A stretch of DNA of 64,000 nucleotides from positions 1 to 64,000 of the forward strand of contig NZ_SMAA01000014.1 in the NCBI RefSeq assembly GCF_004341685.1, written 5' to 3'. Positions 1 through 64,000 of the stretch are shown one piece after another (position 1 is the first letter of the stretch; the number at the start of each line of letters is the position of its first letter). The notes beneath the pieces were generated by a model. The model was not told the DNA's origin and ran no database searches. It saw nothing but the letters and a program-made list of their open reading frames with translations. A program made the translations under genes and the position numbers. This DNA comes from Pectinatus cerevisiiphilus (GTDB lineage Bacteria; Bacillota; Negativicutes; Selenomonadales; Selenomonadaceae).

Positions 1-629
1 GCCCACTTCGAACATACAGTCGAATCTGGAGCATAGTCAGTAGATGCACATATAAAATTTGAAGAATTACTGACAACTACCTTGACATTGAGCGCTACAA
101 AGACGATTGGATAAACGCTGGAAAGCGGACGGCTCTGCCATTCCTCAATTTGAGGCAGGATTTTGTCTGTCACATCCGATATGAAGCCTTCAGATACTTC
201 AAAGCCATAGATATCATCCAATGTTTCAGATATCTGTTTTGTGGTCATCCCTTTGGCATACATAGATATGATTTTCTGATCAATATCAGAAATATCCTTT
301 TGACGTTTCTTCACAATCTGTGGCTGGAAAGAAGACTGTCGATCCTGCGGAACGTCAATCTGGAAGTTGCCATAGCTGCTATTGAGTTTCTTGGTTTTGT
401 AGCCATTGCGGGTGTTTTCATTGCTGGATCTCTCGGATTTACTGTACCCTAGATGCTGATCCATTTCAGTTTCCATCATCGATTTGATGCTGCCGCCAAG
501 CAAGTCCTTCAATGCCTCCTGGATGTCGTTAGCATTCTCAATATTGTACTCTTGGAAAAGCTGCTGGATAATGGATCTCTTTCCATCGGTCATTTCGACT
601 TTGTGAATTGGTTTGTGATTTTTAGCCAT
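1..629 (-). pseudogene. IS256-family (mutator-type) transposase, N-terminal half, truncated
   Basis: A leftward reading frame starting MAKNHKPIHKVEM runs open to the window edge. Residues 1-178 match the N-terminal half of IS256-type DDE transposases, including the stretch LGYSKSERSSNENTRNGY and the later KGMTTKQISETLDDIYG. These enzymes move an insertion sequence by cut-and-paste or copy-out. Right after PIVFV, where the family has its first catalytic Asp (DA[IL]H), the protein changes to unrelated sequence (ALNVKVVVSN), so the catalytic core is missing and the copy should be dead. An end-like sequence GAGAATTTTATTTACAGAG at about 682-700 is probably the terminal inverted repeat beyond the start codon. 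What follows the break is unidentified; another insertion is likely. Confidence 0.7.
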
Positions 630-812
630 GATAAAGGCCTCCTATGATTAAATTTTACCATAGAAGACCTTATTCCTTCGAGAGAATTTTATTTACAGAG
701 ATTTTTTCATAGTCTCGGTTGTGATGCCGAAAGCGTTCTAGACTGATTTTGATTACGTCAGGATTCATGATTTTGCGAAAGAAATTTGACAGTACCATTG
801 ATGATTTAGCTT

Positions 813-1565
813 TTACCTAAAAGTAAATACATTTTTTTGAGTAGAAAAATCAAACACAACTTTGATTGGTAAAGTATTGGTAGCAGCTTCAGCTGGTAAT
901 TGTACAGCAATTTTTACATTTTCAGGCTGTAGGGGATCTATGAATTCGTATAGTCCATCTAAGCGGCCATTTCTATCTCGAAGAAGCATACAGTGGTATT
1001 TGTAGCCATCACTATATACGGCATCAATACGCACAAGTTTATCCATATCTTCTTTTTCTTTTTTTAAATTTTTTAATGTAGCATTTATAACAAAATATAC
1101 TTTGCCTTCATCGGCTTGATAATAACTATAGTAACCACTGGGATTTGTTGGTATAACTTTATCTGTAAATTCGGTACCTTTGATTGTAATTTCAGCGATG
1201 CCAGGTTTGCTAAATGGTGTATTTAAAGAAACAGGGTCTGATGAATCTGCTGGAGGTTTCTTCTCGGTAACATGTGTTTTAGGTTCAAAATCCGATGTTG
1301 TTGAATTATGCTTTGTCGATGAGCCAGGGCCATATAATAAAAATAAAAATGCAACAAAAATAACTATGCCTATAATATATAAAGTTTTTCTGGGAGTTCC
1401 TGTAGATGTTGTAGATGATGTAGTTGGTGTAGATGGTGAAGAGCTGCTATCGGTTGAGTTATTTGGTATATTATCCTCAAAAGTGACATTAGTAAGATCA
1501 AAGCCACATTCTGGGCAAAATTTAGATTTTTTCTCTAATACACTGTTGCACTTTGGGCAATTCAA
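813..1565 (-). CDS. Zinc-ribbon, single-pass membrane protein with extracytoplasmic domain
   Basis: The 250-residue product begins MNCPKC and carries a CxxC-x10-CxxC zinc ribbon (Cys 3, 6, 17, 20), a Ser/Thr/Pro-rich linker, one membrane helix at about 62-79 and a roughly 170-residue C-terminal domain rich in beta strands. Such zinc-ribbon/membrane proteins are common as accessory prophage genes; the function is unknown. I chose the TTG start because AAGGAG lies 7 nt before it. A GTG three codons upstream overlaps the stop of the preceding small gene but sits directly on the Shine-Dalgarno. It faces away from the portal gene fragment and forms a two-gene unit with the small membrane protein next to it. 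Probably a lysogenic-conversion (moron) gene. Confidence 0.7.
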   Translation of the reverse strand: MNCPKCNSVLEKKSKFCPECGFDLTNVTFEDNIPNNSTDSSSSPSTPTTSSTTSTGTPRKTLYIIGIVIFVAFLFLLYGPGSSTKHNSTTSDFEPKTHVTEKKPPADSSDPVSLNTPFSKPGIAEITIKGTEFTDKVIPTNPSGYYSYYQADEGKVYFVINATLKNLKKEKEDMDKLVRIDAVYSDGYKYHCMLLRDRNGRLDGLYEFIDPLQPENVKIAVQLPAEAATNTLPIKVVFDFSTQKNVFTFR

Positions 1566-1570
1566 AGTAA

Positions 1571-1735
1571 TCACTCCTTTATCTTATCATGGTCCATTTT
1601 TAGGAATCCAACACCAGTTACAATAGATATAATCCCAGAGTATGTGGTTCCTATTCCAATATCTCCAAACATTATGGGCCCCATTATTAATCCTATACAT
1701 CCCAGAATAATTAATATTATCCCAAATACTGCCAT
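1571..1735 (-). CDS. Small hydrophobic membrane protein, 54 aa
   Basis: This short frame begins MAVFGIILIILGCIGLIM and consists of two hydrophobic segments (about residues 2-24 and 30-44) followed by a short charged tail (KMDHDKIKE). The start is supported by GAGGTG a few bases upstream. Its stop lies just upstream of the likely TTG start of the zinc-ribbon gene, and the gene carries that gene's Shine-Dalgarno in its last codons, so the two are translationally linked. It looks like a small integral membrane protein; no family is recognised. Confidence 0.55.
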   Translation of the reverse strand: MAVFGIILIILGCIGLIMGPIMFGDIGIGTTYSGIISIVTGVGFLKMDHDKIKE

Positions 1736-1829
1736 AAATATCACCTCAAGGTTATTTAAATTTTTACACTTATATCTTCGACTGGGAATTTTTTTTCCTG
1801 CTATTAATAAAAAAAGGAGGCATCAGCCT

Positions 1830-2927
1830 ATGAATTTATTTTCCAAACTGTTCCGTTCAAGGGATAAGCCAAAGGATTACCTTTCAGTCCATTGGCCTTT
1901 TTTATTTGGAGGAACTCCAGCCGGAAGAAATGTGAATGAGCGGACTGCTATGCAGATTACTGCAGTATATGCCTGTGTAAGGATACTGGCAGAGGCAATA
2001 GCAAGCCTTCCACTTAATGTATATCAGTACCGGGCGGATGGCAGCAAAGAAAAGCTGTATAGTCACAGCCTGTATAGAATTCTGCATGATGAGCCTAATC
2101 CTGAAATGACCAGCTTCGTGTTCAGGGAAACCATGATGAGCCATCTTTTACTGTGGGGTAACGCTTATGCCCAGATTATTAGAAATGGGCGGGGCGAGGT
2201 AATTGCCTTGTATCCGCTTCTTCCAAATAAGATGGATGTAAGCAGGGACTCCACCGGGCAGTTGGTTTATACCTATACAAGATATGCTGATGAAGCGGGA
2301 GGTAAGCAGAGATTTGAGCAGGTGGTTTTGCCCCAAGATGATGTGCTTCATATCCCAGGCTTGGGTTTTGATGGTCTTATCGGATATAGCCCGATAGCCA
2401 TGGCTAAGAATGCCATAGGTATAGCCATTGCTACGGAGGAGTACGGAGCCACTTTCTTTGCCAACGGTGCTACACCGGGTGGTGTACTTGAACACCCAGG
2501 GGTAGTTAAAGATCCGGATAAATTAAGGCAAAGCTGGCAGGCTCGGTTCACCGGCAGAAAGGCTCACAGTGTGGCAGTCCTTGAGGAAGGAATGACCTAC
2601 AAGCAGATGGCCATACCGCCTAATGAGGCACAGTTCCTTGAAACACGAAAATTTCAAATCAATGAGATAGCTCGAATTTTCAGAGTCCCACCACACATGG
2701 TTGGAGACCTTGAGAAGTCGAGCTTTTCTAATATTGAGCAGCAGTCCTTGGATTTTGTAATTTATACCCTCAATCCATGGATTGTGAGATGGGAACAGGC
2801 TATGCAACAAGCACTTTTACTCCCAGGTGAGAAGAGTAAATTGTTCTTCCGGTTTAATGTGGATGGCCTCTTGCGTGGTGATTATCAGAGCCGGATGAAC
2901 GGGTATGCTATTGATAAATGTTCTTGA
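1830..2927 (+). pseudogene. Phage portal protein, truncated copy
   Basis: The frame from MNLFSKLFRSRDKPKDY is a close paralogue of the intact portal gene at 29.0 kb, sharing long stretches such as GLIGYSPIAMAKNAIG and FFANGATPGGVLEHPG. HK97-type portals form the dodecameric ring through which DNA enters the capsid. The start is set by AAAAGGAGG 10 nt upstream. The match stops after RMNGYA, about 50 residues before the normal end of the protein, where a deletion junction joins it to unrelated sequence and a quick stop (IDKCS). No protease or capsid genes follow. This is a relic of a second, related prophage. Confidence 0.85.
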
Positions 2928-3046
2928 TTAAAACAACTGTTCAATTTGCACTTGCAATTATCCATGGTGAAATTCAGGCTGATACGAAAAAGGCAGTTGG
3001 CTCGATGGCGAAAGGCAAGGATCAGTATAATGGAACTATGAATTAA
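2918..3046 (+). pseudogene. 3' fragment of an unidentified gene, interrupted by IS3 element
   Basis: The frame reads MFLIKTTVQF...AKGKDQYNGTMN, of which the last four residues come from the IS3 end. Removing the insertion (3030-4351) and one copy of the TATA duplication lets the frame run on from DQY into SCREYVTVKLYKY and a stop at 4394-4396. So the IS landed about 14 codons from the end of a real gene, whose 5' part has been lost in the junction with the portal fragment. The family is not recognised. Confidence 0.5.
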
Positions 3047-3122
3047 GACAACTTCGAAACTATTTCTTAATGTGAATCTCGTGGTATACTGGAGGCGATC
3101 AATGAAAAAGGAGATAATCATC

Positions 3123-3470
3123 ATGTCACGCACGCGCCGTCATTTCACATCGAAATTCAAATCCGATCTCGTCATCGAGCTGCTCAAGGGTGAGAAAGAC
3201 CTCAACACGCTGGCGGCTGAGAACGAACTCCTGCCGAACCTCTTGCGGAACTGGAAGAACGAGTTCCTCAGCAAGGCAAGCATCATATTCGATGATTCCA
3301 GAGAGGACAACATCAAGCAAAAACTCGAGACCGAGCGGAAGGAGAAAGCCTCCTATGCCTGCAAAGTTGGCCAACTCACCATGCAGGTGGATTGGTTGAA
3401 AAAAAAATCTGAGGAAATTCTTGGACCGGACTACGAGAAACAGTATTCTCCAAAACCTTTCGAGGAGTAA
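3123..3470 (+). CDS. IS3-family OrfA, HTH protein
   Basis: The 115-residue product (MSRTRRHFTSKFKSDLVIEL) has the IS3 OrfA layout: an N-terminal helix-turn-helix of the HTH_Tnp_1 type (about residues 1-55) and a leucine-rich coiled coil (about 65-105). OrfA binds the element ends and joins OrfB in the transposase. The start chosen has AAAAAGGAG 9 nt upstream; an earlier ATG (3102) has none. Its end overlaps the remains of orfB in another frame. Probably still expressed but useless without OrfB. Confidence 0.75.
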   Translation: MSRTRRHFTSKFKSDLVIELLKGEKDLNTLAAENELLPNLLRNWKNEFLSKASIIFDDSREDNIKQKLETERKEKASYACKVGQLTMQVDWLKKKSEEILGPDYEKQYSPKPFEE

Positions 3471-4307
3471 GTGCAAGGGGCTTTCCCTTCGGAAAGCAGC
3501 GAAGCTGCTCGGCGTCAACCGCACGAGCCAATACTACCAACCCAAAGAGAACACTCCATCAGATGAAGCGCTGGAATGCAAGCGCATCATCGATCATTTC
3601 CACACGGACAATCCTGCCTGGGGCGCAAGGCAGCTGGTCTCGCACCTGTAGCGCCTCGGGCATCAGGTCAGACGACGCAAGACAGCTCGCTACATGCGCG
3701 AGATGGGCATCGACGCCATCTATCCGAAGATGAACCTTTCCAAGCGGCAGCAACAAGCGCAGGTGATGCCCTACCTGCTGAAGCATGTGGATATTCAGCA
3801 GCCTAACCAGGCATGGTCCATCGACATCACCTACATTCCACTGGAGCACGGTTTCGTTTATCTGACAGCCATCATCGACTGGTACAGCCACTGCATTGTT
3901 GGCTGGGAGGTGGACGATACCCTGGACACCCGGATGGTCATTGCTGCCGTAAGGAAGGCTCTCCGTATAGCAAAGCCGCAGATTCTCAACTCCGACCAAG
4001 GATGCCAGTTCACCAGCAAGGAGTACAAGGCTTTCCTCAAGGAACACAACATCCGCCAGAGCATGGATGGCAAGAGCCGCTGGGCCGCTGGGCCGACAAC
4101 ATCAAGATTGAGCGGTGGTTCCGGACATTCAAGTATGAGGAAGCCTATCTCACGCAGTACCGCAACATCCGGGAGGCTCGCAGGGCCATCCGCAACTACA
4201 TCAACGTGTATAACTTCCAGCGCTGTCACTCAGCCATCGGGAACGTCCCGCCAGCAGAGCGCTACTTCCCGGCACTGCTGCTCAATGCTGCAATGTCTGC
4301 TGCCTGA
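3421..4307 (+). pseudogene. IS3-family OrfB transposase (rve, DDE), broken twice
   Basis: The catalytic DDE motifs are visible as DITYIPLEHG, NSDQGCQF and IERWFRTFKYEE, the integrase core fold. Two lesions kill it: an in-frame TAG at 3649-3651 (after RQLVSHL) and an 8-bp tandem duplication (gctgggcc twice, near 4080-4100), which shifts the frame between the second Asp and the catalytic Glu. In the sibling element at 5.2 kb the same site reads SRWADN without the duplication. The C-terminal part resumes in a new frame at DNIKIERW and ends NAAMSAA. Confidence 0.8.
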
Positions 4308-4485
4308 TACATTTAGAAATTTATCGATTTTGGTCTTGACAAGCGTGCCACTATAGTTGCAGAGAATATGTTACTGTAAAGCTTTATAAGTATTAAAAAT
4401 TCAGGAAGATGATTTTAGGGTAGTAATTTTTATTGGTTATAGTATGTAGTATAATTAGAAAAGTATGGAATTGGAGATGGAAAAG

Positions 4486-5211
4486 ATGAATAAGCGACCA
4501 ATTGGTATTTTAAAATGCTTTAGTAAAGAAGAGTATCGACAGGATTTTTTAAATGGTAATATTTATTTTAAGGCTAGTGGATATTTTAGAAAACTAGAAG
4601 ATACATATCGTGGAGATAAAAATGATGGAAAAAAGCCAATAGATGTAAAATTATCTGAAATATCAATAAAAAAAGCAGGGGAAGTTGTTGTGCCAAATAG
4701 TGAATTACTTAATGTGGTATTAGGTTTTGATGGTGACGATAAAGTACCAATATTTTGTTGTTCTGCATTAAACTACAATATTTTAAATTGTAATGGCAAT
4801 AGATACACTTTAAAAGAAGAATTTATAAAAGAAATGCAGCAATTTGGGAAATATTTTGCTTATGTTTCATGGAACGAATTTGCGAATAAGATGGATGCCA
4901 TATCTCAGGCTAAGCGTATTGGATACGAAATAGGAGAAGTTACTTATGCTGACATTGCTAAAAAATATGCTAAAGAAAGTCTGGCTGTTAATAATCTCAT
5001 AGAACAATATGAAGTTTTCTTTTATAAAGATGAATCGTATAAGTGGCAGAATGAAATACGAGTGATATTGGATTCTCCAGATGGTAGCTTAATAGGTGAT
5101 AATGATTATTATGTATTAAATGTCGGGGGCTTTAGTAATGTTCGTCTATGGGATATAAATGAATTGAATAAGGTGACTTTTTATAATGGGCCCAAGAATT
5201 CAGACCAGTAA
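4486..5211 (+). CDS. Hypothetical protein, 3' end replaced by IS3 insertion
   Basis: A 241-residue product starting MNKRPIGILKCFSKEEY, AT-rich compared with its neighbours. The N-terminal part (GNIYFKASGYFRKLEDTYRGD) resembles a group of uncharacterised bacterial proteins, but I cannot assign a function. The start has GGAG 9 nt upstream; a TATAAT box lies at 4448-4453. The last seven residues (GPKNSDQ) are encoded by the left end of the IS3 element. Without the IS, the frame runs from FYN into ETSKA and a stop just past the right IS end. The insertion thus swaps the final five residues for seven others, and the protein may still fold. Confidence 0.6.
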   Translation: MNKRPIGILKCFSKEEYRQDFLNGNIYFKASGYFRKLEDTYRGDKNDGKKPIDVKLSEISIKKAGEVVVPNSELLNVVLGFDGDDKVPIFCCSALNYNILNCNGNRYTLKEEFIKEMQQFGKYFAYVSWNEFANKMDAISQAKRIGYEIGEVTYADIAKKYAKESLAVNNLIEQYEVFFYKDESYKWQNEIRVILDSPDGSLIGDNDYYVLNVGGFSNVRLWDINELNKVTFYNGPKNSDQ

Positions 5212-5267
5212 TGGAAATTTTAAGAGTGCGTGATATAGTATAGGTAACGAAATAGGAGGTTGCCATC

Positions 5268-5606
5268 ATGCCAAGAAAAAAGTACACTGCTGAATTCAAA
5301 ACCAAGATGGTCTTGTCGATCTTTCAAGGCAACAAGGAATTCAATGTTATCTGCTCCGAGAACAACTTGAATCCGAACATGGTCCGGAAATGGAAGCAGG
5401 ATTTCCTGCAGAATGCCCATCGCGCTTTTGGCGCAGATTCTGAACGCAAGGCTGTTCAGAGGAAGGAGGATGACCTGAAGAAAAAGAATGACCAGATGCT
5501 TAAGACCATCGGTCAGCTGACGCTGGAACGCGACTTTCTTCAGGATTGCTTTCACCGAGCTGGAGAAGCAGTCCCACAAATCCCAGAATATGATCCAAAG
5601 GGATAA
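5268..5606 (+). CDS. IS3-family OrfA, HTH protein
   Basis: The 112-residue product MPRKKYTAEFKTKMVLSIFQ has the HTH_Tnp_1 helix-turn-helix (residues 1-50, including the recognition stretch NLNPNMVRKWKQDF) and a C-terminal coiled coil. It supplies DNA binding for the IS transposase. AGGAGG lies 7 nt before the start. It overlaps orfB by 17 bp in a different frame; orfB has its own ATG, so separate translation, coupled translation or a frameshifted fusion are all possible. Confidence 0.8.
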   Translation: MPRKKYTAEFKTKMVLSIFQGNKEFNVICSENNLNPNMVRKWKQDFLQNAHRAFGADSERKAVQRKEDDLKKKNDQMLKTIGQLTLERDFLQDCFHRAGEAVPQIPEYDPKG

Positions 5607-6417
5607 TGGGCTTTCCATACGTCGTCAGTGCGAGCTGCTGGGACTGAACCGGTCCGGCTTGTATTACATACCACCCATACAGGATACAGAAGCAGTCAAG
5701 CGCGACGAGTCCTTAATGGCATGTATCGACCATTGGCATACCAGATGCCCTTATCTTGGATCCCGCAAAATTGTCATCAAACTGCAGGAAGACGGCTTTA
5801 CTGTATGTCTTAAGACAGTACGCCGACTCATGCTGAAAATGGGTATATATGCCATTTATCCCAAGCCCAATCTATCCAAGAGGAACTTCAAGGAGGCTAT
5901 CGTGCCATATCTGCTGCGCAATTATACTGCATCATTTCCTAATCAGGTCTGGTCTATAGATATCACCTATATCCCAATGCCGCACGGTCATATGTACCTG
6001 ACAGCAATTATTGACTGGTATAGCCGACGACTGATTGGATACTATCTCTCTGATACACTGGATGCAGCTTCGGTCGTCCATACAGTAAAGAAAACCGTAA
6101 AAGAGTGTGGCATTTCTGCTATCATCAATTCAGATCAAGGAAGCCAGCTTACCAGTGATGACTACAAGACATTGCTTCACAGTCTCAACATCCGGCAAAG
6201 CATGGATGGCAGAAGTCGCTGGGCTGACAACATCATGATTGAGCGATGGTTCCGCAGTCTCAAGACGGAACAGCTCGATCCTAACGAATACCATTCGCCA
6301 AGAGAGCTGCGTCAACTGATTGATACGTATGTGGATGACTACAACAACATACGGCCACACGAAGCTCTAGGCTACAAGGTTCCGAATGATTTCTATTTCG
6401 GCAGTTTCGCTGCGTAG
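5590..6417 (+). CDS. IS3-family OrfB transposase (DDE integrase core)
   Basis: The 275-residue product has an N-terminal HTH_21-like segment (about residues 35-95) and the rve integrase core. Its catalytic residues are in SIDITYIPMPHG, NSDQGSQLTSDDY and MIERWFRSLKTE. It cuts and joins DNA at the IS ends, working with OrfA. Full length for the family and undamaged, unlike the copy at 3.4 kb. The C-terminal NIRPHEALGYKVP motif is typical of IS3 OrfB. Confidence 0.85.
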   Translation: MIQRDNGLSIRRQCELLGLNRSGLYYIPPIQDTEAVKRDESLMACIDHWHTRCPYLGSRKIVIKLQEDGFTVCLKTVRRLMLKMGIYAIYPKPNLSKRNFKEAIVPYLLRNYTASFPNQVWSIDITYIPMPHGHMYLTAIIDWYSRRLIGYYLSDTLDAASVVHTVKKTVKECGISAIINSDQGSQLTSDDYKTLLHSLNIRQSMDGRSRWADNIMIERWFRSLKTEQLDPNEYHSPRELRQLIDTYVDDYNNIRPHEALGYKVPNDFYFGSFAA

Positions 6418-6508
6418 CTTTACTTCGTTTGATGACACTCTTAAAAATTTACGAAGTGGTCTTGACAAGGGGCCCATTATAATGAAACCAGCAAAGCTTA
6501 GTCAATAT

Positions 6509-6560
6509 AAAGAGATAGCCCTGAACTCAAACAAACCATGAGTTCAGGGCTATCTCTTTA
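6509..6560. terminator. Bidirectional hairpin terminator
   Basis: A perfect 20-bp inverted repeat (AAAGAGATAGCCCTGAACTC and its complement) with an 11-nt loop lies between the rightward hypothetical gene and the leftward recombinase operon. The repeat ends over the recombinase stop codon. The T tracts are weak on both sides. It is well placed to stop transcription converging from either direction. Confidence 0.65.
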
Positions 6561-8126
6561 TTCGTCTATGTCCAGGCTGATGCCGGATTTAAGCTTTACG
6601 GTTACGTGGTCATCGTAGACCGTGATGCTGTCCAGTATGCGGCGAGTCAGCAGCTCGTCAAATGCCGTAAGCTCTTGTGGCTGCTCCTTGAGAAAATCAC
6701 AGAGCTCCGTGATACGCTTCAGGGTATCGTCTCGTAGTACCGTGTTGCTTTCGGCCTTGGCTCGAAGCTCGCGGAGATGGAAAATTTCATCGGCTATATT
6801 GTTATACGCCTCACGATTATTGGCTCGGCGAAGGAGCTCTTGCTGTAGGGTCAAAAGCTTCTCATCAATGAGGGCAATATCAGTAGTATCAGAGCGTTTG
6901 ATTACTGTAGTGATATTTTTTTGCAGGATGTCCAGGTAATTGCTTTTTTGCAGCAGCATGCGATTTAGGGCCTCGATGACTATCTGATGGAGGGTTTCTT
7001 CCTTGATGGAGCGGGCATAGCAGACGGGCGACCTGTCTTCAAGCCTGCTGGCACAGCGCCAAACAACGGTGGAGGTTTTATGCCGATACCAATGGACTCG
7101 GCAAAATACTTCCCGACAATGGCCGCAGAAGATAATATTGCTAAAACAGCTATTGCTGCTATAGCTTCGCTTGCGACCATTGGGACTGACCGCAGTGACT
7201 TGCCGTTTCGCTAATTCTTCCTGTGCCAGCATGAAGGTTTCCTTGGGAATAATAGCCTCATGGTTGCCTTCTACATAGTACTGTGGCATCAAGCCAGTAT
7301 TCTTCACACGGGTCTTGGTGAGAAAATCGGTGGTATAGGTTTTTTGCAGCAGTGCATCACCAATATATTTTTCATTACTGAGAATTTTACGGATGGTACT
7401 TGTCCACCATTTCTTTTTACCAGCGCCAGTCAAAATGCCATCTGCCTCAAGACCGGAAGCTATGCGATTCATGCTAAATCCCAGTAGATATTCGCGGTAG
7501 ATGCGTTTTACTACCTCAGCCTGTTTGGGCTCGATGATAAGCTTTCCATCGTCATTTTTTGTATAGCCTAGAAATTTGTTATGGTTGATTTGTATCTGGC
7601 CCTGCTGGTAGCGGTATTGCAGCCCAAGCTTGACGTTTTGGCTTAGAGATTGGCTTTCTTGCTGAGCGAGGGAGGCCATAATGGTAAGCAATACCTCGCC
7701 CTTGGCATCCATAGTATTAATCGATTCCTTCTCGAAATATACTGGAATGTTTTTATCCTTGAGTTTGCGGATATATTTTAGACAGTCGAGTGTATTTCGG
7801 GCAAAGCGGCTGATGGACTTTGTGATGACCATATCAATATTGCCGGACATACATTCCTCAATCAATCGATTGAACTCTACGCGGTGCTTGGTATTGGTGC
7901 CAGAGATGCCATCGTCAGCAAAGATGCCGGCTAGCTGCCAGTCAGGATTCTTGGCGATGTATTCGGTATAATGCTGGATTTGTGCCTCATAGCTGGAGGC
8001 CTGTTCCTCGCTATCTGTACTGACGCGGCAGTAGGCAGCAACTCGAAGTTTAGGCTTTTCTGCTTCCTTGATATTATTTCCAATCTGTCGTTTGGCTGGA
8101 ATAATCATGATTCTATTTTGTTCCAT
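6558..8126 (-). CDS. Large serine recombinase (phage integrase type)
   Basis: The 522-residue product has the resolvase catalytic domain (residues 27-170; catalytic Ser36 in AAYCRVST; arginine-rich KSISRFARN), a Recombinase domain (about 180-290), a zinc beta-ribbon (CGHCREVFC...C...C, about 335-380) and a C-terminal coiled coil. Large serine integrases cut and rejoin att sites and integrate or excise phages and conjugative elements. It directly follows the small recombinase-domain gene (TGA next to ATG), with GAGGTG 8 nt upstream, so the three recombinase genes form one operon. Full length for the family. Confidence 0.85.
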
Positions 8127-8543
8127 TCAGTTCACCTCAACTTGAATCAGGCTGTAAAGATATTCTGCCTGCTTAAGAGGATTGATTTTCTCCTCAGCCG
8201 GTTCTGTTATATAGAATTTATTGGGAATAGGCTTAGAAACTTTAGGTTTATCCTTATTAAGTCGACCTAATTTTTCAGCTCGCTTTAAAAGTGCCATTTC
8301 AGCTGCAGTGAAGGTTTCTTCGTCAATAATAGCCGGATAAAAATCATCACCTAAATAGCAGCGATTTGTCAGCATACGTTTAGCTGAGCCATGGTAGGGG
8401 GCAAAGCCAGCTTTTTTGGCCGCTGAGGTAAGCCCCATTCCTGAAAGATAATCGGCAAAAAACTGCCGGATGATATTGGCCTTAGCGGTATCAACTACAG
8501 CTTTGCCGTTTTTTATGCTATAGCCAAACGGGTGATTTTCCAC
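8127..8543 (-). CDS. Recombinase-domain-only protein lacking catalytic domain
   Basis: The 138-residue product (MENHPFGYSIKNGKAVVDTAK) matches only the central Recombinase domain of large serine recombinases, including ML-N-YLGDDFYPAIIDEETF. It has no resolvase domain and no catalytic serine. It starts 4 nt after the upstream recombinase gene ends and abuts the next one. A stand-alone gene of this type wedged between two full recombinases recurs in Firmicutes elements; an accessory or directionality role is inference. It has no lesions, so it looks maintained rather than decayed. Confidence 0.7.
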   Translation of the reverse strand: MENHPFGYSIKNGKAVVDTAKANIIRQFFADYLSGMGLTSAAKKAGFAPYHGSAKRMLTNRCYLGDDFYPAIIDEETFTAAEMALLKRAEKLGRLNKDKPKVSKPIPNKFYITEPAEEKINPLKQAEYLYSLIQVEVN

Positions 8544-8547
8544 GTTG

Positions 8548-10107
8548 TCAGATCCTTTCTCTTAGGATTAGTCCACATTTTAATTCAAAGCCAATTTCCT
8601 GACGGCTATATACGTGAATGCGGTGTACATATTCGGTAAATAGCGCCTCATTAAAGGCGTTAAGCATTTTTGAATGCTTCGTGAAATATAGCAGACGCTT
8701 TAGTTCATTAAGTTCGGTAGCACCTTTGGTACCGTTGTTTTCTAGACTGTTCAGCTCGATAGTAAGCTCTTTTCTACGTGTCTCAAGTAGGTTGCTTTCC
8801 TGTGTGAAAACAATCTGGTCAAGATATCCTTCAGCCTTTAGGCGTAGTAAGGTCTGGCGCTTCTCTGTAATTTGCATCAGCTCAGTTTCAAGATCACGGA
8901 TTTGTTTTACCGTATTGTCGCTACTGATAAGCTTCAGCTTTTCGGAAAGGGGTGCCAGGATGATTTTTCGGGAATATATCAGCTTATTGAGCATTGTGAT
9001 GAAGGCAAGCTCAAGATCATCATTGCGTATAAAAAGCATAGGACAGGCAGCTTTGTCTTTTAGGTGGGTGCCACAAATCCAGGCAACATAGCTGGTGGTA
9101 GCGTATTTGTGAATCCGCCGCTTAAAGCTGCTGCCACACTCGTTGCAGATAATTTTACCAGAGAATGCATAGCGACTTTGTCCTTTATCAGAACTTTTAA
9201 TAATGCCCTTTCCTTGGCAATGATTTGCTTTTAAGCTTTGGGCCTGCTTAAATTCCTCATGGCTGATGATAGCCTCATGGTGGGCTTTATATAGATATTG
9301 GTTTCGTTCCCCATGATTGCATCGTCGTTTATATCCCACAGCAGTGTAGGTTTTTTGAAAGATAACGTCACCAGTATATTTTTCATTGCTTAGAATGCCA
9401 GCAATCGTGGAGCGTTGCCATCTTGGTCCGTGGCGAGGTGTAGCGACACCGCGCTTGTTTAGATCATCTATAATGCTGATCACCTTTGTACCAGCCAGGT
9501 ATTTTGTAAATATTTCTTTGACTATGGCGGCCTTATCGGGAACAATTTGTAGATTGTCGCCATTCCAGCTATAACCATAGGGAGGAGAGCATAGCTTGTA
9601 GTTGCCATTTTTAAAACGGTGCTGAATAGACCAGTTGATGTTCTGTGCGGTTGAAGCGGATTCACCTTCAGCGACTGAGCTCATTACAGATAGCATGAGC
9701 TCGCTTTCCATAGTAGCGGTATTAAGCGCTTCCTTCTCAAAATAGATTGGGATATCAAGTGACTGCAGCTTGCGGACGATTTCCAGGCAGTCCATGGTGT
9801 TTCGCGAAAGTCGGCTTAGTGATTTGGTGACGACCATATCTATTTGTCGGCTTTCACAGTCTGCCAGCAATCTTTGGAGAGCCGGTCGTTGATACATTTT
9901 TGTGCCACTGATGCCCTCATCAAAATATATGTCAGCTAATTTCCAATCTGGTCTAGAACTTATATAGTTTTCATAGTAGGCTTTTTGCGTTTCCAGGCTT
10001 TCTAGCTGCGCGTCACTGGCAGTGGATACGCGACAATATGCGGCCACACGCAGTTTTTTTCGTCTTATGCGCGGGCGTACAGACTTTATTTCAGTAATCT
10101 TTTTCAA
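8548..10107 (-). CDS. Large serine recombinase (phage integrase type)
   Basis: The 519-residue product has a resolvase domain (catalytic Ser28 in [17 protein letters not shown]), a Recombinase domain, a zinc ribbon (CNECGSSF...WICGTH...C, about 310-350) and a C-terminal coiled coil (about 390-440). It starts with TTG, preceded by AAGGAAGTG. It is clearly related to, but quite different from, the recombinase at the end of the operon, so the pair is not a recent duplication. Either one or both could be the integrase of this prophage. Confidence 0.85.
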   Translation of the reverse strand: MKKITEIKSVRPRIRRKKLRVAAYCRVSTASDAQLESLETQKAYYENYISSRPDWKLADIYFDEGISGTKMYQRPALQRLLADCESRQIDMVVTKSLSRLSRNTMDCLEIVRKLQSLDIPIYFEKEALNTATMESELMLSVMSSVAEGESASTAQNINWSIQHRFKNGNYKLCSPPYGYSWNGDNLQIVPDKAAIVKEIFTKYLAGTKVISIIDDLNKRGVATPRHGPRWQRSTIAGILSNEKYTGDVIFQKTYTAVGYKRRCNHGERNQYLYKAHHEAIISHEEFKQAQSLKANHCQGKGIIKSSDKGQSRYAFSGKIICNECGSSFKRRIHKYATTSYVAWICGTHLKDKAACPMLFIRNDDLELAFITMLNKLIYSRKIILAPLSEKLKLISSDNTVKQIRDLETELMQITEKRQTLLRLKAEGYLDQIVFTQESNLLETRRKELTIELNSLENNGTKGATELNELKRLLYFTKHSKMLNAFNEALFTEYVHRIHVYSRQEIGFELKCGLILRERI

Positions 10108-10155
10108 AGAATCACTTCCTTCGGTAGTATCACATGTTAACTCTAAATCGATAGA

Positions 10156-10383
10156 TTAGCCACTGATTTTTGGTAAAAGTTCAACTAAAAAAGGGGCAAA
10201 GGCTTGTCGATTCAGCTTAGTGACAGCGTTAAATTCCTGTAGAGAAATGAGGTTTGCATTGTACATGCTTTGCAATAGTTGCTGGGCTTTATGATAGCCG
10301 CAGTCCTGCTGCAGTGCTATGGTGGTTGCTTTTTCCTTTGGCGTACTTGGCTGCCAGTTTCCTGCAACGGTTCTGATTTCCAT
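10156..10383 (-). CDS. Small SHOCT-like protein
   Basis: A 75-residue product with a C-terminal half LLQSMYNANLISLQEF resembling the SHOCT module, a short helical segment often found at protein C-termini. The second ATG was chosen because GGAGG lies 5 nt upstream; the first ATG (10395) has no site. It is the first gene of the leftward recombinase operon. Similar small genes commonly precede such recombinases; the role is unknown, perhaps an excision factor or regulator. Confidence 0.6.
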   Translation of the reverse strand: MEIRTVAGNWQPSTPKEKATTIALQQDCGYHKAQQLLQSMYNANLISLQEFNAVTKLNRQAFAPFLVELLPKISG

Positions 10384-10439
10384 AATATCCTCCATCTTGA
10401 TAATTCTATTTATAATCCAATGGAGAAAAATATGTGATT

Positions 10440-10500
10440 TTGACGAGGTCGGCCAAAATATTTTTATAGCTTCCGTAATTGCGGAGGCTATATTTTTTTT
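10440..10500 (+). promoter_or_regulatory. Candidate early promoter overlapping a hairpin with T-run
   Basis: TTGACG at 10440-10445 and TTTATA at 10463-10468 are 17 bp apart, a plausible promoter for the rightward early operon. Overlapping it is a hairpin ATAGCTTCCG/CGGAGGCTAT (10466-10491) followed by eight T, which looks like an intrinsic terminator. If transcription starts here, only half the hairpin is transcribed. If it starts upstream, the hairpin would act as an attenuator before the leader motif at 10547. The sequence does not decide between these. Confidence 0.4.
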
Positions 10501-10546
10501 GTTTCCTTATAATTACGAGGATGAGCTTTTGAAAAAATTGAAGCTA

Positions 10547-10578
10547 TTTCGTCAAAAGTCGAATTTCAAGACCAGTGG
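10547..10578 (+). ncRNA. Leader motif TTTCGTCAAAA-N14-CCAGTGG, copy 1
   Basis: This short conserved motif lies in the leader of the early operon, upstream of the small genes and the DUF2800 gene. An identical pair of blocks with the same 14-nt spacing occurs at 14888-14919. A structured RNA named the DUF2800 motif has been described upstream of such genes in Firmicutes; whether this is a member was not tested. Likely a cis-acting RNA or a protein-binding site. Confidence 0.5.
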
Positions 10579-10627
10579 ATATTGTAAGGAGCACACAGGA
10601 TAAATGCTCCGACAGGAGGTGACGCGA

Positions 10628-10819
10628 ATGCATAGATTACACAGACAATCTGAGATTGCTGCAGTTTTATGTGCTATCAGTCTGGTATCGGCTCGAATGG
10701 TATATAGGCTGCAAGGCAGAGGTCAAAAAGTGAAAGGAGGAGACAAGAGTGAAGGATTTAGCAGAGGCTATCATCAAGCTGCGGGATGCCGCTACATTTA
10801 TCAATCAGCTGGCCGATGA
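10628..10819 (+). CDS. Small phage protein upstream of DUF2800 genes
   Basis: A 63-residue product beginning MHRLHRQSEIAAVLCAISLVSARMV, preceded by AGGAGGTG at good spacing. The N-terminal amphipathic stretch is like that of small proteins found at this place in related prophages, which supports it as real. The last 70 bp overlap the next gene in another frame, so its 3' part is under a double constraint or is unimportant. Function unknown. Confidence 0.5.
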   Translation: MHRLHRQSEIAAVLCAISLVSARMVYRLQGRGQKVKGGDKSEGFSRGYHQAAGCRYIYQSAGR

Positions 10820-11042
10820 GCTGGACACAGGAAAAACAGGTGATGATAGGGAAGCTCCAGTGAAACCAAAGGTGACATTGGAAGAGGTCAGAGGCGTTTT
10901 GGCAGAAAAAGCAGGTCTTGGTTTTACTGCTGAGGTGAAGGAGCTTTTAAAGAAGCATGGCGGCAAGCGATTGTCTGAAATCGCAGAGACTGACTATGCT
11001 GGACTAAAGACGGATGCGGAGGTGCTAGGAAATGGCAGCTAA
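10749..11042 (+). CDS. Small conserved phage protein, helical C-terminal domain
   Basis: The 97-residue product starts with GTG after AAAGGAGGAG. The N-terminal half is helical (DLAEAIIKLRDAATFINQLADEL). The C-terminal part KVTLEEVRGVLAEKAG...VKELLKKHGGKRLSEI looks like a small SAP/HeH-like helical module seen in single-strand-binding or replication-associated phage proteins. It overlaps the DUF2800 start by 11 bp, so the two are coupled. It probably works with the DUF2800/DUF2815 pair; that role is inferred from position only. Confidence 0.65.
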   Translation: MKDLAEAIIKLRDAATFINQLADELDTGKTGDDREAPVKPKVTLEEVRGVLAEKAGLGFTAEVKELLKKHGGKRLSEIAETDYAGLKTDAEVLGNGS

Positions 11043-12171
11043 AGGACATGCCTTATTATCAGCATCCTCGGCTGGCCGCTGGATGCACTGCCCGCCCTCG
11101 GTTAGATTGGGTGAGGGCTTTGCTGATAAGAATAGCAGCTATGCGGTCGAAGGTACTGAGGCACACGCTTTGTGCGAATATAAGCTACTGAAGGCCTTGA
11201 AGCGCAGAGCTGTAAATCCAACTCGTAAGCTGCAATTTTACAACGAAGAAATGGAAGTTTGCGCGGAAGGCTACCGGGATTTCGTCATGGAGCTTGTCGA
11301 GCAAGCTAAGGTGAGAGGCAGTGCTCCGGTAGTATTGGTTGAGCAGAGGGTAGATTTTTCCAGCTGGGTGAAGGAAGGCTTCGGTACAGCTGATGCACTG
11401 GTTATTACTGAAGGGATGCTCACCATTTGTGACTATAAGCATGGGCAGGGCATTATGGTGGAGGCAACGAATAATGAACAGCTGAAATGCTATGCGTTGG
11501 GGGCGCTCTATATGTTTGATGCACTCTATGACATAGATAAGGTACAGCTGGTGATCTATCAGCCTAGACGAGAAAATGTCAGTGTTTTTGAGTTGGCGGC
11601 AAAGAATTTATACGAGTGGGCTACTGAGTGCTTAGCACCGCAGGCGAAACTTGCCTTTGCTGGTGAGGGCGAGTTTTCTTGTGGAGTCTGGTGCAGGTTT
11701 TGTAAGGCAAAGCATATCTGTAGAGCTCGTGCAGAGAACAATCTTTTGCTTGCAAAGCATGATTTTCAGCTGCCGCCGACCTTGGATGATGTAGAAATAG
11801 AATTGATTCTATCAATGGTAGATGATTTATCTGTCTGGGCAAGCGACATCAAGGAATATGCACTTAGACAGGCTATTGCCGGGAAGGAATGGCAGGGCTG
11901 GAAGATCGTAGAGGGACGCTCAAATCGTCGCTATATGAATGAAGCTGCGGTAACTGAGGTTGTCAGCAAGGCTGGGTTTGAGCCATACGAAAAGAAGCTT
12001 CTGGGCATCACTGCCATGCAGAAGCTTTTGGGTAAGACTCGATTTGAAGAGTTGCTGGCAGCTTACATCGAAAAGCCACCTGGTAAACCAACATTAGTAC
12101 CGAGCAGCGATAAACGCCCGGCAATGCATAATGCAAAAACTGAATTTATGGAGGAAAAAGATCATGAGTAA
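11032..12171 (+). CDS. DUF2800 protein, Cas4-like PD-(D/E)XK nuclease
   Basis: The 379-residue product begins MAAKGHALLSASSAGRWMHCPP and matches the DUF2800 family of the PD-(D/E)XK superfamily, like Cas4/AddB-type nucleases. Active-site candidates are in EGTEAHALCEYK (about 42-53), GTADALVI and ICDYKHGQG (about 122-143). Cysteines in CGVWCRFCKAKHIC (about 223-236), together with the N-terminal Cys, could hold an iron-sulfur cluster. Proteins of this kind process DNA ends in phage recombination-replication modules. The gene overlaps DUF2815 by 8 bp. Confidence 0.8.
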   Translation: MAAKGHALLSASSAGRWMHCPPSVRLGEGFADKNSSYAVEGTEAHALCEYKLLKALKRRAVNPTRKLQFYNEEMEVCAEGYRDFVMELVEQAKVRGSAPVVLVEQRVDFSSWVKEGFGTADALVITEGMLTICDYKHGQGIMVEATNNEQLKCYALGALYMFDALYDIDKVQLVIYQPRRENVSVFELAAKNLYEWATECLAPQAKLAFAGEGEFSCGVWCRFCKAKHICRARAENNLLLAKHDFQLPPTLDDVEIELILSMVDDLSVWASDIKEYALRQAIAGKEWQGWKIVEGRSNRRYMNEAAVTEVVSKAGFEPYEKKLLGITAMQKLLGKTRFEELLAAYIEKPPGKPTLVPSSDKRPAMHNAKTEFMEEKDHE

Positions 12172-12736
12172 AAATGTAAAAGCTATGAATCCACTGAAGG
12201 TAATCACTGGCCCGGAGACTCGTTGGAGCTACGCAAACGTATGGGAGCCCAAATCCATCAATGGAGGTACGCCAAAGTACAGCGTCAGCCTTATCGTACC
12301 GAAATCGGATACGAAAACTGTAGCCAAGCTAAAGGCAGCTATCGAGGCCGCTTATAAGGAGGGTGAGGCCAAGCTCAAGGGAAATGGCCGCAGCGTGCCA
12401 GCACTTTCTGTAATAAAGACGCCACTTCGTGATGGAGACGTAGAGCGCCCGGATGATGCAGCCTATGCCAATGCCTACTTTGTTAATGCCAATGCCACTA
12501 CGGCACCTGGAATTGTGGATACCGATTGCAATCCTATCCTGACCCGTTCAGAGGTTTATTCTGGAGTATATGGTCGAGCCAGCATCAGCTTCTACGCCTT
12601 CAATAGCTCTGGCAACAAAGGTATTGCCTGCGGTCTTAATAACCTGCAGAAAATCAAGGATGGCGAGCCTCTTGGTGGTCGCAGCCGTGCAGAAGATGAC
12701 TTTGCAACTGACGACGATGATGATTTCTTGAGCTGA
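12164..12736 (+). CDS. DUF2815 protein, probable single-stranded DNA-binding protein
   Basis: The 190-residue product (MSKNVKAMNPLKVITGPETR) matches DUF2815, phage proteins thought to be OB-fold ssDNA-binding proteins. It ends in a very acidic tail (about DDFATDDDDDFLS), typical of SSB-like proteins, where the tail contacts partner enzymes. It sits directly between the DUF2800 nuclease and the family-A polymerase, as in related phages. GGAGG precedes the start. Binding of ssDNA is inferred from family annotation and tail shape. Confidence 0.8.
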   Translation: MSKNVKAMNPLKVITGPETRWSYANVWEPKSINGGTPKYSVSLIVPKSDTKTVAKLKAAIEAAYKEGEAKLKGNGRSVPALSVIKTPLRDGDVERPDDAAYANAYFVNANATTAPGIVDTDCNPILTRSEVYSGVYGRASISFYAFNSSGNKGIACGLNNLQKIKDGEPLGGRSRAEDDFATDDDDDFLS

Positions 12737-12751
12737 TAGGAAGGATAGCGC

Positions 12752-12898
12752 ATGGGTATGGAAATTTATGAATTTGCAAAGCAGTTTGATGTTATAGTGG
12801 TCTTCATGTTATTTTCGATGATGATTGGATATTATGTGAAAGGCTTTACTGATCGGCTTGTCGATTGCTTGTTCGATAGATGGCAAAATAGAAAATAA
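12752..12898 (+). CDS. Small membrane protein, 48 aa
   Basis: A short frame, MGMEIYEFAKQFDVIVVFML, with one hydrophobic segment at about residues 14-28 and a basic C-terminus (DRWQNRK). AAGGA lies upstream. It fills the gap between DUF2815 and the DNA polymerase, and codon phase and position suggest a real gene. No family is recognised. Confidence 0.45.
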   Translation: MGMEIYEFAKQFDVIVVFMLFSMMIGYYVKGFTDRLVDCLFDRWQNRK

Positions 12899-12954
12899 AG
12901 GATACGAAGCGGTGGGGGATGTCCTCCATCGCTTCGTTTGTAAAGGAGTAAATT

Positions 12955-14883
12955 ATGAAGACATTAAGTATCGATATCGAGACTTTTTCCTCTGTGAATT
13001 TGGCAAAGTCTGGCGTATATCATTATGCAGAATCGCCTGATTTTGAAATACTGCTCTTTGGCTATTCAGTAGATGGCGGTGAAGTGAAGGTCGTAGATAT
13101 GGTGGCAGGCGAGATGATACCTGTCGAGGTAGTGGGGGCATTGATGGACGATACCGTCATCAAGTGGGCATTCAATGCGTCATTCGAGAGGACGTGCCTG
13201 GCTAGATGGTTGGATGAATATATTTCCCCAGATTCCTGGCGCTGTACGATGATTTGGGCAGCTACACTTGGTCTGCCATTATCCTTGGAGGGCGTAGGAA
13301 CTGTGCTAGGGTTGGAAAAGCAGAAGCTGACCGAGGGCAAGAGCCTCATTCGTTACTTTTGTGTGCCGTGTGCTGCGACCAAGGCCAATGGCGGCAGGAC
13401 GAGAAATCTTCCAGAACACGATAAGGCAAAATGGGAACTGTTTAAGTCATATAATCTGCGGGATGTTGAAACAGAAATGGCCATACAGGAAAAGCTGTCG
13501 AGGTTTCCAGTTCCTGATGCAATTTGGGAGGAGTACCATCTAGATCAGGAAATCAATGATCGCGGCATTGGCATAGATATGACATTGGTAAAGCAGGCTA
13601 TTGCCATGGATGAACGCTCGAAGGCTAGACTCATCGAGTTGATGCAGGAGCGGACGAACCTAGTTAATCCAAACTCGGTGCAGCAGATGAAAGCGTGGCT
13701 GGCAAATAACGGTTTGGAGACGGATAACCTTGGGAAGAAGGCTGTGGCAGAGCTTTTAAAGGAGGCGCCGGAGCCACTAGCTGAGGTGTTGGAGCTACGG
13801 CAGCAGCTTGCCAAGTCCAGCGTCAAGAAGTACACAGCCATGGGAAACGCAGTCTGCTCAGATAGCCGGGTAAAGGGAATGTTTCAGTTCTACGGTGCCA
13901 ATCGGACAGGCCGCTTCAGTGGACGGCTTGTTCAGCTGCAAAACTTACCTCAAAACCACATGAGTGATTTGGCAGAGGCAAGGTCGCTGGTTCGCTCTGG
14001 CAATTATGAGGCAATGTCAATGCTATATGGTTCGATTCCGGATGCCTTGTCCGAGCTTATCCGCACATCCTTTGTGCCGCAGGACGGGCGAAAGTTTATC
14101 GTAGCTGACTTTTCTGCTATTGAGGCTCGTGTCATTGCCTGGCTTGCTGGCGAAGTCTGGCGGCTCGAGGTATTTAAAAGCGGTGGAGATATATACTGTG
14201 CCTCGGCATCACAGATGTTTAAGGTGAAGGTTGTGAAAAACGGAGAAAATGGGCATCTTCGCCAGAAAGGTAAAATATCGGAATTAGCGCTTGGGTATGG
14301 TGGCTCTGTTGGCGCATTAAAGGCAATGGGGGCGCTAGACATGGGGCTGGAGGAAGATGAGCTACAAGGTCTCGTCAATGCCTGGCGTAATGCCAATCCG
14401 CACATCGTTCGATTGTGGTGGGATGTTGATCATGCTGTAAGGGTTTGTGTGGTAGAGCACCGTCAATCTATTTTGTATGGATTGCATTTTAGCTATGAGA
14501 GTGGTTTCCTTTTCATTACGCTGCCAAGTGGTCGGCGGCTTGCTTATGTCAAGCCAAAGATGGGCGTGAACAAGTTTGGCGGAGAGTCGGTCACCTATGA
14601 AGGTGTTGGGGCAACGAAGAAATGGGAACGGTTAGAAAGCTATGGCCCGAAGTTTGTGGAGAATATTGTCCAGGGCATTGCCAGGGATATTCTCCTGTAT
14701 GCCATGAAGACATTACGGAATTGCTCTATCGTAGCGCACATCCATGATGAGCTCATCATAGAAGCAGACAGACGAATGTCACTATCAGCCATATGTGAGC
14801 AGATGGGACGTACACCGCCGTGGGCAGAGGGATTGCTCCTTCGAGCTGATGGCTACGAATGTGATTTTTATAAAAAAGATTAA
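12955..14883 (+). CDS. Phage DNA polymerase, family A (PolA-like)
   Basis: The 642-residue product has an N-terminal 3'-5' exonuclease domain (SIDIETFS at 5-12; the conserved Asp in LRDVETEMA near 165) and a polymerase domain. Motif A is DFSAIEARVIAWLAGE (near 385), motif B RQKGKISELALGYGG (near 435) and motif C HDE (near 597). It replicates phage DNA. The length fits phage family-A enzymes, which lack the 5'-nuclease domain. AAGGAG lies 7 nt before the start. It ends just before a leader motif that begins the next transcription unit or control point. Confidence 0.92.
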   Translation: MKTLSIDIETFSSVNLAKSGVYHYAESPDFEILLFGYSVDGGEVKVVDMVAGEMIPVEVVGALMDDTVIKWAFNASFERTCLARWLDEYISPDSWRCTMIWAATLGLPLSLEGVGTVLGLEKQKLTEGKSLIRYFCVPCAATKANGGRTRNLPEHDKAKWELFKSYNLRDVETEMAIQEKLSRFPVPDAIWEEYHLDQEINDRGIGIDMTLVKQAIAMDERSKARLIELMQERTNLVNPNSVQQMKAWLANNGLETDNLGKKAVAELLKEAPEPLAEVLELRQQLAKSSVKKYTAMGNAVCSDSRVKGMFQFYGANRTGRFSGRLVQLQNLPQNHMSDLAEARSLVRSGNYEAMSMLYGSIPDALSELIRTSFVPQDGRKFIVADFSAIEARVIAWLAGEVWRLEVFKSGGDIYCASASQMFKVKVVKNGENGHLRQKGKISELALGYGGSVGALKAMGALDMGLEEDELQGLVNAWRNANPHIVRLWWDVDHAVRVCVVEHRQSILYGLHFSYESGFLFITLPSGRRLAYVKPKMGVNKFGGESVTYEGVGATKKWERLESYGPKFVENIVQGIARDILLYAMKTLRNCSIVAHIHDELIIEADRRMSLSAICEQMGRTPPWAEGLLLRADGYECDFYKKD

Positions 14884-14887
14884 ATTG

Positions 14888-14978
14888 TTTCGTCAAAATC
14901 TGAAAAACATCTCCAGTGGTTTATATAGAGAGGTGGTAGATTGCATAGGCGTTCATCTCAGAGATGGACGCTTTTTCT
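14888..14978 (+). ncRNA. Leader motif copy 2 followed by intrinsic terminator hairpin
   Basis: TTTCGTCAAAA (14888-14898), 14 nt, then CCAGTGG (14913-14919) repeat exactly the block pair at 10547. About 30 nt on, GCGTTCATC/GATGGACGC forms a hairpin (14949-14971) followed by five T. The motif plus hairpin lies in the 130-nt gap between the polymerase and the small zinc protein. It reads like an attenuator: the conserved motif could govern read-through of the terminator. Confidence 0.5.
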
Positions 14979-15013
14979 TGCCACAAATTATTCCGACAGA
15001 GGAGGTCGAGTCT

Positions 15014-15217
15014 ATGTTTTATGTTAAGGAAAAGCTCGGTGAAACTACGGAGGTAGCAGTAAAAATAACTGCTGAGAATGTGTTTTGCAAGTGCCCGCGT
15101 TGCCAGGCCGAGGTGCCAGTAGACCTCATGGAGTTTATGGGGGACAAGGATTTTGGACTGTATGACTCAGCTGTTTACTGTGATAACTGTGTTGAGCTTT
15201 TGAAACGGGGGGTATGA
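15014..15217 (+). CDS. Small four-cysteine zinc-finger protein
   Basis: A 67-residue product starting MFYVKEKLGETTEVA with CPRC at about 26-29 and CDNC at about 58-61, a likely structural zinc site. The start has GGAGG upstream; a longer frame extending into the leader has no good start. It leads the unit that contains the DUF4406 protein and the primase-helicase. Its role is unknown; it is probably a nucleic-acid-binding or adaptor protein. Confidence 0.6.
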   Translation: MFYVKEKLGETTEVAVKITAENVFCKCPRCQAEVPVDLMEFMGDKDFGLYDSAVYCDNCVELLKRGV

Positions 15218-15218
15218 A

Positions 15219-15638
15219 ATGGACAGAGAGTATGTAAATGCCGAGGGCTACCCTGATCCAACTTGCTATGCGGCACTAAATAAACTGCAACGAGAAGATA
15301 AAGCTATTTTCCGGCCTTTGGTATATATCTGCAGCCCATATAGGGGGGATGAGCGAGAGAATACATTAAGGGCGCAGTACTATTGTCGGTTTGCTGTCAG
15401 TAAGGGATATATCCCCATAGCACCACATATCTACTTCACGCAGTTTCTAGCTGATCAAAAAGAGTCAGAGCGTAGTGTAGCTATTTTTATGAATTTGGTG
15501 CTTTTAGGAAAATGCCATGAGCTGTGGTGCTTTGGTGAGAAGGTATCCGATGGTATGCAAGTAGAACTGGATAAGGCCAAACATCTAAGGAAAATACTGC
15601 GGTATTTTACGGAAGATTTGGAGGAGATATCGATATGA
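15219..15638 (+). CDS. DUF4406-like / nucleoside deoxyribosyltransferase-fold protein
   Basis: The 139-residue product contains LVYICSPYRGD (about 31-41), FAVSKGYIPIAPH (about 58-70) and ELWCFGEKVSDGMQVELDKA (about 106-125), the signature of the nucleoside 2-deoxyribosyltransferase-like fold (DUF4406 and relatives). Such phage proteins are thought to act on nucleotides; the substrate is unknown. The N-terminal 30 residues carry no recognised domain. It follows the zinc protein by 1 bp and overlaps the next gene by 4 bp. Confidence 0.7.
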   Translation: MDREYVNAEGYPDPTCYAALNKLQREDKAIFRPLVYICSPYRGDERENTLRAQYYCRFAVSKGYIPIAPHIYFTQFLADQKESERSVAIFMNLVLLGKCHELWCFGEKVSDGMQVELDKAKHLRKILRYFTEDLEEISI

Positions 15639-17902
15639 GATTTACATTGTACCGAGCAAATTGTCGGGGTGAAGAACTAAATTCACTATATCCGACCAAG
15701 GAAGAAATCACAGATGAAGCAGCACTAGCGCATGCAGTGCAATATGATCATGTAATGGCATTATATAAAGGAAATCACCGTAGTAGTGCAAATTTCGAGC
15801 TTACGGACTGCATACCAGATGATTGTGATAATGACCACTCAGACAGTCCGGAGGAGTGGATCACTGCTGAAAAGCTGGAACGCTATTTTCAGGATGTATC
15901 CTATGCTTTGGTTTATAGTCGCAGCCACAATAAGCAAAAAGGGGACAGAGCTCCAAGACCACGCTTCCATGTATATTTCCCTATTGAGGAACTATGCAAG
16001 GCAGATAGTTATGCAAGAGAGAAACAGCGTATTCTGTCCTATTTTCCTTACTTTGACAAAAATGCGCAGGATACAGCACGGTTTCTATACGGAACGGATA
16101 ATCCACAGCTTTTGTGGCATGAGGGAAGCAAAACAGTCCTTGAATTTTTAACAGAACAGGATTTTAAGCGCTGGGAGGCTGACATTGAAAAGATTCCTGA
16201 AGGGCAACGAAATGCTACAATGTCAAAATTTGCTGGGCGCATCATAAAACGCTATGGTGATACCTCTGATGCTTGCAATATCTTTATGGAACGTGCCGGG
16301 AAATGTGAGCCGCCATTGGATGACCGTGAGCTGGCACGTATCTGGCAGAGTGCCCAGAGCTTTTATCAACGGATAGCAACTGAGCCTGGGTATGTTGCAC
16401 CGGAGAATTACGAAAGTGGTTTTATGATAATGCCAGCAGATAAATCCGATGTTGGGCAGGCAGTCGTGCTCGCTAGAGAATATAGCTGGTGCCTTAGATA
16501 TTCTCCGTCAACGGATTTTATTGTCTATAACGGCAGCTATTGGGAGGAAAGCAAGCCTAAAGCACAGGGATTGTCTCAGGAGCTGACGGATAGACAGCTG
16601 GCTGAGGCAGAAGCAGAGATGGAAAAGGTGCGGGCAATTCTAGAAGGCCAGGGCGTTGTTGATGTGATAAGGATAAATGCTAATCGTTGCTCAAAGGCAG
16701 ATAGCGAGCGATTGGCTGTGCTTACAGAGGAACAACGGGCTTTATATTTACAGTATAAAAGAGCGGAAGCCTATCGGAATTATGCCATTAAACGGCGTGA
16801 GTCCAAATATATCGGTAACGCACTGAAGGAAAGCCGCCCAATGCTTGAAATTACACAGCGAGAGCTGGACAGCAATGAATATCTGTTGAACACGCCATCT
16901 TTTACTTATGATTTGAGACAAGGGGTGGCTGGTGTGATGGAACATAGTGCAGAGCACTTTATCACGAAGCAAACACTGGTCGATGCGGATGAAGTTCGAC
17001 GTGAGCTTTGGATGGATGCCCTGAATACTTTTTTCCTGACTGATACGGAGCTTATTGGATATGTTCAACGAATTGTGGGGCTGGCAGCTATTGGCAAGGT
17101 GTTCATGGAGACATTGGTTATTGCTTATGGGGAAGGACGTAACGGAAAATCTACCTTTTGGAATGTGCTGGCCAGAGTTTTAGGAAGCTATAGTGGAACG
17201 ATGTCAGCGGAGACTTTAACCATTGGCTGTAGGAGAAATGTTCGGCCGGAGCTGGCTGAGGCCAAGGGAAAACGTCTACTCATAGCAGCTGAGCTGGAAG
17301 AAGGAATGCGTCTAAGTACCGCCAATGTGAAGCAACTTTGTTCAACAGATGAGATTTCAGCTGAGAAAAAGTACAAGGATCCGTTTAGCTACACACCTAG
17401 TCATACATTGGTGCTCTATACCAATCATCTTCCTAAAGTGGGGGCGATGGACCAGGGAACGTGGCGCAGACTGATTGTTATCCCTTTTGATGCCAGAATT
17501 GAAGGAAGTTCAGATATTAAGAATTATACAGATTATCTATTTGAGAACGCGGGGGGCGCAATCTTAAGCTGGATAATCGAGGGAGCGAGAAAGGTCATCG
17601 CAGAAGATTGCAAAATAACAGCGCCCCAAAGAGTGCAGAGAGCCATTAATGAATATCGAGAAATCAACAACTGGATGGAGCATTTTCTGGAGGAATGCTG
17701 TGAAGTAGGCCCGCTATTTGAGGCAAAATCTGGTGAGGTGTATGACAATTATCGAGCTTTCTGTGTTCGAACCGGTGAGTACGTCAGAAATAGTGCGGAT
17801 TTTTACGGGGCGATAGAAGCTTCTGGCTTTGATCGCTATAGAAGCAGCAAAGGCAAGTATATCAAGGGGTTACAGCTGAAATCAGAATTCTTGATAAATT
17901 AA
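15635..17902 (+). CDS. Phage primase-helicase (D5/P4 type, SF3 helicase)
   Basis: The 755-residue product has an N-terminal primase-like region (about 1-190, with RPRFHVYFPIEE), a D5 N-terminal linker (about 440-490) and a superfamily 3 helicase. The Walker A is GEGRNGKSTFWNVL (near 498), Walker B IAAELEEG and sensor VLYTNHLPKVGAMDQGTWRR. It primes and unwinds phage DNA at the fork. The length is normal for fused primase-helicases. The gene is immediately followed by a large inverted-repeat region that could be an origin. Confidence 0.85.
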   Translation: MRFTLYRANCRGEELNSLYPTKEEITDEAALAHAVQYDHVMALYKGNHRSSANFELTDCIPDDCDNDHSDSPEEWITAEKLERYFQDVSYALVYSRSHNKQKGDRAPRPRFHVYFPIEELCKADSYAREKQRILSYFPYFDKNAQDTARFLYGTDNPQLLWHEGSKTVLEFLTEQDFKRWEADIEKIPEGQRNATMSKFAGRIIKRYGDTSDACNIFMERAGKCEPPLDDRELARIWQSAQSFYQRIATEPGYVAPENYESGFMIMPADKSDVGQAVVLAREYSWCLRYSPSTDFIVYNGSYWEESKPKAQGLSQELTDRQLAEAEAEMEKVRAILEGQGVVDVIRINANRCSKADSERLAVLTEEQRALYLQYKRAEAYRNYAIKRRESKYIGNALKESRPMLEITQRELDSNEYLLNTPSFTYDLRQGVAGVMEHSAEHFITKQTLVDADEVRRELWMDALNTFFLTDTELIGYVQRIVGLAAIGKVFMETLVIAYGEGRNGKSTFWNVLARVLGSYSGTMSAETLTIGCRRNVRPELAEAKGKRLLIAAELEEGMRLSTANVKQLCSTDEISAEKKYKDPFSYTPSHTLVLYTNHLPKVGAMDQGTWRRLIVIPFDARIEGSSDIKNYTDYLFENAGGAILSWIIEGARKVIAEDCKITAPQRVQRAINEYREINNWMEHFLEECCEVGPLFEAKSGEVYDNYRAFCVRTGEYVRNSADFYGAIEASGFDRYRSSKGKYIKGLQLKSEFLIN

Positions 17903-17905
17903 ATA

Positions 17906-18004
17906 GTGCCACCTCATGCCACCTCTATATAGAAAGTCCTCTATAGGGACAAAAAATTTTAACTATATAGAGAGATTATAGGTAGGGCCGGCATGAGGTG
18001 GCAC
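17906..18004. repeat. Nested inverted repeats after primase gene; origin or regulatory candidate
   Basis: A perfect 15-bp inverted repeat, GTGCCACCTCATGCC (17906-17920) and its complement (17990-18004), encloses a second one, CTCTATATAG (17923-17932) and CTATATAGAG (17963-17972). The left arm also contains two TGCCACCT direct repeats 10 bp apart, one helical turn. The centre is A/T-rich (ACAAAAAATTTTAA). It is the only sizeable non-coding gap in the replication module. Confidence 0.6.
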
Positions 18005-18027
18005 AGCTTAGAACAATGGAGGCACTT

Positions 18028-18309
18028 ATGCGAGAAACACTGATAGAGCAAAAGCTGGTTAAAGACACTAAAGCGGCAGGAGGGATAGCACTGAAGTTTA
18101 CGTCTCCTGGATTTGATGGGATGCCAGACCGTGTCCTCTTGTTTCCAGATGGCAGGCTGTGCTTTGTCGAGGTAAAAGCACCTGGGAAAAAGCCTAGGCC
18201 TTTGCAGCTTGCAAGACATAAGCTATTGCGGCGGCTTGGCTTTAAGGTCTATGTGCTGGATGCCGCAGAGCAGATTGGAGGGATACTGGATGATATTCAA
18301 GCCACATGA
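18028..18309 (+). CDS. VRR-NUC domain nuclease
   Basis: The 93-residue product contains FTSPGFDGMPDRVLLFPDGRLCFVEVKAPG (read as GMPDRV then FVEVKAPG), the D-ExK active site of the VRR-NUC branch of PD-(D/E)XK nucleases. VRR-NUC proteins cut branched DNA and are thought to resolve replication intermediates. GGAGG lies 6 nt before the ATG. It overlaps the helicase gene by 20 bp; VRR-NUC followed by a SNF2 helicase is a standard phage pair. Confidence 0.88.
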   Translation: MRETLIEQKLVKDTKAAGGIALKFTSPGFDGMPDRVLLFPDGRLCFVEVKAPGKKPRPLQLARHKLLRRLGFKVYVLDAAEQIGGILDDIQAT

Positions 18310-19642
18310 TTACCAGAAATATGCAATACGATACATCGAGGAGCATGAGGTCACAGCGCTTCTTCTGGACATGGGCCTCGGCAAGACGATTATCACGCTG
18401 ACAGCCATTAATGACCTCATCAATGACAGCTTTGAAGTCAGGAAAGTGCTTATTATTGCACCACTTAGAGTGGCTAGAGACACGTGGCCTGCAGAAATCA
18501 AGAAATGGGAGCACCTTAGGCACCTGACTGCAGCCGTTGTTGTCGGCAGCTTGGCAGAGCGCAAAGCTGCGCTGTCCAAGAAGGCAGACCTATACATCAT
18601 CAACCGGGAGAACGTCCAGTGGCTCATTGAGAAAAGCGGCTGTCGTTTTGACTTCGATATGGTGGTCATTGATGAGCTTTCGTCCTTCAAGAATCATCAG
18701 GCTAAGCGATTCAAGTCCTTGATGAAAAAGCGTCCTGGAATAAAGCGCATCGTTGGACTTACTGGCACACCAAGCTCCAATGGCTTGATGGATTTGTGGG
18801 CTGAGTTTCGCCTGTTGGATATGGGAGAGCGCCTGGGAAGATTCATCAGCCAGTATCGGAGCAACTACTTCAGGCCAGATAAGATGAACGGACAGGTCGT
18901 GTTTTCCTACAAGCTGCTGCCGGGAGCAGAGAAGCAGCTTTATGAGCGGATAGCAGACATCACCATCTCCATGAAATGCACGGATCATCTGGTGATGCCG
19001 GAGCTCATCAGCACAGAATGCCAAGTACAGCTCTCGGATACAGAGCGCAAGCGATACGACGAGTTGAAGAAAGACCTCGTGCTGCAGCTACCGGATGGAG
19101 AGATTACCGCTGCCAATGCCGCAGCACTTACAGGAAAGCTGGTACAGATGGCCAACGGAGCAGTTTACAGCGATGATGGTAGCACGATGGAAATTCATGA
19201 CCGCAAGCTTGATGCCTTGGAGGACTTGATTGAAGCCGCCAACGGCAAGCCTGTTCTTGTAGCGTATTGGTTCAAGCATGACCTAGAGCGCATCAAAGCA
19301 AGGTTCGATGTGCGAGAGATAAAAAGCACCGCTGACATAGCCGACTGGAATGCGGAGAAGATTCCGGTGGCATTGATCCATCCGGCATCCGCTGGACATG
19401 GACTCAACCTGCAGGCTGGCGGCAGTACGCTTATCTGGTTTGGACTTACTTGGTCACTGGAGCTTTATCAGCAGACGAATGCCAGACTGTGGCGGCAGGG
19501 ACAGACAGCAGAGACCGTGGTCATACAGCACATCGTGGCTAAGGATACCGTTGATGAACATATCATGAAAGCCCTGGCTAAGAAGAATACAACACAACGT
19601 GCTTTGATGGATGCCGTCGAAGCAGAATTGGAGGATATATGA
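18290..19642 (+). CDS. SNF2-family DNA helicase
   Basis: The 450-residue product has LLLDMGLGKTIITL (Walker A, about 24-37), VVIDELSSFK (motif II, near 125), GLTGTPSSN (motif III, near 155) and the C-terminal motifs HPASAGHGLNLQ and RLWRQGQ. It is a compact SF2 translocase that remodels DNA during phage replication. GGAGGG precedes the chosen ATG; 27 further codons upstream lie inside the VRR-NUC gene and are not needed. It overlaps the next gene as ATGA. Confidence 0.9.
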   Translation: MIFKPHDYQKYAIRYIEEHEVTALLLDMGLGKTIITLTAINDLINDSFEVRKVLIIAPLRVARDTWPAEIKKWEHLRHLTAAVVVGSLAERKAALSKKADLYIINRENVQWLIEKSGCRFDFDMVVIDELSSFKNHQAKRFKSLMKKRPGIKRIVGLTGTPSSNGLMDLWAEFRLLDMGERLGRFISQYRSNYFRPDKMNGQVVFSYKLLPGAEKQLYERIADITISMKCTDHLVMPELISTECQVQLSDTERKRYDELKKDLVLQLPDGEITAANAAALTGKLVQMANGAVYSDDGSTMEIHDRKLDALEDLIEAANGKPVLVAYWFKHDLERIKARFDVREIKSTADIADWNAEKIPVALIHPASAGHGLNLQAGGSTLIWFGLTWSLELYQQTNARLWRQGQTAETVVIQHIVAKDTVDEHIMKALAKKNTTQRALMDAVEAELEDI

Positions 19643-19830
19643 ATGAGTATGAACAGCTTGCCAATGCCATCGTCTTGCAGGCGGTGAAGGACTACCGACA
19701 GGCAAGGAAAAAGAAAGATTCAGCAGAGCTGATTCCGCTGGTAACATTCTTTCGGTCGAAGTGGTTTGCCGTGCTGACCAATGTGGATGGTCGGCTCTTG
19801 GAGCAGAGACTCAAGGAGGAATGTCGATGA
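19639..19830 (+). CDS. Small conserved phage protein, 63 aa
   Basis: The product MNEYEQLANAIVLQAVKDYRQ is helical and basic, with a central RSKWFAVLTNVDG. It is joined by ATGA overlaps to both the helicase before it and the sigma-like regulator after it, the usual place for this small gene in Firmicutes prophages. Its function is unknown. Confidence 0.65.
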   Translation: MNEYEQLANAIVLQAVKDYRQARKKKDSAELIPLVTFFRSKWFAVLTNVDGRLLEQRLKEECR

Positions 19831-20267
19831 ACGCTAAGGAATATCTGAGCCAAGCATACCTTGTGGATCATCGCATTGATAGTAAGCTAGAGCAGCTGTC
19901 GGAACTCAAAGACCTGTCTGAGAAGGCTACCGCTACCATTTCTGATATGCCAGGAAGTGCCACCAGAAATGTGCATCGGTTAGAAGATGTCATAGCTAAT
20001 ATGATTGACCTCCAGAATGAAATCAACGATGACATAGATGGTTTGGTGAATCTGAAGCGAGAAATCATGCAGCAGATAAAGACCGTGCCTAGCCCGGAGT
20101 ACCAGCTGATTCTGGAACGCAGGTACATGTCCTATAAACCATGGGAGCAGATAGCTGTGGAGATTGGTTACAGCCTGCATTACCTGTACAAGATGCACAG
20201 TGCAGCGCTCCAATCCTTCGATGAGGTCAGGAAAAAAACGCAGATTTTGAAATTGGATACTAAATGA
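19827..20267 (+). CDS. DUF1492-like / phage late transcription regulator (sigma-like HTH)
   Basis: The 146-residue product is largely helical and ends in a sigma region-4-like helix-turn-helix (LILERRYMSYKPWEQIAVEIGYSLHYLYKMH, about 95-125; key part EQIAVEIGYS). Proteins of the DUF1492/ArpU/RinA kind switch on late genes of Firmicutes phages. It is the last early gene, directly before the terminator at 20.33 kb and the packaging genes, which fits that role. AAGGAGG lies 7 nt before the start. Confidence 0.7.
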   Translation: MNAKEYLSQAYLVDHRIDSKLEQLSELKDLSEKATATISDMPGSATRNVHRLEDVIANMIDLQNEINDDIDGLVNLKREIMQQIKTVPSPEYQLILERRYMSYKPWEQIAVEIGYSLHYLYKMHSAALQSFDEVRKKTQILKLDTK

Positions 20268-20273
20268 TAGAGA

Positions 20274-20360
20274 TTGATACCTGCCAAGTATGATATAGTT
20301 AGAGTAGCAAAAATATAAAACATCGAGCCTTCATAGGAGCAATCCTTTGAGGGCTTTTCT
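20274..20360 (+). terminator. Early/late boundary: intrinsic terminator and candidate late control region
   Basis: A hairpin built from GCCTTCA/TGAGGGC and AGGA/TCCT with a GCAA tetraloop (20327-20354) is followed by TTTTCTT. It closes the early operon. Upstream, TTGATA (20274) and TATGATATAGTT (20289-20300) resemble promoter elements but with non-standard spacing. The late genes begin 25 bp past the T tract, so late transcription either starts here under the sigma-like regulator or reads through. Confidence 0.6.
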
Positions 20361-20384
20361 TATGCCCGGAAAGAGGTGGTCAGC

Positions 20385-20777
20385 GTGCCGAAGAGACCAA
20401 AGAAACCCTGTGCGTATCCTGGCTGCCCAAGACTGACGGATGAACGCTACTGCGAGGAACATAAAAAGCTCGCTGTCAAACAATACGATAAGTACGGTCG
20501 TAGCCCTGAAGTCAAGAAAAGATATGGCTGGCAGTGGCAGAAGGTCAGGCGTGCATTCCTCGCCAAGCATCCGCTCTGCGAGATGTGCGAGAAGGAGCAT
20601 CGGCTGACGAAAGCTACCGAGGTTCATCACATCCTGCCGCTGTCTGCTGGCGGGACAAGTGACGAGGACAACCTCATGCCGCTGTGCAAAGTCTGCCATT
20701 CCAGGATCACAGCAAAGACTGGCGGCAGATGGTCAAGGGGAGGGGGAGGTAAAATCTCCCAAAGCCCGCGAAGCTAG
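20385..20777 (+). CDS. HNH endonuclease
   Basis: The 130-residue product has an N-terminal zinc-type cluster (CAYPGCPRL...CEEH) and an HNH core, CEMCEKEH...TEVHHILPLSAGG...DNLMPLCKVCHSRIT (key residues HH near 84, N near 97, H near 105). HNH enzymes next to small terminase genes take part in cutting DNA for packaging, as with HK97 gp74. The GTG start has AGAGGTG upstream. First gene of the late operon. Confidence 0.88.
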   Translation: MPKRPKKPCAYPGCPRLTDERYCEEHKKLAVKQYDKYGRSPEVKKRYGWQWQKVRRAFLAKHPLCEMCEKEHRLTKATEVHHILPLSAGGTSDEDNLMPLCKVCHSRITAKTGGRWSRGGGGKISQSPRS

Positions 20778-20779
20778 AC

Positions 20780-20845
20780 CGGACATAGGGTCACGCGCAC
20801 AAAAATTGGGAATCAAACGGGGGATTAACCCCATTGGAGGTGATG
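20780..20845 (+). other. Candidate cos / packaging-recognition region
   Basis: This non-coding gap between the HNH nuclease and small terminase has short GC-rich symmetry (GGGTCACGCGCAC; GGGGATTAACCCC near 20820-20835). In cos-type phages with an HNH-terS-terL set, the packaging site lies here. No cleavage position can be read from the sequence; the call rests on position and symmetry only. Confidence 0.3.
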
Positions 20846-20847
20846 GC

Positions 20848-21411
20848 ATGGCGAAAGACGGTACGAATCGCGGCGGCAGGCGCGCACGGTCTGGCGTGAA
20901 ATCTGGTGCGCTGGCAGACAAGATAGCTGCCGGGAAGGCAGCAACCGTGCTTGACCTTCCCGTTGTCGAACTGCAGGGTACAGACCTTGGAGAAGCCGCT
21001 GACCTGCAAGGGGAGGATATGCCGAATCCCAGTGACTATCTGTCAGCCAGGCAGCGTGATGGCAGCCCGCTCGGCGCAGATGAAATCTTCAGGGAAATAT
21101 GGCAGTGGCTGAAAGAGCGCGGCTGTGAGAGACTGGTAAATCCACGTCTGTTGGAAAGCTATGCGCAGGCCTTTGCTCGTTTTATCCAGTGTGAAGATGC
21201 CATCAGCACCTATGGCCTGCTGGGGAAGCATCCGACAACCGGCGGTGTGATCACCAGCCCGTTTGTGCAGATGAGCCAAAGTTTTCAAAAGCAGGCGAAT
21301 ATGCTGTGGTATGAGATTTTTGATATCGTCAAGCAGAACTGCACGGCATCATTTACGGACAATCCGCAGGATGACATGATGGAACGGCTGCTTCGTGGGC
21401 GCAGAAAATAA
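20848..21411 (+). CDS. Terminase small subunit, P27 family
   Basis: The 187-residue product starts MAKDGTNRGGRRARSGVKSGAL and has the P27-type helical core (DEIFREIWQWLKERG, LLESYAQAFARF, TTGGVITSPFVQMSQSF). It recognises phage DNA and feeds it to the large subunit. TTGGAGGTG precedes the start. Unusually, the large subunit gene is not next: about 5.5 kb of cargo genes separate them. Confidence 0.85.
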   Translation: MAKDGTNRGGRRARSGVKSGALADKIAAGKAATVLDLPVVELQGTDLGEAADLQGEDMPNPSDYLSARQRDGSPLGADEIFREIWQWLKERGCERLVNPRLLESYAQAFARFIQCEDAISTYGLLGKHPTTGGVITSPFVQMSQSFQKQANMLWYEIFDIVKQNCTASFTDNPQDDMMERLLRGRRK

Positions 21412-21464
21412 GCAAATGAATCTGCAGCAGGTGTGTTTCCTGTGATGATTAGGAGGTGTAAATA

Positions 21465-22724
21465 TTGGGAAAAACTACGACACAAATGAAAATGGTGTCC
21501 ATCAATAAATTAGTGCCCTATGTGAATAATGCACGGACACATTCCAAAGAACAGATTGCCAAGCTCCGTGGGAGCCTTCGGGAATTCGGGTTCATCAATC
21601 CAGTCATTATCGATAAGGATTACGGTATCATTGCTGGACACGGAAGAGTATTGGCTGCCAAAGAAGAAAACATGGATCAGGTTCCCTGCGTATTGGTAGA
21701 TTATCTTACGGCAGCACAGAAAAAGGCATACATCCTGGCAGATAATCGTTTTGCCATGGATGCAGGCTGGGATGAGGAAATGCTGCGGGTCGAGATTGAG
21801 TCCCTGCAGGGAGAGGACTTCGATATATCTCTCACAGGCTTTGACGAAAAAGAATTGGCAGACTTGTTTGGGGCAGGCAGTGATGCGAAAGAAGATGATT
21901 TCGATGTGGATGCGGAATTGCAGAATCCTTGCTTTTCCCGGGATGGAGATATCTGGCATTTGGGAAAGCATAAGGTTATCTGTGGGGATTCCACCTTGCC
22001 GGAAACTTATCAGCGGCTGTTAGGCGATACAAAGGCAAATCTGGTTTGCACGGATCCACCGTATCTGGTGAATCTTGAGAGTGCATCCGGGAAAATAAAA
22101 AATGATGATCTCAGTGATGAGGAAGGATACAAATTCCTTCATAAGGCATTCTCGTCTATGCATGACAGCATGGCGAAGGATGCCTCTATTTATGTGTTCT
22201 ATGCGACATCCAAGGCCCGCGTTTTCCATGATGCCTATGAGGACGCGGGCTTCAAGGTCGGTGCCGGACTTGTCTGGAAGAAGAATCGGCTGGTGCTGAC
22301 CCGTACCGATTGGAAGTATATCCATGAGCCTATCATCTGGGGATGGCGCAAAGACGGACGGCATCGCTGGTATGGCAATCAGAAGCAGACCACGGTGTTC
22401 GAGTTTGACCGCATCAAGAATTCCAAGGAAGATGGCTGCGGGCATCCGTCCAGCAAGCCAGTGCCGCTCCTGGCATATCTTATCCAGCAATGTACACAGA
22501 CCAATGGGCTGGTGCTGGACGGATTCCTTGGTTCAGCATCCACGCTGATTGCTTGCGAGCAGCTGGAGCGAATCTGTTATGGCATCGAATTGGAACCTAA
22601 ATTCGTCGACGTAGCAGTCAAGCGTTATATTGAACTGAAAGAAGGGGTGGATGATGATGTATTTGTAGAGCGCGATGGCAGGAAGATTGCTTATAACGAT
22701 TTGCCAAAACCGAAGGAGGAATGA
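21465..22724 (+). CDS. ParB-domain / N6-adenine DNA methyltransferase fusion
   Basis: The 419-residue product combines an N-terminal ParB/Srx-like domain (about 5-100, AGHGRVLAAKE) with an adenine methylase carrying TDPPYLVN (near 196) and DGFLGSASTL (near 353), the order of beta-class enzymes. Phage methylases of this type protect DNA from host restriction or mark it. The TTG start follows TAGGAGG. It is in the cargo block between small and large terminase, next to a vestige of a second methyltransferase. Confidence 0.88.
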   Translation: MGKTTTQMKMVSINKLVPYVNNARTHSKEQIAKLRGSLREFGFINPVIIDKDYGIIAGHGRVLAAKEENMDQVPCVLVDYLTAAQKKAYILADNRFAMDAGWDEEMLRVEIESLQGEDFDISLTGFDEKELADLFGAGSDAKEDDFDVDAELQNPCFSRDGDIWHLGKHKVICGDSTLPETYQRLLGDTKANLVCTDPPYLVNLESASGKIKNDDLSDEEGYKFLHKAFSSMHDSMAKDASIYVFYATSKARVFHDAYEDAGFKVGAGLVWKKNRLVLTRTDWKYIHEPIIWGWRKDGRHRWYGNQKQTTVFEFDRIKNSKEDGCGHPSSKPVPLLAYLIQQCTQTNGLVLDGFLGSASTLIACEQLERICYGIELEPKFVDVAVKRYIELKEGVDDDVFVERDGRKIAYNDLPKPKEE

Positions 22725-22727
22725 ACA

Positions 22728-23276
22728 ATGCGTGTATTTTTGAACCCGGGGCATGATCGGGAACGCGACAGCGGGGCTGTCAATCCTGTCAGCGGACTTC
22801 GGGAGTGTGATGTCGCGGCTGGCATTGGTGAACTGGTGAAAGGGTATCTGGAAACAGCTGGCTGTGAGGTGCAGCTGCTCCAAAGCGACAATCTTGCGGG
22901 AGAAACACCGGAACTGCCCTGCGTGGTGGATACAGCGAATGGCTGGCCGGCCGATGTTTTTGTTTCGCTTCACTGCAATGCCGCTAGTGGCAGCGCGCAA
23001 GGGACAGAAACGCTGATCTATGCGGATGGCGGTGAATCAGCGCAGCTTGCGGACTGCATCCAGTCGCAGATTATTGCCAGCCTTGGCACTATCGACCGTG
23101 GTCTCAAGGAACGTCCGGATCTGATTGTCCTGAACAGCACGGACATGCCAGCGGTCTTGGTGGAAATGGCGTTTGTGGATAATGAGGAAGATGCGCAGCT
23201 CCTGACAGACAGGGCTGACGAATTTGCCCGGGCAATCGCTCGCGGCATCACAGATTTTGAAGGGGGAAATGAATGA
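22728..23276 (+). CDS. N-acetylmuramoyl-L-alanine amidase (Amidase_3), first copy
   Basis: The 182-residue product has the zinc motifs NPGHDRE (His9), E27 in GLRECDV and SLHCNAA (His near 84), plus the catalytic Glu in MPAVLVEMAF. It would cleave peptidoglycan between muramic acid and the stem peptide. It has no signal peptide. It is clearly paralogous to the lysis amidase at 47 kb (both end FARAIARG[IV]TD). It lies far from the holin and spanin genes, inside the terminase cargo block. AAGGAGG precedes the ATG. Confidence 0.85.
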   Translation: MRVFLNPGHDRERDSGAVNPVSGLRECDVAAGIGELVKGYLETAGCEVQLLQSDNLAGETPELPCVVDTANGWPADVFVSLHCNAASGSAQGTETLIYADGGESAQLADCIQSQIIASLGTIDRGLKERPDLIVLNSTDMPAVLVEMAFVDNEEDAQLLTDRADEFARAIARGITDFEGGNE

Positions 23277-23566
23277 TGGATATTGAGAACATCAAGAACG
23301 AACTGAAGGAACATGTACTGGATTCGGTAAAGGACGAAGCCAAGGCGGCAACGATGTCCTGGCTGAAGGACAAGATCCTGCCAGCGGCAAAAGAGATTGC
23401 TGAAACTTACACAGCGGCTTTGAAAGAATCTGCTGCCAGTGAGACGGGGTGGAATAAGTTCCGTGATACCGTATTCCTGCCGACCTTGGTCGATGGGGCG
23501 TTCTGGCTCTTTGATAAGGTGCTGGAAAAGATGGTGGCTGTCCCTGCGGTAAAAGAAAGTGCTTAA
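23273..23566 (+). CDS. Hypothetical phage protein, amphipathic
   Basis: The 97-residue product is mostly helical (IENIKNELKEHVLDSVKDEAK...SWLKDKILPAAKEIAE) and ends with an aromatic stretch (DGAFWLFDKVLEKM). It overlaps the amidase stop by 4 bp and is translated with it. Functions such as amidase partner or membrane-active helper are possible but unsupported. No family is recognised. Confidence 0.6.
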   Translation: MMDIENIKNELKEHVLDSVKDEAKAATMSWLKDKILPAAKEIAETYTAALKESAASETGWNKFRDTVFLPTLVDGAFWLFDKVLEKMVAVPAVKESA

Positions 23567-23630
23567 GCTGGGCAGCCTGTTTTCCGGCATTGCGTACTTT
23601 GCGGAAAAGAATCATGGAGAATCCACATAA
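23559..23630 (+). pseudogene. N-terminal stub of a C5-cytosine DNA methyltransferase
   Basis: The 23-codon frame reads MLKLGSLFSGIAYFAEKN and then stops. LGSLFSGI is the motif I start of Dcm-type methyltransferases (LxLFSGIGG). The expected rest (GGFE..., PCQ loop) is absent, so a deletion has removed the gene body. It overlaps the preceding gene by 8 bp, the way a real downstream gene would. Alternatively a chance frame, but the motif match and position argue for a relic. Confidence 0.45.
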
Positions 23631-23665
23631 ATCCCTTGCTATATCTGCTGGTTAGAGTGATATAT
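23631..23665 (+). promoter_or_regulatory. Cassette regulatory repeat, copy 1
   Basis: CTTGCTATAT, 9 nt, then TAGAGTGATATAT form the first of three copies. TTGCTA (23636-23641) and GATATA are 17 bp apart, so the block can be read as a promoter whose elements are themselves conserved. It heads the unit of the virulence-type protein, DUF4314 and DUF5049. Confidence 0.6.
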
Positions 23666-23702
23666 GTACATGGGAAAAGAAAAAACGAAAGGGGACTTTA
23701 CC

Positions 23703-24407
23703 ATGAAAATCATATATCATGCACAAGCAGGGAATCGCAAGGCACTGGCTGATGCCATCAGCCGTATTACCGGGGCGAGAAAGGTGTACAAGGGAATTCC
23801 AAGCTACGCTTACGAAATCGATTCTTTCACCATCGACCGTGAGGGTAACCTCAACTTCGATGACCGGACAGACAGCGAGGAAGTTGAGAATCTTATTGAG
23901 AAACTTGCTGGCATGGGCTTTTCTGCCGAGCCAACAGAGAATCAAGCTGAGGCACCGCGGGCATCTGTAGAAACACAGCAGCCTCAAATGATGGGCATCA
24001 CGATTTCCCTGCCGCAGGAAGGTTTTACGGACACCGCACTGGAGAACCTGCAAAAATTAGTAGCTTCTAAAGCCAGCCTGATTCAGAAAGCTTTTGGCAG
24101 AACCAGCCTGCCTATCGAAGTCAAAGAAACGCAGATTGATTTTCCCTGGCTGGATGGCACGGAAGATGCGGATGTGCTGCAGGCGCGTACTGCTTTCATC
24201 GCGGCGCTTTGCCGGACTGCGAAAAACCAGAAGCGGGTCACGGCTAAGGAAAAGCTGGTGGAAAACGAGAAATATGCCTTTCGGTGTTTCCTCCTGCGTC
24301 TGGGCTTCATTGGCAGGGAATATGCGAAAGAAAGGAAAATCCTGCTGGGAAACCTCAGCGGGTCAGCGGCATTCAAGGGAGGGGCGAAACATGAAGTTTC
24401 CCAATAA
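23703..24407 (+). CDS. Virulence-related-type protein sharing C-terminal module with amidoligase
   Basis: The 234-residue product (MKIIYHAQAGNRKALADAISR) has an N-terminal domain (about 1-75) typical of proteins annotated as virulence-related in Firmicutes elements. A variable middle follows, then a C-terminal module (about 170-234) with NEKYAFRCFLLRLGFIG. That module recurs at the end of the amidoligase two genes downstream. GAAAGGGGAC precedes the start. It is headed by regulatory repeat copy 1. The biochemical function is unknown. Confidence 0.65.
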   Translation: MKIIYHAQAGNRKALADAISRITGARKVYKGIPSYAYEIDSFTIDREGNLNFDDRTDSEEVENLIEKLAGMGFSAEPTENQAEAPRASVETQQPQMMGITISLPQEGFTDTALENLQKLVASKASLIQKAFGRTSLPIEVKETQIDFPWLDGTEDADVLQARTAFIAALCRTAKNQKRVTAKEKLVENEKYAFRCFLLRLGFIGREYAKERKILLGNLSGSAAFKGGAKHEVSQ

Positions 24408-24624
24408 AGAGCGGGTTGAACTGCTCCGGCGGCAATATACAGCCGGGACACGGGTGGAACTTTTGCGGATGGAAGATATGCAGGCACCGCCAGCAGGGAC
24501 GAAGGGAACCGTATATGGAGTCGATGATACCGGCTCCATTCTGGTTCATTGGGATAATGGGTCCGGACTCAATGTCATTTATGGGGTTGACCGCTGCCAG
24601 ATATGCCGGAATGAGGGGAAATGA
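24391..24624 (+). CDS. DUF4314-type small protein
   Basis: The 77-residue product contains RVELLRMEDMQAPPAGTKG then TVYGVDDTGSILVHWDNG, the SH3-like beta-barrel pattern of DUF4314. It overlaps the previous gene by 17 bp, with GGAGGGG upstream. DUF4314 genes regularly accompany the amidoligase cassette in phages; the role is unknown, probably binding. Confidence 0.75.
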   Translation: MKFPNKERVELLRRQYTAGTRVELLRMEDMQAPPAGTKGTVYGVDDTGSILVHWDNGSGLNVIYGVDRCQICRNEGK

Positions 24625-24626
24625 GC

Positions 24627-24800
24627 ATGGACGAGAAAATAAAAGAACAGATTCTGGCAATCCGGGAAACTGCATTGACGAATATGTTCGATATCCAGCA
24701 GGTGAAATGCCTGGCCTGCGAGAGTGACTATGATGAACTGGCTGTTTTCATTGAAAGAGAGCCTGCCCAATATCTGCATTTCATCCTCACGGGAGAGTAA
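24627..24800 (+). CDS. DUF5049-type small protein
   Basis: A 57-residue frame, MDEKIKEQILAIRETALTNM, with VKCLACESDYDEL in the middle, matches small DUF5049-like proteins of Firmicutes phages. A second ATG two codons upstream overlaps the stop of the DUF4314 gene (ATGA); the downstream ATG has better spacing to GAGGGG. Helical, unknown function. Confidence 0.65.
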   Translation: MDEKIKEQILAIRETALTNMFDIQQVKCLACESDYDELAVFIEREPAQYLHFILTGE

Positions 24801-24824
24801 AAAAGTTTGTGTATACTTGTCCGG

Positions 24825-24866
24825 AATCGCTTGCTATATGTGCCTTTCAGAGTGATATATAGACAT
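24825..24866 (+). promoter_or_regulatory. Cassette regulatory repeat, copy 2
   Basis: AATCGCTTGCTATAT, a short variable piece, then CAGAGTGATATATAGACAT and ACCGAAAGGG. It is nearly identical to copy 3 and recognisably the same as copy 1, with constant spacing. It heads the amidoligase-cyclotransferase unit. Confidence 0.65.
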
Positions 24867-24909
24867 ACCGAAAGGGAAAACACAGCAAGCGAAAGCGAGG
24901 ATGAGGAAC

Positions 24910-25809
24910 ATGAAAACACAGACATTCGGTATTGAGATGGAACTCACGGGGATTACGCGCACGGAGGCAGTGAAAACCATTGCCGCTTATTTCGGCACCC
25001 ACTGCACTTACATCGGCGGGGCTTATTACGCTCATGAAGCCACGGATCGCCAAGGCCGGAGATGGCAGGCCATGCGGGATTCCAGTATCCGGGCGCAGAA
25101 AAAATCCTTTGATGGGCAGAAAGTCAGCGCCGGAGATGATTACAAAACTGAGGTGGTCAGCCCAATCCTTCATTACGAGGATATTGAAGATGTGCAGGAA
25201 CTGGTGCGGCAGCTCAGAAAGAAAGGGGCTTTTGCCAACAGTTCCTGCGGCATTCATATCCATATCGGCGCGGAACGCTTCACGCCGCAGACCTTGCGGA
25301 ACATCGTGAACATTATCGCCAGCAAAGAGGACATCCTTTACCGAGCCTTGAAAGTTGACGGCAATCGGCTGGGTTACTGCAAAAAGACGAATGCGGATCT
25401 TCTGCGAATCATCAACCAGCAGAAACCGAGAACCATGGCGAAACTGGCCGACATCTGGTATCGCGAGGATCCCTGCGGACGCAATCAGCATTACAACAGC
25501 ACCCGCTATCATGGGCTGAACCTGCATGCGACTTTCACCAAGGGGACAGTCGAGTTTCGGCTTTTCAACGGCACAACCCATGCCGGCGAGATAAAAGCCT
25601 ACATCCAATTTTGCCTGGCAGTTACGCATCAGGCCCTCAGCCAAAAGAAGGCAACCTGCCGCAAGACGGTGACGGATAACGAAAAGTACGCTTTCCGGTG
25701 CTGGATGCTGCGGCTGGGGCTTATCGGAGAAGAATTCAAGACCTGCCGATTTCATTTCCTTAAATATCTGACCGGAAACAGCGCATGGCGAAGCGGACGG
25801 GCTGCTTGA
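24910..25809 (+). CDS. Amidoligase (putative ATP-grasp-like COOH-NH2 ligase)
   Basis: The 299-residue product starts MKTQTFGIEMELTG and shows the Amidoligase_2 signatures FGIEMELT (metal-binding Glu), CGIHIHIG (near 117) and GTVEFRLFNGT (near 215). The family forms amide bonds between carboxyl and amino groups. Iyer and colleagues proposed that phage members modify peptides or the cell wall. The following gene is a gamma-glutamylcyclotransferase, the usual partner. Its last 60 residues (NEKYAFRCWMLRLGLIG) match the end of the virulence-type protein. The start at the second ATG is chosen by comparison with the family. Confidence 0.85.
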   Translation: MKTQTFGIEMELTGITRTEAVKTIAAYFGTHCTYIGGAYYAHEATDRQGRRWQAMRDSSIRAQKKSFDGQKVSAGDDYKTEVVSPILHYEDIEDVQELVRQLRKKGAFANSSCGIHIHIGAERFTPQTLRNIVNIIASKEDILYRALKVDGNRLGYCKKTNADLLRIINQQKPRTMAKLADIWYREDPCGRNQHYNSTRYHGLNLHATFTKGTVEFRLFNGTTHAGEIKAYIQFCLAVTHQALSQKKATCRKTVTDNEKYAFRCWMLRLGLIGEEFKTCRFHFLKYLTGNSAWRSGRAA

Positions 25810-25897
25810 AAGACATAGCCACAGGCACACCAAGAGAGCGGGACAGCCGCTCTTGCGGTGGTAGAAGGACAAACCTTCGGGAAAGGATGCGATTGCA

Positions 25898-26353
25898 ATG
25901 AAGAGAAAAATTTATGTGGCCTATGGGAGCAACATGGACTTGGCGCAGATGGCGTACCGCTGCCCACAGGCCAAGCTTTTAGGAAAGGGTTTGATGAAGG
26001 ATTGGCAGCTGCTTTTCAAAGGCTCACAGACGGGATCGTACGCGACTATCGAGCAAGCCGGAAATCATGAGGTGCCAGTGCTGCTGTGGGAAATCTCCAG
26101 GTCAGATGAGGCAAGGCTGAACGTCTACGAAGGATATCCAAAGTTCTATTACAAGAAAACTGTGCAGGTCAAGACGGAAAATGGCCTAGTGACTGGCATG
26201 GTCTATATCATGCACGAGGAGCGAGAGACAGGCATCCCTTCGGCAGAATATTATGATGTGCTGGAACAGGCATATAAGGAATTTGGTTTCGACTTGAAAA
26301 TTTTACAGGAAGCCTGTCGGGTAAGCCATGATAAGAGTCGGCAGAATATGTAA
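25898..26353 (+). CDS. Gamma-glutamylcyclotransferase-fold protein (GGCT/AIG2-like)
   Basis: The 151-residue product has the YGSNMD motif at residues 8-13 and the later catalytic Glu region (DEARLNVYEGYP), both typical of the GGCT fold. Such enzymes release 5-oxoproline from gamma-glutamyl amines or peptides. Paired with an amidoligase, it may trim or reverse the product of the ligase. AAAGGATG precedes the start. A short hairpin (AGAGCGGGACAGCCGCTCT) lies between the two genes. Confidence 0.85.
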   Translation: MKRKIYVAYGSNMDLAQMAYRCPQAKLLGKGLMKDWQLLFKGSQTGSYATIEQAGNHEVPVLLWEISRSDEARLNVYEGYPKFYYKKTVQVKTENGLVTGMVYIMHEERETGIPSAEYYDVLEQAYKEFGFDLKILQEACRVSHDKSRQNM

Positions 26354-26365
26354 ATCGGTTCGTTC

Positions 26366-26480
26366 TGGGTGGTTCACTTTTCAGTAGCGGCTGGCTCAGT
26401 TATTCAATAGCGGAGCGGCTCACAATTTCGATAGCGGGCAGGCCATTTTTTCATTGACATTCACAATAAAAATAGCGGGA
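26366..26480. repeat. Four imperfect TAGCGG repeats, probable IS21-family end remnant
   Basis: The block [T/C]TCAC...TAGCGG recurs with TAGCGG at 26385, 26408, 26432 and 26473 (spacings 23, 24 and 41 bp). IS21-family ends carry multiple short terminal repeats with sequences like CTCAN(10)TAGCGG. No IstA or IstB gene is present. Alternatively a protein-binding array ahead of regulatory repeat copy 3. Confidence 0.45.
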
Positions 26481-26490
26481 TATCCTCAGA

Positions 26491-26533
26491 AATCGCTTGC
26501 TATATATGTGCTTCAGAGTGATATATAGACATA
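26491..26533 (+). promoter_or_regulatory. Cassette regulatory repeat, copy 3
   Basis: AATCGCTTGCTATAT, then TCAGAGTGATATATAGACAT and ACCGAAAGGGAAAA; nearly the same as copy 2. It heads the small gene at 26576. The run of identity beyond the promoter-like elements suggests that the leader RNA or an operator is also conserved. Confidence 0.65.
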
Positions 26534-26575
26534 CCGAAAGGGAAAAGTACATCAAGCGAAACGGAGGAAAAGACA

Positions 26576-26788
26576 ATGTGGACAGTAGGAAAAATTGATG
26601 GATTCGATTTTGAGGTCAAGCATTTTGAAGAGGGTTCAGGATTTGGAATCGATGAGGGAAGGATTTCCAGGCTTTTCCTTAGCAAGGCGGGCAGGATTTA
26701 TGTGAGTTATGAGCGCGGCTGGGAGGTGCGTCCGACAGGGAAACGTGCGAAATGTGCTTATGAGAAACTTCTGAAGAAATTCAACTGA
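26576..26788 (+). CDS. Small conserved cassette protein (DUF7678-like)
   Basis: The 70-residue product MWTVGKIDGFDFEVKHFEEG has a compact beta-rich pattern (RISRLFLSKAGRIYVSYERGW) and a helical end. Small proteins of this type accompany amidoligase cassettes; the DUF label is tentative. CGGAGGA lies 9 nt before the start. It is controlled by repeat copy 3. Confidence 0.6.
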   Translation: MWTVGKIDGFDFEVKHFEEGSGFGIDEGRISRLFLSKAGRIYVSYERGWEVRPTGKRAKCAYEKLLKKFN

Positions 26789-26844
26789 GAAAACACAGCA
26801 GCAGTCCTTGAAGGGGCTGTTGCTCGTTATAGCGAAATTTTGAG

Positions 26845-26871
26845 GGCTGCTGAAAAACGGCAGTCTTTTTT
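26845..26871 (+). terminator. Weak intrinsic terminator before large terminase
   Basis: A short stem, GCTGC/GGCAGT with loop TGAAAAAC, followed by TTTTTT. It would separate the cargo cassette from the packaging and head genes. The stem is only 4-5 bp, so it may be leaky. Confidence 0.35.
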
Positions 26872-26887
26872 ATTGGGGTGATAACAG

Positions 26888-28492
26888 ATGATGCGTAAAC
26901 TGGAAAACTATAAGCCAACGCAATTTATGGCAGAGGACTCGAAGTATAGTAAGGCAGCGGCAGATTATGCCGTGGATTTTATTGAATGCCTGTGTCATAC
27001 CAAGGGTACCTGGGCCGGGAAGCCATTTGAACTGATTGACTGGCAGGAGCGTATCATCCGTGACTTGTTCGGTGTACTGAAACCTAACGGATATAGACAG
27101 TTTAATATTGCCTATATCGAGATTCCAAAAAAAATGGGGAAAAGTGAGTTGGCGGCAGCGATTGCGCTGCTTCTCTGCTGCGGAGATGGGGAGGAACGTG
27201 CCGAGGTTTATGGATGTGCAGCAGATCGGCAGCAGGCGGGTATCGTTTTCGATGTGGCGGCAGATATGATCCGTATGTGTCCGGCATTGGCAAAACGAGT
27301 GAAACTCCTGGCATCGACTAAGCGTATCGTTTATTTGCCAACCAACAGCTTCTATCAGGTGCTTTCGGCAGAAGCCTATTCCAAGCATGGATTCAACGTG
27401 CATGGGGTTGTCTTTGATGAACTTCATTCTCAGCCAAATAGAAAATTGTTTGATGTTATGACAAAAGGATCTGGTGATGCCAGAATGCAGCCATTATATT
27501 TTTTGATTACTACTGCCGGAACAGATACCCATAGTATCTGCTATGAGACACATCAGAAAGCATTGGATATTATTGAAGGACGAAAGATTGACCAGACTTT
27601 TTATCCAGTGATATACGGAGCCAAAGAAGATGAAGATTGGACAAATCCAAAGGTGTGGGCAAAAGCTAATCCGTCTTTGGGCATTACGGTGGGGATAGAT
27701 AAAGTAAAGGCCGCCTGCGATTCCGCACGGCAAAATCCTGCCGAGGAAAATTCGTTTCGCCAGCTCCGCTTAAACCAATGGGTAAAGCAGGCAATCCGTT
27801 GGATGCCGATGGAAAAATGGGATGCCTGTGCTTTTACCGTCAATGAGGATGATTTGGAAGGAAGAATCTGCTATGGTGGACTAGACCTTTCATCTACCAC
27901 AGATATAACTGCCTTTGTTTTAGTCTTTCCGCCGATTGACGATGATGACAAATTCCATGTGCTGCCGTATTTTTGGATACCGGAGGATAATATCGACCTT
28001 CGAGTGCGGCGTGACCATGTGCCGTATGACCTCTGGGAGAGGCAGGGAAAGCTCATGACCACCGAGGGCAATGTGGTGCATTATGGTTACATCGAGAAAT
28101 TCATTGAGCGCCTTAACGAGCGATACAATATCCGAGAGATTGCTTTCGACCGCTGGGGCGCAGTGCAGATGGTACAGAATCTTGAGGGAATGGGCTTCAC
28201 GGTTGTACCGTTCGGTCAGGGCTTTAAGGATATGAACCCGCCAACTAAGGAGTTGATGAAGCTGACGCTGGAGCAGCGCATCGCCCATGGCGGGCAGCCA
28301 GTTCTCAGGTGGATGATGGATAACATTTTCATCAAGACAGATCCGGCTGGCAATATCAAGCCGGACAAAGAAAAATCCACAGAGAAGATTGACGGTGTTG
28401 TGGCCACGATAATGGCATTAGACCGTGCAATTCGCTGTGGACTTGATTCTGGGGAAAGCGTCTATGATGGACGCGGGATTTTACTGATTTAG
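26888..28492 (+). CDS. Terminase large subunit (Terminase_1 type)
   Basis: The 534-residue product has the ATPase motifs PKKMGKSEL (Walker A-like, near 82) and VVFDELHS (Walker B, near 180). A C-terminal nuclease domain starts at GGLDLSSTTDIT (near 330), with further acidic residues (FDRWGA; TEKIDGVVA). It pumps DNA into the prohead. GGGGTGATAAC precedes the start. Full length. Its last 4 bp overlap the end of the antisense moron gene. Confidence 0.92.
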   Translation: MMRKLENYKPTQFMAEDSKYSKAAADYAVDFIECLCHTKGTWAGKPFELIDWQERIIRDLFGVLKPNGYRQFNIAYIEIPKKMGKSELAAAIALLLCCGDGEERAEVYGCAADRQQAGIVFDVAADMIRMCPALAKRVKLLASTKRIVYLPTNSFYQVLSAEAYSKHGFNVHGVVFDELHSQPNRKLFDVMTKGSGDARMQPLYFLITTAGTDTHSICYETHQKALDIIEGRKIDQTFYPVIYGAKEDEDWTNPKVWAKANPSLGITVGIDKVKAACDSARQNPAEENSFRQLRLNQWVKQAIRWMPMEKWDACAFTVNEDDLEGRICYGGLDLSSTTDITAFVLVFPPIDDDDKFHVLPYFWIPEDNIDLRVRRDHVPYDLWERQGKLMTTEGNVVHYGYIEKFIERLNERYNIREIAFDRWGAVQMVQNLEGMGFTVVPFGQGFKDMNPPTKELMKLTLEQRIAHGGQPVLRWMMDNIFIKTDPAGNIKPDKEKSTEKIDGVVATIMALDRAIRCGLDSGESVYDGRGILLI

Positions 28493-28905
28493 GCAATCGA
28501 AATTGTTTTAATGATTTTTAATCTTGCAGGAGAATTAAGCTCGTAACAAGCAGCTGACGAAAAGAATTTGGAGTTAGTAAGACGTTTTGATTTTACCGGA
28601 GTATATCCAAATGGTTCAAGTACAATTTTTTGTAAAGTACCTATCGCCTGTTTTGTTGCATCATCTGTTAAATTTATCCCGCAGGATGGGTTGTTTAATA
28701 CGTAATCTTCAATCTTGCTTACATTTGCAGAAAGTGCGGGCCTATTTACTTCAGAGATATCGATAGCCGAAATTAAAGATTCATCGGTATTAAGGATATT
28801 AAAAATAGCCTTAAACGAAGGATTATCCTTTAATTCATTTTTTATTCTGTTGGCATCTAAAACTTGATTAAAGGTGGTTTTGAGGGATTGAATTGTTGTA
28901 TCCAT
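28489..28905 (-). CDS. Antisense moron gene, unknown function
   Basis: The 138-residue product (MDTTIQSLKTTFNQVLDANRI) is largely helical with no membrane segment or known motif; I do not recognise it. It is AT-rich and points against all neighbouring late genes, with its own upstream region holding two palindromes. This is the pattern of a lysogenic-conversion gene expressed from the prophage. AAGGAG lies 10 nt before the start. In the phage remnant at 1-3 kb, the matching place upstream of the portal holds different antisense genes. Confidence 0.6.
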   Translation of the reverse strand: MDTTIQSLKTTFNQVLDANRIKNELKDNPSFKAIFNILNTDESLISAIDISEVNRPALSANVSKIEDYVLNNPSCGINLTDDATKQAIGTLQKIVLEPFGYTPVKSKRLTNSKFFSSAACYELNSPARLKIIKTISIA

Positions 28906-28939
28906 AACTAAACATCTCCTTTTAAATATTTAAATATAA

Positions 28940-28992
28940 ATGTGTTAAATTACATCTTATAAACTTATAATAACACATGTAAAATTACATGT
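28940..28992. promoter_or_regulatory. Paired palindromes upstream of moron gene (operator candidate)
   Basis: ATGTGTTAAATTACAT (28940-28955) and the perfect dyad ACATGTAA-AA-TTACATGT (28975-28992) lie between the divergent moron and portal genes. TGTGTTA and TAACACA within them are also complementary. The sequence between is A/T-rich and contains TATAAT-like stretches. It looks like a pair of operators for a dimeric regulator controlling the moron promoter. Confidence 0.5.
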
Positions 28993-29006
28993 CAAGGAGG
29001 GGTTAT

Positions 29007-30260
29007 ATGAATTTTTTCAGTAAGCTTTTTCATTCAAGAGATAAGCCGCAGAACTACATCAGCAGTCACCTGTCGTTCCTGTTTGGTCAGACAGCGGCTG
29101 GGCAGAAGGTCAATGAGTGCACGGCAATGCAGGTGACTGCAGTCTATGCCTGCGTCAGAATCTTGGCGGAGGCGATTGCTGGTTTGCCACTTTCAGTCTA
29201 TCGCTATACGGAATCCGGCAGCAAAGAGAAGGTGCTGGAGCACCCGCTGTACAAGCTCCTACACGATGAGCCGAATCCGGAAATGACTAGCTTTATTTTC
29301 CGTGAGACCATGATGAGCCATCTGCTTTTATGGGGTAATGCCTATGCGCAGATTATCCGTGATGGCAGAGGGCAGGTCGTGGGGCTTTATCCACTGCTTC
29401 CCAGCAAGATGGATGTAGGCAGGGCGGCAGACGGCAGACTAGTCTACAGCTATGAACGCAGCATGGATGAGTTTGGCAGCAGCAAAAAGAGTGAGCGCAT
29501 AGAGCTAAGGCGTGAGGATGTACTGCATATTCCAGGACTTTCCTTTGATGGTCTTATCGGCTATAGTCCAATTGCCATGGCGAAAAATGCCATCGGTATG
29601 GCGCTTGCCACCGAGTCTTATGGTTCGACCTTCTTTGCCAATGGTGCTACGCCGGGCGGTGTCCTGGAGCATCCAGGAGTGGTGAAAGACCCAGCACACC
29701 TCAGGGAAAGCTGGCATGCCCAGTTCTCAGGTAAGAACAGCCATAACGTAGCGGTACTCGAGGAAGGCATGACTTTTCATCCGATGTCCATACCGCCGGA
29801 AGAAGCGCAGTTCTTAGAGACTAGGAAGTTCCAGATTGATGAGATTGCCCGTATCTTCAGAGTGCCGCCGCATATGGTCGGTGACCTTGAGAAATCGAGC
29901 TTTTCTAATATTGAACAGCAGTCTTTGGAATTTGTGAAATATACCTTGGATCCTTGGGTGGTTCGTTGGGAGCAGGCTATGCACCAGGCATTATTATTGC
30001 CGAGTGAAAAGCCGGCTCTTTTCTTTAAGTTTAATGTGGATGGACTGCTTCGCGGTGACTACCAAAGCCGCATGAACGGCTATGCCGTTGGGAGGCAGAA
30101 TGGCTGGTTATCTGCAAATGACATTCGTGAGCTCGAGAACATGAACCATATCAGCGAGGAAGAAGGAGGAAATCTGTATCTTATCAATGGAAATATGACC
30201 AAACTCAAGGATGCCGGCTTATTTGCCGGCAGTAATGGAGGAGAAATAAATGAAACGTAA
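29007..30260 (+). CDS. Portal protein (HK97 type)
   Basis: The 417-residue product has the family hallmarks NAYAQIIRDGRG, GLIGYSPIAMAKNAIG and RKFQIDEIARIFRVPPHMVG. Twelve copies form the DNA entry ring of the capsid. AAGGAGGGG lies just upstream of the ATG. It overlaps the protease gene by 11 bp. The truncated copy at 1.8 kb is closely similar, so a second related phage once integrated nearby. Confidence 0.92.
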   Translation: MNFFSKLFHSRDKPQNYISSHLSFLFGQTAAGQKVNECTAMQVTAVYACVRILAEAIAGLPLSVYRYTESGSKEKVLEHPLYKLLHDEPNPEMTSFIFRETMMSHLLLWGNAYAQIIRDGRGQVVGLYPLLPSKMDVGRAADGRLVYSYERSMDEFGSSKKSERIELRREDVLHIPGLSFDGLIGYSPIAMAKNAIGMALATESYGSTFFANGATPGGVLEHPGVVKDPAHLRESWHAQFSGKNSHNVAVLEEGMTFHPMSIPPEEAQFLETRKFQIDEIARIFRVPPHMVGDLEKSSFSNIEQQSLEFVKYTLDPWVVRWEQAMHQALLLPSEKPALFFKFNVDGLLRGDYQSRMNGYAVGRQNGWLSANDIRELENMNHISEEEGGNLYLINGNMTKLKDAGLFAGSNGGEINET

Positions 30261-30951
30261 ATTTTGGAATTGGGTGCGCGATGCCGATACCGGTGCGCGT
30301 ACTTTGGTGTTAAACGGCGAAATCTCAGAGAGCACCTGGTTTGGCGATGAGGTTACACCGGGTATTTTTCGAGATGAGCTGTGTTCCTGTGAGGGAGATA
30401 TCACAGTATGGATAAACTCACCGGGCGGTGATTGTTTTGCCGCAGCACAGATTTATAATATGCTGATGAATTACAAAGGAAACGTCAAGGTGCGTATTGA
30501 TGGCTTGGCGGCATCTGCGGCATCGGTCATTGCGATGGCTGGCAACACTGTCGAGATGTCTCCAGTGGCCATGCTGATGATCCATAACCCAGCAACCGTT
30601 TCTATTGGTGATGAACACGAGATGAAAAAGGCCATAGATATGCTCTCTGAGGTCAAGGAAAGCATCATAAATGCCTACGAAATAAAAACCGGCATGGGAC
30701 GTGGCAAAATTTCAAACCTTATGGATGCCGAAAGCTGGATGAACGCCAAGAAAGCTGTGGAGCTTGGCTTTGCCGATAGCATCATGTTTGCTGATGATGA
30801 AAAGGATGATGGCACGGAAATCGAAGCCATGATGTTTTCAAGAGCTGCTGTCACCAATTCATTTCTCAGCAAGTTCAAGACAGAAAAACAGTCAGATAAC
30901 CGTATTGATGCAGAGTCGCTAAATAAGCGGCTCTTTTTAATTGCACACTAA
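30250..30951 (+). CDS. Head maturation protease, ClpP-related
   Basis: The 233-residue product carries the ClpP-type triad: Ser in GLAASAASVIAMAG (near 96), His in LMIHNPATVSIG (near 117) and Asp in LMDAESWMNAKKAVELGFAD (near 165). It trims the delta domain of the capsid protein during assembly. It starts inside the end of the portal gene, with GGAGGA upstream. The C-terminal tail (about 190-233) is poorly conserved. Confidence 0.92.
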   Translation: MKRKFWNWVRDADTGARTLVLNGEISESTWFGDEVTPGIFRDELCSCEGDITVWINSPGGDCFAAAQIYNMLMNYKGNVKVRIDGLAASAASVIAMAGNTVEMSPVAMLMIHNPATVSIGDEHEMKKAIDMLSEVKESIINAYEIKTGMGRGKISNLMDAESWMNAKKAVELGFADSIMFADDEKDDGTEIEAMMFSRAAVTNSFLSKFKTEKQSDNRIDAESLNKRLFLIAH

Positions 30952-30969
30952 ATTTAGGAGGAATAATAC

Positions 30970-32151
30970 ATGGATAAGATTTTAGCAATGAGAGAAAAAA
31001 GAGCGAAGGCATGGGAGGATACCAAATACTTTCTGGATACGCACACGGATGCAGATGGCAAGCTTTCTGCCGAGGATGCGGTTGCCTATGACAAGATGGA
31101 GGCAGAGGTTGTGGAACTTGGCAAGGATATCGAACGCCTTGAGCGTCAGGCGGTGCTTGATGCCAAGCTTAGTCAGGCTACCACGGCACCAATCACGAAT
31201 CAGCCGGGTGAAAAGGCGAAGACGGGCAGGGCGAGTGATGTCTATAAGGAGGCAATGCTCAAAGCACTTCGCACCAACTTCCGCCAGGTAGAAAATGTTC
31301 TGCAGGAGGGCATTGATGCCCAGGGCGGTTACCTCGTACCGGAGGAGTACGACCGCCGGCTTATTGATGTGTTGATCGAGGAAAACATCATGCGCAGTCT
31401 TGCGACACATATCACGACCAGCGGGGAACATAAAATCAATATCGCAGCTACCAAGCCGGCGGCATCCTGGATTGAAGAGGGCGGTGCACTGTCCTTCGGT
31501 GAGGCAACCTTCGACCAGATTATCATGGACGCACACAAGCTTCATGTTGCCATCAAGGTCACAGAGGAGCTGCTCTACGATAATGCCTTCAACCTTGAAA
31601 GCTATATCATTGACCAGTTTGGCAAGGCAATCGGCAATGCTGAAGAGGATGCCTTCCTTAATGGTGACGGCAAGAGCAAGCCACTGGGACTGTTCCCTAG
31701 TGCGACTGTAGGGGTTACAACCTCCACGGTAAGCGTAACGGCTGACGATATCATCAACCTAATTTATGCTCTAAAGCGTCCATACCGCAAGAGCGCCTCC
31801 TTTATTACAAACGACCAGACGCTGGCGGTTATCCGTAAGCTCAAGGACAATAACGGCGCATATCTCTGGCAGCCGTCCTATCAGGCAGGCGAGCCGGACA
31901 GAATCCTCGGCTATGCGATTCATACCTCGGCTTATGTGCCGACTATTGCTGTTGGACAGGCGGTTATGTCCTTTGGTGACTACAGCTACTACAATATCGG
32001 TGATCGCGGCAGCCGTTCCCTGCAGGAACTCAAGGAGCTTTTTGCCGGCAATGGCATGATTGGTTATGTCATGAAGGAACGTGTGGATGGCAAGCTGATT
32101 CTCCCAGAGGCAGTACAGCTTCTCAAAATGAAGGGAACGGCATCGGCGTAA
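30970..32151 (+). CDS. Major capsid protein (HK97 fold)
   Basis: The 393-residue product has an N-terminal coiled-coil delta domain (about 1-70) and a likely protease-cleavage region near 95-110. The HK97-type shell domain follows (GIDAQGGYLVPEEYDRRLIDVL; FGKAIGNAEEDAFLNGDG; GDYSYYNIGDRGS). It builds the capsid. AGGAGG precedes the start. Directly after the protease, the standard order. Confidence 0.92.
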   Translation: MDKILAMREKRAKAWEDTKYFLDTHTDADGKLSAEDAVAYDKMEAEVVELGKDIERLERQAVLDAKLSQATTAPITNQPGEKAKTGRASDVYKEAMLKALRTNFRQVENVLQEGIDAQGGYLVPEEYDRRLIDVLIEENIMRSLATHITTSGEHKINIAATKPAASWIEEGGALSFGEATFDQIIMDAHKLHVAIKVTEELLYDNAFNLESYIIDQFGKAIGNAEEDAFLNGDGKSKPLGLFPSATVGVTTSTVSVTADDIINLIYALKRPYRKSASFITNDQTLAVIRKLKDNNGAYLWQPSYQAGEPDRILGYAIHTSAYVPTIAVGQAVMSFGDYSYYNIGDRGSRSLQELKELFAGNGMIGYVMKERVDGKLILPEAVQLLKMKGTASA

Positions 32152-32187
32152 GTGGCGCCTTGTGATTTGGAAAGCGAGGTATTTTCT

Positions 32188-32463
32188 ATGATTGTAGAAA
32201 TCACAGAAACGAAAACCTATCTTCGGGTGGATGGGGATTACGATGATGCCCTCATCAAAGGGCTGATGCTGGCGGGGCAGGAAATCTGCCTTGGTATTCT
32301 TCGCGTTGAGGAATCCGAGGCAGATGCTAAAAATGAGCAGCTTAGGACAGCAATCTTCTATGCGGTGTCGTATCTCTATGAACACCGCGAAGAAGCTGAT
32401 CATGCGGCCTTGGTTAGAACCTTGAAGGCGCTGCTATCCAGTATTCGGAAGGAGGCATTCTGA
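32188..32463 (+). CDS. Head-tail connector protein (gp6-like)
   Basis: The 91-residue helical product (MIVEITETKTYLRVDGDYDDA) matches the phage gp6-like connector family that binds under the portal ring. GCGAGG precedes the start. It overlaps the next gene by 1 bp. The C-terminal ALLSSIRKEAF is typical of the family. Confidence 0.8.
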   Translation: MIVEITETKTYLRVDGDYDDALIKGLMLAGQEICLGILRVEESEADAKNEQLRTAIFYAVSYLYEHREEADHAALVRTLKALLSSIRKEAF

Positions 32464-32777
32464 TGCGGATTGGAAAAATGAATCGGCGGATAACTCTGTT
32501 GAAGCCAGTCCGAGAAGATGACGAGTATGGCGGGGCAAAGACCGTCTATATTTCTACCTGCACACTTTGGGCGGAGTTTCTTCGGCCGAATTTCCGAGAG
32601 CAGACGCTTGAGGGAGTTGGCTCAGCGGTTATTCTTACGCAGGGCATAAGGCTGCGGCCTATAGAGGTAGAAAAGGAATGGCGCGTTGAGTGCGGGGAGC
32701 GTTTATATAACGTGCTACATGTGGATGCCTCAGTTCCCAGCGAAATCATCCTCACAACGCAGGAGGTGGAGCGTTGA
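32463..32777 (+). CDS. Head closure / head-tail adaptor protein
   Basis: The 104-residue product (MRIGKMNRRITLLKPVREDDEYG) has the beta-barrel pattern of SPP1 gp16-like adaptors (TLWAEFLRPNFREQ). It closes the DNA channel and joins the tail. It is packed between connector and gp10-like genes with 1-bp overlaps. Confidence 0.82.
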   Translation: MRIGKMNRRITLLKPVREDDEYGGAKTVYISTCTLWAEFLRPNFREQTLEGVGSAVILTQGIRLRPIEVEKEWRVECGERLYNVLHVDASVPSEIILTTQEVER

Positions 32778-33223
32778 TGGCTAGAAAGTTTTGGGTGCAT
32801 ACCAATAGAAATACAGAAATCACGGCTGCAGTTACGAATATCGCCCACTATAGCGAGTCTGTGCAAAGAGAAATCAAAAAGAGCATTCAGGAGAGCACCA
32901 AGGCTGTGTTTGATGGAGCAATAAAGCGTGTGCCGGTACAGACTGGTGAGCTGCAGCGTTCTATGAAGATGCGCTTTGGCCGCGACCAGCTTTCTGGCTT
33001 TGTATCGGCAAATGCACCACATGCTCATCTGGTGGAGTTTGGTGCAAGTGCCGCCTACATTGAGCCGAAGAAAAAGAAGGCGCTAAAGTTCAATGGCCGC
33101 TATGCCAGCCACGTGTTAATTAAAGCACGTAAAGCACATCCTTTTTTGCGTCCGGCGGCGGATGATGAAAAAGGAAGGCTGGAGAAAAGAATCACGGAGG
33201 CGATAGAGCATGGGCGTCATTAA
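32777..33223 (+). CDS. HK97 gp10-family tail completion protein
   Basis: The 148-residue product contains AIKRVPVQTGELQRSMKM and HAHLVEFG, signatures of HK97 gp10-like neck proteins. The ATG overlaps the preceding stop. It ends IEHGRH, overlapping the DUF3168 gene by 14 bp. Confidence 0.85.
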   Translation: MARKFWVHTNRNTEITAAVTNIAHYSESVQREIKKSIQESTKAVFDGAIKRVPVQTGELQRSMKMRFGRDQLSGFVSANAPHAHLVEFGASAAYIEPKKKKALKFNGRYASHVLIKARKAHPFLRPAADDEKGRLEKRITEAIEHGRH

Positions 33224-33629
33224 ACAGCGGGTGCCGATACTTGCGATGCAGAAGGTATTGGTGAAGCTCTTGAAGGCTGGGCAGACGTATCCTGTCTATG
33301 ATGATGTAGAGCGTCATGCAAAGCTCCCGTATATCACCATTGGAGCAATAAATGCCAAGCCTAATGGGGCAAAACACACCGCCATCTATGATGTGTCGGT
33401 GCAGCTGCATTTTTGGTCAGAGTACCAAGGAAAGCGCGAAGTCAATCTGATGATGAATGATGTAGCAACCGTTCTGACCTATGTAAAGCTGGATATGTCT
33501 GGCGATGGCTTTCGGGCAATCGCGCAGGAGATAGATTTCTATGAGGTCTTTGCTGAAGAAGAGCAGGGCTATCATGGAGTCATTACGTTAATAATCAAAA
33601 TACAGGATATGGAGTGTGAAACAATATGA
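33210..33629 (+). CDS. Tail terminator-like protein (DUF3168)
   Basis: The 139-residue product has YPVYDDVERHAKLPYITIG and a later QLHFWSEYQGKREVN, typical of DUF3168, the gpU-like tail terminator family. It caps the tail tube. Overlaps on both sides place it in the head-tail joining operon. Confidence 0.85.
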   Translation: MGVIKQRVPILAMQKVLVKLLKAGQTYPVYDDVERHAKLPYITIGAINAKPNGAKHTAIYDVSVQLHFWSEYQGKREVNLMMNDVATVLTYVKLDMSGDGFRAIAQEIDFYEVFAEEEQGYHGVITLIIKIQDMECETI

Positions 33630-34117
33630 CAACAACCCTAGAAAACATTACACTGCCGAGCAATCCGGATATCAGTGCAGCCGAGGTCGGCAAGGACTTT
33701 CTGCTGTACGTCAATACCGGCACGATGGCTCTGCCCGAGTGGCAGATGATTGGCGGACAGCGAAATTCCGGCCTGTCGCGTCAGGCAGAAAGCATTGATG
33801 TATCGCATAAGACCAGCGGCGGCTGGTCAGCAACGAAAGCCGGACTTCGCTCCTGGAGCATAGACCTTTCCGGACTTGTACTTTTGCAGGACATCGGTGT
33901 CAGAGCACTGTCGACTGCCTTTGAGAGCAGCAAGGATGTGCATCTGAAGCTTGCGTATCCGGATCGTTCGTACCGTACCGGCTGGGCATCGGTTACAGAG
34001 TTCAGCATCGATATTCCGCATGATGGTGCGGCAACACTTACAGGTAAGCTTTCCGGTAACGGAGCACTTACGGCTCTAACGAAAGCAGCAAATGGAACGG
34101 AGGGTATTGACGGATGA
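33626..34117 (+). CDS. Major tail tube protein
   Basis: The 163-residue product contains GKDFLLYVNTG, WQMIGGQRNSGLSRQAESID and SGGWSATKAGLRSWSIDLSG, the TP901-1-type major tail protein pattern. It polymerises into the tail tube. It is followed by the tail assembly chaperone genes, as expected. Confidence 0.88.
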   Translation: MTTTLENITLPSNPDISAAEVGKDFLLYVNTGTMALPEWQMIGGQRNSGLSRQAESIDVSHKTSGGWSATKAGLRSWSIDLSGLVLLQDIGVRALSTAFESSKDVHLKLAYPDRSYRTGWASVTEFSIDIPHDGAATLTGKLSGNGALTALTKAANGTEGIDG

Positions 34118-34455
34118 AAAAGGACATAGTATTTAAGATCTGCGGTAAGGATACCGCAATTTCCTACAACATTTTACGGCTTTCTAAATTCGAGAAGGCT
34201 ATCGGCCAGAGCCTGTTCTTTGTGATGAGTGCTGGCGGGGTGCTCAAGGCGATGGACATCAATTTCACGCTGGCGGGTCTTGCTTACGGCCTAAAGAATG
34301 AGCTGACTATCGCCGAGGCGGCGGAGCTGGTGCAAAAGCACTGCGATGAGGGTGGACTCCTGGATGACATCAATGATGCCATCTACAGAGCTATTGTGGC
34401 CTCCGGACTTTTTATCAAAACGGACGCAGGGGAAACGGTGAAGGAGACCAAGTAA
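34114..34455 (+). CDS. Tail assembly chaperone (G-like)
   Basis: The 113-residue product (MKKDIVFKICGKDTAISYNILRL) lies between tail tube and tape measure, the place of the G/GT chaperones. In the -1 frame an open reading frame continues beyond its stop for another 105 codons without a start codon. That suggests a programmed frameshift yields a longer GT-like form. ATGA overlap with the tail tube gene. Confidence 0.75.
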   Translation: MKKDIVFKICGKDTAISYNILRLSKFEKAIGQSLFFVMSAGGVLKAMDINFTLAGLAYGLKNELTIAEAAELVQKHCDEGGLLDDINDAIYRAIVASGLFIKTDAGETVKETK

Positions 34456-34772
34456 CCTCTTTTGCGTCCTGGATAGATAGAGCTGAGTCCGTTGCCTATG
34501 GTGCGTTATCCTTAAAACCTCGAGAGTTTGAGGATTTGCAGCCAAGCGAGTTTTACAAGTTAATCAAGGGCTATGAGGAGCGGCGTGACAGTGAAAATAC
34601 TGTCGCGTCGTATTTCGTAGCAAATCTAATGAATTTATTTGGGAAGTCCCTCAGGGAAAACATCACGATAGAAAAACTCATGAAGCCGATAAGGTTTGGT
34701 GAGGCGGTTTCTAAGGATACAAGAAAAGCAGATGAGGAATATTTGAAAGCAAAATTCAAGCTGGGGAGGTGA
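34377..34772 (+). CDS. Frameshifted extension of tail chaperone (GT-like T part)
   Basis: The -1 frame is open from 34377 to the stop at 34770-34772. It reads sensibly after the G-like stop: ASWIDRAESVAYGALSLKP, then EDLQPSEFYKLIKGYEERR. There is no ATG or GTG with a ribosome site; the only start-like codon is a TTG well inside. The T part is expected only as a fusion to the upstream chaperone. I found no canonical slippery heptamer; GGGAAAC occurs at 34430-34436 but in the wrong phase. The slip site is therefore uncertain. Confidence 0.55.
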   Translation, partial: CHLQSYCGLRTFYQNGRRGNGEGDQVTSFASWIDRAESVAYGALSLKPREFEDLQPSEFYKLIKGYEERRDSENTVASYFVANLMNLFGKSLRENITIEKLMKPIRFGEAVSKDTRKADEEYLKAKFKLGR

Positions 34773-34776
34773 GAGT

Positions 34777-37700
34777 ATGTCAGTAATAAGCAGTCTGATG
34801 GTAAAAATCGGTGCAGATTCATCTGGCCTAAAGAAAGGTCTGGATGAGGCAAAAACAGCTGTGGAGAAGTCCTTTGATACAAATCCTGTCAGTAAGTTCT
34901 CGGCTCATGTTGAGGATACCGGGAAAAGGATGGAGGGACTCATTGGCAGGATGAAGACATTTGCTGCCGTTGCGGCGGCTGGCTTTGGTCTTTCAGCACT
35001 GGTAAATGATGCGGCAGCAGCCGGGGATAATATTTATCGGCTTAGTCAGCGGATGCATATAAGCGCAGGTGAAGCTGGGAATCTTTCAAGAATTATGAGC
35101 CTTACAGGAGGTGATGTGACCTCACTCTCCACGGCTATGATGAGGCTGGATAAATCCTTCACCTCAGCTAGTACCGAGGGTGAAAAGACGCGTAGTATCC
35201 TCGCGGCGGTTGGCGTAGAGCTAACCAATGCTAATGGTCAGCTTCTTCCCATCAATGAACAGCTGAAAGGACTGGCGGCTGGCTACAAAAAAGCTACTGA
35301 GGCCGGCTATGGGCAGGAGCTTATTATGAACACGCTGGGCGTTCGTGGTATGGCGTTGGTCAGCACTCTTGAGCAATACAACGATGCGGCAGAGACGGCT
35401 GGCAAGGTCAAGACTATCGGCCTTGATGCCAAGGGGATGCACGAGCTGAATATGCAGCTCAAGATAATGCAGATGGAGAGCAGTCAGATTCAGCTGGCCT
35501 TGGTGGCTGGATTTGCGCCAGTGGTCAATGAATTTCTGCCGGGGATAATGTCAGGACTGCAAAGCACAGTCACCTTCCTGCGTGAGAACAAGACAGAAAT
35601 AGCTACAGTCACCAAGGCTGCGGTTGAGTTCTATGCAGCGATGAAGGCAATCAGCCTTATAGGAAGTGCTGGTGCAGGGATTCTTTCCTTTTGGAATAGT
35701 ATCAAGGTGGCAGCCGTTCAGACGGCGGTGGTGCAGGAAACAGCAGAGGCAGAGCTTTCGGCAGCTCAGATAAAGCACATCAACAAGGTCGTGGCTCGTT
35801 CACAGCAAGCATACACAAAGCGCGAGATAGATGCCATAAGAGCGGCGCAACAAGAAGGGCTTGCTTCAGATGAAGCACGGGCAAAATTAGAAACGAACCT
35901 TGTAGCTATTCAGCTTGAAGCGGAAAAATCTGCGGCTTCTATTTCGGCTGCGTTCACCAGACATTTCATGGAGGTAAACCGAGCCGCAGCGGTGATGGCA
36001 GCTGAAACGAATACTGCTATTGCATCTACTGGTGTAACAGCGGCAGAGGCAATAGCAGTCCAGACAACAGCTACAGCCAACCTTACAGCAGCACATATGG
36101 CAGAAGGCACAGCGGCAACAGTCGCTGGGGCGAAAAATACGGCCGCCAAGGGTGCAGCAACAAAGGCAACTGCAGCACAGATTGTGGCAACGGGGCAGCT
36201 TACAGCAGCACATGTAGCAGAGGGAACGGCTGCAGCGGCTGCGGGTGTGAAGTCCATATCCTTTACGGGTACTGCCATCAAGGGCGTCAGAACACTTGGC
36301 ACAGCGGTGCTGGCTCTTACTGGCGGATGGATTGGCCTTGCTGCGGCGATTGCCTATGCCGGGTATTGTCTCTATCAGTACAAAAACGAGCAGTTTGCTG
36401 AGGAAAAAGCCCATACCTATAGTGTGGACGGCGAAAACTATATCGAAAAGGATGGCTATTTCTACAGGAAAGGTACAGGCCGGGTTCTGAATCCAGAGGC
36501 TTTGAACTCCGGCTATGTAAACGATGAAGAAATTGAGTACGATACTGGCGGTCAGCTTGTTTCAGATGACAGCCTCAATGAAAAGCTCCAGTCAGCCTGG
36601 TGGGAGCGTCATAAGGATGATGCAGATTACAAGGCACAGCTGGAAAAAGAAGAAGCTGATGAACGGCTGAGAAATGCCGACAGTGAGCTTGCGGCTCTGA
36701 TGCAGAATATGAATTCCGCCGGCAGTACAGAAAGCTCTGGCGGTTCAGCAGAAAAACAGCCTGTGACCTACCAGGTGGCGGTGCCTATTGGCGAGGACAT
36801 TGTAGGCTCGGCATTGAACCATATCGGTGAAAGCTGGGGCGAAAATACCTGCGCCATCTTTGCCTCGTCCATGCTTGAAGAAGCTGGTGTCTATGGCCTA
36901 TCGGATCCAAACGGCGATAACATGAAGGCCAATGCCGGAGCTGCCTACCACGATGTGAATGATGGCTATCAGCCAAAAGCTGGTGACATTATTGAGTGGG
37001 GGGGCCATGTTGGTATATATGATGGCAACGGCGGCTATATTGCCAGCAACACCAAGACAGGCATCCACCAAGGCAGTATGGCTGAGGCGGAGGATTGGTT
37101 TGGACCTGTTCAAGGGTATATCAGCACCGCTGAATACACTGGCAACAAAACAGTCACCAAGACTATGGACAGTGAAGCGAAGGCCGCTGAGGACAGTCTG
37201 CAAAAGCTGAATAAAGCCAAGGAAGATGCCACTAAGCTATTTAATTCCATGGAAATAGAGATAGGCCGTGAAACCAAAACGGACTATAGCTATGGCATGG
37301 ATCAGCTTGAAGCCAATATCCGAAAAAAGCAGGTCGAAATAAATCAGCTGAAGACAGCCGGTGTAGATACGACCATGCTGGAAAGTGAACTCGCGGATTA
37401 CGGAGCGGCTCTAAAATCCAAGGTAGTCGAAAAATGGCAGGAAGCCAGTGAAAGCATCAAAAACACCACAGCCATTACCCTTGCCGAAACGAACAGCGAT
37501 TACAAAGCAGCTGCCGAGGCGCAGTATCAGATGACGCTTACCAAGCTGAGTAAAGAGCGCAAGGATAAAGAAAAGGCTGTACTAAAAGACAAAGATGATG
37601 CTGAGGGCAGGCTTGCAATAGATAAGTGGTATGTGGCTGAATCCAATAAGGCTATGAAGGAACTCACTAAGGCAAAAAATGAGAGCTTCAATAGAGCCAT

Positions 37701-38511
37701 TTCAGATTTTCAGAGCCTTGGCGATTTGAAAAATATCAGGATTGCGCTTGAAAGCAGTGATGCCAATGACGCGATGTTCCTTGAAGGACAGCAGGAGCTG
37801 GCAAAAGAATATGTAGAGCTTTGGAAGGCATCACATAAGACGGTGCAGAGCTATGCGGCTACCCTTGCGGCAAATGTAAATCAGACTATGGCAGACAGCT
37901 TCAAGGAATTTATTCAGGGAACGAAATCTGCTATGGATTTGGTACATGATTTTGGGCGTGTTGTGCTGAATACCATCGCTGAGATAGTTGCCAAGCAAGC
38001 TGCATCTCAGCTGGTAGGCTCGCTCTTTAAGTCATTTAAATTGTTCAGCGATGGCGGTGAGATAAACGGCTATGCATCTGGCGGAGCACTTGCCGGCGGC
38101 AGTATCAATGGAGCTGGCACAGGGACCTCAGACAGTATTCTTGCCTACCTGGAGCAGACGGGGCAGTTTATCCGTCTTTCTGACGGTGAGTTTGTCATGA
38201 CTGCTGAGGCTACGAAGAAAAACAGACCAATGCTGGAGGCGATGAATGCCGGTGCCTTTAAAAATGGCGGTTCAATTTCAGCTCCAGCGATTAGAAGTGC
38301 TAGTGCAGACAGCAGCTATGGCAGCTCGGCATCAGCACCCAAGGGCGGTGTCATTGTCAATATTACCAACAATACCAACAGCGAGGTCACGGCAAAGCAG
38401 AGCGGCTTTGAGCAGTCTACACAGCGGTACATCCTGGACATTGTGATTGACGGCGCACAGCGGAATGTGAATGGCTTTGGCAATAACCTGAAAGCAGTAA
38501 TGGGGGGATAA
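34777..38511 (+). CDS. Tail tape measure protein with internal NlpC/P60-like domain
   Basis: The 1,244-residue product sets tail length. The N-terminus (ADSSGLKKGLDEAKTAVEKS) is typical of tape measures, and an alanine-rich helical region follows (about 310-500). A hydrophobic segment lies near 510-530. Residues about 675-790 (GSALNHIGESWGENTCAIF...GDIIEWGGHVGIYDG) form an NlpC/P60- or CHAP-like peptidase, with candidate Cys692 and His744. This domain could open peptidoglycan during DNA injection. A coiled coil (about 800-960) and a glycine-rich end (FSDGGEINGYASGG) follow. GGGAGGTG precedes the start. Confidence 0.88.
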   Translation: MSVISSLMVKIGADSSGLKKGLDEAKTAVEKSFDTNPVSKFSAHVEDTGKRMEGLIGRMKTFAAVAAAGFGLSALVNDAAAAGDNIYRLSQRMHISAGEAGNLSRIMSLTGGDVTSLSTAMMRLDKSFTSASTEGEKTRSILAAVGVELTNANGQLLPINEQLKGLAAGYKKATEAGYGQELIMNTLGVRGMALVSTLEQYNDAAETAGKVKTIGLDAKGMHELNMQLKIMQMESSQIQLALVAGFAPVVNEFLPGIMSGLQSTVTFLRENKTEIATVTKAAVEFYAAMKAISLIGSAGAGILSFWNSIKVAAVQTAVVQETAEAELSAAQIKHINKVVARSQQAYTKREIDAIRAAQQEGLASDEARAKLETNLVAIQLEAEKSAASISAAFTRHFMEVNRAAAVMAAETNTAIASTGVTAAEAIAVQTTATANLTAAHMAEGTAATVAGAKNTAAKGAATKATAAQIVATGQLTAAHVAEGTAAAAAGVKSISFTGTAIKGVRTLGTAVLALTGGWIGLAAAIAYAGYCLYQYKNEQFAEEKAHTYSVDGENYIEKDGYFYRKGTGRVLNPEALNSGYVNDEEIEYDTGGQLVSDDSLNEKLQSAWWERHKDDADYKAQLEKEEADERLRNADSELAALMQNMNSAGSTESSGGSAEKQPVTYQVAVPIGEDIVGSALNHIGESWGENTCAIFASSMLEEAGVYGLSDPNGDNMKANAGAAYHDVNDGYQPKAGDIIEWGGHVGIYDGNGGYIASNTKTGIHQGSMAEAEDWFGPVQGYISTAEYTGNKTVTKTMDSEAKAAEDSLQKLNKAKEDATKLFNSMEIEIGRETKTDYSYGMDQLEANIRKKQVEINQLKTAGVDTTMLESELADYGAALKSKVVEKWQEASESIKNTTAITLAETNSDYKAAAEAQYQMTLTKLSKERKDKEKAVLKDKDDAEGRLAIDKWYVAESNKAMKELTKAKNESFNRAISDFQSLGDLKNIRIALESSDANDAMFLEGQQELAKEYVELWKASHKTVQSYAATLAANVNQTMADSFKEFIQGTKSAMDLVHDFGRVVLNTIAEIVAKQAASQLVGSLFKSFKLFSDGGEINGYASGGALAGGSINGAGTGTSDSILAYLEQTGQFIRLSDGEFVMTAEATKKNRPMLEAMNAGAFKNGGSISAPAIRSASADSSYGSSASAPKGGVIVNITNNTNSEVTAKQSGFEQSTQRYILDIVIDGAQRNVNGFGNNLKAVMGG

Positions 38512-38512
38512 T

Positions 38513-38872
38513 ATGCGTACATTTCCAGATATAGAGCCGAATATTCCAGCGGCAAATTCCTGTGGAGACAGCTACAAAATGTCTATAACGGACAGTACGA
38601 TTTCAACGACTACGGATGCCAACTATAAACACACCAGACCACGAGCCACGAGAATGCTGGAATCGTGGTCGTTTTCCTGGGTTGCGCTCTCGGCTGAGGA
38701 GTTTAATGTCATCACCTCATTTTTCCGCGAGGTTGGCACCTTTGAGCAGTTTTTATTCAAAAATCCTATCGATGGCAAGGCATATACCGTTCGGTTTGCT
38801 GAGGCGATGAAGGACTGGCAGTACGTCTACCCTTACGGCTGGCAGGGCAAGCTGTCTTTTGAGGAGGTCTAG
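38513..38872 (+). CDS. Minor tail protein, lambda gpM-like
   Basis: The 119-residue product begins MRTFPDIEPNIPAANS and has WSFSWVALSAEEFNVITSFF then TFEQFLFKNPIDGKAYTVRF. The pattern fits small distal-tail proteins like lambda gpM. It lies 1 bp after the tape measure stop and 2 bp before the gpL-like gene, so tail-tip assembly is the clear role. Confidence 0.7.
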   Translation: MRTFPDIEPNIPAANSCGDSYKMSITDSTISTTTDANYKHTRPRATRMLESWSFSWVALSAEEFNVITSFFREVGTFEQFLFKNPIDGKAYTVRFAEAMKDWQYVYPYGWQGKLSFEEV

Positions 38873-38874
38873 CT

Positions 38875-39459
38875 ATGCAGGTATGGTCACAGGCGGCAAC
38901 GCTTGCAAAGAATGCACTCACCAATGACGGTGCGTTCCTTATTTTTCTTGAGATAAGATATTATGGGCTGGCAACAGTAAGACTGGTGCGAAATACAGAT
39001 GATGTAAAATGGCAGGGCGTCACCTGGACGAGGTTTCCCTTTGCGCTTGAAACGTCATCTGAGGATGGCAAAACTATCCCGTCCATGAATCTTCAAATCT
39101 CAAACTGTCAGGGCATGATTCAGCAATACCTGCAAAAGTACAATGGCTTTTGTGATGCTGATGTAAAAATCATGGTGGCTTACAGTAAAAATCTAGAGAA
39201 TCCTAATCCTGAGTTTGAGCTGGACTATATAGTGCAGTCATCGAGCTATGATGAGGAATGGATAAAGTTCACGCTTTCTGCCAGCAGTGAGTTAATCAAC
39301 CGATATCCGCAAGGTAGGTACATAGCAGATTTTTGCCCGTTTCGCTGCGGAGATATACGCTGCGGTTATACGGGAAATGATGTCTGTGTGAATACGCTGA
39401 AAAGCTGCCAGGTGCCAAGTCGCTTTGGCGGTGAACCAGGCATGACGACTACAAGATGA
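38875..39459 (+). CDS. Minor tail protein, lambda gpL-like with Cys cluster
   Basis: The 194-residue product shows the pattern YGLATVRLVRNTDDVKWQG and SSYDEEWIKFTLSA and ends with FCPFRCGDIRCGY...VCVNTLKSC. Lambda gpL binds an iron-sulfur cluster through four C-terminal cysteines. Here Cys near 160, 164, 169 and 177-183 could serve that role. It links the tape measure cap to the J-like tip. Confidence 0.75.
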   Translation: MQVWSQAATLAKNALTNDGAFLIFLEIRYYGLATVRLVRNTDDVKWQGVTWTRFPFALETSSEDGKTIPSMNLQISNCQGMIQQYLQKYNGFCDADVKIMVAYSKNLENPNPEFELDYIVQSSSYDEEWIKFTLSASSELINRYPQGRYIADFCPFRCGDIRCGYTGNDVCVNTLKSCQVPSRFGGEPGMTTTR

Positions 39460-39473
39460 TAAAGGAGGATAAG

Positions 39474-39863
39474 ATGCAGTATACAGATTTAATCGGTGTT
39501 CCGTTTAAGGACGGCGGCAGAGACAAAAATGGTCTGGATTGCTGGGGACTGGTGAAAATATTACTAGAGCGTCAGGGCTATAAGTATATTCAGGACTACG
39601 ATATATCCGCCTTTAACATCAAGGACATCCATGATGAGCTGGAAACAAACCGTCATACCTGGCGAAAAATAGAAAAACCAGAGGTGGGCTGTGTAATACT
39701 TTTAGCCAATGGCTGCACAGCGGCCGCAAACCATGTCGGCATTGTGGTGGATGATAGTAGGTTCATCCACGCCTATGCACGGACTGGTGTATGTGTTTCT
39801 ACGCTGAAACGCTGGCAGGCACATATTCTTGGCTTCTATCTGCCACCGGAGGTGATAACATGA
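39474..39863 (+). CDS. NlpC/P60 tail protein, lambda gpK-like
   Basis: The 129-residue product has the catalytic Cys in GLDCWGLV (near 23) and His in NHVGIVVDDSRFIHA (near 87), the NlpC/P60 pair. Lambda gpK has the same domain. It likely cleaves peptidoglycan during assembly or entry. AAAGGAGG lies 5 nt before the ATG chosen; an earlier ATG inside the gpL-like gene has none. It overlaps the J-like gene as ATGA. Confidence 0.82.
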   Translation: MQYTDLIGVPFKDGGRDKNGLDCWGLVKILLERQGYKYIQDYDISAFNIKDIHDELETNRHTWRKIEKPEVGCVILLANGCTAAANHVGIVVDDSRFIHAYARTGVCVSTLKRWQAHILGFYLPPEVIT

Positions 39864-42800
39864 TTCAGATTATTGTTGTAGAAAATCCCTTGGAACCTAA
39901 AATCCATGAAACCTATGATGCCTATTATTCAGGCAAAGACATCCGTTCCTACTATAACGTGACCGAGGCAAATAGTGTGTTTCTGAATGGTCAGCGGGTA
40001 AAAGATATGGATGGCACAATACCACAGGACGGAAGTCAGCTCATCATAACGCCATGTGTTGCTGGTGGTGACTTCGGTAAAATTCTAGGCTTTGTGGCAA
40101 TGGTCGCATTGACGGCATGGAGCGGGGCCATTCTTGGTGGTAGTGGTGTCTTTGGAATGGCGATTAAGGGATATACCTTCGGTGCGTATCTTGCCGCGGG
40201 TGCGGTGATGTATCTGGGCGGACGGCTTATAAACAGTGTCTTTCCGCAGCAGGCGGCCAATGTGGGTTGGCATGACTATGAGAAATCGCAGACCTACGGC
40301 TGGGATTTACCGACAGTTCAGACGATGGAAGGCGGTGTCATTGGCGAAACCTATGGCACCTGTATTCCGCAGCCGCAGCTTTTAGAGGAGCACGTTGAAA
40401 CAAGCGACCAGGACGGCAAGCAGTACCTAAATCTCTTGTACTGCGGCGGCTATGGTGAAATTGACAGCATCACAGATATTCGTATCGATAGTACACCTAT
40501 AGAGAATTATAGCAATGTCCAGCTTGAGACACGGCTTGGCACTAATGACCAGACGCCAATCAGTTTCTTTACTAATACACCGACAGACCAGTCTGTGGGG
40601 CTGATGCTGGATATAAATCAGCCGCTTATCCGTACCACAAATAGTACAGCGGCCTGCTCACTGGAGATTACGCTGGAGTGGAATAACGGTCTGTATCATC
40701 TGAATGATGACGGCAGCTACAGCAACGCCAGCATTTCCATTCAAGTAGAATATAAAAAAACAGGTATCCCGGATTGGACACTCTCGGGAAAATACACCTT
40801 CACAAACAGCAGCCCGGATGCCTTTAGACGCTCGGTCAAGATTGCCAGCAATATCGAGGCGGGGCAGTATGATGTCAAGGTCACGGCAGTCAGTAAGGAT
40901 TCTGGCAGCCGCAACATGACCATCACCTATTGGTCGATTCTCACCTCGTACAATAATGGCGTCTATGTCAGACCAAACAAGGTGCTGGTGGCCATGCGAA
41001 TACTGGCAACGAATCAGCTCAGCGGCGGTGTGCCAAATATCAACTGGCGGCAGACCCGCTCGAAGGTTTATGTTTATAACCCAAAGAAAAGTCAGTACGA
41101 GGTCAAGGCAGCGGATAATCCTATCTGGGCTGCCTATGATATTTTGCATGGCTGCCGCTATCTCAAGAATCTCAACACCGGCAAGAAAGAGTACGTGGTG
41201 TTTGGTTGTCAGCATCAGCAGCTTGATGCGTACTTCGAACAGTGGTGTGAGTCAGCAGCCTATGCAGATGAGCTGGTTCCGGATGAATACGGCGAGTTTG
41301 AAAAGAGGTATCTCTTTGATGCTTACTTCGATACCAGTCAGAAACGCTTCGAGGCAGCTACCAAAGCGGCTGCGGTAGGTCATTCCAGCATCATCATCCA
41401 CGGCACGAGATATGGCATCGTAACAGATAAGCCGGGGATGATTTCGCAGGTATTTGCTGAGGGCAGGACAACGGTATCCTCGGTCAAAGGTACCTTTACC
41501 TCCAAGGAAGAAAGAGCCAAGTCCGTAGAGCTTCAGTACAATGACCGCCACAATGACTTTAAGAACACAGTGTTCACGCTGCGGTCTAAGGATTGGGCAA
41601 GCGAGGACTGTCAGGACAATACGGCACAGCTGACTTTGTTCGGTGTAAGCCGGAGAAGCCAGGCATACCGCGAGGGCGTCAGAGCACTTGCCACCAATGA
41701 ACGCCAGCTGCAGTTCGTGGAGCTTTCCACGGATATTGATGGCCTGGTCTGTGAATATGGTGATATTGTCGGCTATGCCCATACCATTTCAAGAGTCGGC
41801 ATTGCCTCTGGCAGGCTCATTTCGGCTACAGCAAATACCATTACCTTGGATAAGGCGGTGACACTGGATGCGGGCAAGACCTATGAAATCTACGTAACGC
41901 TCGCCAATGATAAGCTGGAAAAGAAGGAAGTCGCAGCGCCTATGCAAACTATCACCACAGATACGCTGACCGTGACGGCTGCATTTTCTGACGTTCCAGC
42001 ACAGTATGATAACTACGCCTTTGGCGAAACCAACAAAGCCATCAAGCCATACCGGGTAGTCGGAGCGTCTCGTGATGGCGAAATGCTGGTTCAGCTCCAG
42101 CTTGCTGAATATGACGAATCTATCTATGCTACGGATATAAACTACGACCGCTACCCGCATATGGATTACACTAATTATGCTGGTCTCAGCGGGGACAAAA
42201 TCCAGTCTGAGGTGGCGGATTCTCTGGAGATAAACAGCCGCACCAATTATGTAAAGACAGAGGACGGCTATCAAATAATCATTACGAAAAAAGAGCCGGA
42301 CAATATCACCTATACTTTTCCAACTGAGCCGGATGTTATAGCCAATGGTCTCTTAAATATCTCGTTCGGCTCACGCGTTAGGACACTTGGCTATTATCGC
42401 CCGAATGATGGCGGCGGGGCAGAATACATCTGCCGCTATATTTATGATCCGCAGAATCATCCGTGGGCGCTTTACCTGGGTGAATCTGCGGAATACGAAT
42501 ACAAGGTGGTCACCGACGTTTCGGGCATCCCAATGACGAATGTCAGCGGCGATTATGTCTATGAAACAGACAGCGAAGGGAAAATGGTGGTTAATACCGA
42601 TGAGTTTGGCAATCCTAAGCGCCGTAAGATTTATGCGGTGATATGTGAAAAAGTAGTCAACTATCGGATGTTTGGGGCAAAGCTGGATGGCGTTACAGAC
42701 GATTACCAAGCCATCAAGGACTGCCATGATTACCAAATGAGCTGCTATGAGATTGAGCCGGAAAGCAAGCGCAAGCATTATCTGGTAAGCGTAGAAAATC

Positions 42801-45800
42801 ATCAGGGCATTATAAGAAAGGACAATAATGAGCCAATCACCTGTGCTGGGAACATCGATATTTCTGGCAGCAAGCTCTTAGTGCAGGACTGCAATGCTAC
42901 CTGGTTTGGTTTTTACCTTTGGGGAGATAATGAAGGGGACTTCATGACCTATGAGCCGCTGTACGAAACGAAGGAAACCTACCAGAAGGATAATTTCGTT
43001 ATTGGGACAGAGGGAAAGCTCAGTCAGCTGGGAAACAACTCGCTAATGTTCCTGAAGGAATCCAGCTATGCGGTGCGTGATGATGCCGGGTATCTCTATT
43101 CTGAGCCACGTTATGAATTGCTTTTCCACACCATGGATGGAATCCTTGCCAATCCCATCACCTATGACTGGTCGATTGCTGGCGGTCTTGAAATAAAGAC
43201 GCCAGTCTCAGACTATGTGACGCATGAGGTATCCACGGAGACGATAAACAGCCAGTTCGAGCTGTCCTATACACGGCTGCCAAATGCCCATTACAACTTT
43301 AAGGGCTGCCAGGTAAGGTTTGAGACCTCGGCAAATAAATACTGTTCAGTGCTGTGGTGCAAATGCCATAACGCCCATGTATCTGGCTTCAGCTTTTATC
43401 CCGACACCAATCAGATGCATAACACGGTATTCAAAAATACCATGATTTATATGTGGGGCTGCTACAATGCGGAGGTCTCAGATATTACCGGTTTCAATAA
43501 CTCCGGCAAAAGAGAGAATGGTGTTGATGCGACTTCTGGCTATGTCATACGTGCCACGAACTGTCTGAACCTCCATATCCATGACTGCCATGTGCAGGGC
43601 TATTGGGGGGCAACGGCAATGAATTGCGTGAAGGACGTGCATATTGAGCGTGTAAGCATCAACCGTCTGGATATCCATAACTATTTCTATAATCTCTACA
43701 TCGATCACTGCAACCTTTTCAATCATGCCATTCAGATTGGTGAGGGCAGAGGCATCTGTCAGATTACCAATAGCTGCTTTTACGTCAATTCACTTCCAGC
43801 CGACAGCTACCCTCATGCCCATATCCTGGAGCTGAATGCCACCTATGGACGGATATTCGAGGGCAAGATTCTCATAGATAACTGCAAGGCTTATTTGAAG
43901 GATGCAGAGGGAGGTGAGTTCGATGTCATAAAATGCGAGTTTTCACCGGAGGCTGTTTCGACCTTGGATACATTCAAGTGGCCGGAAACGACTATCCGGG
44001 AATGTAACTTCTTCTCGTATAACCCAGGAACCTATCTTGTGTACAATATGGTATCCGGTACTCGAAGCTGCAGGACTTCGACCAAGGCACCGACTAATGT
44101 CAAGGACTGGTGCAAAGATACAGGCAATGCGGATAGCGGCAAGCTCAACTGGAAATATCTCGGCCGCGGCCTTGACTGGGTGAATGACGGCAATACCGCA
44201 AATCATGAGGTGTACAAGGGCGAGATCATCCGCACCTATAAGACAACCATGACCAGTGATAATAAGACCGCCTTCTATGACAGGCATTATTTCGTGGTGG
44301 TGCAGGCGGGAAACCTGAACATCGCGGAAAAGCTCGAGACGAATATGCCAAGCGATTTATCCGGCAATGAATTTACCTATGGCACAGCAATCCTAAGGTA
44401 TGTGAAATGGTATGAATGGCAGGCAAATAAAAGCTATGTTGTTGGGGATTTCTGTTATGTGGAAAGCTCCATGTGGCTGCCGGTTTATTCGTGGGAGTGT
44501 GTTTCTGCAGGACTGTCCAATGGCTATCGCCCTGCACATACAGTGGGAACGGTGATCGAGGGCGAAGATATCTATCCGAAGAATCTCGATGCTTGCTGGT
44601 GGACGTATGCTGGACCAAAGGCAGATTTCGTGAATGTCGAATTCAAGCCGAATATGACAGTTGAAAAAGGCCAAATCATCTATGCTGACCATAAGCTTTA
44701 CAATGTTTTAGAGGCAGGAAAGCTGGATGCTATACCACCGCAGAATACGGCATGGAATGGCTCTTTTAAGCATGGCACGGCAATGCTGTCCTTTATCGGC
44801 AAGGAATGGTCGAGCAAGACCTGGTGGGCCAAGAATCACTACTGCATATCCGTTGACCGTAATGGTACTGAAGCAGTCTATAAGCTGGTCAAGCAGGACG
44901 GTACGACCTCCGGAGAATCACCAGTACGTGGAAATGCCCGCTGTGTGGATGGCGATATCATCTGGGAATGGACTTCAAGCGGGGATGACGGAAGTGCCTG
45001 GCTGCCGCAGACACGCTACAACGTAGGCGATATAGTTCATGCCAATGGGAATACCTATAAGTGTGTATTCGATGGCAGGCTTGAAATGCCATCACATATT
45101 ATTCTTGAAAACATCTCAACCAATATGACAGTTGGCGGAGATGTTTTTGCTTTCTATGAAGGAGGTACGGATGTACCCATAAGAACCAATTACTCTGGTA
45201 AGTGGACAATAAAGGTCGATAACGTGGAGCGGTATAGGTTCCGAGATTTTGCTGATGGATATTTTGGTGTCAGCTCGAATCCGCTGCCGACGATATATGG
45301 CTCTGGCGGCAGTTTGTCTGAGGGCTACAGCAAGACGGAGGTAGATGTGCTGCTTTCGGGCAAAGCAAATAAAGCTGCTGTCTACACCAGAGAGGAAATA
45401 GACAGGCTGCTTTCCGGCACTGAAGATGGCAAGGCTGATGAGACTAGCTATACGAAGGCTCAGGTGAATGCACTCCTAGCCAAGAAAGCTGACCTAGAGC
45501 ATGAACACAGCGAATATGCAACTGTGGCGGCTCTTGATAAGAAGCTCGATGCTGACGATCTACGTATCCATGCCAGCCGTCATATCGGTACCCATGATGT
45601 GGATGAAGCAGGACTGGCTGATGGCATGGCTATGTATTATGATGCAGCATCCAAGACCTACAAATTCAAGAAGGTCACGGCAGCAGATGAACCAGAAATC
45701 GACCCGCCAGCAGAGGATAAGGTGCCGCTCCAAACTATCATCTACACGAAATCTGTTTACTGCGATAAGACCTTTACGTCCCAAGAAGCTGATGCGGATT

Positions 45801-46525
45801 ACCAGTTCACCATTCCAGAGGGGGCAGAGAAGTTCCGTGTGGTTGCTGTTCCAGCTACTAGCGTGAGTATATCTGCAGATACTTATATTGAGTTTGTGAA
45901 TGCCGATGGAACGCTGGCAAAGAAAGTCAGCTGGTCTGAGGTGTCCGCTGATGGCATTATTGCTGACTGTACTGTTGGCAAGACCTATGCCTTCAAGTGT
46001 TCCATTACAACAAGCGGTGCGACAACGATTGCACTCTACGTTGATTGCGGTGAGAAGATCAACCAGCTCGTGGCCAATACTTCGAATGTTCCTGCGCTCG
46101 ATAGCAAGAAGGTAGAAGAGCCGCCGATAGAGGATGCTGTGCCACTGACTGTTTTGGCTACCAAGACACTTACGGCCAGTGGCTCTGGTACAGAGTATGC
46201 GTGTGAGGATTGGTCAGCGGGCAGTGAGTTCCAATTTACGATTCCCGTTAGTGTGACGAAATTCAGGTTCTCAGTAACGCCTGCAGATGCAACAGCAAGA
46301 ATCAGCAATGCAGATGTTACCTTTATCGATGCCGATTGGAACGCACAGGTAAAGATCAAGGCGCAAACGCCAGCCGTGCTAAGCTGCATAAAGGGGAAGA
46401 CCTATGCTTGGTGTATCTGGGTAGGTACGAATATGAAGACAGATGTTATTTGTAAGGTAGAGGTTGGCGGTGAGGTCGAGACTTCGGCTGTGACCGAGGC
46501 AACGGTAATACCTGCCTATAGCTGA
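39860..46525 (+). CDS. Giant tail-tip protein: gpI-like + gpJ-like + pectate-lyase-type spike fusion
   Basis: The 2,221-residue product joins several tail parts. Residues about 1-75 look like the ubiquitin-like gpI start and about 80-140 are glycine-rich and hydrophobic. A J-like host-specificity hub follows to about 900 (TYGWDLPTVQTMEGGVIGET near 147). Residues about 930-1440 open with GAKLDGVTDDYQAIKD, the start signature of pectate-lyase-type beta-helix tailspikes. Then come small carbohydrate-binding-like units (SYVVGDFCYV; RYNVGDIVHANGNTYKC), a fibre coiled coil (YTREEIDRLL; YTKAQVNALLAKKAD, about 1820-1880) and two tandem beta domains of about 110 residues (from 1954 and 2093). It recognises and perhaps digests the cell surface. 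GGAGGTG precedes the start. Confidence 0.85.
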   Translation: MIQIIVVENPLEPKIHETYDAYYSGKDIRSYYNVTEANSVFLNGQRVKDMDGTIPQDGSQLIITPCVAGGDFGKILGFVAMVALTAWSGAILGGSGVFGMAIKGYTFGAYLAAGAVMYLGGRLINSVFPQQAANVGWHDYEKSQTYGWDLPTVQTMEGGVIGETYGTCIPQPQLLEEHVETSDQDGKQYLNLLYCGGYGEIDSITDIRIDSTPIENYSNVQLETRLGTNDQTPISFFTNTPTDQSVGLMLDINQPLIRTTNSTAACSLEITLEWNNGLYHLNDDGSYSNASISIQVEYKKTGIPDWTLSGKYTFTNSSPDAFRRSVKIASNIEAGQYDVKVTAVSKDSGSRNMTITYWSILTSYNNGVYVRPNKVLVAMRILATNQLSGGVPNINWRQTRSKVYVYNPKKSQYEVKAADNPIWAAYDILHGCRYLKNLNTGKKEYVVFGCQHQQLDAYFEQWCESAAYADELVPDEYGEFEKRYLFDAYFDTSQKRFEAATKAAAVGHSSIIIHGTRYGIVTDKPGMISQVFAEGRTTVSSVKGTFTSKEERAKSVELQYNDRHNDFKNTVFTLRSKDWASEDCQDNTAQLTLFGVSRRSQAYREGVRALATNERQLQFVELSTDIDGLVCEYGDIVGYAHTISRVGIASGRLISATANTITLDKAVTLDAGKTYEIYVTLANDKLEKKEVAAPMQTITTDTLTVTAAFSDVPAQYDNYAFGETNKAIKPYRVVGASRDGEMLVQLQLAEYDESIYATDINYDRYPHMDYTNYAGLSGDKIQSEVADSLEINSRTNYVKTEDGYQIIITKKEPDNITYTFPTEPDVIANGLLNISFGSRVRTLGYYRPNDGGGAEYICRYIYDPQNHPWALYLGESAEYEYKVVTDVSGIPMTNVSGDYVYETDSEGKMVVNTDEFGNPKRRKIYAVICEKVVNYRMFGAKLDGVTDDYQAIKDCHDYQMSCYEIEPESKRKHYLVSVENHQGIIRKDNNEPITCAGNIDISGSKLLVQDCNATWFGFYLWGDNEGDFMTYEPLYETKETYQKDNFVIGTEGKLSQLGNNSLMFLKESSYAVRDDAGYLYSEPRYELLFHTMDGILANPITYDWSIAGGLEIKTPVSDYVTHEVSTETINSQFELSYTRLPNAHYNFKGCQVRFETSANKYCSVLWCKCHNAHVSGFSFYPDTNQMHNTVFKNTMIYMWGCYNAEVSDITGFNNSGKRENGVDATSGYVIRATNCLNLHIHDCHVQGYWGATAMNCVKDVHIERVSINRLDIHNYFYNLYIDHCNLFNHAIQIGEGRGICQITNSCFYVNSLPADSYPHAHILELNATYGRIFEGKILIDNCKAYLKDAEGGEFDVIKCEFSPEAVSTLDTFKWPETTIRECNFFSYNPGTYLVYNMVSGTRSCRTSTKAPTNVKDWCKDTGNADSGKLNWKYLGRGLDWVNDGNTANHEVYKGEIIRTYKTTMTSDNKTAFYDRHYFVVVQAGNLNIAEKLETNMPSDLSGNEFTYGTAILRYVKWYEWQANKSYVVGDFCYVESSMWLPVYSWECVSAGLSNGYRPAHTVGTVIEGEDIYPKNLDACWWTYAGPKADFVNVEFKPNMTVEKGQIIYADHKLYNVLEAGKLDAIPPQNTAWNGSFKHGTAMLSFIGKEWSSKTWWAKNHYCISVDRNGTEAVYKLVKQDGTTSGESPVRGNARCVDGDIIWEWTSSGDDGSAWLPQTRYNVGDIVHANGNTYKCVFDGRLEMPSHIILENISTNMTVGGDVFAFYEGGTDVPIRTNYSGKWTIKVDNVERYRFRDFADGYFGVSSNPLPTIYGSGGSLSEGYSKTEVDVLLSGKANKAAVYTREEIDRLLSGTEDGKADETSYTKAQVNALLAKKADLEHEHSEYATVAALDKKLDADDLRIHASRHIGTHDVDEAGLADGMAMYYDAASKTYKFKKVTAADEPEIDPPAEDKVPLQTIIYTKSVYCDKTFTSQEADADYQFTIPEGAEKFRVVAVPATSVSISADTYIEFVNADGTLAKKVSWSEVSADGIIADCTVGKTYAFKCSITTSGATTIALYVDCGEKINQLVANTSNVPALDSKKVEEPPIEDAVPLTVLATKTLTASGSGTEYACEDWSAGSEFQFTIPVSVTKFRFSVTPADATARISNADVTFIDADWNAQVKIKAQTPAVLSCIKGKTYAWCIWVGTNMKTDVICKVEVGGEVETSAVTEATVIPAYS

Positions 46526-46545
46526 TTTTAAGGAGGAAAGATTAT

Positions 46546-46983
46546 ATGGTTTTATGGACAACTACAGAACTGAAGACAGGAACCCTATTCGGGCTACTGT
46601 GGGGGCTGCTGAATCTAATGCTGGGAGGCATTGATGCACCGATACTTGCACTGAGCGGCCTGATCATGCTCGATTTCCTGACGGGCATTACAGCCGCCTA
46701 TAAAAATGCAGAACTCAATTCCCGTACAGGAGCTGCCGGTCTTATGCGTAAGGCCGGTATCTTTGTCTGCATTATTATCGCCTATCTTCTGGACACTGCT
46801 ACGGGGTTGATGATGTTTCGGGGAATGGTGATTACAGGCTTTGCCATCATTGAGGTCATGAGCCTGGTCGAGAACTTCGACCGCATGGGCTATGGCGAGA
46901 TTATTCCCGTGTTTTTGCGGATACATCTGCAAAAGATTGCCGCTGAGAAGAACTTAAAAGTAAAGGAGTCTGATGACAAATGA
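46546..46983 (+). CDS. Phage holin (TcdE/phi-LC3 holin_4 type)
   Basis: The 145-residue product has three hydrophobic segments (about 12-32, 33-50 and 70-95) and the family motif LDFLTGITAAYKN...LNSRTGAAGLMRKAG. Holins open the inner membrane and time lysis. AGGAGG precedes the start. The basic C-terminus and the 4-bp overlap with the amidase are as expected. Confidence 0.9.
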   Translation: MVLWTTTELKTGTLFGLLWGLLNLMLGGIDAPILALSGLIMLDFLTGITAAYKNAELNSRTGAAGLMRKAGIFVCIIIAYLLDTATGLMMFRGMVITGFAIIEVMSLVENFDRMGYGEIIPVFLRIHLQKIAAEKNLKVKESDDK

Positions 46984-47519
46984 AGATTTTTATCAATCCA
47001 GGGCATGCGCCAAACGGTCAGCCGGATCCAGGTGCCTGCAATAAATATACTGGGCTGCAGGAAAGTGAGGTGGCATTCTGTGTAGGTGAGAAGACAGCAG
47101 ATTATCTTAATGCTGTCGGCATCGAGACGGAAAGTTTGCAGTCGGATAGTTTGGCGGAGGTATGTATTGCGGCAAATGCCAGCGGAGCAGATTTTTTTAT
47201 TTCCGTCCATTGCAATAGCGCCAACACAACTTCCGCCAATGGCACAGAAACCTGGGCATGCGCAGGCTCGGCTGAGGGAAGGAAGCTTGCCCAGTGCATC
47301 AATGACCAGATTGTTGACGCTCTTGGCACCACTGACCGCGGGGTGAAGATTGCCGCGCCAGGAATCAACGGCTTGTATGTTCTCAGCAATACAGATATGC
47401 CGGCGGTGCTCGTAGAGCTTGCTTTCATCTCGAATGCTGAGGATGTGGTGCTTCTTACCGAGCAGCAGGATGAGTTTGCCCGAGCCATTGCCCGTGGTGT
47501 GACGGATTATTTCAATTGA
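46980..47519 (+). CDS. N-acetylmuramoyl-L-alanine amidase (endolysin, Amidase_3)
   Basis: The 179-residue product contains INPGHAPNG (His9), GLQESEVAF (Glu near 29), SVHCNSA (His near 79) and MPAVLVELAF (catalytic Glu). It is the lysis enzyme, lacking a signal peptide and so dependent on the holin. It is related to the amidase at 22.7 kb. It overlaps the holin stop by 4 bp and is followed by the spanin-like pair. Confidence 0.9.
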   Translation: MKIFINPGHAPNGQPDPGACNKYTGLQESEVAFCVGEKTADYLNAVGIETESLQSDSLAEVCIAANASGADFFISVHCNSANTTSANGTETWACAGSAEGRKLAQCINDQIVDALGTTDRGVKIAAPGINGLYVLSNTDMPAVLVELAFISNAEDVVLLTEQQDEFARAIARGVTDYFN

Positions 47520-47529
47520 GGTGGTGGAC

Positions 47530-47901
47530 GTGAATGATAGGACTAAAAAAATTCTGGTGGCTATTGTTGTTGCTGTTATTGTCTGTGCCGCAGCTTTCCT
47601 TTGCAGCCGAAGCAGAGCCGATGTACCAGATAACGGAAACCGAGCTGATGACGCTCGAGAACAACTTGAACGAGCTAGACTCAATCAACAAGCAGCAGAA
47701 GGACAGCTTGATGAAGCTTCAGACACAGCTAAAGACCTCGGAGGAGAGATTACAGGCATCCGAGAAGAAGTCCATGAAGCTCGAATTACAGCTGACGGGA
47801 TTAAAGAAGACAATGACCGAGCAGGACGGCTTATTACAGAATGCCGAGAAATCCTTGAACGAGTCCATCGCCGAGGAGAAAGCCAAGCAGGCGAGAACTA
47901 A
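47530..47901 (+). CDS. i-spanin-like (Rz-type) protein: membrane anchor plus coiled coil
   Basis: The 123-residue product MNDRTKKILVAIVVAVIV has one N-terminal membrane helix (about 8-26) and then a long charged coiled coil (ADDAREQLERARLNQQAAEG...AGRLITECREILERVHRRGE). That is the layout of Rz inner-membrane spanins. GTG start after GAGGTG at good spacing. It directly follows the endolysin gene. Nearly all of it is read in a second frame by the next entry. Spanins span the periplasm to the outer membrane in diderm bacteria. Annotated by layout and place, not by sequence match. Confidence 0.65.
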   Translation: MNDRTKKILVAIVVAVIVCAAAFLCSRSRADVPDNGNRADDAREQLERARLNQQAAEGQLDEASDTAKDLGGEITGIREEVHEARITADGIKEDNDRAGRLITECREILERVHRRGESQAGEN

Positions 47902-47965
47902 GCGTGAGAGAAACTTAGCGTATGGAATTTTAGGAATCTTGCTGTACGCCTATATACAGAAATGA
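47534..47965 (+). CDS. Overlapping out-of-frame secreted coiled-coil protein (spanin-partner candidate)
   Basis: In the +1 frame relative to the Rz-like gene, starting 4 nt after its GTG, a 143-codon frame reads MIGLKKFWWLLLLLLLSVPQ, then SFAAEAEP. This is a textbook signal peptide with a signal peptidase I site near 25-26. A long coiled coil follows (about 35-120, LENNLNELDSINKQQKDSL) and a C-terminal hydrophobic segment (NLAYGILGILLYAYIQK). There is no lipobox cysteine, unlike Rz1, so it may anchor by its C-terminal helix. It ends 64 bp past the Rz-like gene, right before the terminator. Confidence 0.6.
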   Translation: MIGLKKFWWLLLLLLLSVPQLSFAAEAEPMYQITETELMTLENNLNELDSINKQQKDSLMKLQTQLKTSEERLQASEKKSMKLELQLTGLKKTMTEQDGLLQNAEKSLNESIAEEKAKQARTKRERNLAYGILGILLYAYIQK

Positions 47966-47967
47966 TA

Positions 47968-48018
47968 ATGGCTCGTGCCTTGAGAAGTAAATTCTTGAGG
48001 TACGAGCCATATTTTTAT
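47968..48018 (+). terminator. Strong intrinsic terminator closing the late operon
   Basis: A 19-bp stem (ATGGCTCGTGCCTTGAGAA with TTCTTGAGGTACGAGCCAT) with a GTAAA loop is followed by ATTTTTATTT. It lies 2 bp after the last lysis gene and marks the end of phage late transcription. Confidence 0.85.
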
Positions 48019-48483
48019 TTAAGGAATTGCTGATAAATCAACAGTTTCCAATCATTGATTTATCCACAAGTCGATTTTTGAAATTAACTTGCATTAAATT
48101 CATTAATCGATGCTTTGGGCACATCCATTCTCCGGCCTTTCTGATTTAGGGAGGTATTTCCCTAAATCTAGACAAACCTATCCAAGGACTGCACCAAATT
48201 CTTTCTGTCGTCCAGCCCTTATGCACAGTACCAGATTTGCTGAAGCAAACAACAGTTGAAACATCTGGTAGTTCTTTTTCAATCCACGGTATTTTGTTTT
48301 CCTGCATTTGAAAAAATTCTTTATGATGTGGAATGGATGCTCTACTTTACAACGTATGGAAGATTTTTCATGCTCAATCAGTTTATCCCAGTTCATCCCT
48401 TCATAAATTTCTGTCAAGTGATTCTGGGACGGACGCTTGGCAACGCGAAAATCTACGCAGTATGATCCGAAAATTCTTGGCAA
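48019..48483 (-). pseudogene. IS5-family transposase C-terminal fragment
   Basis: Leftward, residues DFRVAKRPSQNHLTEIYEG...RCKVEHPFHIIKNFF...KTKYRGLKKN match the C-terminal third of IS5-type DDE transposases; Glu in KVEHPF is the catalytic Glu. The first two Asp are absent, and the frame is fused upstream to unrelated sequence (MPRIFGSYC). About 150 bp of IS end sequence (with GGAATTGCTGATAAATC) lies between it and the phage terminator. A dead fragment abutting the right edge of the prophage. Confidence 0.65.
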
Positions 48484-48750
48484 AAATGGTATAGTCGACC
48501 CATTGTCGCTTGCTATAGCGTTGCAGGATTCAGCAGATGAGAGAGTAGAGCAGGTAATCGACGAGATGTTGACGAAGGTTTTTGGGGGAAAAAATTAAGA
48601 TGGTAGGTGGATTTACCAGATTTAAATAGTGGTTCAAGGGTTTTGAAGAAGAATGAGATTATTGATATGAAACAGCTCGGTTTGCGTGGGATGACAAAAG
48701 ACGATGCGCTGCTAATATACAAAAAGTTGTACACACCTAGTATCGGATAG
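48484..48750 (+). other. Gene remnants between IS5 fragment and sigma-like gene
   Basis: No intact gene. From 48491 a frame without a start reads IVDPLSLAIALQDSADERVE...LTKVFGGKN and stops at 48598; it looks like the C-terminus of a lost helical protein. A second open stretch (DMKQLGLRGMTKDDALLIYK) ends at 48750. They may be 3' ends of genes cut by the IS5 insertion or an ensuing deletion. Confidence 0.4.
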
Positions 48751-48766
48751 AATACAGAAATGAATG

Positions 48767-48811
48767 AAGCCGGAGCACTGGAGGATTGATTCCTCGGTGC
48801 TCCGGCTTTTT
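48767..48811 (+). terminator. Intrinsic terminator
   Basis: A stem of AAGCCGGAGCACTGAGGA-type arms (AAGCCGGAGCAC with GTGCTCCGGCTT, plus AGGA/TCCT) with a TTGA loop, followed by TTTTT. It ends rightward transcription from the remnants and may stop the leftward sigma-like gene too, since that gene ends 5 bp away. Confidence 0.7.
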
Positions 48812-48815
48812 GCGT

Positions 48816-49340
48816 TTATAGCAGGTCAGGGAACTCCTGACGTAAGGTTTTTCTGGCCTTTTCTAATCGAGATAAAAGTGTCGTGCGGGGAATACCGAGC
48901 TGCTTGGCTATGGCAGTATCGCTTATGCCACTCTCCTGCGCGATGATGATATCGTGGCCACCAGGTAAAAGCTCGTCCAAACGCTGGAATAACTCTTGTA
49001 GCAAAATAGAATCTATGGCCTGGTCGATAGTAGCCGTGCTGCTTTCAGTGCTGAGTGTGTCGAGCAGAGTTGGCGTTTCGCCATCAATGCCTTGATACTC
49101 ATAGTTTAGAGAAAGGCAATTCCCAGCGCGATGAAATTCACAGCTAAGGCAATCGCTATCACATAGCCACCATTTCTGGCGAGTGCATACGCATTGTCCT
49201 TGGTCTTGCATCTTTTTGCGGACGGTTCTGTTGGAATTGACGAAGTAGCGATATACTTCCTTCGAGACTACATTCCAGGTACGGGATGGTTTGTCATAGA
49301 TACGGGGTACGTCTTGAGTCTGAGTGTCGTTGGTTTTCAT
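48816..49340 (-). CDS. Sigma-factor-like regulator of mobile elements
   Basis: The 174-residue product has a cysteine-rich middle (CVCTRQKWWLCDSDCLSCEF, about 50-69, possibly zinc-binding) and a sigma region-4-like helix-turn-helix at the end (SGISDTAIAKQLGIPRTTLLSRL, about 140-162; key part TAIAKQLGIPRTTL). Genes of this sort are common in Firmicutes conjugative elements and prophages and are annotated as sigma-factor-like; direct evidence of function is lacking. AAGGAG lies 8 nt before the ATG but is inside a hairpin stem. Confidence 0.7.
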   Translation of the reverse strand: MKTNDTQTQDVPRIYDKPSRTWNVVSKEVYRYFVNSNRTVRKKMQDQGQCVCTRQKWWLCDSDCLSCEFHRAGNCLSLNYEYQGIDGETPTLLDTLSTESSTATIDQAIDSILLQELFQRLDELLPGGHDIIIAQESGISDTAIAKQLGIPRTTLLSRLEKARKTLRQEFPDLL

Positions 49341-49344
49341 TAGA

Positions 49345-49381
49345 TTGTCTCCTTCCGGCTTTTAAGCCGAAGCGGAGACAA
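49345..49381 (-). promoter_or_regulatory. Hairpin enclosing the ribosome binding site of the sigma-like gene
   Basis: On the minus strand TTGTCTCC pairs with GGAGACAA (8 bp), and an inner TTCGGCTT pairs with AAGCCGGAA. The GGAG Shine-Dalgarno of the sigma-like gene is in the 3' arm. Folding would hide it and repress translation. Confidence 0.55.
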
Positions 49382-49786
49382 CCTGCATTGCTGCCAGATA
49401 TATTGTTCATACGTTGGTCACCTCATACGGATTGCTCCGCCTCAAATTGGTGACCAGCCGTTCGTTAAGCTGGCACTGTATATTCAATTTCTTCCATCCA
49501 TCAGCTACGAACACACTACCCGGCCGGGATAATAGTGAGCTGATTTCAGGAAAAGTAGTTTTATGCCTTGCTTAGGGCGGAATAATTTTTGTTTAGATAA
49601 GTCTTACCTGTTAGTACATTTAGATTGTAGTTCAAACATTAGGCATAAGCTAACGAGTCTTGTGACTATATATATTCTTGAAGAAGTAGGCGCAAATACT
49701 GGTAAAATAAAAGCATTCGTAGTAGAATGTTGTTATGCACATAAGCATATTTTATTCGAATTGAGAATATGGAGAACGATGTGGCG
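49382..49786. other. Non-coding region between divergent regulators
   Basis: About 400 bp without a convincing gene. It contains the dyads GGTCACC...GGTGACC (49415-49460), CCAGC...GCTGG and the 10-bp palindrome CCCGGCCGGG (near 49519). The right half is AT-rich and should hold the promoter of the XRE operon. A 77-codon open frame at 49563 has no ribosome site or family match. Confidence 0.4.
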
Positions 49787-50389
49787 ATGGAACTAGATAT
49801 TTTAAAGGAACGTTTGCGAGAAACTTTTGGTGATGATTCGCAAGAAATAGTGGGTGGAAAACTAAATATGACCCAGGGTAATGTGAGTAGATTGCTATCT
49901 GGCTCTCAACAGCCGACTCCGGATACGCTCTATCGAATTGCCGAAGTATATGAGGTATCCATCGACTGGCTAATGGGGCTGTCAAATAATAAGAAAAGAG
50001 CCACAGCAAAAGAAAAAACTTCTTATGCTGTGGCAGTTGAAATGCTAATGCAGTTGTACCAGCATGGTAGTAATATTGAATTTAAGAGTTCTGGCTACGA
50101 GCTAAAGCTCAGTATTAAGGATCCGCTTTTAAAGGCCTTACTAAAAAAGAGCATTACACTCTCGAAAACTGACAAGGAGTTATACCAGAGCTGGAAAGAA
50201 ATGAAGCTTTCTCTTTTTAATGATAAGTCGCTGGTTTATCAAAAAATGTGGCAGGATAATGATGTTGGCTTTCTAGCAGGAGAAGCTACTGCAGAAGCAC
50301 ATTGGCTTGAAGTATATAATTTAGCAAAGGCTAAGGAAGCAGAATATGCTGAAATGATGGGCGATGCCCCTGGCCCGTTTGGAGGTTGA
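49787..50389 (+). CDS. XRE-family transcriptional regulator, first of tandem pair
   Basis: The 200-residue product starts MELDILKERLRETFG and has an XRE helix-turn-helix (VGGKLNMTQGNVSRLLSGSQQPTPDTLYRIAE, about 22-55; core MTQGNVSRLLSG). The C-terminal domain is unknown. I chose the ATG that lines up with the start of its paralogue downstream; another ATG is six codons earlier. It likely controls the restriction operon it heads, similar in principle to C proteins. Confidence 0.75.
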   Translation: MELDILKERLRETFGDDSQEIVGGKLNMTQGNVSRLLSGSQQPTPDTLYRIAEVYEVSIDWLMGLSNNKKRATAKEKTSYAVAVEMLMQLYQHGSNIEFKSSGYELKLSIKDPLLKALLKKSITLSKTDKELYQSWKEMKLSLFNDKSLVYQKMWQDNDVGFLAGEATAEAHWLEVYNLAKAKEAEYAEMMGDAPGPFGG

Positions 50390-50393
50390 TATT

Positions 50394-51092
50394 TTGGATG
50401 ATCTTAGACAAATAATAAAAGATCGCCTATCAAAAACCTTTAGCGGGAATACTCAGGAAGTGACTGCACGTAAGCTGAACACAACACAAGGAAATGTGAG
50501 TAAATGGGTTAACGGTACTCAGATTCCGACCCCAGATATGCTGCTGGAAATTTCTAAAGCATATAAGGTCTCGGTGGACTGGTTGCTGGGTATCAGTGAA
50601 CAACGAGAGATCGATGGTCTCGTTGTTGAAAAACTAACATATGAGCATATCGCGAGGGTTTTAGATAAACTGATTGAAAACAATACAATTGAAATACCAG
50701 ATCTGGTTGTGATGGCGAACGAGAATGGCCTCAGTTCTATTGCAGAAGATGATGTCGAAGATGAAGAAGAATCTATCACAAAGGAATCAGTATTCGATCC
50801 TGATTACATAAAAATTAAGGACCGACTGCTTTCCTACATAATGCGAAGGCGTTATAAACTTGCATCAATTGATTTGGAAATGTTCGATGAGTGGAAGGAA
50901 AAACTGAATAATTTTCAGGGACTAAGGCTTCTTGCTTATAACGAAAAAGTGGAAGCGGCAATCGATTATAAAAGTCCAGCGCAATTTAAAGATGGTGATT
51001 GGGTTGAACTGGTACGTTATTTATCGACAATGACAACAGAAGAGTTACATCAACTCGTAGAAGAATTAAAGAAAAAGGATGGGACAAACTAA
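50394..51092 (+). CDS. XRE-family transcriptional regulator, second of tandem pair
   Basis: The 232-residue product has the same HTH layout (ARKLNTTQGNVSKWVNGTQI then PTPDMLLEIS) and YKVSVDWLLGIS. The middle is acidic (AEDDVEDEEES). A TTG start is preceded by GGAGG 8 nt upstream; a longer frame starts inside the first regulator. It overlaps hsdM by 1 bp, so regulator and methylase are co-translated. Confidence 0.75.
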   Translation: MDDLRQIIKDRLSKTFSGNTQEVTARKLNTTQGNVSKWVNGTQIPTPDMLLEISKAYKVSVDWLLGISEQREIDGLVVEKLTYEHIARVLDKLIENNTIEIPDLVVMANENGLSSIAEDDVEDEEESITKESVFDPDYIKIKDRLLSYIMRRRYKLASIDLEMFDEWKEKLNNFQGLRLLAYNEKVEAAIDYKSPAQFKDGDWVELVRYLSTMTTEELHQLVEELKKKDGTN

Positions 51093-52615
51093 TGGCAGAA
51101 AAGAATACAGCCGACATCGGTTTTGAAAAAGAAATATGGGATGCGGCCTGTGTACTTAGAGGAAATATGGATGCATCAGAATACAAGAACGTTATCCTTG
51201 GCCTTATTTTCTTAAAGTACATTTCCGATAGCTTTGAAAGTAGATACCAAGAGTTACTTAATGAAGGCGATGGGTTTGAGGAAGATAGAGATGAGTATAC
51301 TTACAAGAATATTTTCTTTGTTCCAACAGGTGCTCGCTGGAAAGATATTGCAGATAAAGCGCATACTCCTGAAATTGGAACAACTATCGACAATGCAATG
51401 ATTGCTATAGAATCTGAAAACAAAAAATTAAAAGGAATTCTACCTAAGAATTTTGCTCGTCCCGAATTAGATAAGAGAAGACTAGGAGAAGTCGTTGATT
51501 TGTTCACCAATGTTCAAATGGCAGATGGTGCGGACGAGAAAGATTTACTTGGTAGAACTTATGAATATTGTCTTCGTAACTTTGCTGAACAGGAGGGGAA
51601 AAATGCTGGACAATTCTATACACCATCCTGTGTTGTAAGAACCATTGTTGAAATCCTACAGCCATTCAATGGTCGTGTATATGATCCTTGCTGTGGAGCT
51701 GGCGGTATGTTTGTTCAGTCTGCAGGGTTTGTAAAGAATCATCAGGGTAATATTAATGACATTTCTGTTTATGGTCAGGAGTCAAATCCTACCACATGGA
51801 AGATGGCAAAGATGAATCTTGCAATAAGAGGAATAGATTGTAATTTAGGTGAAATTCCAGACGATACCTTTTTAAATGACCAGCATCCAACAATGCGTGC
51901 CGATTTTGTGATGGCAAATCCACCATTCAATCTAACTCCTTGGGGAGCTGACAAATTAAAAGAGGATCAACGCTGGAAGTATGGAATGCCACCAGCAGGA
52001 AATGCCAACTTTGCATGGATTCAGCATATGATTTGGCATTTATCACCAAACGGAAAGATGGGCATGGTCCTTGCAAATGGATCACTTTCATCTCAAACGG
52101 GTGGAGAGGGAGAAATTAGAAAAAATATCATTGATGCCAATCTTGTTGAATGCATCATTTCCCTTCCAGACAAATTATTCTACACGACTGGTATCCCAGT
52201 TAGCCTTTGGTTTATTAACAAAAATAAAAAGCATCAAGATCAGACATTATTCATTGATGCACGAAATATGGGTACTATGGTAACTAGAGCTTTACGTGAG
52301 TTAACGGATGGTTCGGATGATCCTCAGAATAACGATATAAAAAAGATTGCCGATACCTATGCAGCGTTTATTGAGGGGACTTTAGAAAACGTCTCTGGTT
52401 ATTGTGCAGTGGTAACGACTGAGAAAATTGCCTCTCAGGATTATATACTTACACCAGGACGTTATGTTGGAATTGAAGAACAGGAAGACGACGGAGAGCC
52501 GTTTGATGAAAAGATGACGAGACTCACAGCTGAACTGTCAGGAATGTTTGAAAAATCCCATGAACTTGAGGCTGAGATTAAAAAGAAGCTGGGGGCAATT
52601 GGGTATGAAATATAA
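51092..52615 (+). CDS. hsdM: Type I restriction-modification methylase subunit
   Basis: The 507-residue product has an N-terminal HsdM helical domain (about 10-150) and an adenine methylase domain with motif I DPCCGAGGMFVQSA (near 197) and motif IV NPPFN (near 276). With HsdS it methylates the target; with HsdR it restricts. The gene looks intact, ending LGAIGYEI. Immediately after the stop comes an IS3 remnant that splits the hsd operon. Confidence 0.92.
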   Translation: MAEKNTADIGFEKEIWDAACVLRGNMDASEYKNVILGLIFLKYISDSFESRYQELLNEGDGFEEDRDEYTYKNIFFVPTGARWKDIADKAHTPEIGTTIDNAMIAIESENKKLKGILPKNFARPELDKRRLGEVVDLFTNVQMADGADEKDLLGRTYEYCLRNFAEQEGKNAGQFYTPSCVVRTIVEILQPFNGRVYDPCCGAGGMFVQSAGFVKNHQGNINDISVYGQESNPTTWKMAKMNLAIRGIDCNLGEIPDDTFLNDQHPTMRADFVMANPPFNLTPWGADKLKEDQRWKYGMPPAGNANFAWIQHMIWHLSPNGKMGMVLANGSLSSQTGGEGEIRKNIIDANLVECIISLPDKLFYTTGIPVSLWFINKNKKHQDQTLFIDARNMGTMVTRALRELTDGSDDPQNNDIKKIADTYAAFIEGTLENVSGYCAVVTTEKIASQDYILTPGRYVGIEEQEDDGEPFDEKMTRLTAELSGMFEKSHELEAEIKKKLGAIGYEI

Positions 52616-53113
52616 GCTTTCAGCTATTTGCCATTATGTAAAGGGTATGTTAGAGTAAACTACAAATGGAATTACGTGTGTGTGTTGGTAGATTTATTTA
52701 ACCGTGAAATTATTGGTTATAGTGCTGGCGTGCATAAAAACGCTCAATTGGTATATGATGCCTTTGCAACAGTAAAAACAGATTTGCGAAAAATCCAAAT
52801 GTTTCACTCGGACAGAGGAAGTGAGTTTAAAAATGAATTGCTTGAAAAAGTAATCACTACATTTGAAATTAAACGATCTTTGAGTATGAAGGGGTGTCCG
52901 TATGACAATGCTGTTGCCGAGGCGACATTCAAAATATTTAAAACGGAATTTGTTTATGGACGCAATTTCGACAGTTTAAGCCAGTTGCGGTACGAATTAA
53001 AGAGTTATGTGAAATGGTTTAACAATAATAGAATTCATGGATCATTAAATTATATGACTCCGGTGGAATTTAGAAAATTGACCTTATAAAAAGTGTCCGA
53101 CAAAGTGTTGACA
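52616..53113 (+). mobile_element. IS3-family remnant (OrfB C-terminal part) within the hsd locus
   Basis: From 52628 a 153-residue frame (LCKGYVRVNYKWNYVCVLVD) matches the C-terminal half of IS3/IS150-type OrfB. The second Asp is in FHSDRGSEF and the Glu in AEATFKIFKTE. The first Asp (DLTYV) and the whole N-terminus and orfA are lost. The right end is present, with the IS end read inward as TGTCAACACTTTGTCGGACA (53094-53113). It belongs to a different IS3 subgroup from the two elements at 3-6 kb. Not mobile. Confidence 0.75.
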
Positions 53114-53574
53114 ATCCAGATCTTTTATCATCAACGGGTATGAGAGTTGGTGAGCTGGTTTTACTTAATCGAGAAGATATTGATTTCAATGAACGAGAAT
53201 GCATTGTTCTAGGTAAAGGTGACAAAGAGCGAATAGTATACTTCGATGCAAGGACTAAACTTCATCTGCAGGAATATTTGAAAAGCAGATCAGATACTAA
53301 TCCGGCATTATTCGTTGGATTGAGAGCTCCGAATGAACGACTTGAAATTGGTGGCGTTGAAGTCAGAATTCGTAAACTTGGAAGAAGTATTGGTATTAAG
53401 AAATGTCATCCTCATAAGTTCAGAAGAACGATGGCGACAGTAGCAATAGACAAAGGAATGCCTATTGAGCAAGTGCAGAAGCTCTTAGGGCATGAGAAGA
53501 TAGATACAACTCTTCACTATGCGATGGTGAAGCAGAGTAACGTTAAGAATGCACATAGAAAATATATTGGGTAG
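53114..53574 (+). pseudogene. Tyrosine recombinase (Xer type), N-terminus removed by IS3
   Basis: The frame starts abruptly at the IS end with NPDLLSSTGMRVGELVLLN and keeps the catalytic R (TGMRVGEL), H-R (HPHKFRRT), H (LLGHEKIDTT) and Y (LHYAMVK). The N-terminal DNA-binding domain and the first part of the catalytic domain are gone. Xer-type recombinases inside hsd loci invert parts of hsdS and switch specificity. This copy probably did so and is now dead. An internal ATG (53140) could give only a short fragment. Confidence 0.75.
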
Positions 53575-53582
53575 GTGATTTG

Positions 53583-54779
53583 ATGATAAATTGGAAAGAA
53601 ACTAGAGTTGGCGATATTGGAAAAGTAATTACGGGAAAAACGCCTAAAACTAGTATAGATGAAAATTATGGTGGCGATATTCCATTTATAACTCCATCTG
53701 ATGATATGACGACAAAATATATCTTCACTACAAATAAAAAATTAACCGAAATGGGTGCGCAATCAGTTAAAAATAATATAATACCTCCAAATACAATTTG
53801 TGTAAGTTGTATTGGTTCAGATTTAGGAAAAGTCGTTATTTCAACTGAAACATCAGTAACAAATCAGCAAATAAACTCTATAGTTTTAAATGAAAATGAA
53901 TATGATTTAGATTTTATATATTATGTTATGACAAGTTTAGGTAAAGTGATGAATCATCACAGTAAAACATCTACAGCAGTGCCGATTGTGAATAAAACCC
54001 AATTTTCAGATTATACTTTTATGTGTCCTGATTTGATTACACAGAAAAAAATTGGTGGAGTACTCGCTAGTTTAGATGATAAAATTTCTAACAACAGATC
54101 GATAAATAGGAATTTAGCAGAGCAGGCAGCCACATTGTTTCAGGCGTGGTTCGTAAAATTCGAGCCTTATGGCGGGTCAATGCCTGATAACTGGTCTGAA
54201 GGCAATCTCGGGCAAATTGCTGAGCTTAAAACAAGAAGTTTTTCACCTGCAAAAAATCCTGACGTTACTCTTGAACATTACAGTATTCCGTCTTATGACG
54301 AGAAACATTTCCCAGTATTTGAGATTGCCTCTGGCGTAAAAAGTAACAAGTATGTTTTGACGCCATCCTCCGTAATGATTTCAAAACTGAATCCTGATAC
54401 AAAGCGTATATGGAGACCTCTTTGCCTTACGAGCCATGCAGTGTGTTCTACTGAGTTCATGGTTTATGAAGCAATCAATCCAGAACATAAAGATTATGTT
54501 TATTCAATAATAGATGATCCTATGTTCAGTGCCTTTTTATGTGCTCATACAACCGGTTCCACCAACAGTCGTCAGCGTGCTACGCCAAGCGTAACTTTGA
54601 CTTATCCTGTTCTAATTCCGCCAGACGATGTAATAAATGAATTCTGTTCTATTGTGTCGCCAATGTATGATCTCATAGGTGCTAACACTTTAGAAAATCA
54701 GAAGCTTGCAAACACTCGTGATTCTCTACTTCCAAAGTTGATGTCGGGAGAATTGAATGTCTCAGGAATAATATCTTAG
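53583..54779 (+). CDS. hsdS: Type I restriction-modification specificity subunit
   Basis: The 398-residue product has two target recognition domains (about 1-150 and 200-360). They are separated by the conserved helical spacer KKIGGVLASLDDKISNNRSI and closed by a second one (NQKLANTRDSLLPKLMSGEL). It directs HsdM and HsdR to a bipartite DNA site. GTAGGTG precedes the start. No second silent hsdS is visible nearby, so specificity now looks fixed. Confidence 0.9.
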   Translation: MINWKETRVGDIGKVITGKTPKTSIDENYGGDIPFITPSDDMTTKYIFTTNKKLTEMGAQSVKNNIIPPNTICVSCIGSDLGKVVISTETSVTNQQINSIVLNENEYDLDFIYYVMTSLGKVMNHHSKTSTAVPIVNKTQFSDYTFMCPDLITQKKIGGVLASLDDKISNNRSINRNLAEQAATLFQAWFVKFEPYGGSMPDNWSEGNLGQIAELKTRSFSPAKNPDVTLEHYSIPSYDEKHFPVFEIASGVKSNKYVLTPSSVMISKLNPDTKRIWRPLCLTSHAVCSTEFMVYEAINPEHKDYVYSIIDDPMFSAFLCAHTTGSTNSRQRATPSVTLTYPVLIPPDDVINEFCSIVSPMYDLIGANTLENQKLANTRDSLLPKLMSGELNVSGIIS

Positions 54780-54836
54780 GCCGCTAAATTCTTGTTTTTT
54801 ATAAAATTTTAACGCCCTTAAGGAGGTGCATAAAGA

Positions 54837-57800
54837 ATGTCAGTTATTAATGAAGCCAGCTATGAAAACTCAATTATAGAATTATTCGAGAATATGGGTT
54901 ACACATATGCCTATGGCCCAGAAGTGAATACAGACCACCATAATCCTTTAAGGGCTGATGAACTTCGTAGCTCAATTGAAAGTATTAATCCCAAACTGCC
55001 ATCGGTTGCTATTGATGAGGCGATACTAAAGCTTACATCCTACGAGGCCGGTTCATTGGTGTCAAAAAACGCTGTGTTCATGGACTACTTGCAGAATGGC
55101 ATCGAGGTTTCTTATCATCTAAATGGTGAAAGCATAAGTGCATTGGTGTATCTTGTTGACTTTAATAACGTGAATACAAATAGCTTTGTGGTTGCCAATC
55201 AATGGACCTTTGAGGAATATGAAACTAAGCGACCGGATATGGTTATCTTTCTAAATGGTATGCCGGTAGTTGTGATGGAACTTAAATCACCTAAAACTGA
55301 TTCTGTAACAATCGAGGATGCTTATTTACAGATTAGAAACTACATGAAGTCTATCGAGAGTTTCTTTATCTACAACGCATTCTGCGTAATCAGTGATCAA
55401 TCTCAGACAAGAGCTGGTACAATTACTGCTAGTCTTGACCGTTTTATGGAATGGAAAACGGTTGATGGAGATTATGAAGAAACGCGATATGCTGATTTCA
55501 CAACTTTGATGAAAGGTATGTTTTCAAAGACTCGCTTCTTGGATATACTTCACAACTTCATTTGTTTTTCAAAAGAAGCAGGTGGAGATGCAAAAATTCT
55601 GGCGGCCTATCATCAGTATTTTGCAGTCAAGAAAGCTGTAGAATCTACCGCAAAAGCAAGTGCAGATGGTGGAGATGGACGAGGCGGTGTGTTCTGGCAT
55701 ACACAAGGCAGCGGAAAGTCACTGTCGATGGTGTTCTATGCCAAGTTGCTACAAACTGCTTTGAACAGCCCGACCATCGTGGTTATTACAGATAGAAATG
55801 ACTTAGATGACCAGTTGTTTTCACAGTTCTCCAAGTGTAAGGATTTTTTGAGACAGACTCCGGTTCAGGCCGAAAAAAGAAAGCTCTCAGAGGATGAAAT
55901 CAAAAACGGCTCCAAGGCAATCGGATTGAAGGATTGGCTGGATGGTCGTGAGGCAAATGGAATCATCTTTACTACCATGCAGAAGTTTGAGGAATCAGAT
56001 GATGCATTGAATGCAAGAAGAAATATTGTGGTAATGGCTGATGAGGCCCACCGAAGCCAGTATGGATTTGAGGAAAAGGTTAATGCTAAAACTGGTAAGA
56101 TTACAATCGGTAATGCAAGAAGAGTACGAGATGCACTTCCAAATGCTACATATATTGGATTTACTGGAACACCGATCGAATTAGAAGATAGAAATACGCT
56201 TGAGGTGTTTGGTAACTATATTGACGTTTATGATATGACCCAGGCCGTTGCGGATGGAGCGACCAGACCTATTTACTATGAAAGCCGAGTAATAAAGCTT
56301 GGACTTGATCCAAATACATTGCAGAATATTGATGCTCTTTATGAAAGTCTTAAGGGCCGTGCCAATGAAGTGGATATCGAAAAGAGCAAGCATGACCTGG
56401 CAAAGATGGACGGAGTGCTTGGAGCCCCAACGGTTGTGGATTCTCTTTGTGACGATATTATTAATCACTATGAAACTTACCGACAGTATGAACAAACGGG
56501 AAAAGCAATGATTGTAGCTTATTCTCGTCCAATGGCTATCAAGATTTATGACAAGATGCTGAAGATGCGTCCAGAATGGAAAAACAAAGTAAAGATAGTC
56601 ATGACTGGCGGCAATCAGGACCCAGAAGAATGGAAATCTTTGACTGGTAATAAAGCCTATCGTGAAGGCTTGGCTCGTGAGTTTAAGGATAACAATAGCG
56701 AATTCAAAATTGCCATTGTCATTGACATGTGGCTAACCGGATTTGATGTTCCTTCTATGTCTACAATGTATATCTTTAAGCCTATGAAGGGACATAACCT
56801 TATGCAGGCAATTGCTCGTGTAAACCGAGTATTCAAGGATAAAGAGGGCGGCTTGATTGTTGATTACATAGGCATAGCATCTGCACTGAAAGCAGCTATG
56901 AAACAGTACACGGATCAGGACCGCAAGAACTATGGCAATATGGATATCGGGGAAACTGCTTATAAGAAGTTCCAGGAAAAATTGCTCGTGTGCCATGACT
57001 TGATGTATGGATTTGATTATTCAGAGTTTATGACGACTGAAAGTGATTTGAAGAGAGCATCTTTAATCACCGGTGGTGTTAACTTCTTATCAGATCCTAA
57101 GATGGAAAGTACAAAGGAGGACTTCATCACTGAAGCGTACCTGATGCGTCAATCGTTCTCTCTTTGTAAGAGTATTGCAACAGCAGAAGAAAGACGTGAA
57201 GAGGCTTATCTGGAAACAGTACGTTCTGTTTTAGTTAAGATTGAAAGACCGGGCCCTCTATCACTGAAGGATATCAATGCTCAGATTAACGAACTGCTAA
57301 AGCAGAGCGTTCAAAGTGGCGGTGTTGTGAATCTGTTTACAGATGTGGATAAAGAGTTCAACCTATTCAATACCGCTTTCATGCAAGAAATTGCTAAAAT
57401 GCCTGAGAAGAATCTGTCCATTGAACTTTTGAAAAAGCTGATTGCAGAACAGGTTCGACTTTACAAACGAACAAACGTAGTGAAGTCACAGCAGTTCTCA
57501 GAAATGCTGGATAGAATTGTAAAGTCCTACCTTAACGGTATGCTGACTAATGAGGAAGTCATCGGTGAGTTGATGAAGATGGCTCAGGATATGGCAGCAG
57601 CTCATGCTAGTGGAAATGCAATGGGTCTCTCGGATGAGGAGATTGCATTCTATGATGCGCTGACAAGGCCTGAGGCTGTAAAGGACTTTTATTCCAACGA
57701 CCAGCTGATTGCAATAACGAGAGAGCTTACCGAACAACTCAGACGTTCACGCACTGTTGACTGGGAAAAGAAAGAATCTGCCAGAGCAGGCATGAGACGA

Positions 57801-57908
57801 ATGATTAAACGGCTTCTTAAAAAATATGATTATCCACCAGAGGGAATGGAGGATGCTTTACAAACAGTAATCAGCCAGTGCGAGATGTGGACGGATAATG
57901 TAAATTGA
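54837..57908 (+). CDS. hsdR: Type I restriction endonuclease/translocase subunit
   Basis: The 1,023-residue product has an N-terminal PD-(D/E)XK nuclease (RPDMVIF...VVVMELKSP, about 133-157), then an SF2 translocase with WHTQGSGKSLSM (Walker A, near 288), MADEAHRSQYG (DEAH box, near 402) and GFTGTP (near 440). It ends in a helical domain that binds HsdM. It pumps unmodified DNA and cuts it at a distance. Full length. AAGGAGGTG precedes the start. Confidence 0.93.
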   Translation: MSVINEASYENSIIELFENMGYTYAYGPEVNTDHHNPLRADELRSSIESINPKLPSVAIDEAILKLTSYEAGSLVSKNAVFMDYLQNGIEVSYHLNGESISALVYLVDFNNVNTNSFVVANQWTFEEYETKRPDMVIFLNGMPVVVMELKSPKTDSVTIEDAYLQIRNYMKSIESFFIYNAFCVISDQSQTRAGTITASLDRFMEWKTVDGDYEETRYADFTTLMKGMFSKTRFLDILHNFICFSKEAGGDAKILAAYHQYFAVKKAVESTAKASADGGDGRGGVFWHTQGSGKSLSMVFYAKLLQTALNSPTIVVITDRNDLDDQLFSQFSKCKDFLRQTPVQAEKRKLSEDEIKNGSKAIGLKDWLDGREANGIIFTTMQKFEESDDALNARRNIVVMADEAHRSQYGFEEKVNAKTGKITIGNARRVRDALPNATYIGFTGTPIELEDRNTLEVFGNYIDVYDMTQAVADGATRPIYYESRVIKLGLDPNTLQNIDALYESLKGRANEVDIEKSKHDLAKMDGVLGAPTVVDSLCDDIINHYETYRQYEQTGKAMIVAYSRPMAIKIYDKMLKMRPEWKNKVKIVMTGGNQDPEEWKSLTGNKAYREGLAREFKDNNSEFKIAIVIDMWLTGFDVPSMSTMYIFKPMKGHNLMQAIARVNRVFKDKEGGLIVDYIGIASALKAAMKQYTDQDRKNYGNMDIGETAYKKFQEKLLVCHDLMYGFDYSEFMTTESDLKRASLITGGVNFLSDPKMESTKEDFITEAYLMRQSFSLCKSIATAEERREEAYLETVRSVLVKIERPGPLSLKDINAQINELLKQSVQSGGVVNLFTDVDKEFNLFNTAFMQEIAKMPEKNLSIELLKKLIAEQVRLYKRTNVVKSQQFSEMLDRIVKSYLNGMLTNEEVIGELMKMAQDMAAAHASGNAMGLSDEEIAFYDALTRPEAVKDFYSNDQLIAITRELTEQLRRSRTVDWEKKESARAGMRRMIKRLLKKYDYPPEGMEDALQTVISQCEMWTDNVN

Positions 57909-57948
57909 AATTGTATATGATACAATACTTTAAGCTGAAGGTGAAATA

Positions 57949-58233
57949 ATGAGTTTAAGCGTGAAAAAAGATGCGCATGTCATTGATATGGAAACAAGGT
58001 CCAAGATTTCTATGAGATATAAAAGAATCACAAAAGCTATAGATTCCCATAGTATACCTCCTGGAATAAAGAAGCTTCGTCAAACGTCTCTGATTGACGA
58101 ACAAGGGATTCTGCAAGAAAACGTTTTACTAAATAGCCCCTCATATGCAGCATCGTTTGTTATTGGTGGTCATGTCAATGGTCAGATTGAATGGAAGAAC
58201 AACGATGGTAAAAGTCTAAAAGAAATTGAGTGA
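57949..58233 (+). CDS. DUF4357-domain protein
   Basis: The 94-residue product ends SPSYAASFVIGGHVNGQIEW then KNNDGKSLKEIE, the DUF4357 signature normally found at the C-terminus of GIY-YIG nucleases or RM proteins. Here it stands alone, 40 bp after hsdR, and may be a cut-down fragment or an accessory of the RM system. GAAGGTG precedes the start. Confidence 0.7.
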   Translation: MSLSVKKDAHVIDMETRSKISMRYKRITKAIDSHSIPPGIKKLRQTSLIDEQGILQENVLLNSPSYAASFVIGGHVNGQIEWKNNDGKSLKEIE

Positions 58234-58253
58234 TAGGATTAGGAGAATGCTTT

Positions 58254-58846
58254 ATGGCAGATGTATATAAATTTAAAGTAAAGCTACGAGAATTAGAAAA
58301 TGTTATATGGCGTGACATTGAAATCACTTCTGTTTCCAGTGTTGCCAAGCTTGGATATGCAATATTGGCATCATTTGAAAGTACAGCAAGTCATTTATTT
58401 AATATACGATTTGCTGGCAAACGTTATGAAATCGTATTTGAAGATAATGTTTTTTTGATGAGCCAGTTGTCGATCCAATAAGGACTAAGCTCTCCACTTT
58501 AAAACTTAGTATTGGAGATAAGTTAAGTATGGAATACGACTATGGTGCAGGTTGGGGATTTGAGATAGAATTGTTATCAATGTCTGAAATGAAGCGTGGA
58601 GCAGGAACACATTATCCTTATGTTACTGACGGAAACGGTAGAGGAATCATTGAGGATATCTCGCCGTATGAACTTGCTGAAATAGTCACAAAAACAGATA
58701 TGAACGGCATATTGCCGCAGATTATGGATATGTATGCTAATCGGGAGATATCATGGGATTACCGGAAACTTGACTTAAAATACTGCAATGCCTTTTTAAA
58801 AAATGATGTTTGGAAAATCCAAAATGCTTATGAGGTATGCGAATAA
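58254..58846 (+). pseudogene. pRiA4b ORF-3-family protein, split by a homopolymer frameshift
   Basis: The N-terminal part MADVYKFKVKLRELENVIWRD and the C-terminal part (DKLSMEYDYGAGWGFEIEL) are both typical of plasmid pRiA4b ORF-3 family proteins. They are in different frames. The break is at a run of seven T (near 58450-58457). One more T would restore VFFDEPVVDPIRTK and a continuous protein of about 197 residues. It may be a true mutation, phase variation or a sequencing error. The function of the family is unknown. Confidence 0.75.
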
Positions 58847-58879
58847 AAGTAATGCAGTTAGGTAAAGGCGGAGAGTCGT

Positions 58880-59681
58880 ATGGACAATCACGGCGAAATG
58901 TTGATTTATCAGACATAAGATGGTCTGACCAAAATAGATGTATCATTTGAAAACGATACTGTGTGGCTTTCAAAAAATCAGATGGTCGAACTGTTTCAAA
59001 GAGACAGAAGCGTTATTTCAAAACATATAAAAATGTTTTTGAAGAAGGCGAATTAGTATAAGAAAGCAACGTGCAAAATTTGAACGTTGCTAATTCTGAC
59101 AAGCCTGTTGATTTTTATAGCCTTGATGTTATCATTTCCGTTGGCTATCGTGTGAAATCACAGCGTGGTGGCGGATACTTCAAGGAGCTGCTGGAAAGAA
59201 TCCGTGACATTCGTGCATCAGAGAAAGTATCCTATCATCAGGTGCTGGAAATCTATGCGACCAGCATTGATTACAATCCCAAAGCAGAGGTTATCGCAGA
59301 AAATGACTTCATGGGACTGATGACATTTTCCGGCGACCAGCCGACCTTGCGAGAAGCGAAAGTTGCGAAAAACTATCTGGATGAGAAAGAACTGCGAGCG
59401 ATGGGACAGCTCGTATCCCCGGATGCCTTGGTTTGGCAGAGAGACAGGCTGAGCGTGAAATCAAGATGACCATGGAGGATTGGTCGAAGCATCTGGATGG
59501 AATTTTAACATCTACCGGTGAAAATCTTCTGATTGGAAACGGCACGATTAGTCACAATCAGTCTATGGATAAAGTGCAGACAGAATACAAGAAATACAAA
59601 GCAAAAACACTTAGCAGTGTAGAGCAAGACTATCTTGATAGCATAAAACAGCTGGAGAAAAAGGCAAGTGGTAGAAGATAA
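58880..59681 (+). pseudogene. RhuM-family protein, decayed copy
   Basis: Pieces in several frames match the RhuM family: DTVWLSKNQMVELFQRDRSV (near 58950), YSLDVIISVGYRVKSQRG (near 59120), IRDIRASEKVSYHQVLEIYA and the C-terminal MTMEDWSKHLDGIL. Compared with the intact neighbour it has early stops (58917, 59058), a deletion after GYRV and a frameshift near 59440. RhuM proteins are Fic/KilA-N-like accessory proteins of unknown function found on mobile elements. Confidence 0.7.
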
Positions 59682-59696
59682 AGAAGGTGATTTTTA

Positions 59697-60716
59697 GTGG
59701 TTGAAAAAAATAACAAGCTTCAAATCCGTAATAGTACTGTGGATTTCCTTGTGTTCACTATGGATGCGAAGGAAGACGGAATAGAAGTACGTGTACAGGA
59801 TAATGATGTGTGGCTGACCCAAAAAGCAATTGGACAGCTTTTTAATGTGGATAGAAGTGTTGCAACAAAGCATTTAAAAAATATTTTTGACAGTGGGGAA
59901 CTTGACGAAAATACAACTTGTGCAAATTTTGCACAAGTTGCTGATAACGGCAAGACCTATCAATATAAATTCTATGCCCTGTCTGCGATTATTGCAGTAG
60001 GCTACCGTATTAATTCCGGTAGAGCTACGCAGTTTAGACAATGGGCAACGAAGGTGCTGGACACCTTTGCGAAACAGGGGTATGTACTGGATAAAAGCAG
60101 GCTTATCAATGGGCAAATATTTGATGAAGATTACTTCGACCATTTAGTTTCTGAAATACAGGAAATCCGAGCCAGTGAGCGTCGCTTCTATCAGAAGATT
60201 ACGGACATCTATGCTACTGCAGTCGATTATTCATTAGATAGCCAAACCACAAAGAATTTTTTCGCAACAGTACAGAATAAGATGCATTATGCTGTACACG
60301 GCAATACGGCTGCTGAGTTAATTGTGACAAGGGCAGACCACACGAAAGAGCATATGGGGCTTACCACGTGGCGAAATGCACCTGATGGCAAGATTGTAAA
60401 AGCGGATGTGTCCATAGCTAAAAATTATCTGGCGGTTAATGAAATGGCGGAGTTGAATGAAATCGTTACTATGTATCTAGACTATGCCACCAGGCAAGCC
60501 CGAAGACATATACCGATGACAATGATTGACTGGTCATCAAAATTAGATGCATTTTTGCAGTTCAATGATGCTGAAATATTGCAAGACAAAGGCAAGGTAA
60601 CGGCAGCAATTGCGAAATCCTTTGCTGAAAGTGAATTTGAACAATACAGAGTGATTCAGGATGGTCTGTATCAGAGCGACTTTGACCGTCTTATCGCAAA
60701 CCTGGAAAAAGAATAA
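59697..60716 (+). CDS. RhuM-family protein, intact copy
   Basis: The 339-residue product has DNDVWLTQKAIGQLFNVDRS (about 35-54, HTH-like), YALSAIIAVGYRINSGRATQ and a C-terminal MTMIDWSSKLDAFLQ. It matches RhuM over its full length. GTG start after AAGGTG. RhuM genes are common next to RM systems and toxin-like cargo; the biochemical role is unknown. It begins 15 bp after the decayed copy ends. Confidence 0.8.
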   Translation: MVEKNNKLQIRNSTVDFLVFTMDAKEDGIEVRVQDNDVWLTQKAIGQLFNVDRSVATKHLKNIFDSGELDENTTCANFAQVADNGKTYQYKFYALSAIIAVGYRINSGRATQFRQWATKVLDTFAKQGYVLDKSRLINGQIFDEDYFDHLVSEIQEIRASERRFYQKITDIYATAVDYSLDSQTTKNFFATVQNKMHYAVHGNTAAELIVTRADHTKEHMGLTTWRNAPDGKIVKADVSIAKNYLAVNEMAELNEIVTMYLDYATRQARRHIPMTMIDWSSKLDAFLQFNDAEILQDKGKVTAAIAKSFAESEFEQYRVIQDGLYQSDFDRLIANLEKE

Positions 60717-61210
60717 TGTAACGATTACGGTAAGCATATTCCCAGCCTAAAATCGGGGTTAGCTGTCCATTCAACCAGCTCGAGACGTTAGCCGTGGACA
60801 TGTTTTTACAAACGGAAAAAGGAAAATCCTTGTATGGGCGATGAAGCCAGCAATATAGCGGCTTTTGGTCGGTGCATAATATTCTCAGCAGGGTGGAGTA
60901 GAAATGTTCCCTAAGACATTGACGGCTGTAGACATGTCTCCTTGGACAGACTTTTGCAAGCGCATAGAAATAGACGTCTCGAGCCACGTCGAGGCTGTAG
61001 CGTTGATACAACGCCGTACTATGTAGAAATCCTTAATTTCCGCTACTTCTACCGCCATTGCATCTTTGTAAAAAAGGATGGTTTTGAGCGCAAAAAGGTA
61101 GTTAAGGACTACATCAATGTCTCGGTAGTTATCAACCTAGTATGAGTAGACACAAGAAATTGCTTATTTCGTCAGTCAAGAGAATTTGATTCTACAATAA
61201 AATAATGAGT
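60717..61210. other. No convincing gene
   Basis: Around 490 bp between RhuM and the ParA module. A 106-codon leftward frame (60691-61011) starts with TTG, has no ribosome site and matches nothing I recognise. Rightward frames are full of stops. The base composition is more GC-rich than both flanks up to about 61010, so this may be a piece of foreign coding sequence now decayed. Confidence 0.4.
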
Positions 61211-61219
61211 TTATTATTA

Positions 61220-61251
61220 GACGTTCAATATTCGTATTGGGCGTCTTTTTT
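61220..61251 (+). terminator. Intrinsic terminator with TTCG loop
   Basis: GACGTTCAATA and TATTGGGCGTC form an 11-bp stem around a TTCG tetraloop, followed by six T. It insulates the ParA module from upstream transcription, or is an attenuator, since the next gene starts only 24 bp later. Confidence 0.75.
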
Positions 61252-61274
61252 ATTTGCCAAAGGAGGAAACAGAA

Positions 61275-61709
61275 ATGTTAAGGAAAGGCATGATTGAACG
61301 ATTTAGAAAGGCTGCTCCAATAATCAGGGAGTTGGTTGATGACTTGGCATGGATTCAGAATGAATTCAATCCAGAGAATGCAACAGAAGAAGAACGTACC
61401 TATGTGAAGCATTTACTGAGCTTGGGCAGCAATTGCTTTGATGAAAGCGACTGGCGTTTTAAACGGATGTTTGCAGCCATAGGAAGGAAAGGACGCTTAA
61501 TCAGGAATTCAGTTGGTAGATTTGAAATGGAAGGCACAGATATTGAATTCACGTGTGGAAGTGGCTGTGAGGTTTATGCACCGTATTTCTCAGATGAAGA
61601 AGAATGGATGACCTGGCTTCCGACGTCCATTGAATATAGTGGAGATTATTATTTTACGGCACGTCCGGATATGAAGCTGGAGGGTGCCTTAGTAAGGATC
61701 AAAGGTTGA
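61275..61709 (+). CDS. DUF5348-like mobile-element protein
   Basis: The 144-residue product has a helical N-terminal half (IERFRKAAPIIRELVDDLAW). Its C-terminal beta half (GRFEMEGTDIEFTCGSGCEV...TSIEYSGDYYF) is like DUF5348 proteins of Firmicutes conjugative elements. AAAGGAGG lies 8 nt before the ATG. First gene of the partition-replication module; function unknown. Confidence 0.6.
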   Translation: MLRKGMIERFRKAAPIIRELVDDLAWIQNEFNPENATEEERTYVKHLLSLGSNCFDESDWRFKRMFAAIGRKGRLIRNSVGRFEMEGTDIEFTCGSGCEVYAPYFSDEEEWMTWLPTSIEYSGDYYFTARPDMKLEGALVRIKG

Positions 61710-61729
61710 TGAAAAATTGGGTATGAAAA

Positions 61730-61760
61730 AAGCACTATCAGTTAGCCGCTGATAGTGCTT
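61730..61760. repeat. Perfect 12-bp hairpin with A-run on its left
   Basis: AAGCACTATCAG and its complement around TTAGCCG. On the minus strand it is followed by a T-run and would be a terminator, yet no leftward gene ends here. On the plus strand it lacks a T-run. It may stop antisense transcription or be an operator of the parA promoter. Confidence 0.5.
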
Positions 61761-61815
61761 GACGTGAAAATTTGCTACAAACAAAATTCTTTCCTTAAAA
61801 TTTATTATAGCAGAT

Positions 61816-61849
61816 TTTCGCTTGATTTGTATAGAAAAGTTAAGCGAAA
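61816..61849. promoter_or_regulatory. Dyad TTTCGCTT...AAGCGAAA upstream of parA
   Basis: Two 8-bp arms in perfect inverted orientation, 18 bp apart, lie 15 bp before the parA start. The spacing suits binding of a dimer on one face of the helix. It could be the operator through which ParA or ParB represses its own operon, or a partition site. TTGATT and TATAGA-like boxes lie within it. Confidence 0.45.
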
Positions 61850-61863
61850 GGACTTGAAAATTT

Positions 61864-62613
61864 ATGAAAACATTTTCGTTCATCAATAAAAAAGGCGGCG
61901 TTGGCAAAACAACGATTACTGTTAATATGGCATATGCCATTGCAGAAAGCTGTGATTTAAGAGTATTGGTCATAGACAATGACGATCAGGGGAATGATTC
62001 ACAGTTCTTTGATGCAGATCCAGAAAAATCATTAGCAGATATCCTGCTAGGTAAGGCAGAGATTCAGGATGTTATCCAGCCTACGCGCTATTCGAACATT
62101 GACATTGTTGCCAGCGGTGCTGCTTTACTAGATGCCAATGTGGCCGTCATAAAAGATGAGGAGATTGTGCAACAGACTATTTTAAAAGAATCCTTGGAAA
62201 AGGTTGCTGCAAATTATGATGTATGTCTTATCGATAATCCTCCGACAATTAATGCCTCCGTTATCAATGCCTTGGTAGCCAGTGATGAAGTCATTATTGT
62301 GACAACACCGGATATTTATGGCATTCGCGGCGTTTCACAGATGACTGACTATATAGAAGCAATTAAGGAATATAATCCTAAACTGCGGTTTCGTGGTTGC
62401 CTTCTCAACAAATTCTCCTCTACTCCGCATGGGTTCCGTTGTATTGAGCTATTAGGGAGTCAATTTCCCTTATTTAAAACGAGAATTCGGTACACAAAAG
62501 ATAAGCTGGAAGCATCAGCAGAAGAAAGAAAATCTATTTTCGAGTATTCACCTAATTGTGGTTTTGCACGGGATCTTGTGCAATTTTTTAAAGAACTTTT
62601 AGCGGGGGAATGA
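61864..62613 (+). CDS. ParA-family partition ATPase
   Basis: The 249-residue product has the deviant Walker A KKGGVGKTTITVN (residues 9-21), Walker A' VLVIDNDDQGN (near 37) and Walker B CLIDNPP (near 120). ParA ATPases move plasmids, ICEs or chromosome origins together with ParB. The usual ID-D-PQGN is replaced by IDNDDQGN, which is common in ICE-borne ParA. It is 3 bp from parB. Confidence 0.88.
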   Translation: MKTFSFINKKGGVGKTTITVNMAYAIAESCDLRVLVIDNDDQGNDSQFFDADPEKSLADILLGKAEIQDVIQPTRYSNIDIVASGAALLDANVAVIKDEEIVQQTILKESLEKVAANYDVCLIDNPPTINASVINALVASDEVIIVTTPDIYGIRGVSQMTDYIEAIKEYNPKLRFRGCLLNKFSSTPHGFRCIELLGSQFPLFKTRIRYTKDKLEASAEERKSIFEYSPNCGFARDLVQFFKELLAGE

Positions 62614-62616
62614 AAC

Positions 62617-63834
62617 ATGAAAAAACAGTCAGTAAGCTTAATTGCAAAGCTTTTAAATAAAAATTCTCAGCCAGGACAGGGCAGCAGTAATGACCTTAAG
62701 ACTACAGAAGAAATCATTATGAGAGACGTTCATGAATTGGTGCCAAATCCTAAGAATGAAAAGTACAGTTTAGATAATATTGAAGAACTGGCGATGATGA
62801 TCCAGCTTACTCATAATATCGAGCCAATTATTTTAAAGACGATGGAGGATGGCCGATTGATGATTACCAGCGGCCATCGTCGCCGCTTGGCACAGCTTTA
62901 TCGCTTAGAAAATGGAATGACGGATATCCCTATGGTTCCGACCATTACACGGGAAATTATCAATGATTTTGAGGATGCCATAACAGATGATGAAATGGAA
63001 ACGTTGAATATCGTGTTTCCGAATAAAGGGCAGCGCAGAAATCTGACACCTTCGCAGGAAACGGATGAAATTGCATTGATTAAGCCCATTATCAAGAAAC
63101 TTTATGATTATCAGAAAGCGGCTGGAAATATTGATGGTAAGTTTCGGCCTTATTTTGCCAATATTCTTGGCATTTCGGAGACTTCCTTGCAGCGTAAAGA
63201 AGCGATTCGGAAGGTTTCAGAGGAAGTTAAGGTGGAGATTGATTCAGGAAATATTACAGCCACGGCTGCAGCAGAACTCGCAAGCATGGATAAAGAAGAA
63301 CAAAATTTAGTAATTGAGGCAATTAAGGATCGGGGCGAAGAAGTTACGGTACAGGCGGTAAAAGAGGAAAAGAAAAAAATCGTTGTGCCTAAAAATGACC
63401 CTATTCCTGTTGTAAAAGAGAGTCCGACAGAATGTGAATTAGAGGATGAGGGTCAGACAAAATTGTTCGACCAAACGCGAAAAAATAATACAGATAAAAA
63501 TATAAGCAATGACGGTGTTAATTCTACTGATGAGGTTGTACCACCTGTGCAAAAGCAAGAAGCGACAGATCAAGATACTGCCGCGAAAATGTGGTTTCAG
63601 AAAGAAATCGTTGAAAAATTAAAAGACGCTGAGCAACGGCTTTCCGTAGAAACTGCTGATAAAACAGAAAAAGAGTGTCAGGAGTGGCAGGCACGTGTCA
63701 AGGTTATAAAAGATGTCTTGGCTTATTTAGATGAATCTCATTGCCAGGAACGATGCAAAGAATGTTGTGATGATTGTGATCGGCCCTGTGAGCATTCGAA
63801 AAACTTTCAAGTCGCAAATACCATGAATAATTAA
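62617..63834 (+). CDS. ParB-family protein with C-terminal cysteine cluster
   Basis: The 405-residue product has a ParB N-terminal domain (VHELVPNPKNEKYSLDNIEEL; TSGHRRRLAQL near 84-95) and a central HTH-like helical part (about 170-215). It ends with HCQERCKECCDDCDRPCEH (near 375-393), seven cysteines in 16 residues, which probably bind metal. ParB binds the centromere-like site and loads ParA. ICE ParB proteins with cysteine tails are known from annotation; the role of the tail is not. Confidence 0.85.
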   Translation: MKKQSVSLIAKLLNKNSQPGQGSSNDLKTTEEIIMRDVHELVPNPKNEKYSLDNIEELAMMIQLTHNIEPIILKTMEDGRLMITSGHRRRLAQLYRLENGMTDIPMVPTITREIINDFEDAITDDEMETLNIVFPNKGQRRNLTPSQETDEIALIKPIIKKLYDYQKAAGNIDGKFRPYFANILGISETSLQRKEAIRKVSEEVKVEIDSGNITATAAAELASMDKEEQNLVIEAIKDRGEEVTVQAVKEEKKKIVVPKNDPIPVVKESPTECELEDEGQTKLFDQTRKNNTDKNISNDGVNSTDEVVPPVQKQEATDQDTAAKMWFQKEIVEKLKDAEQRLSVETADKTEKECQEWQARVKVIKDVLAYLDESHCQERCKECCDDCDRPCEHSKNFQVANTMNN

Positions 63835-63861
63835 TGATCTGCAGTTGGGAGAGAGAAGAAA

Positions 63862-64000
63862 ATGAGTAAATTATTGATCAATGAGGTTCCTTTGATGTGC
63901 CTGCCCAGCCTTGCAGTAAAAATCGGCTTGAATGAAGCGCTTTTTATACAGCAACTGCATTATTGGGTGGACCGCAGTAAAAATATTATCGATGGTCGGC
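63862..64000 (+). CDS. Replication-type protein of a mobile element, 5' end only
   Basis: The first 46 codons (MSKLLINEVPLMCLPSLAVK, then GLNEALFIQQLHYWVDRSKN) match the start of winged-helix/DnaD-like replication proteins found next to ParAB in Firmicutes elements. GGGAGAGAG precedes the start. The gene is cut by the window edge, so the rest cannot be judged. Confidence 0.65.
   Translation, partial: MSKLLINEVPLMCLPSLAVKIGLNEALFIQQLHYWVDRSKNIIDGR

Follow-up and report, generated by a model that had tools for sequence, protein, structure and literature searches.

Two almost completely overlapping genes in a Negativicutes lysis cassette, probably a two-component spanin that lacks a lipoprotein

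The window, a 64,000-nucleotide stretch of a Pectinatus cerevisiiphilus contig (NZ_SMAA01000014.1), contains a holin gene and an amidase gene, and directly downstream of these lie two open reading frames, A and B, that occupy nearly the same DNA (Table 1). The stretch common to A and B, 47534-47901, has a length of 368 nt and makes up 99% of A. The B frame is +1 relative to A, like that of Rz1 relative to Rz. In the window sequence, a GAGGTGG lies 5 nt 5′ of the A start and 9 nt 5′ of the B start, and a similar purine-rich stretch was seen by eye ahead of the starts in many relatives. The original prediction, made from the window alone, described two believable proteins encoded in different frames of the same stretch after holin and amidase, with starts 4 nt apart: A, an Rz-like membrane anchor plus coiled coil, and B, a longer partner with a signal peptide, a coiled coil and a C-terminal hydrophobic segment, and without a lipobox. 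The outline has held up. Both ORFs are open, with starts at 47530 (A) and 47534 (B), and 94 of 96 relatives keep the overlap; the holin and amidase are recognized by Pfam and PHROG, and lysis domains are encoded upstream of most relatives; the features of A and B are taken up below. Just 5′ of the holin gene is a single ORF of 2244 aa (39791-46525), probably encoding a fused tail or host-binding protein. Just 3′ of the A/B pair, on the minus strand, is a 101-aa ORF (48178-48483), which we take to resemble the C-terminal remnant of an IS5-type transposase.

Table 1. Features of the A/B locus, in window coordinates.
Feature	Position	Strand	Basis
Holin, Phage_holin_4_1 family, 145 aa	46546..46983	+	Pfam 9.4e-23; PHROG holin 2.5e-16
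Endolysin, Amidase_3, 179 aa	46980..47519	+	Pfam 1.4e-38; PHROG endolysin 6.4e-57
GAGGTGG, putative ribosome-binding site common to A and B	47518..47524	+	Read from sequence
Gene A, i-spanin-like: N-terminal TM and predicted periplasmic coiled coil; GTG start, 123 aa	47530..47901	+	ORF; profile conservation; TM and heptad signal stronger than in synonymous recodings of B
A transmembrane segment, residues 8-25, ILVAIVVAVIVCAAAFLC	47551..47604	+	Sequence; A N-terminal KD19 at least 1.6 in 92/94 loci
Gene B, proposed outer-membrane partner: signal peptide, long helix, C-terminal tail; ATG start, 143 aa	47534..47965	+	ORF; relatives across the class; AlphaFold2 model
B signal peptide, residues 1-24; signal peptidase I cleavage after SFA proposed (inferred)	47534..47605	+	Read from sequence; lipobox-like motif absent in 90/94 relatives
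B single continuous helix, residues 35-142	47636..47959	+	AlphaFold2, 55 sequences, pLDDT 97-98 in most helix blocks
B C-terminal hydrophobic tail, residues 127-143, after K/R-rich stretch; proposed outer-membrane anchor (location inferred)	47912..47962	+	Pattern in relatives, hydropathy, K/R counts

Taken alone, the window is no proof of an overlap, because in 10% of 2000 synonymous recodings of B the A frame was equally long (p = 0.10). This result leaves room for the reading that only B is a gene and that A has been left open by base composition; the relatives of B speak against it. These are 96 loci from 79 genomes and 18 families, near-full-length B matches picked by eye among the matches listed, with A ignored. 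Relics and partial matches (L010, L013, L015, L016, L025, L026, and L027) and unrelated long ORFs (L023 and L024) were excluded, and L018 was entered as L154. In these loci, chosen by B only, an A frame open across 90 or more codons of B is present in 94 of 96, and a third frame of that length in 0 of 96; the median open stretches are 123 and 13 codons, respectively. In each of the remaining two loci, L092 and L103, a single stop interrupts B while A is intact; both were left out of all tests on 94 loci. When B was recoded synonymously at the 94 loci, the longest open stretch in the A frame, with a median of 118 codons, compared with a shuffle mean of 65. In this test, p ≤ 0.05 was reached by the A frame at 71 of 94 loci and by the third frame at 4 of 94, although the p-values are not independent across loci, since the loci are related. 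In the reverse test, in which A was recoded and the openness of B was asked, 33 of 94 loci gave p ≤ 0.05. Contigs from virus collections had both frames open in seven of seven cases, of which five are additional, as the B proteins of L230 and L233 are identical to those of loci already counted.

B runs a median of 21 codons beyond the A stop (94 loci, the order being reversed in two), so the B tail is encoded in largely unshared DNA; in the window, its hydrophobic stretch lies entirely outside the overlap. A rough start-calling script placed the A and B starts 4 nt apart in 48 of 94 loci and at a spacing of −2 in nine, the remainder being other or unassigned.

Sequence comparison indicates that A is also selected for itself; four tests say so, openness among them. 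With a profile built from the A proteins of 73 loci outside the home family, each of the 21 A proteins of that family outscores the whole set of 200 recodings made from its own B (z 4.7–7.6), and the window A scores 92.5 bits against 71.6 for the best of its 200 B recodings. For 20 close pairs, relative substitution rates within the overlap are 4.51 where neither protein is changed, 1.55 where only A is changed, 0.88 where only B is changed, and 0.74 where both are changed; at the B-only end of the same pairs, the rates are 2.66 for silent and 0.83 for changing substitutions. For C-T transitions at third positions of B, B-silent changes occur at a rate of 0.077 if they alter A, 0.236 if they do not (only 36 sites), and 0.171 at the B-only end, and the bootstrap intervals of both differences exclude zero. 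The interval of the same kind of comparison for A-G transitions includes zero (−0.110 to 0.006). Changes that would introduce a stop into A were not used because this would be circular, A being open in both sequences by requirement. Finally, with B recoded, the N-terminal hydropathy of A exceeds the shuffle mean in 92 of 94 loci and its 3.5-residue periodicity does so in 90 of 94. About half of the heptad signal of A is forced by B (shuffle 1.15 of the observed 2.10), which may explain how two coils can share the same DNA.

The pair thus has both frames open and constrained across relatives. The original prediction had proposed that constraint be computed in both frames over homologous loci, and had stated that homologues with one frame broken by stops or free of constraint would leave a single gene. 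The profile and substitution tests find the constraint, and the broken-frame matches among those inspected look like decayed or truncated copies. Among them are L092 and L103 with their single stop in B, the relics L013 and L015, in which B also contains stops, and the 5′-truncated L016, L025, and L026. Furthermore, 18 of 55 A proteins match an existing family, phrog_18860 (best E 1.5e-44), their commonest PHROG, which has no assigned function and says nothing about an overlapping partner. The openness, profile, substitution, and transmembrane and heptad tests rule out, as far as sequence allows, a single-gene artefact in which A is not a gene, and we give the B-only reading virtually no credence. 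A and B are two real, jointly constrained overlapping genes in a lysis cassette.

Protein A has a strong N-terminal transmembrane segment (KD19 median 2.40) followed by a heptad-periodic domain (period 3.50). It meets the description of an inner-membrane subunit with an N-terminal TMD and a periplasmic coiled coil, a topology that is predicted only. HMM searches of each protein had been put forward as a check in the original prediction. Some A proteins weakly match Rz-like families: the 55 A proteins match 22 PHROGs at E ≤ 1e-3, and nine of the 22 are annotated as Rz-like spanin. These matches are weak (best E from 4.3e-8 to 7.2e-4, with 14 member matches in total), and coiled coils match promiscuously. 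The window A reaches phrog_18860 at E 0.011 and Rz-like families at E 0.019 and 0.31. B matches mixed coiled-coil PHROGs, two of them Rz-like among the 25 listed of 29. The Pfam and NCBIfam scans of A and B returned only generic coiled-coil matches among the matches listed, and a Foldseek search of the B model against the PDB found no match.

Protein B of the window starts with MIGLKKFWWLLLLLLLSVPQLSFAAEAE and lacks a Cys at the cleavage site; its C-terminus is a hydrophobic segment plus Lys. AlphaFold2 models residues 35-142 as one continuous helix (mean pLDDT 91.8, pTM 0.57). A lipobox-like motif is found in just 4 of 94 B proteins, that is, at the end of the signal peptide, the expected place, in L028 and within the hydrophobic core in L100, L112, and L142; the window B has none. 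We considered B as a lipoprotein and rejected this, as follows. In 66 of 94 B proteins, the region after the hydrophobic core does contain a Cys, but the last such Cys is usually preceded by T, L, I, F, or P, and by G, A, or S in only 7 of the 66. Where read by eye, the codons of the Cys region of B coincide with those of W-[YF]-L in A.

The pair is distributed across the Negativicutes genomes examined and is not local, the name of the class being taken from named loci and by inference. A tblastn search with B gave matches in 22 of 189 genomes of the family, and, among 380 genomes of the class, a profile of 15 aligned B proteins had matches in 134 at E ≤ 1e-3 and in 81 at E ≤ 1e-10. In a draw of 299 genomes from the phylum, the same profile reached E ≤ 1e-10 in three, all of the own class and at 5e-15 or better. 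Weak matches to the profile are noise, because 55 of the 299 match at E ≤ 1e-3; those outside the class are at 5.3e-7 or weaker and are mostly parts of the model inside longer ORFs. Searching with the window amidase, we found the pair in 4 of 40 named loci, including Acidaminococcus fermentans (L202, very probably a genome already counted), Veillonella sp. 3891 (L205), and a Phascolarctobacterium MAG (L208). It is absent from the other 36 amidase loci, which include MAG contigs of Selenomonadaceae, Gastranaerophilales, Armatimonadota, and ‘Peptococcaceae’, some of the loci being truncated at contig ends. The fourth locus with the pair, L189, comes from a MAG that bears the label of the monoderm Lachnospiraceae; its lysis cassette is a near-copy of that in the window, with 90% identity between the amidases, and the contig is probably misbinned. 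Among phage records, tblastn found nothing with A or B of the window, with B of L130, L134, or L145, or with A of L145; with B of L077, it found a single unannotated record, MT836582.1, in which both frames are present. Plasmid records searched by tblastn with the window B gave nothing.

In the window and in most relatives, the A/B pair adjoins holin or endolysin genes. A Pfam scan of 93 upstream ORFs found Amidase_3 in 25, Amidase_2 in 19, GH25 in 13, VgrG3-like_C in 4, glucosaminidase in 1, and a holin domain in 6, with multiple matches per member possible. Up to 62 of the 93 have a wall-hydrolase domain, VgrG3-like_C being one in our assumption. At least a quarter of these upstream ORFs, which were picked mechanically, have no lysis domain, and 3 of 96 loci have no upstream ORF in range. 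An overlapping pair with another role at the envelope, be it lysis timing, endolysin control, or superinfection exclusion, would be compatible with the position in the lysis cassette and the envelope-facing design, and the upstream ORFs without a lysis domain leave it some room. Such a role is quite improbable in our estimate, as strong matches in the phylum draw come only from the outer-membrane-bearing class (the envelope of the other genomes is not given), and an exported coil coupled with a membrane-anchored coil fits a bridge between membranes best.

The reading of A and B as a spanin, that is, as such a bridge, presupposes a host with an outer membrane, and the original prediction had pointed out that Negativicutes fit. 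In agreement, Omp85 was found in 21 of 21 genomes, the own genome included. LolA was found in 0 of 41 relatives by a search whose control was positive in E. coli and others. Since the control was also positive in two archaea, the model is broad, and the absence of LolA from the 41 genomes is not due to a narrow model. Diderm Terrabacteria, Halanaerobia excepted, lack outer-membrane lipoproteins and the Lol pathway, according to the available part of a published review (PMC11784454). A lipoprotein o-spanin should fail in hosts of this kind. Thus, the missing lipobox of B is likely explained by hosts that show no LolA and that belong to bacteria reported, in what was accessible of the same source, to be without outer-membrane lipoproteins (PMC11784454).

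The comparison with λ Rz/Rz1 is instructive. In both systems, the genes sit in the lysis cassette of a phage whose host has an outer membrane, an inner-membrane subunit has an N-terminal TM segment and a periplasmic coil, and the partner is read in the +1 frame relative to the inner-membrane gene. This frame does not by itself mark a spanin, since 116 cases in the −1 frame are given in the portion of the spanin survey at hand (PMC6139136). In contrast to Rz1, B is longer than the i-spanin-like A, starts 4 nt after it, contains nearly all of it, has no lipobox, and ends in a hydrophobic tail; the same portion of the survey places the o-spanin start at about 0.4–0.5 of the i-spanin length in ~70% of embedded pairs (PMC6139136). 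The unimolecular spanin gp11 of phage T1, as described there, resembles B in its C-terminal hydrophobic helix and differs in that B has no N-terminal lipobox and is accompanied by a second gene (PMC6139136). Neither definition is met: the outer-membrane subunit is not a lipoprotein by its sequence, as Rz/Rz1 would require, and the combination of N-terminal lipobox and C-terminal TMD that marks T1 gp11 fails on the lipobox in 90 of 94 B proteins and on the hydropathy of the tail, below that of a usual TM segment, in 71 of 94. By the lipoprotein criterion, the pair is not a member of the Rz/Rz1 kind, even if it works like a spanin, as we read it. As far as the text obtained of the two surveys goes, two-component and unimolecular spanins are defined by an outer-membrane lipoprotein (PMC6139136), and o- and u-spanin candidates without a lipobox were discarded, spanins being reported absent from phages of Gram-positive hosts (PMC12596118). 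Such a requirement would hide the A/B family. A search by title and abstract, which excluded most subscription papers and bioRxiv, found no published description of such a pair.

The B tail is central to the interpretation. Its pattern recurs in relatives, namely, K/R-rich residues, often with Q-R-N, then ~16 weakly hydrophobic residues and a terminal K or R; 88 of 94 have K or R at one or both of the last two positions. The tail has a median KD17 of 1.32, with values below 1.6 in 71 of 94 and of at least 1.6 in 23 of 94, and the 18 residues ahead of it contain on average 5.9 K/R and 3.1 D/E (94 loci). A tail below the hydropathy of a usual TM segment might pass the inner membrane. Thermotoga Omp-alpha, a coiled-coil outer-membrane tether and a host envelope protein, has a periplasmic helical rod and a C-terminal hydrophobic outer-membrane anchor; by analogy, B would share the rod and the anchor, and it differs in being a phage protein.

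In the B protein of L119, the usual tail is replaced by a β-like tail that is similar to the end of a second family of proteins (E 1.5e-6, 35% identity over 48 residues); the B protein of L154 has another β-like tail, with Phe at the end. The second family consists of single ORFs of ~200 aa with an N-terminal TM segment, an LNQYN motif, and a five-strand C-terminal sheet (L159, L160, L187, and L161-L186; e.g., L160:1498-2109:-). The five strands are modelled by AlphaFold2 with a pLDDT of 91.5, and the last residue is aromatic in 20 of 23 aligned members. This family was matched in 28 of 379 genomes of the class, including that of L119. It occupies the same lysis slot as the A/B pair, an endolysin-like ORF lying just upstream in about two thirds of the 26 loci listed, as judged by eye and without a Pfam scan. 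Foldseek searches of the PDB and BFVD gave no match with E ≤ 0.001, and the membrane domains of trimeric autotransporters (9vnj, 2gr7, and 2gr8) appeared only among the weak PDB rows. We regard the family as a candidate for a one-gene, lipid-free spanin.

We propose that A and B probably form a two-component spanin adapted to hosts without sorting of lipoproteins to the outer membrane, with the B tail as the outer-membrane anchor. In this mechanism, the two starts, separated by 4 nt and in different frames, would depend on one ribosome-binding site. The N-terminal TM segment of A would anchor it in the inner membrane, with the coiled coil of A projecting into the periplasm, while B would be exported by way of a cleavable signal peptide and form one long helix, whose K/R-rich, weakly hydrophobic C-terminal tail would insert into the outer membrane and so substitute for a lipid. 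The coils of A and B would bind each other. Following cleavage of the cell wall by the endolysin, the complex may draw the membranes together and disrupt the outer one, as proposed for Rz/Rz1. The shared initiation, the A–B complex, the tail in the outer membrane, and the role in membrane fusion and lysis are all inferred. The suggestion, also made originally, that the pair is a new spanin class therefore remains an inference, as there is no experiment and its function has not been shown.

The weakest link is the outer-membrane location of the tail, which we infer to be likely in the absence of localization data. It rests on the low hydropathy, the K/R residues on the side that would be periplasmic, and the domain swap in L119. 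That Foldseek found no significant match for the β domain counts against it. Alternatively, B may be an inner-membrane protein whose tail stops beside A, the complex reaching the outer membrane through one of its proteins, for instance, the wall tether OmpM, or through lipid. In the model, the long helix includes the tail, 23 of the 94 tails are as hydrophobic as a usual TM segment, and T1-type u-spanins have a C-terminal inner-membrane TMD, as stated in the available part of the survey (PMC6139136). However, the charges would then be reversed, with the K/R excess in the 18 residues on the would-be periplasmic side; most tails are only weakly hydrophobic; and a β-like C-terminus takes the place of the tail in L119 and L154. 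An inner-membrane B is thus doubtful in our judgement, though it deserves to be kept in mind.

If the spanin reading with an outer-membrane tail is true, the lipoprotein rule reflects the host and not the mechanism, and another anchor is used where the host cannot place lipoproteins in the outer membrane. The pair would then be a test case for the entry of an α-helical tail into the outer membrane and a concrete entry to the study of how phages exit from Negativicutes, among whose members Veillonella, Acidaminococcus, and Phascolarctobacterium have loci with the pair. In addition, it offers numerous instances of two conserved proteins encoded almost wholly by the same DNA. We incline, with real reservation, to a broader hypothesis: phages of diderm Firmicutes may have evolved lipid-free disruptors of the outer membrane since their hosts never acquired outer-membrane lipoprotein sorting. 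These would be the class-wide, near-fully overlapping A/B pair with its helical-tail anchor and, in the same slot, the one-gene TM-to-β-sheet protein, the two having exchanged C-terminal anchors. The A/B pair may rank among the most complete conserved same-strand overlaps of two genes for folded proteins, one 21-nt repeat encoding heptads in both frames. Over the 94 loci, A and B both peak at a period of 3.50 residues; a 21-nt periodicity can serve two coiled coils, and this may ease the origin of such overlaps.
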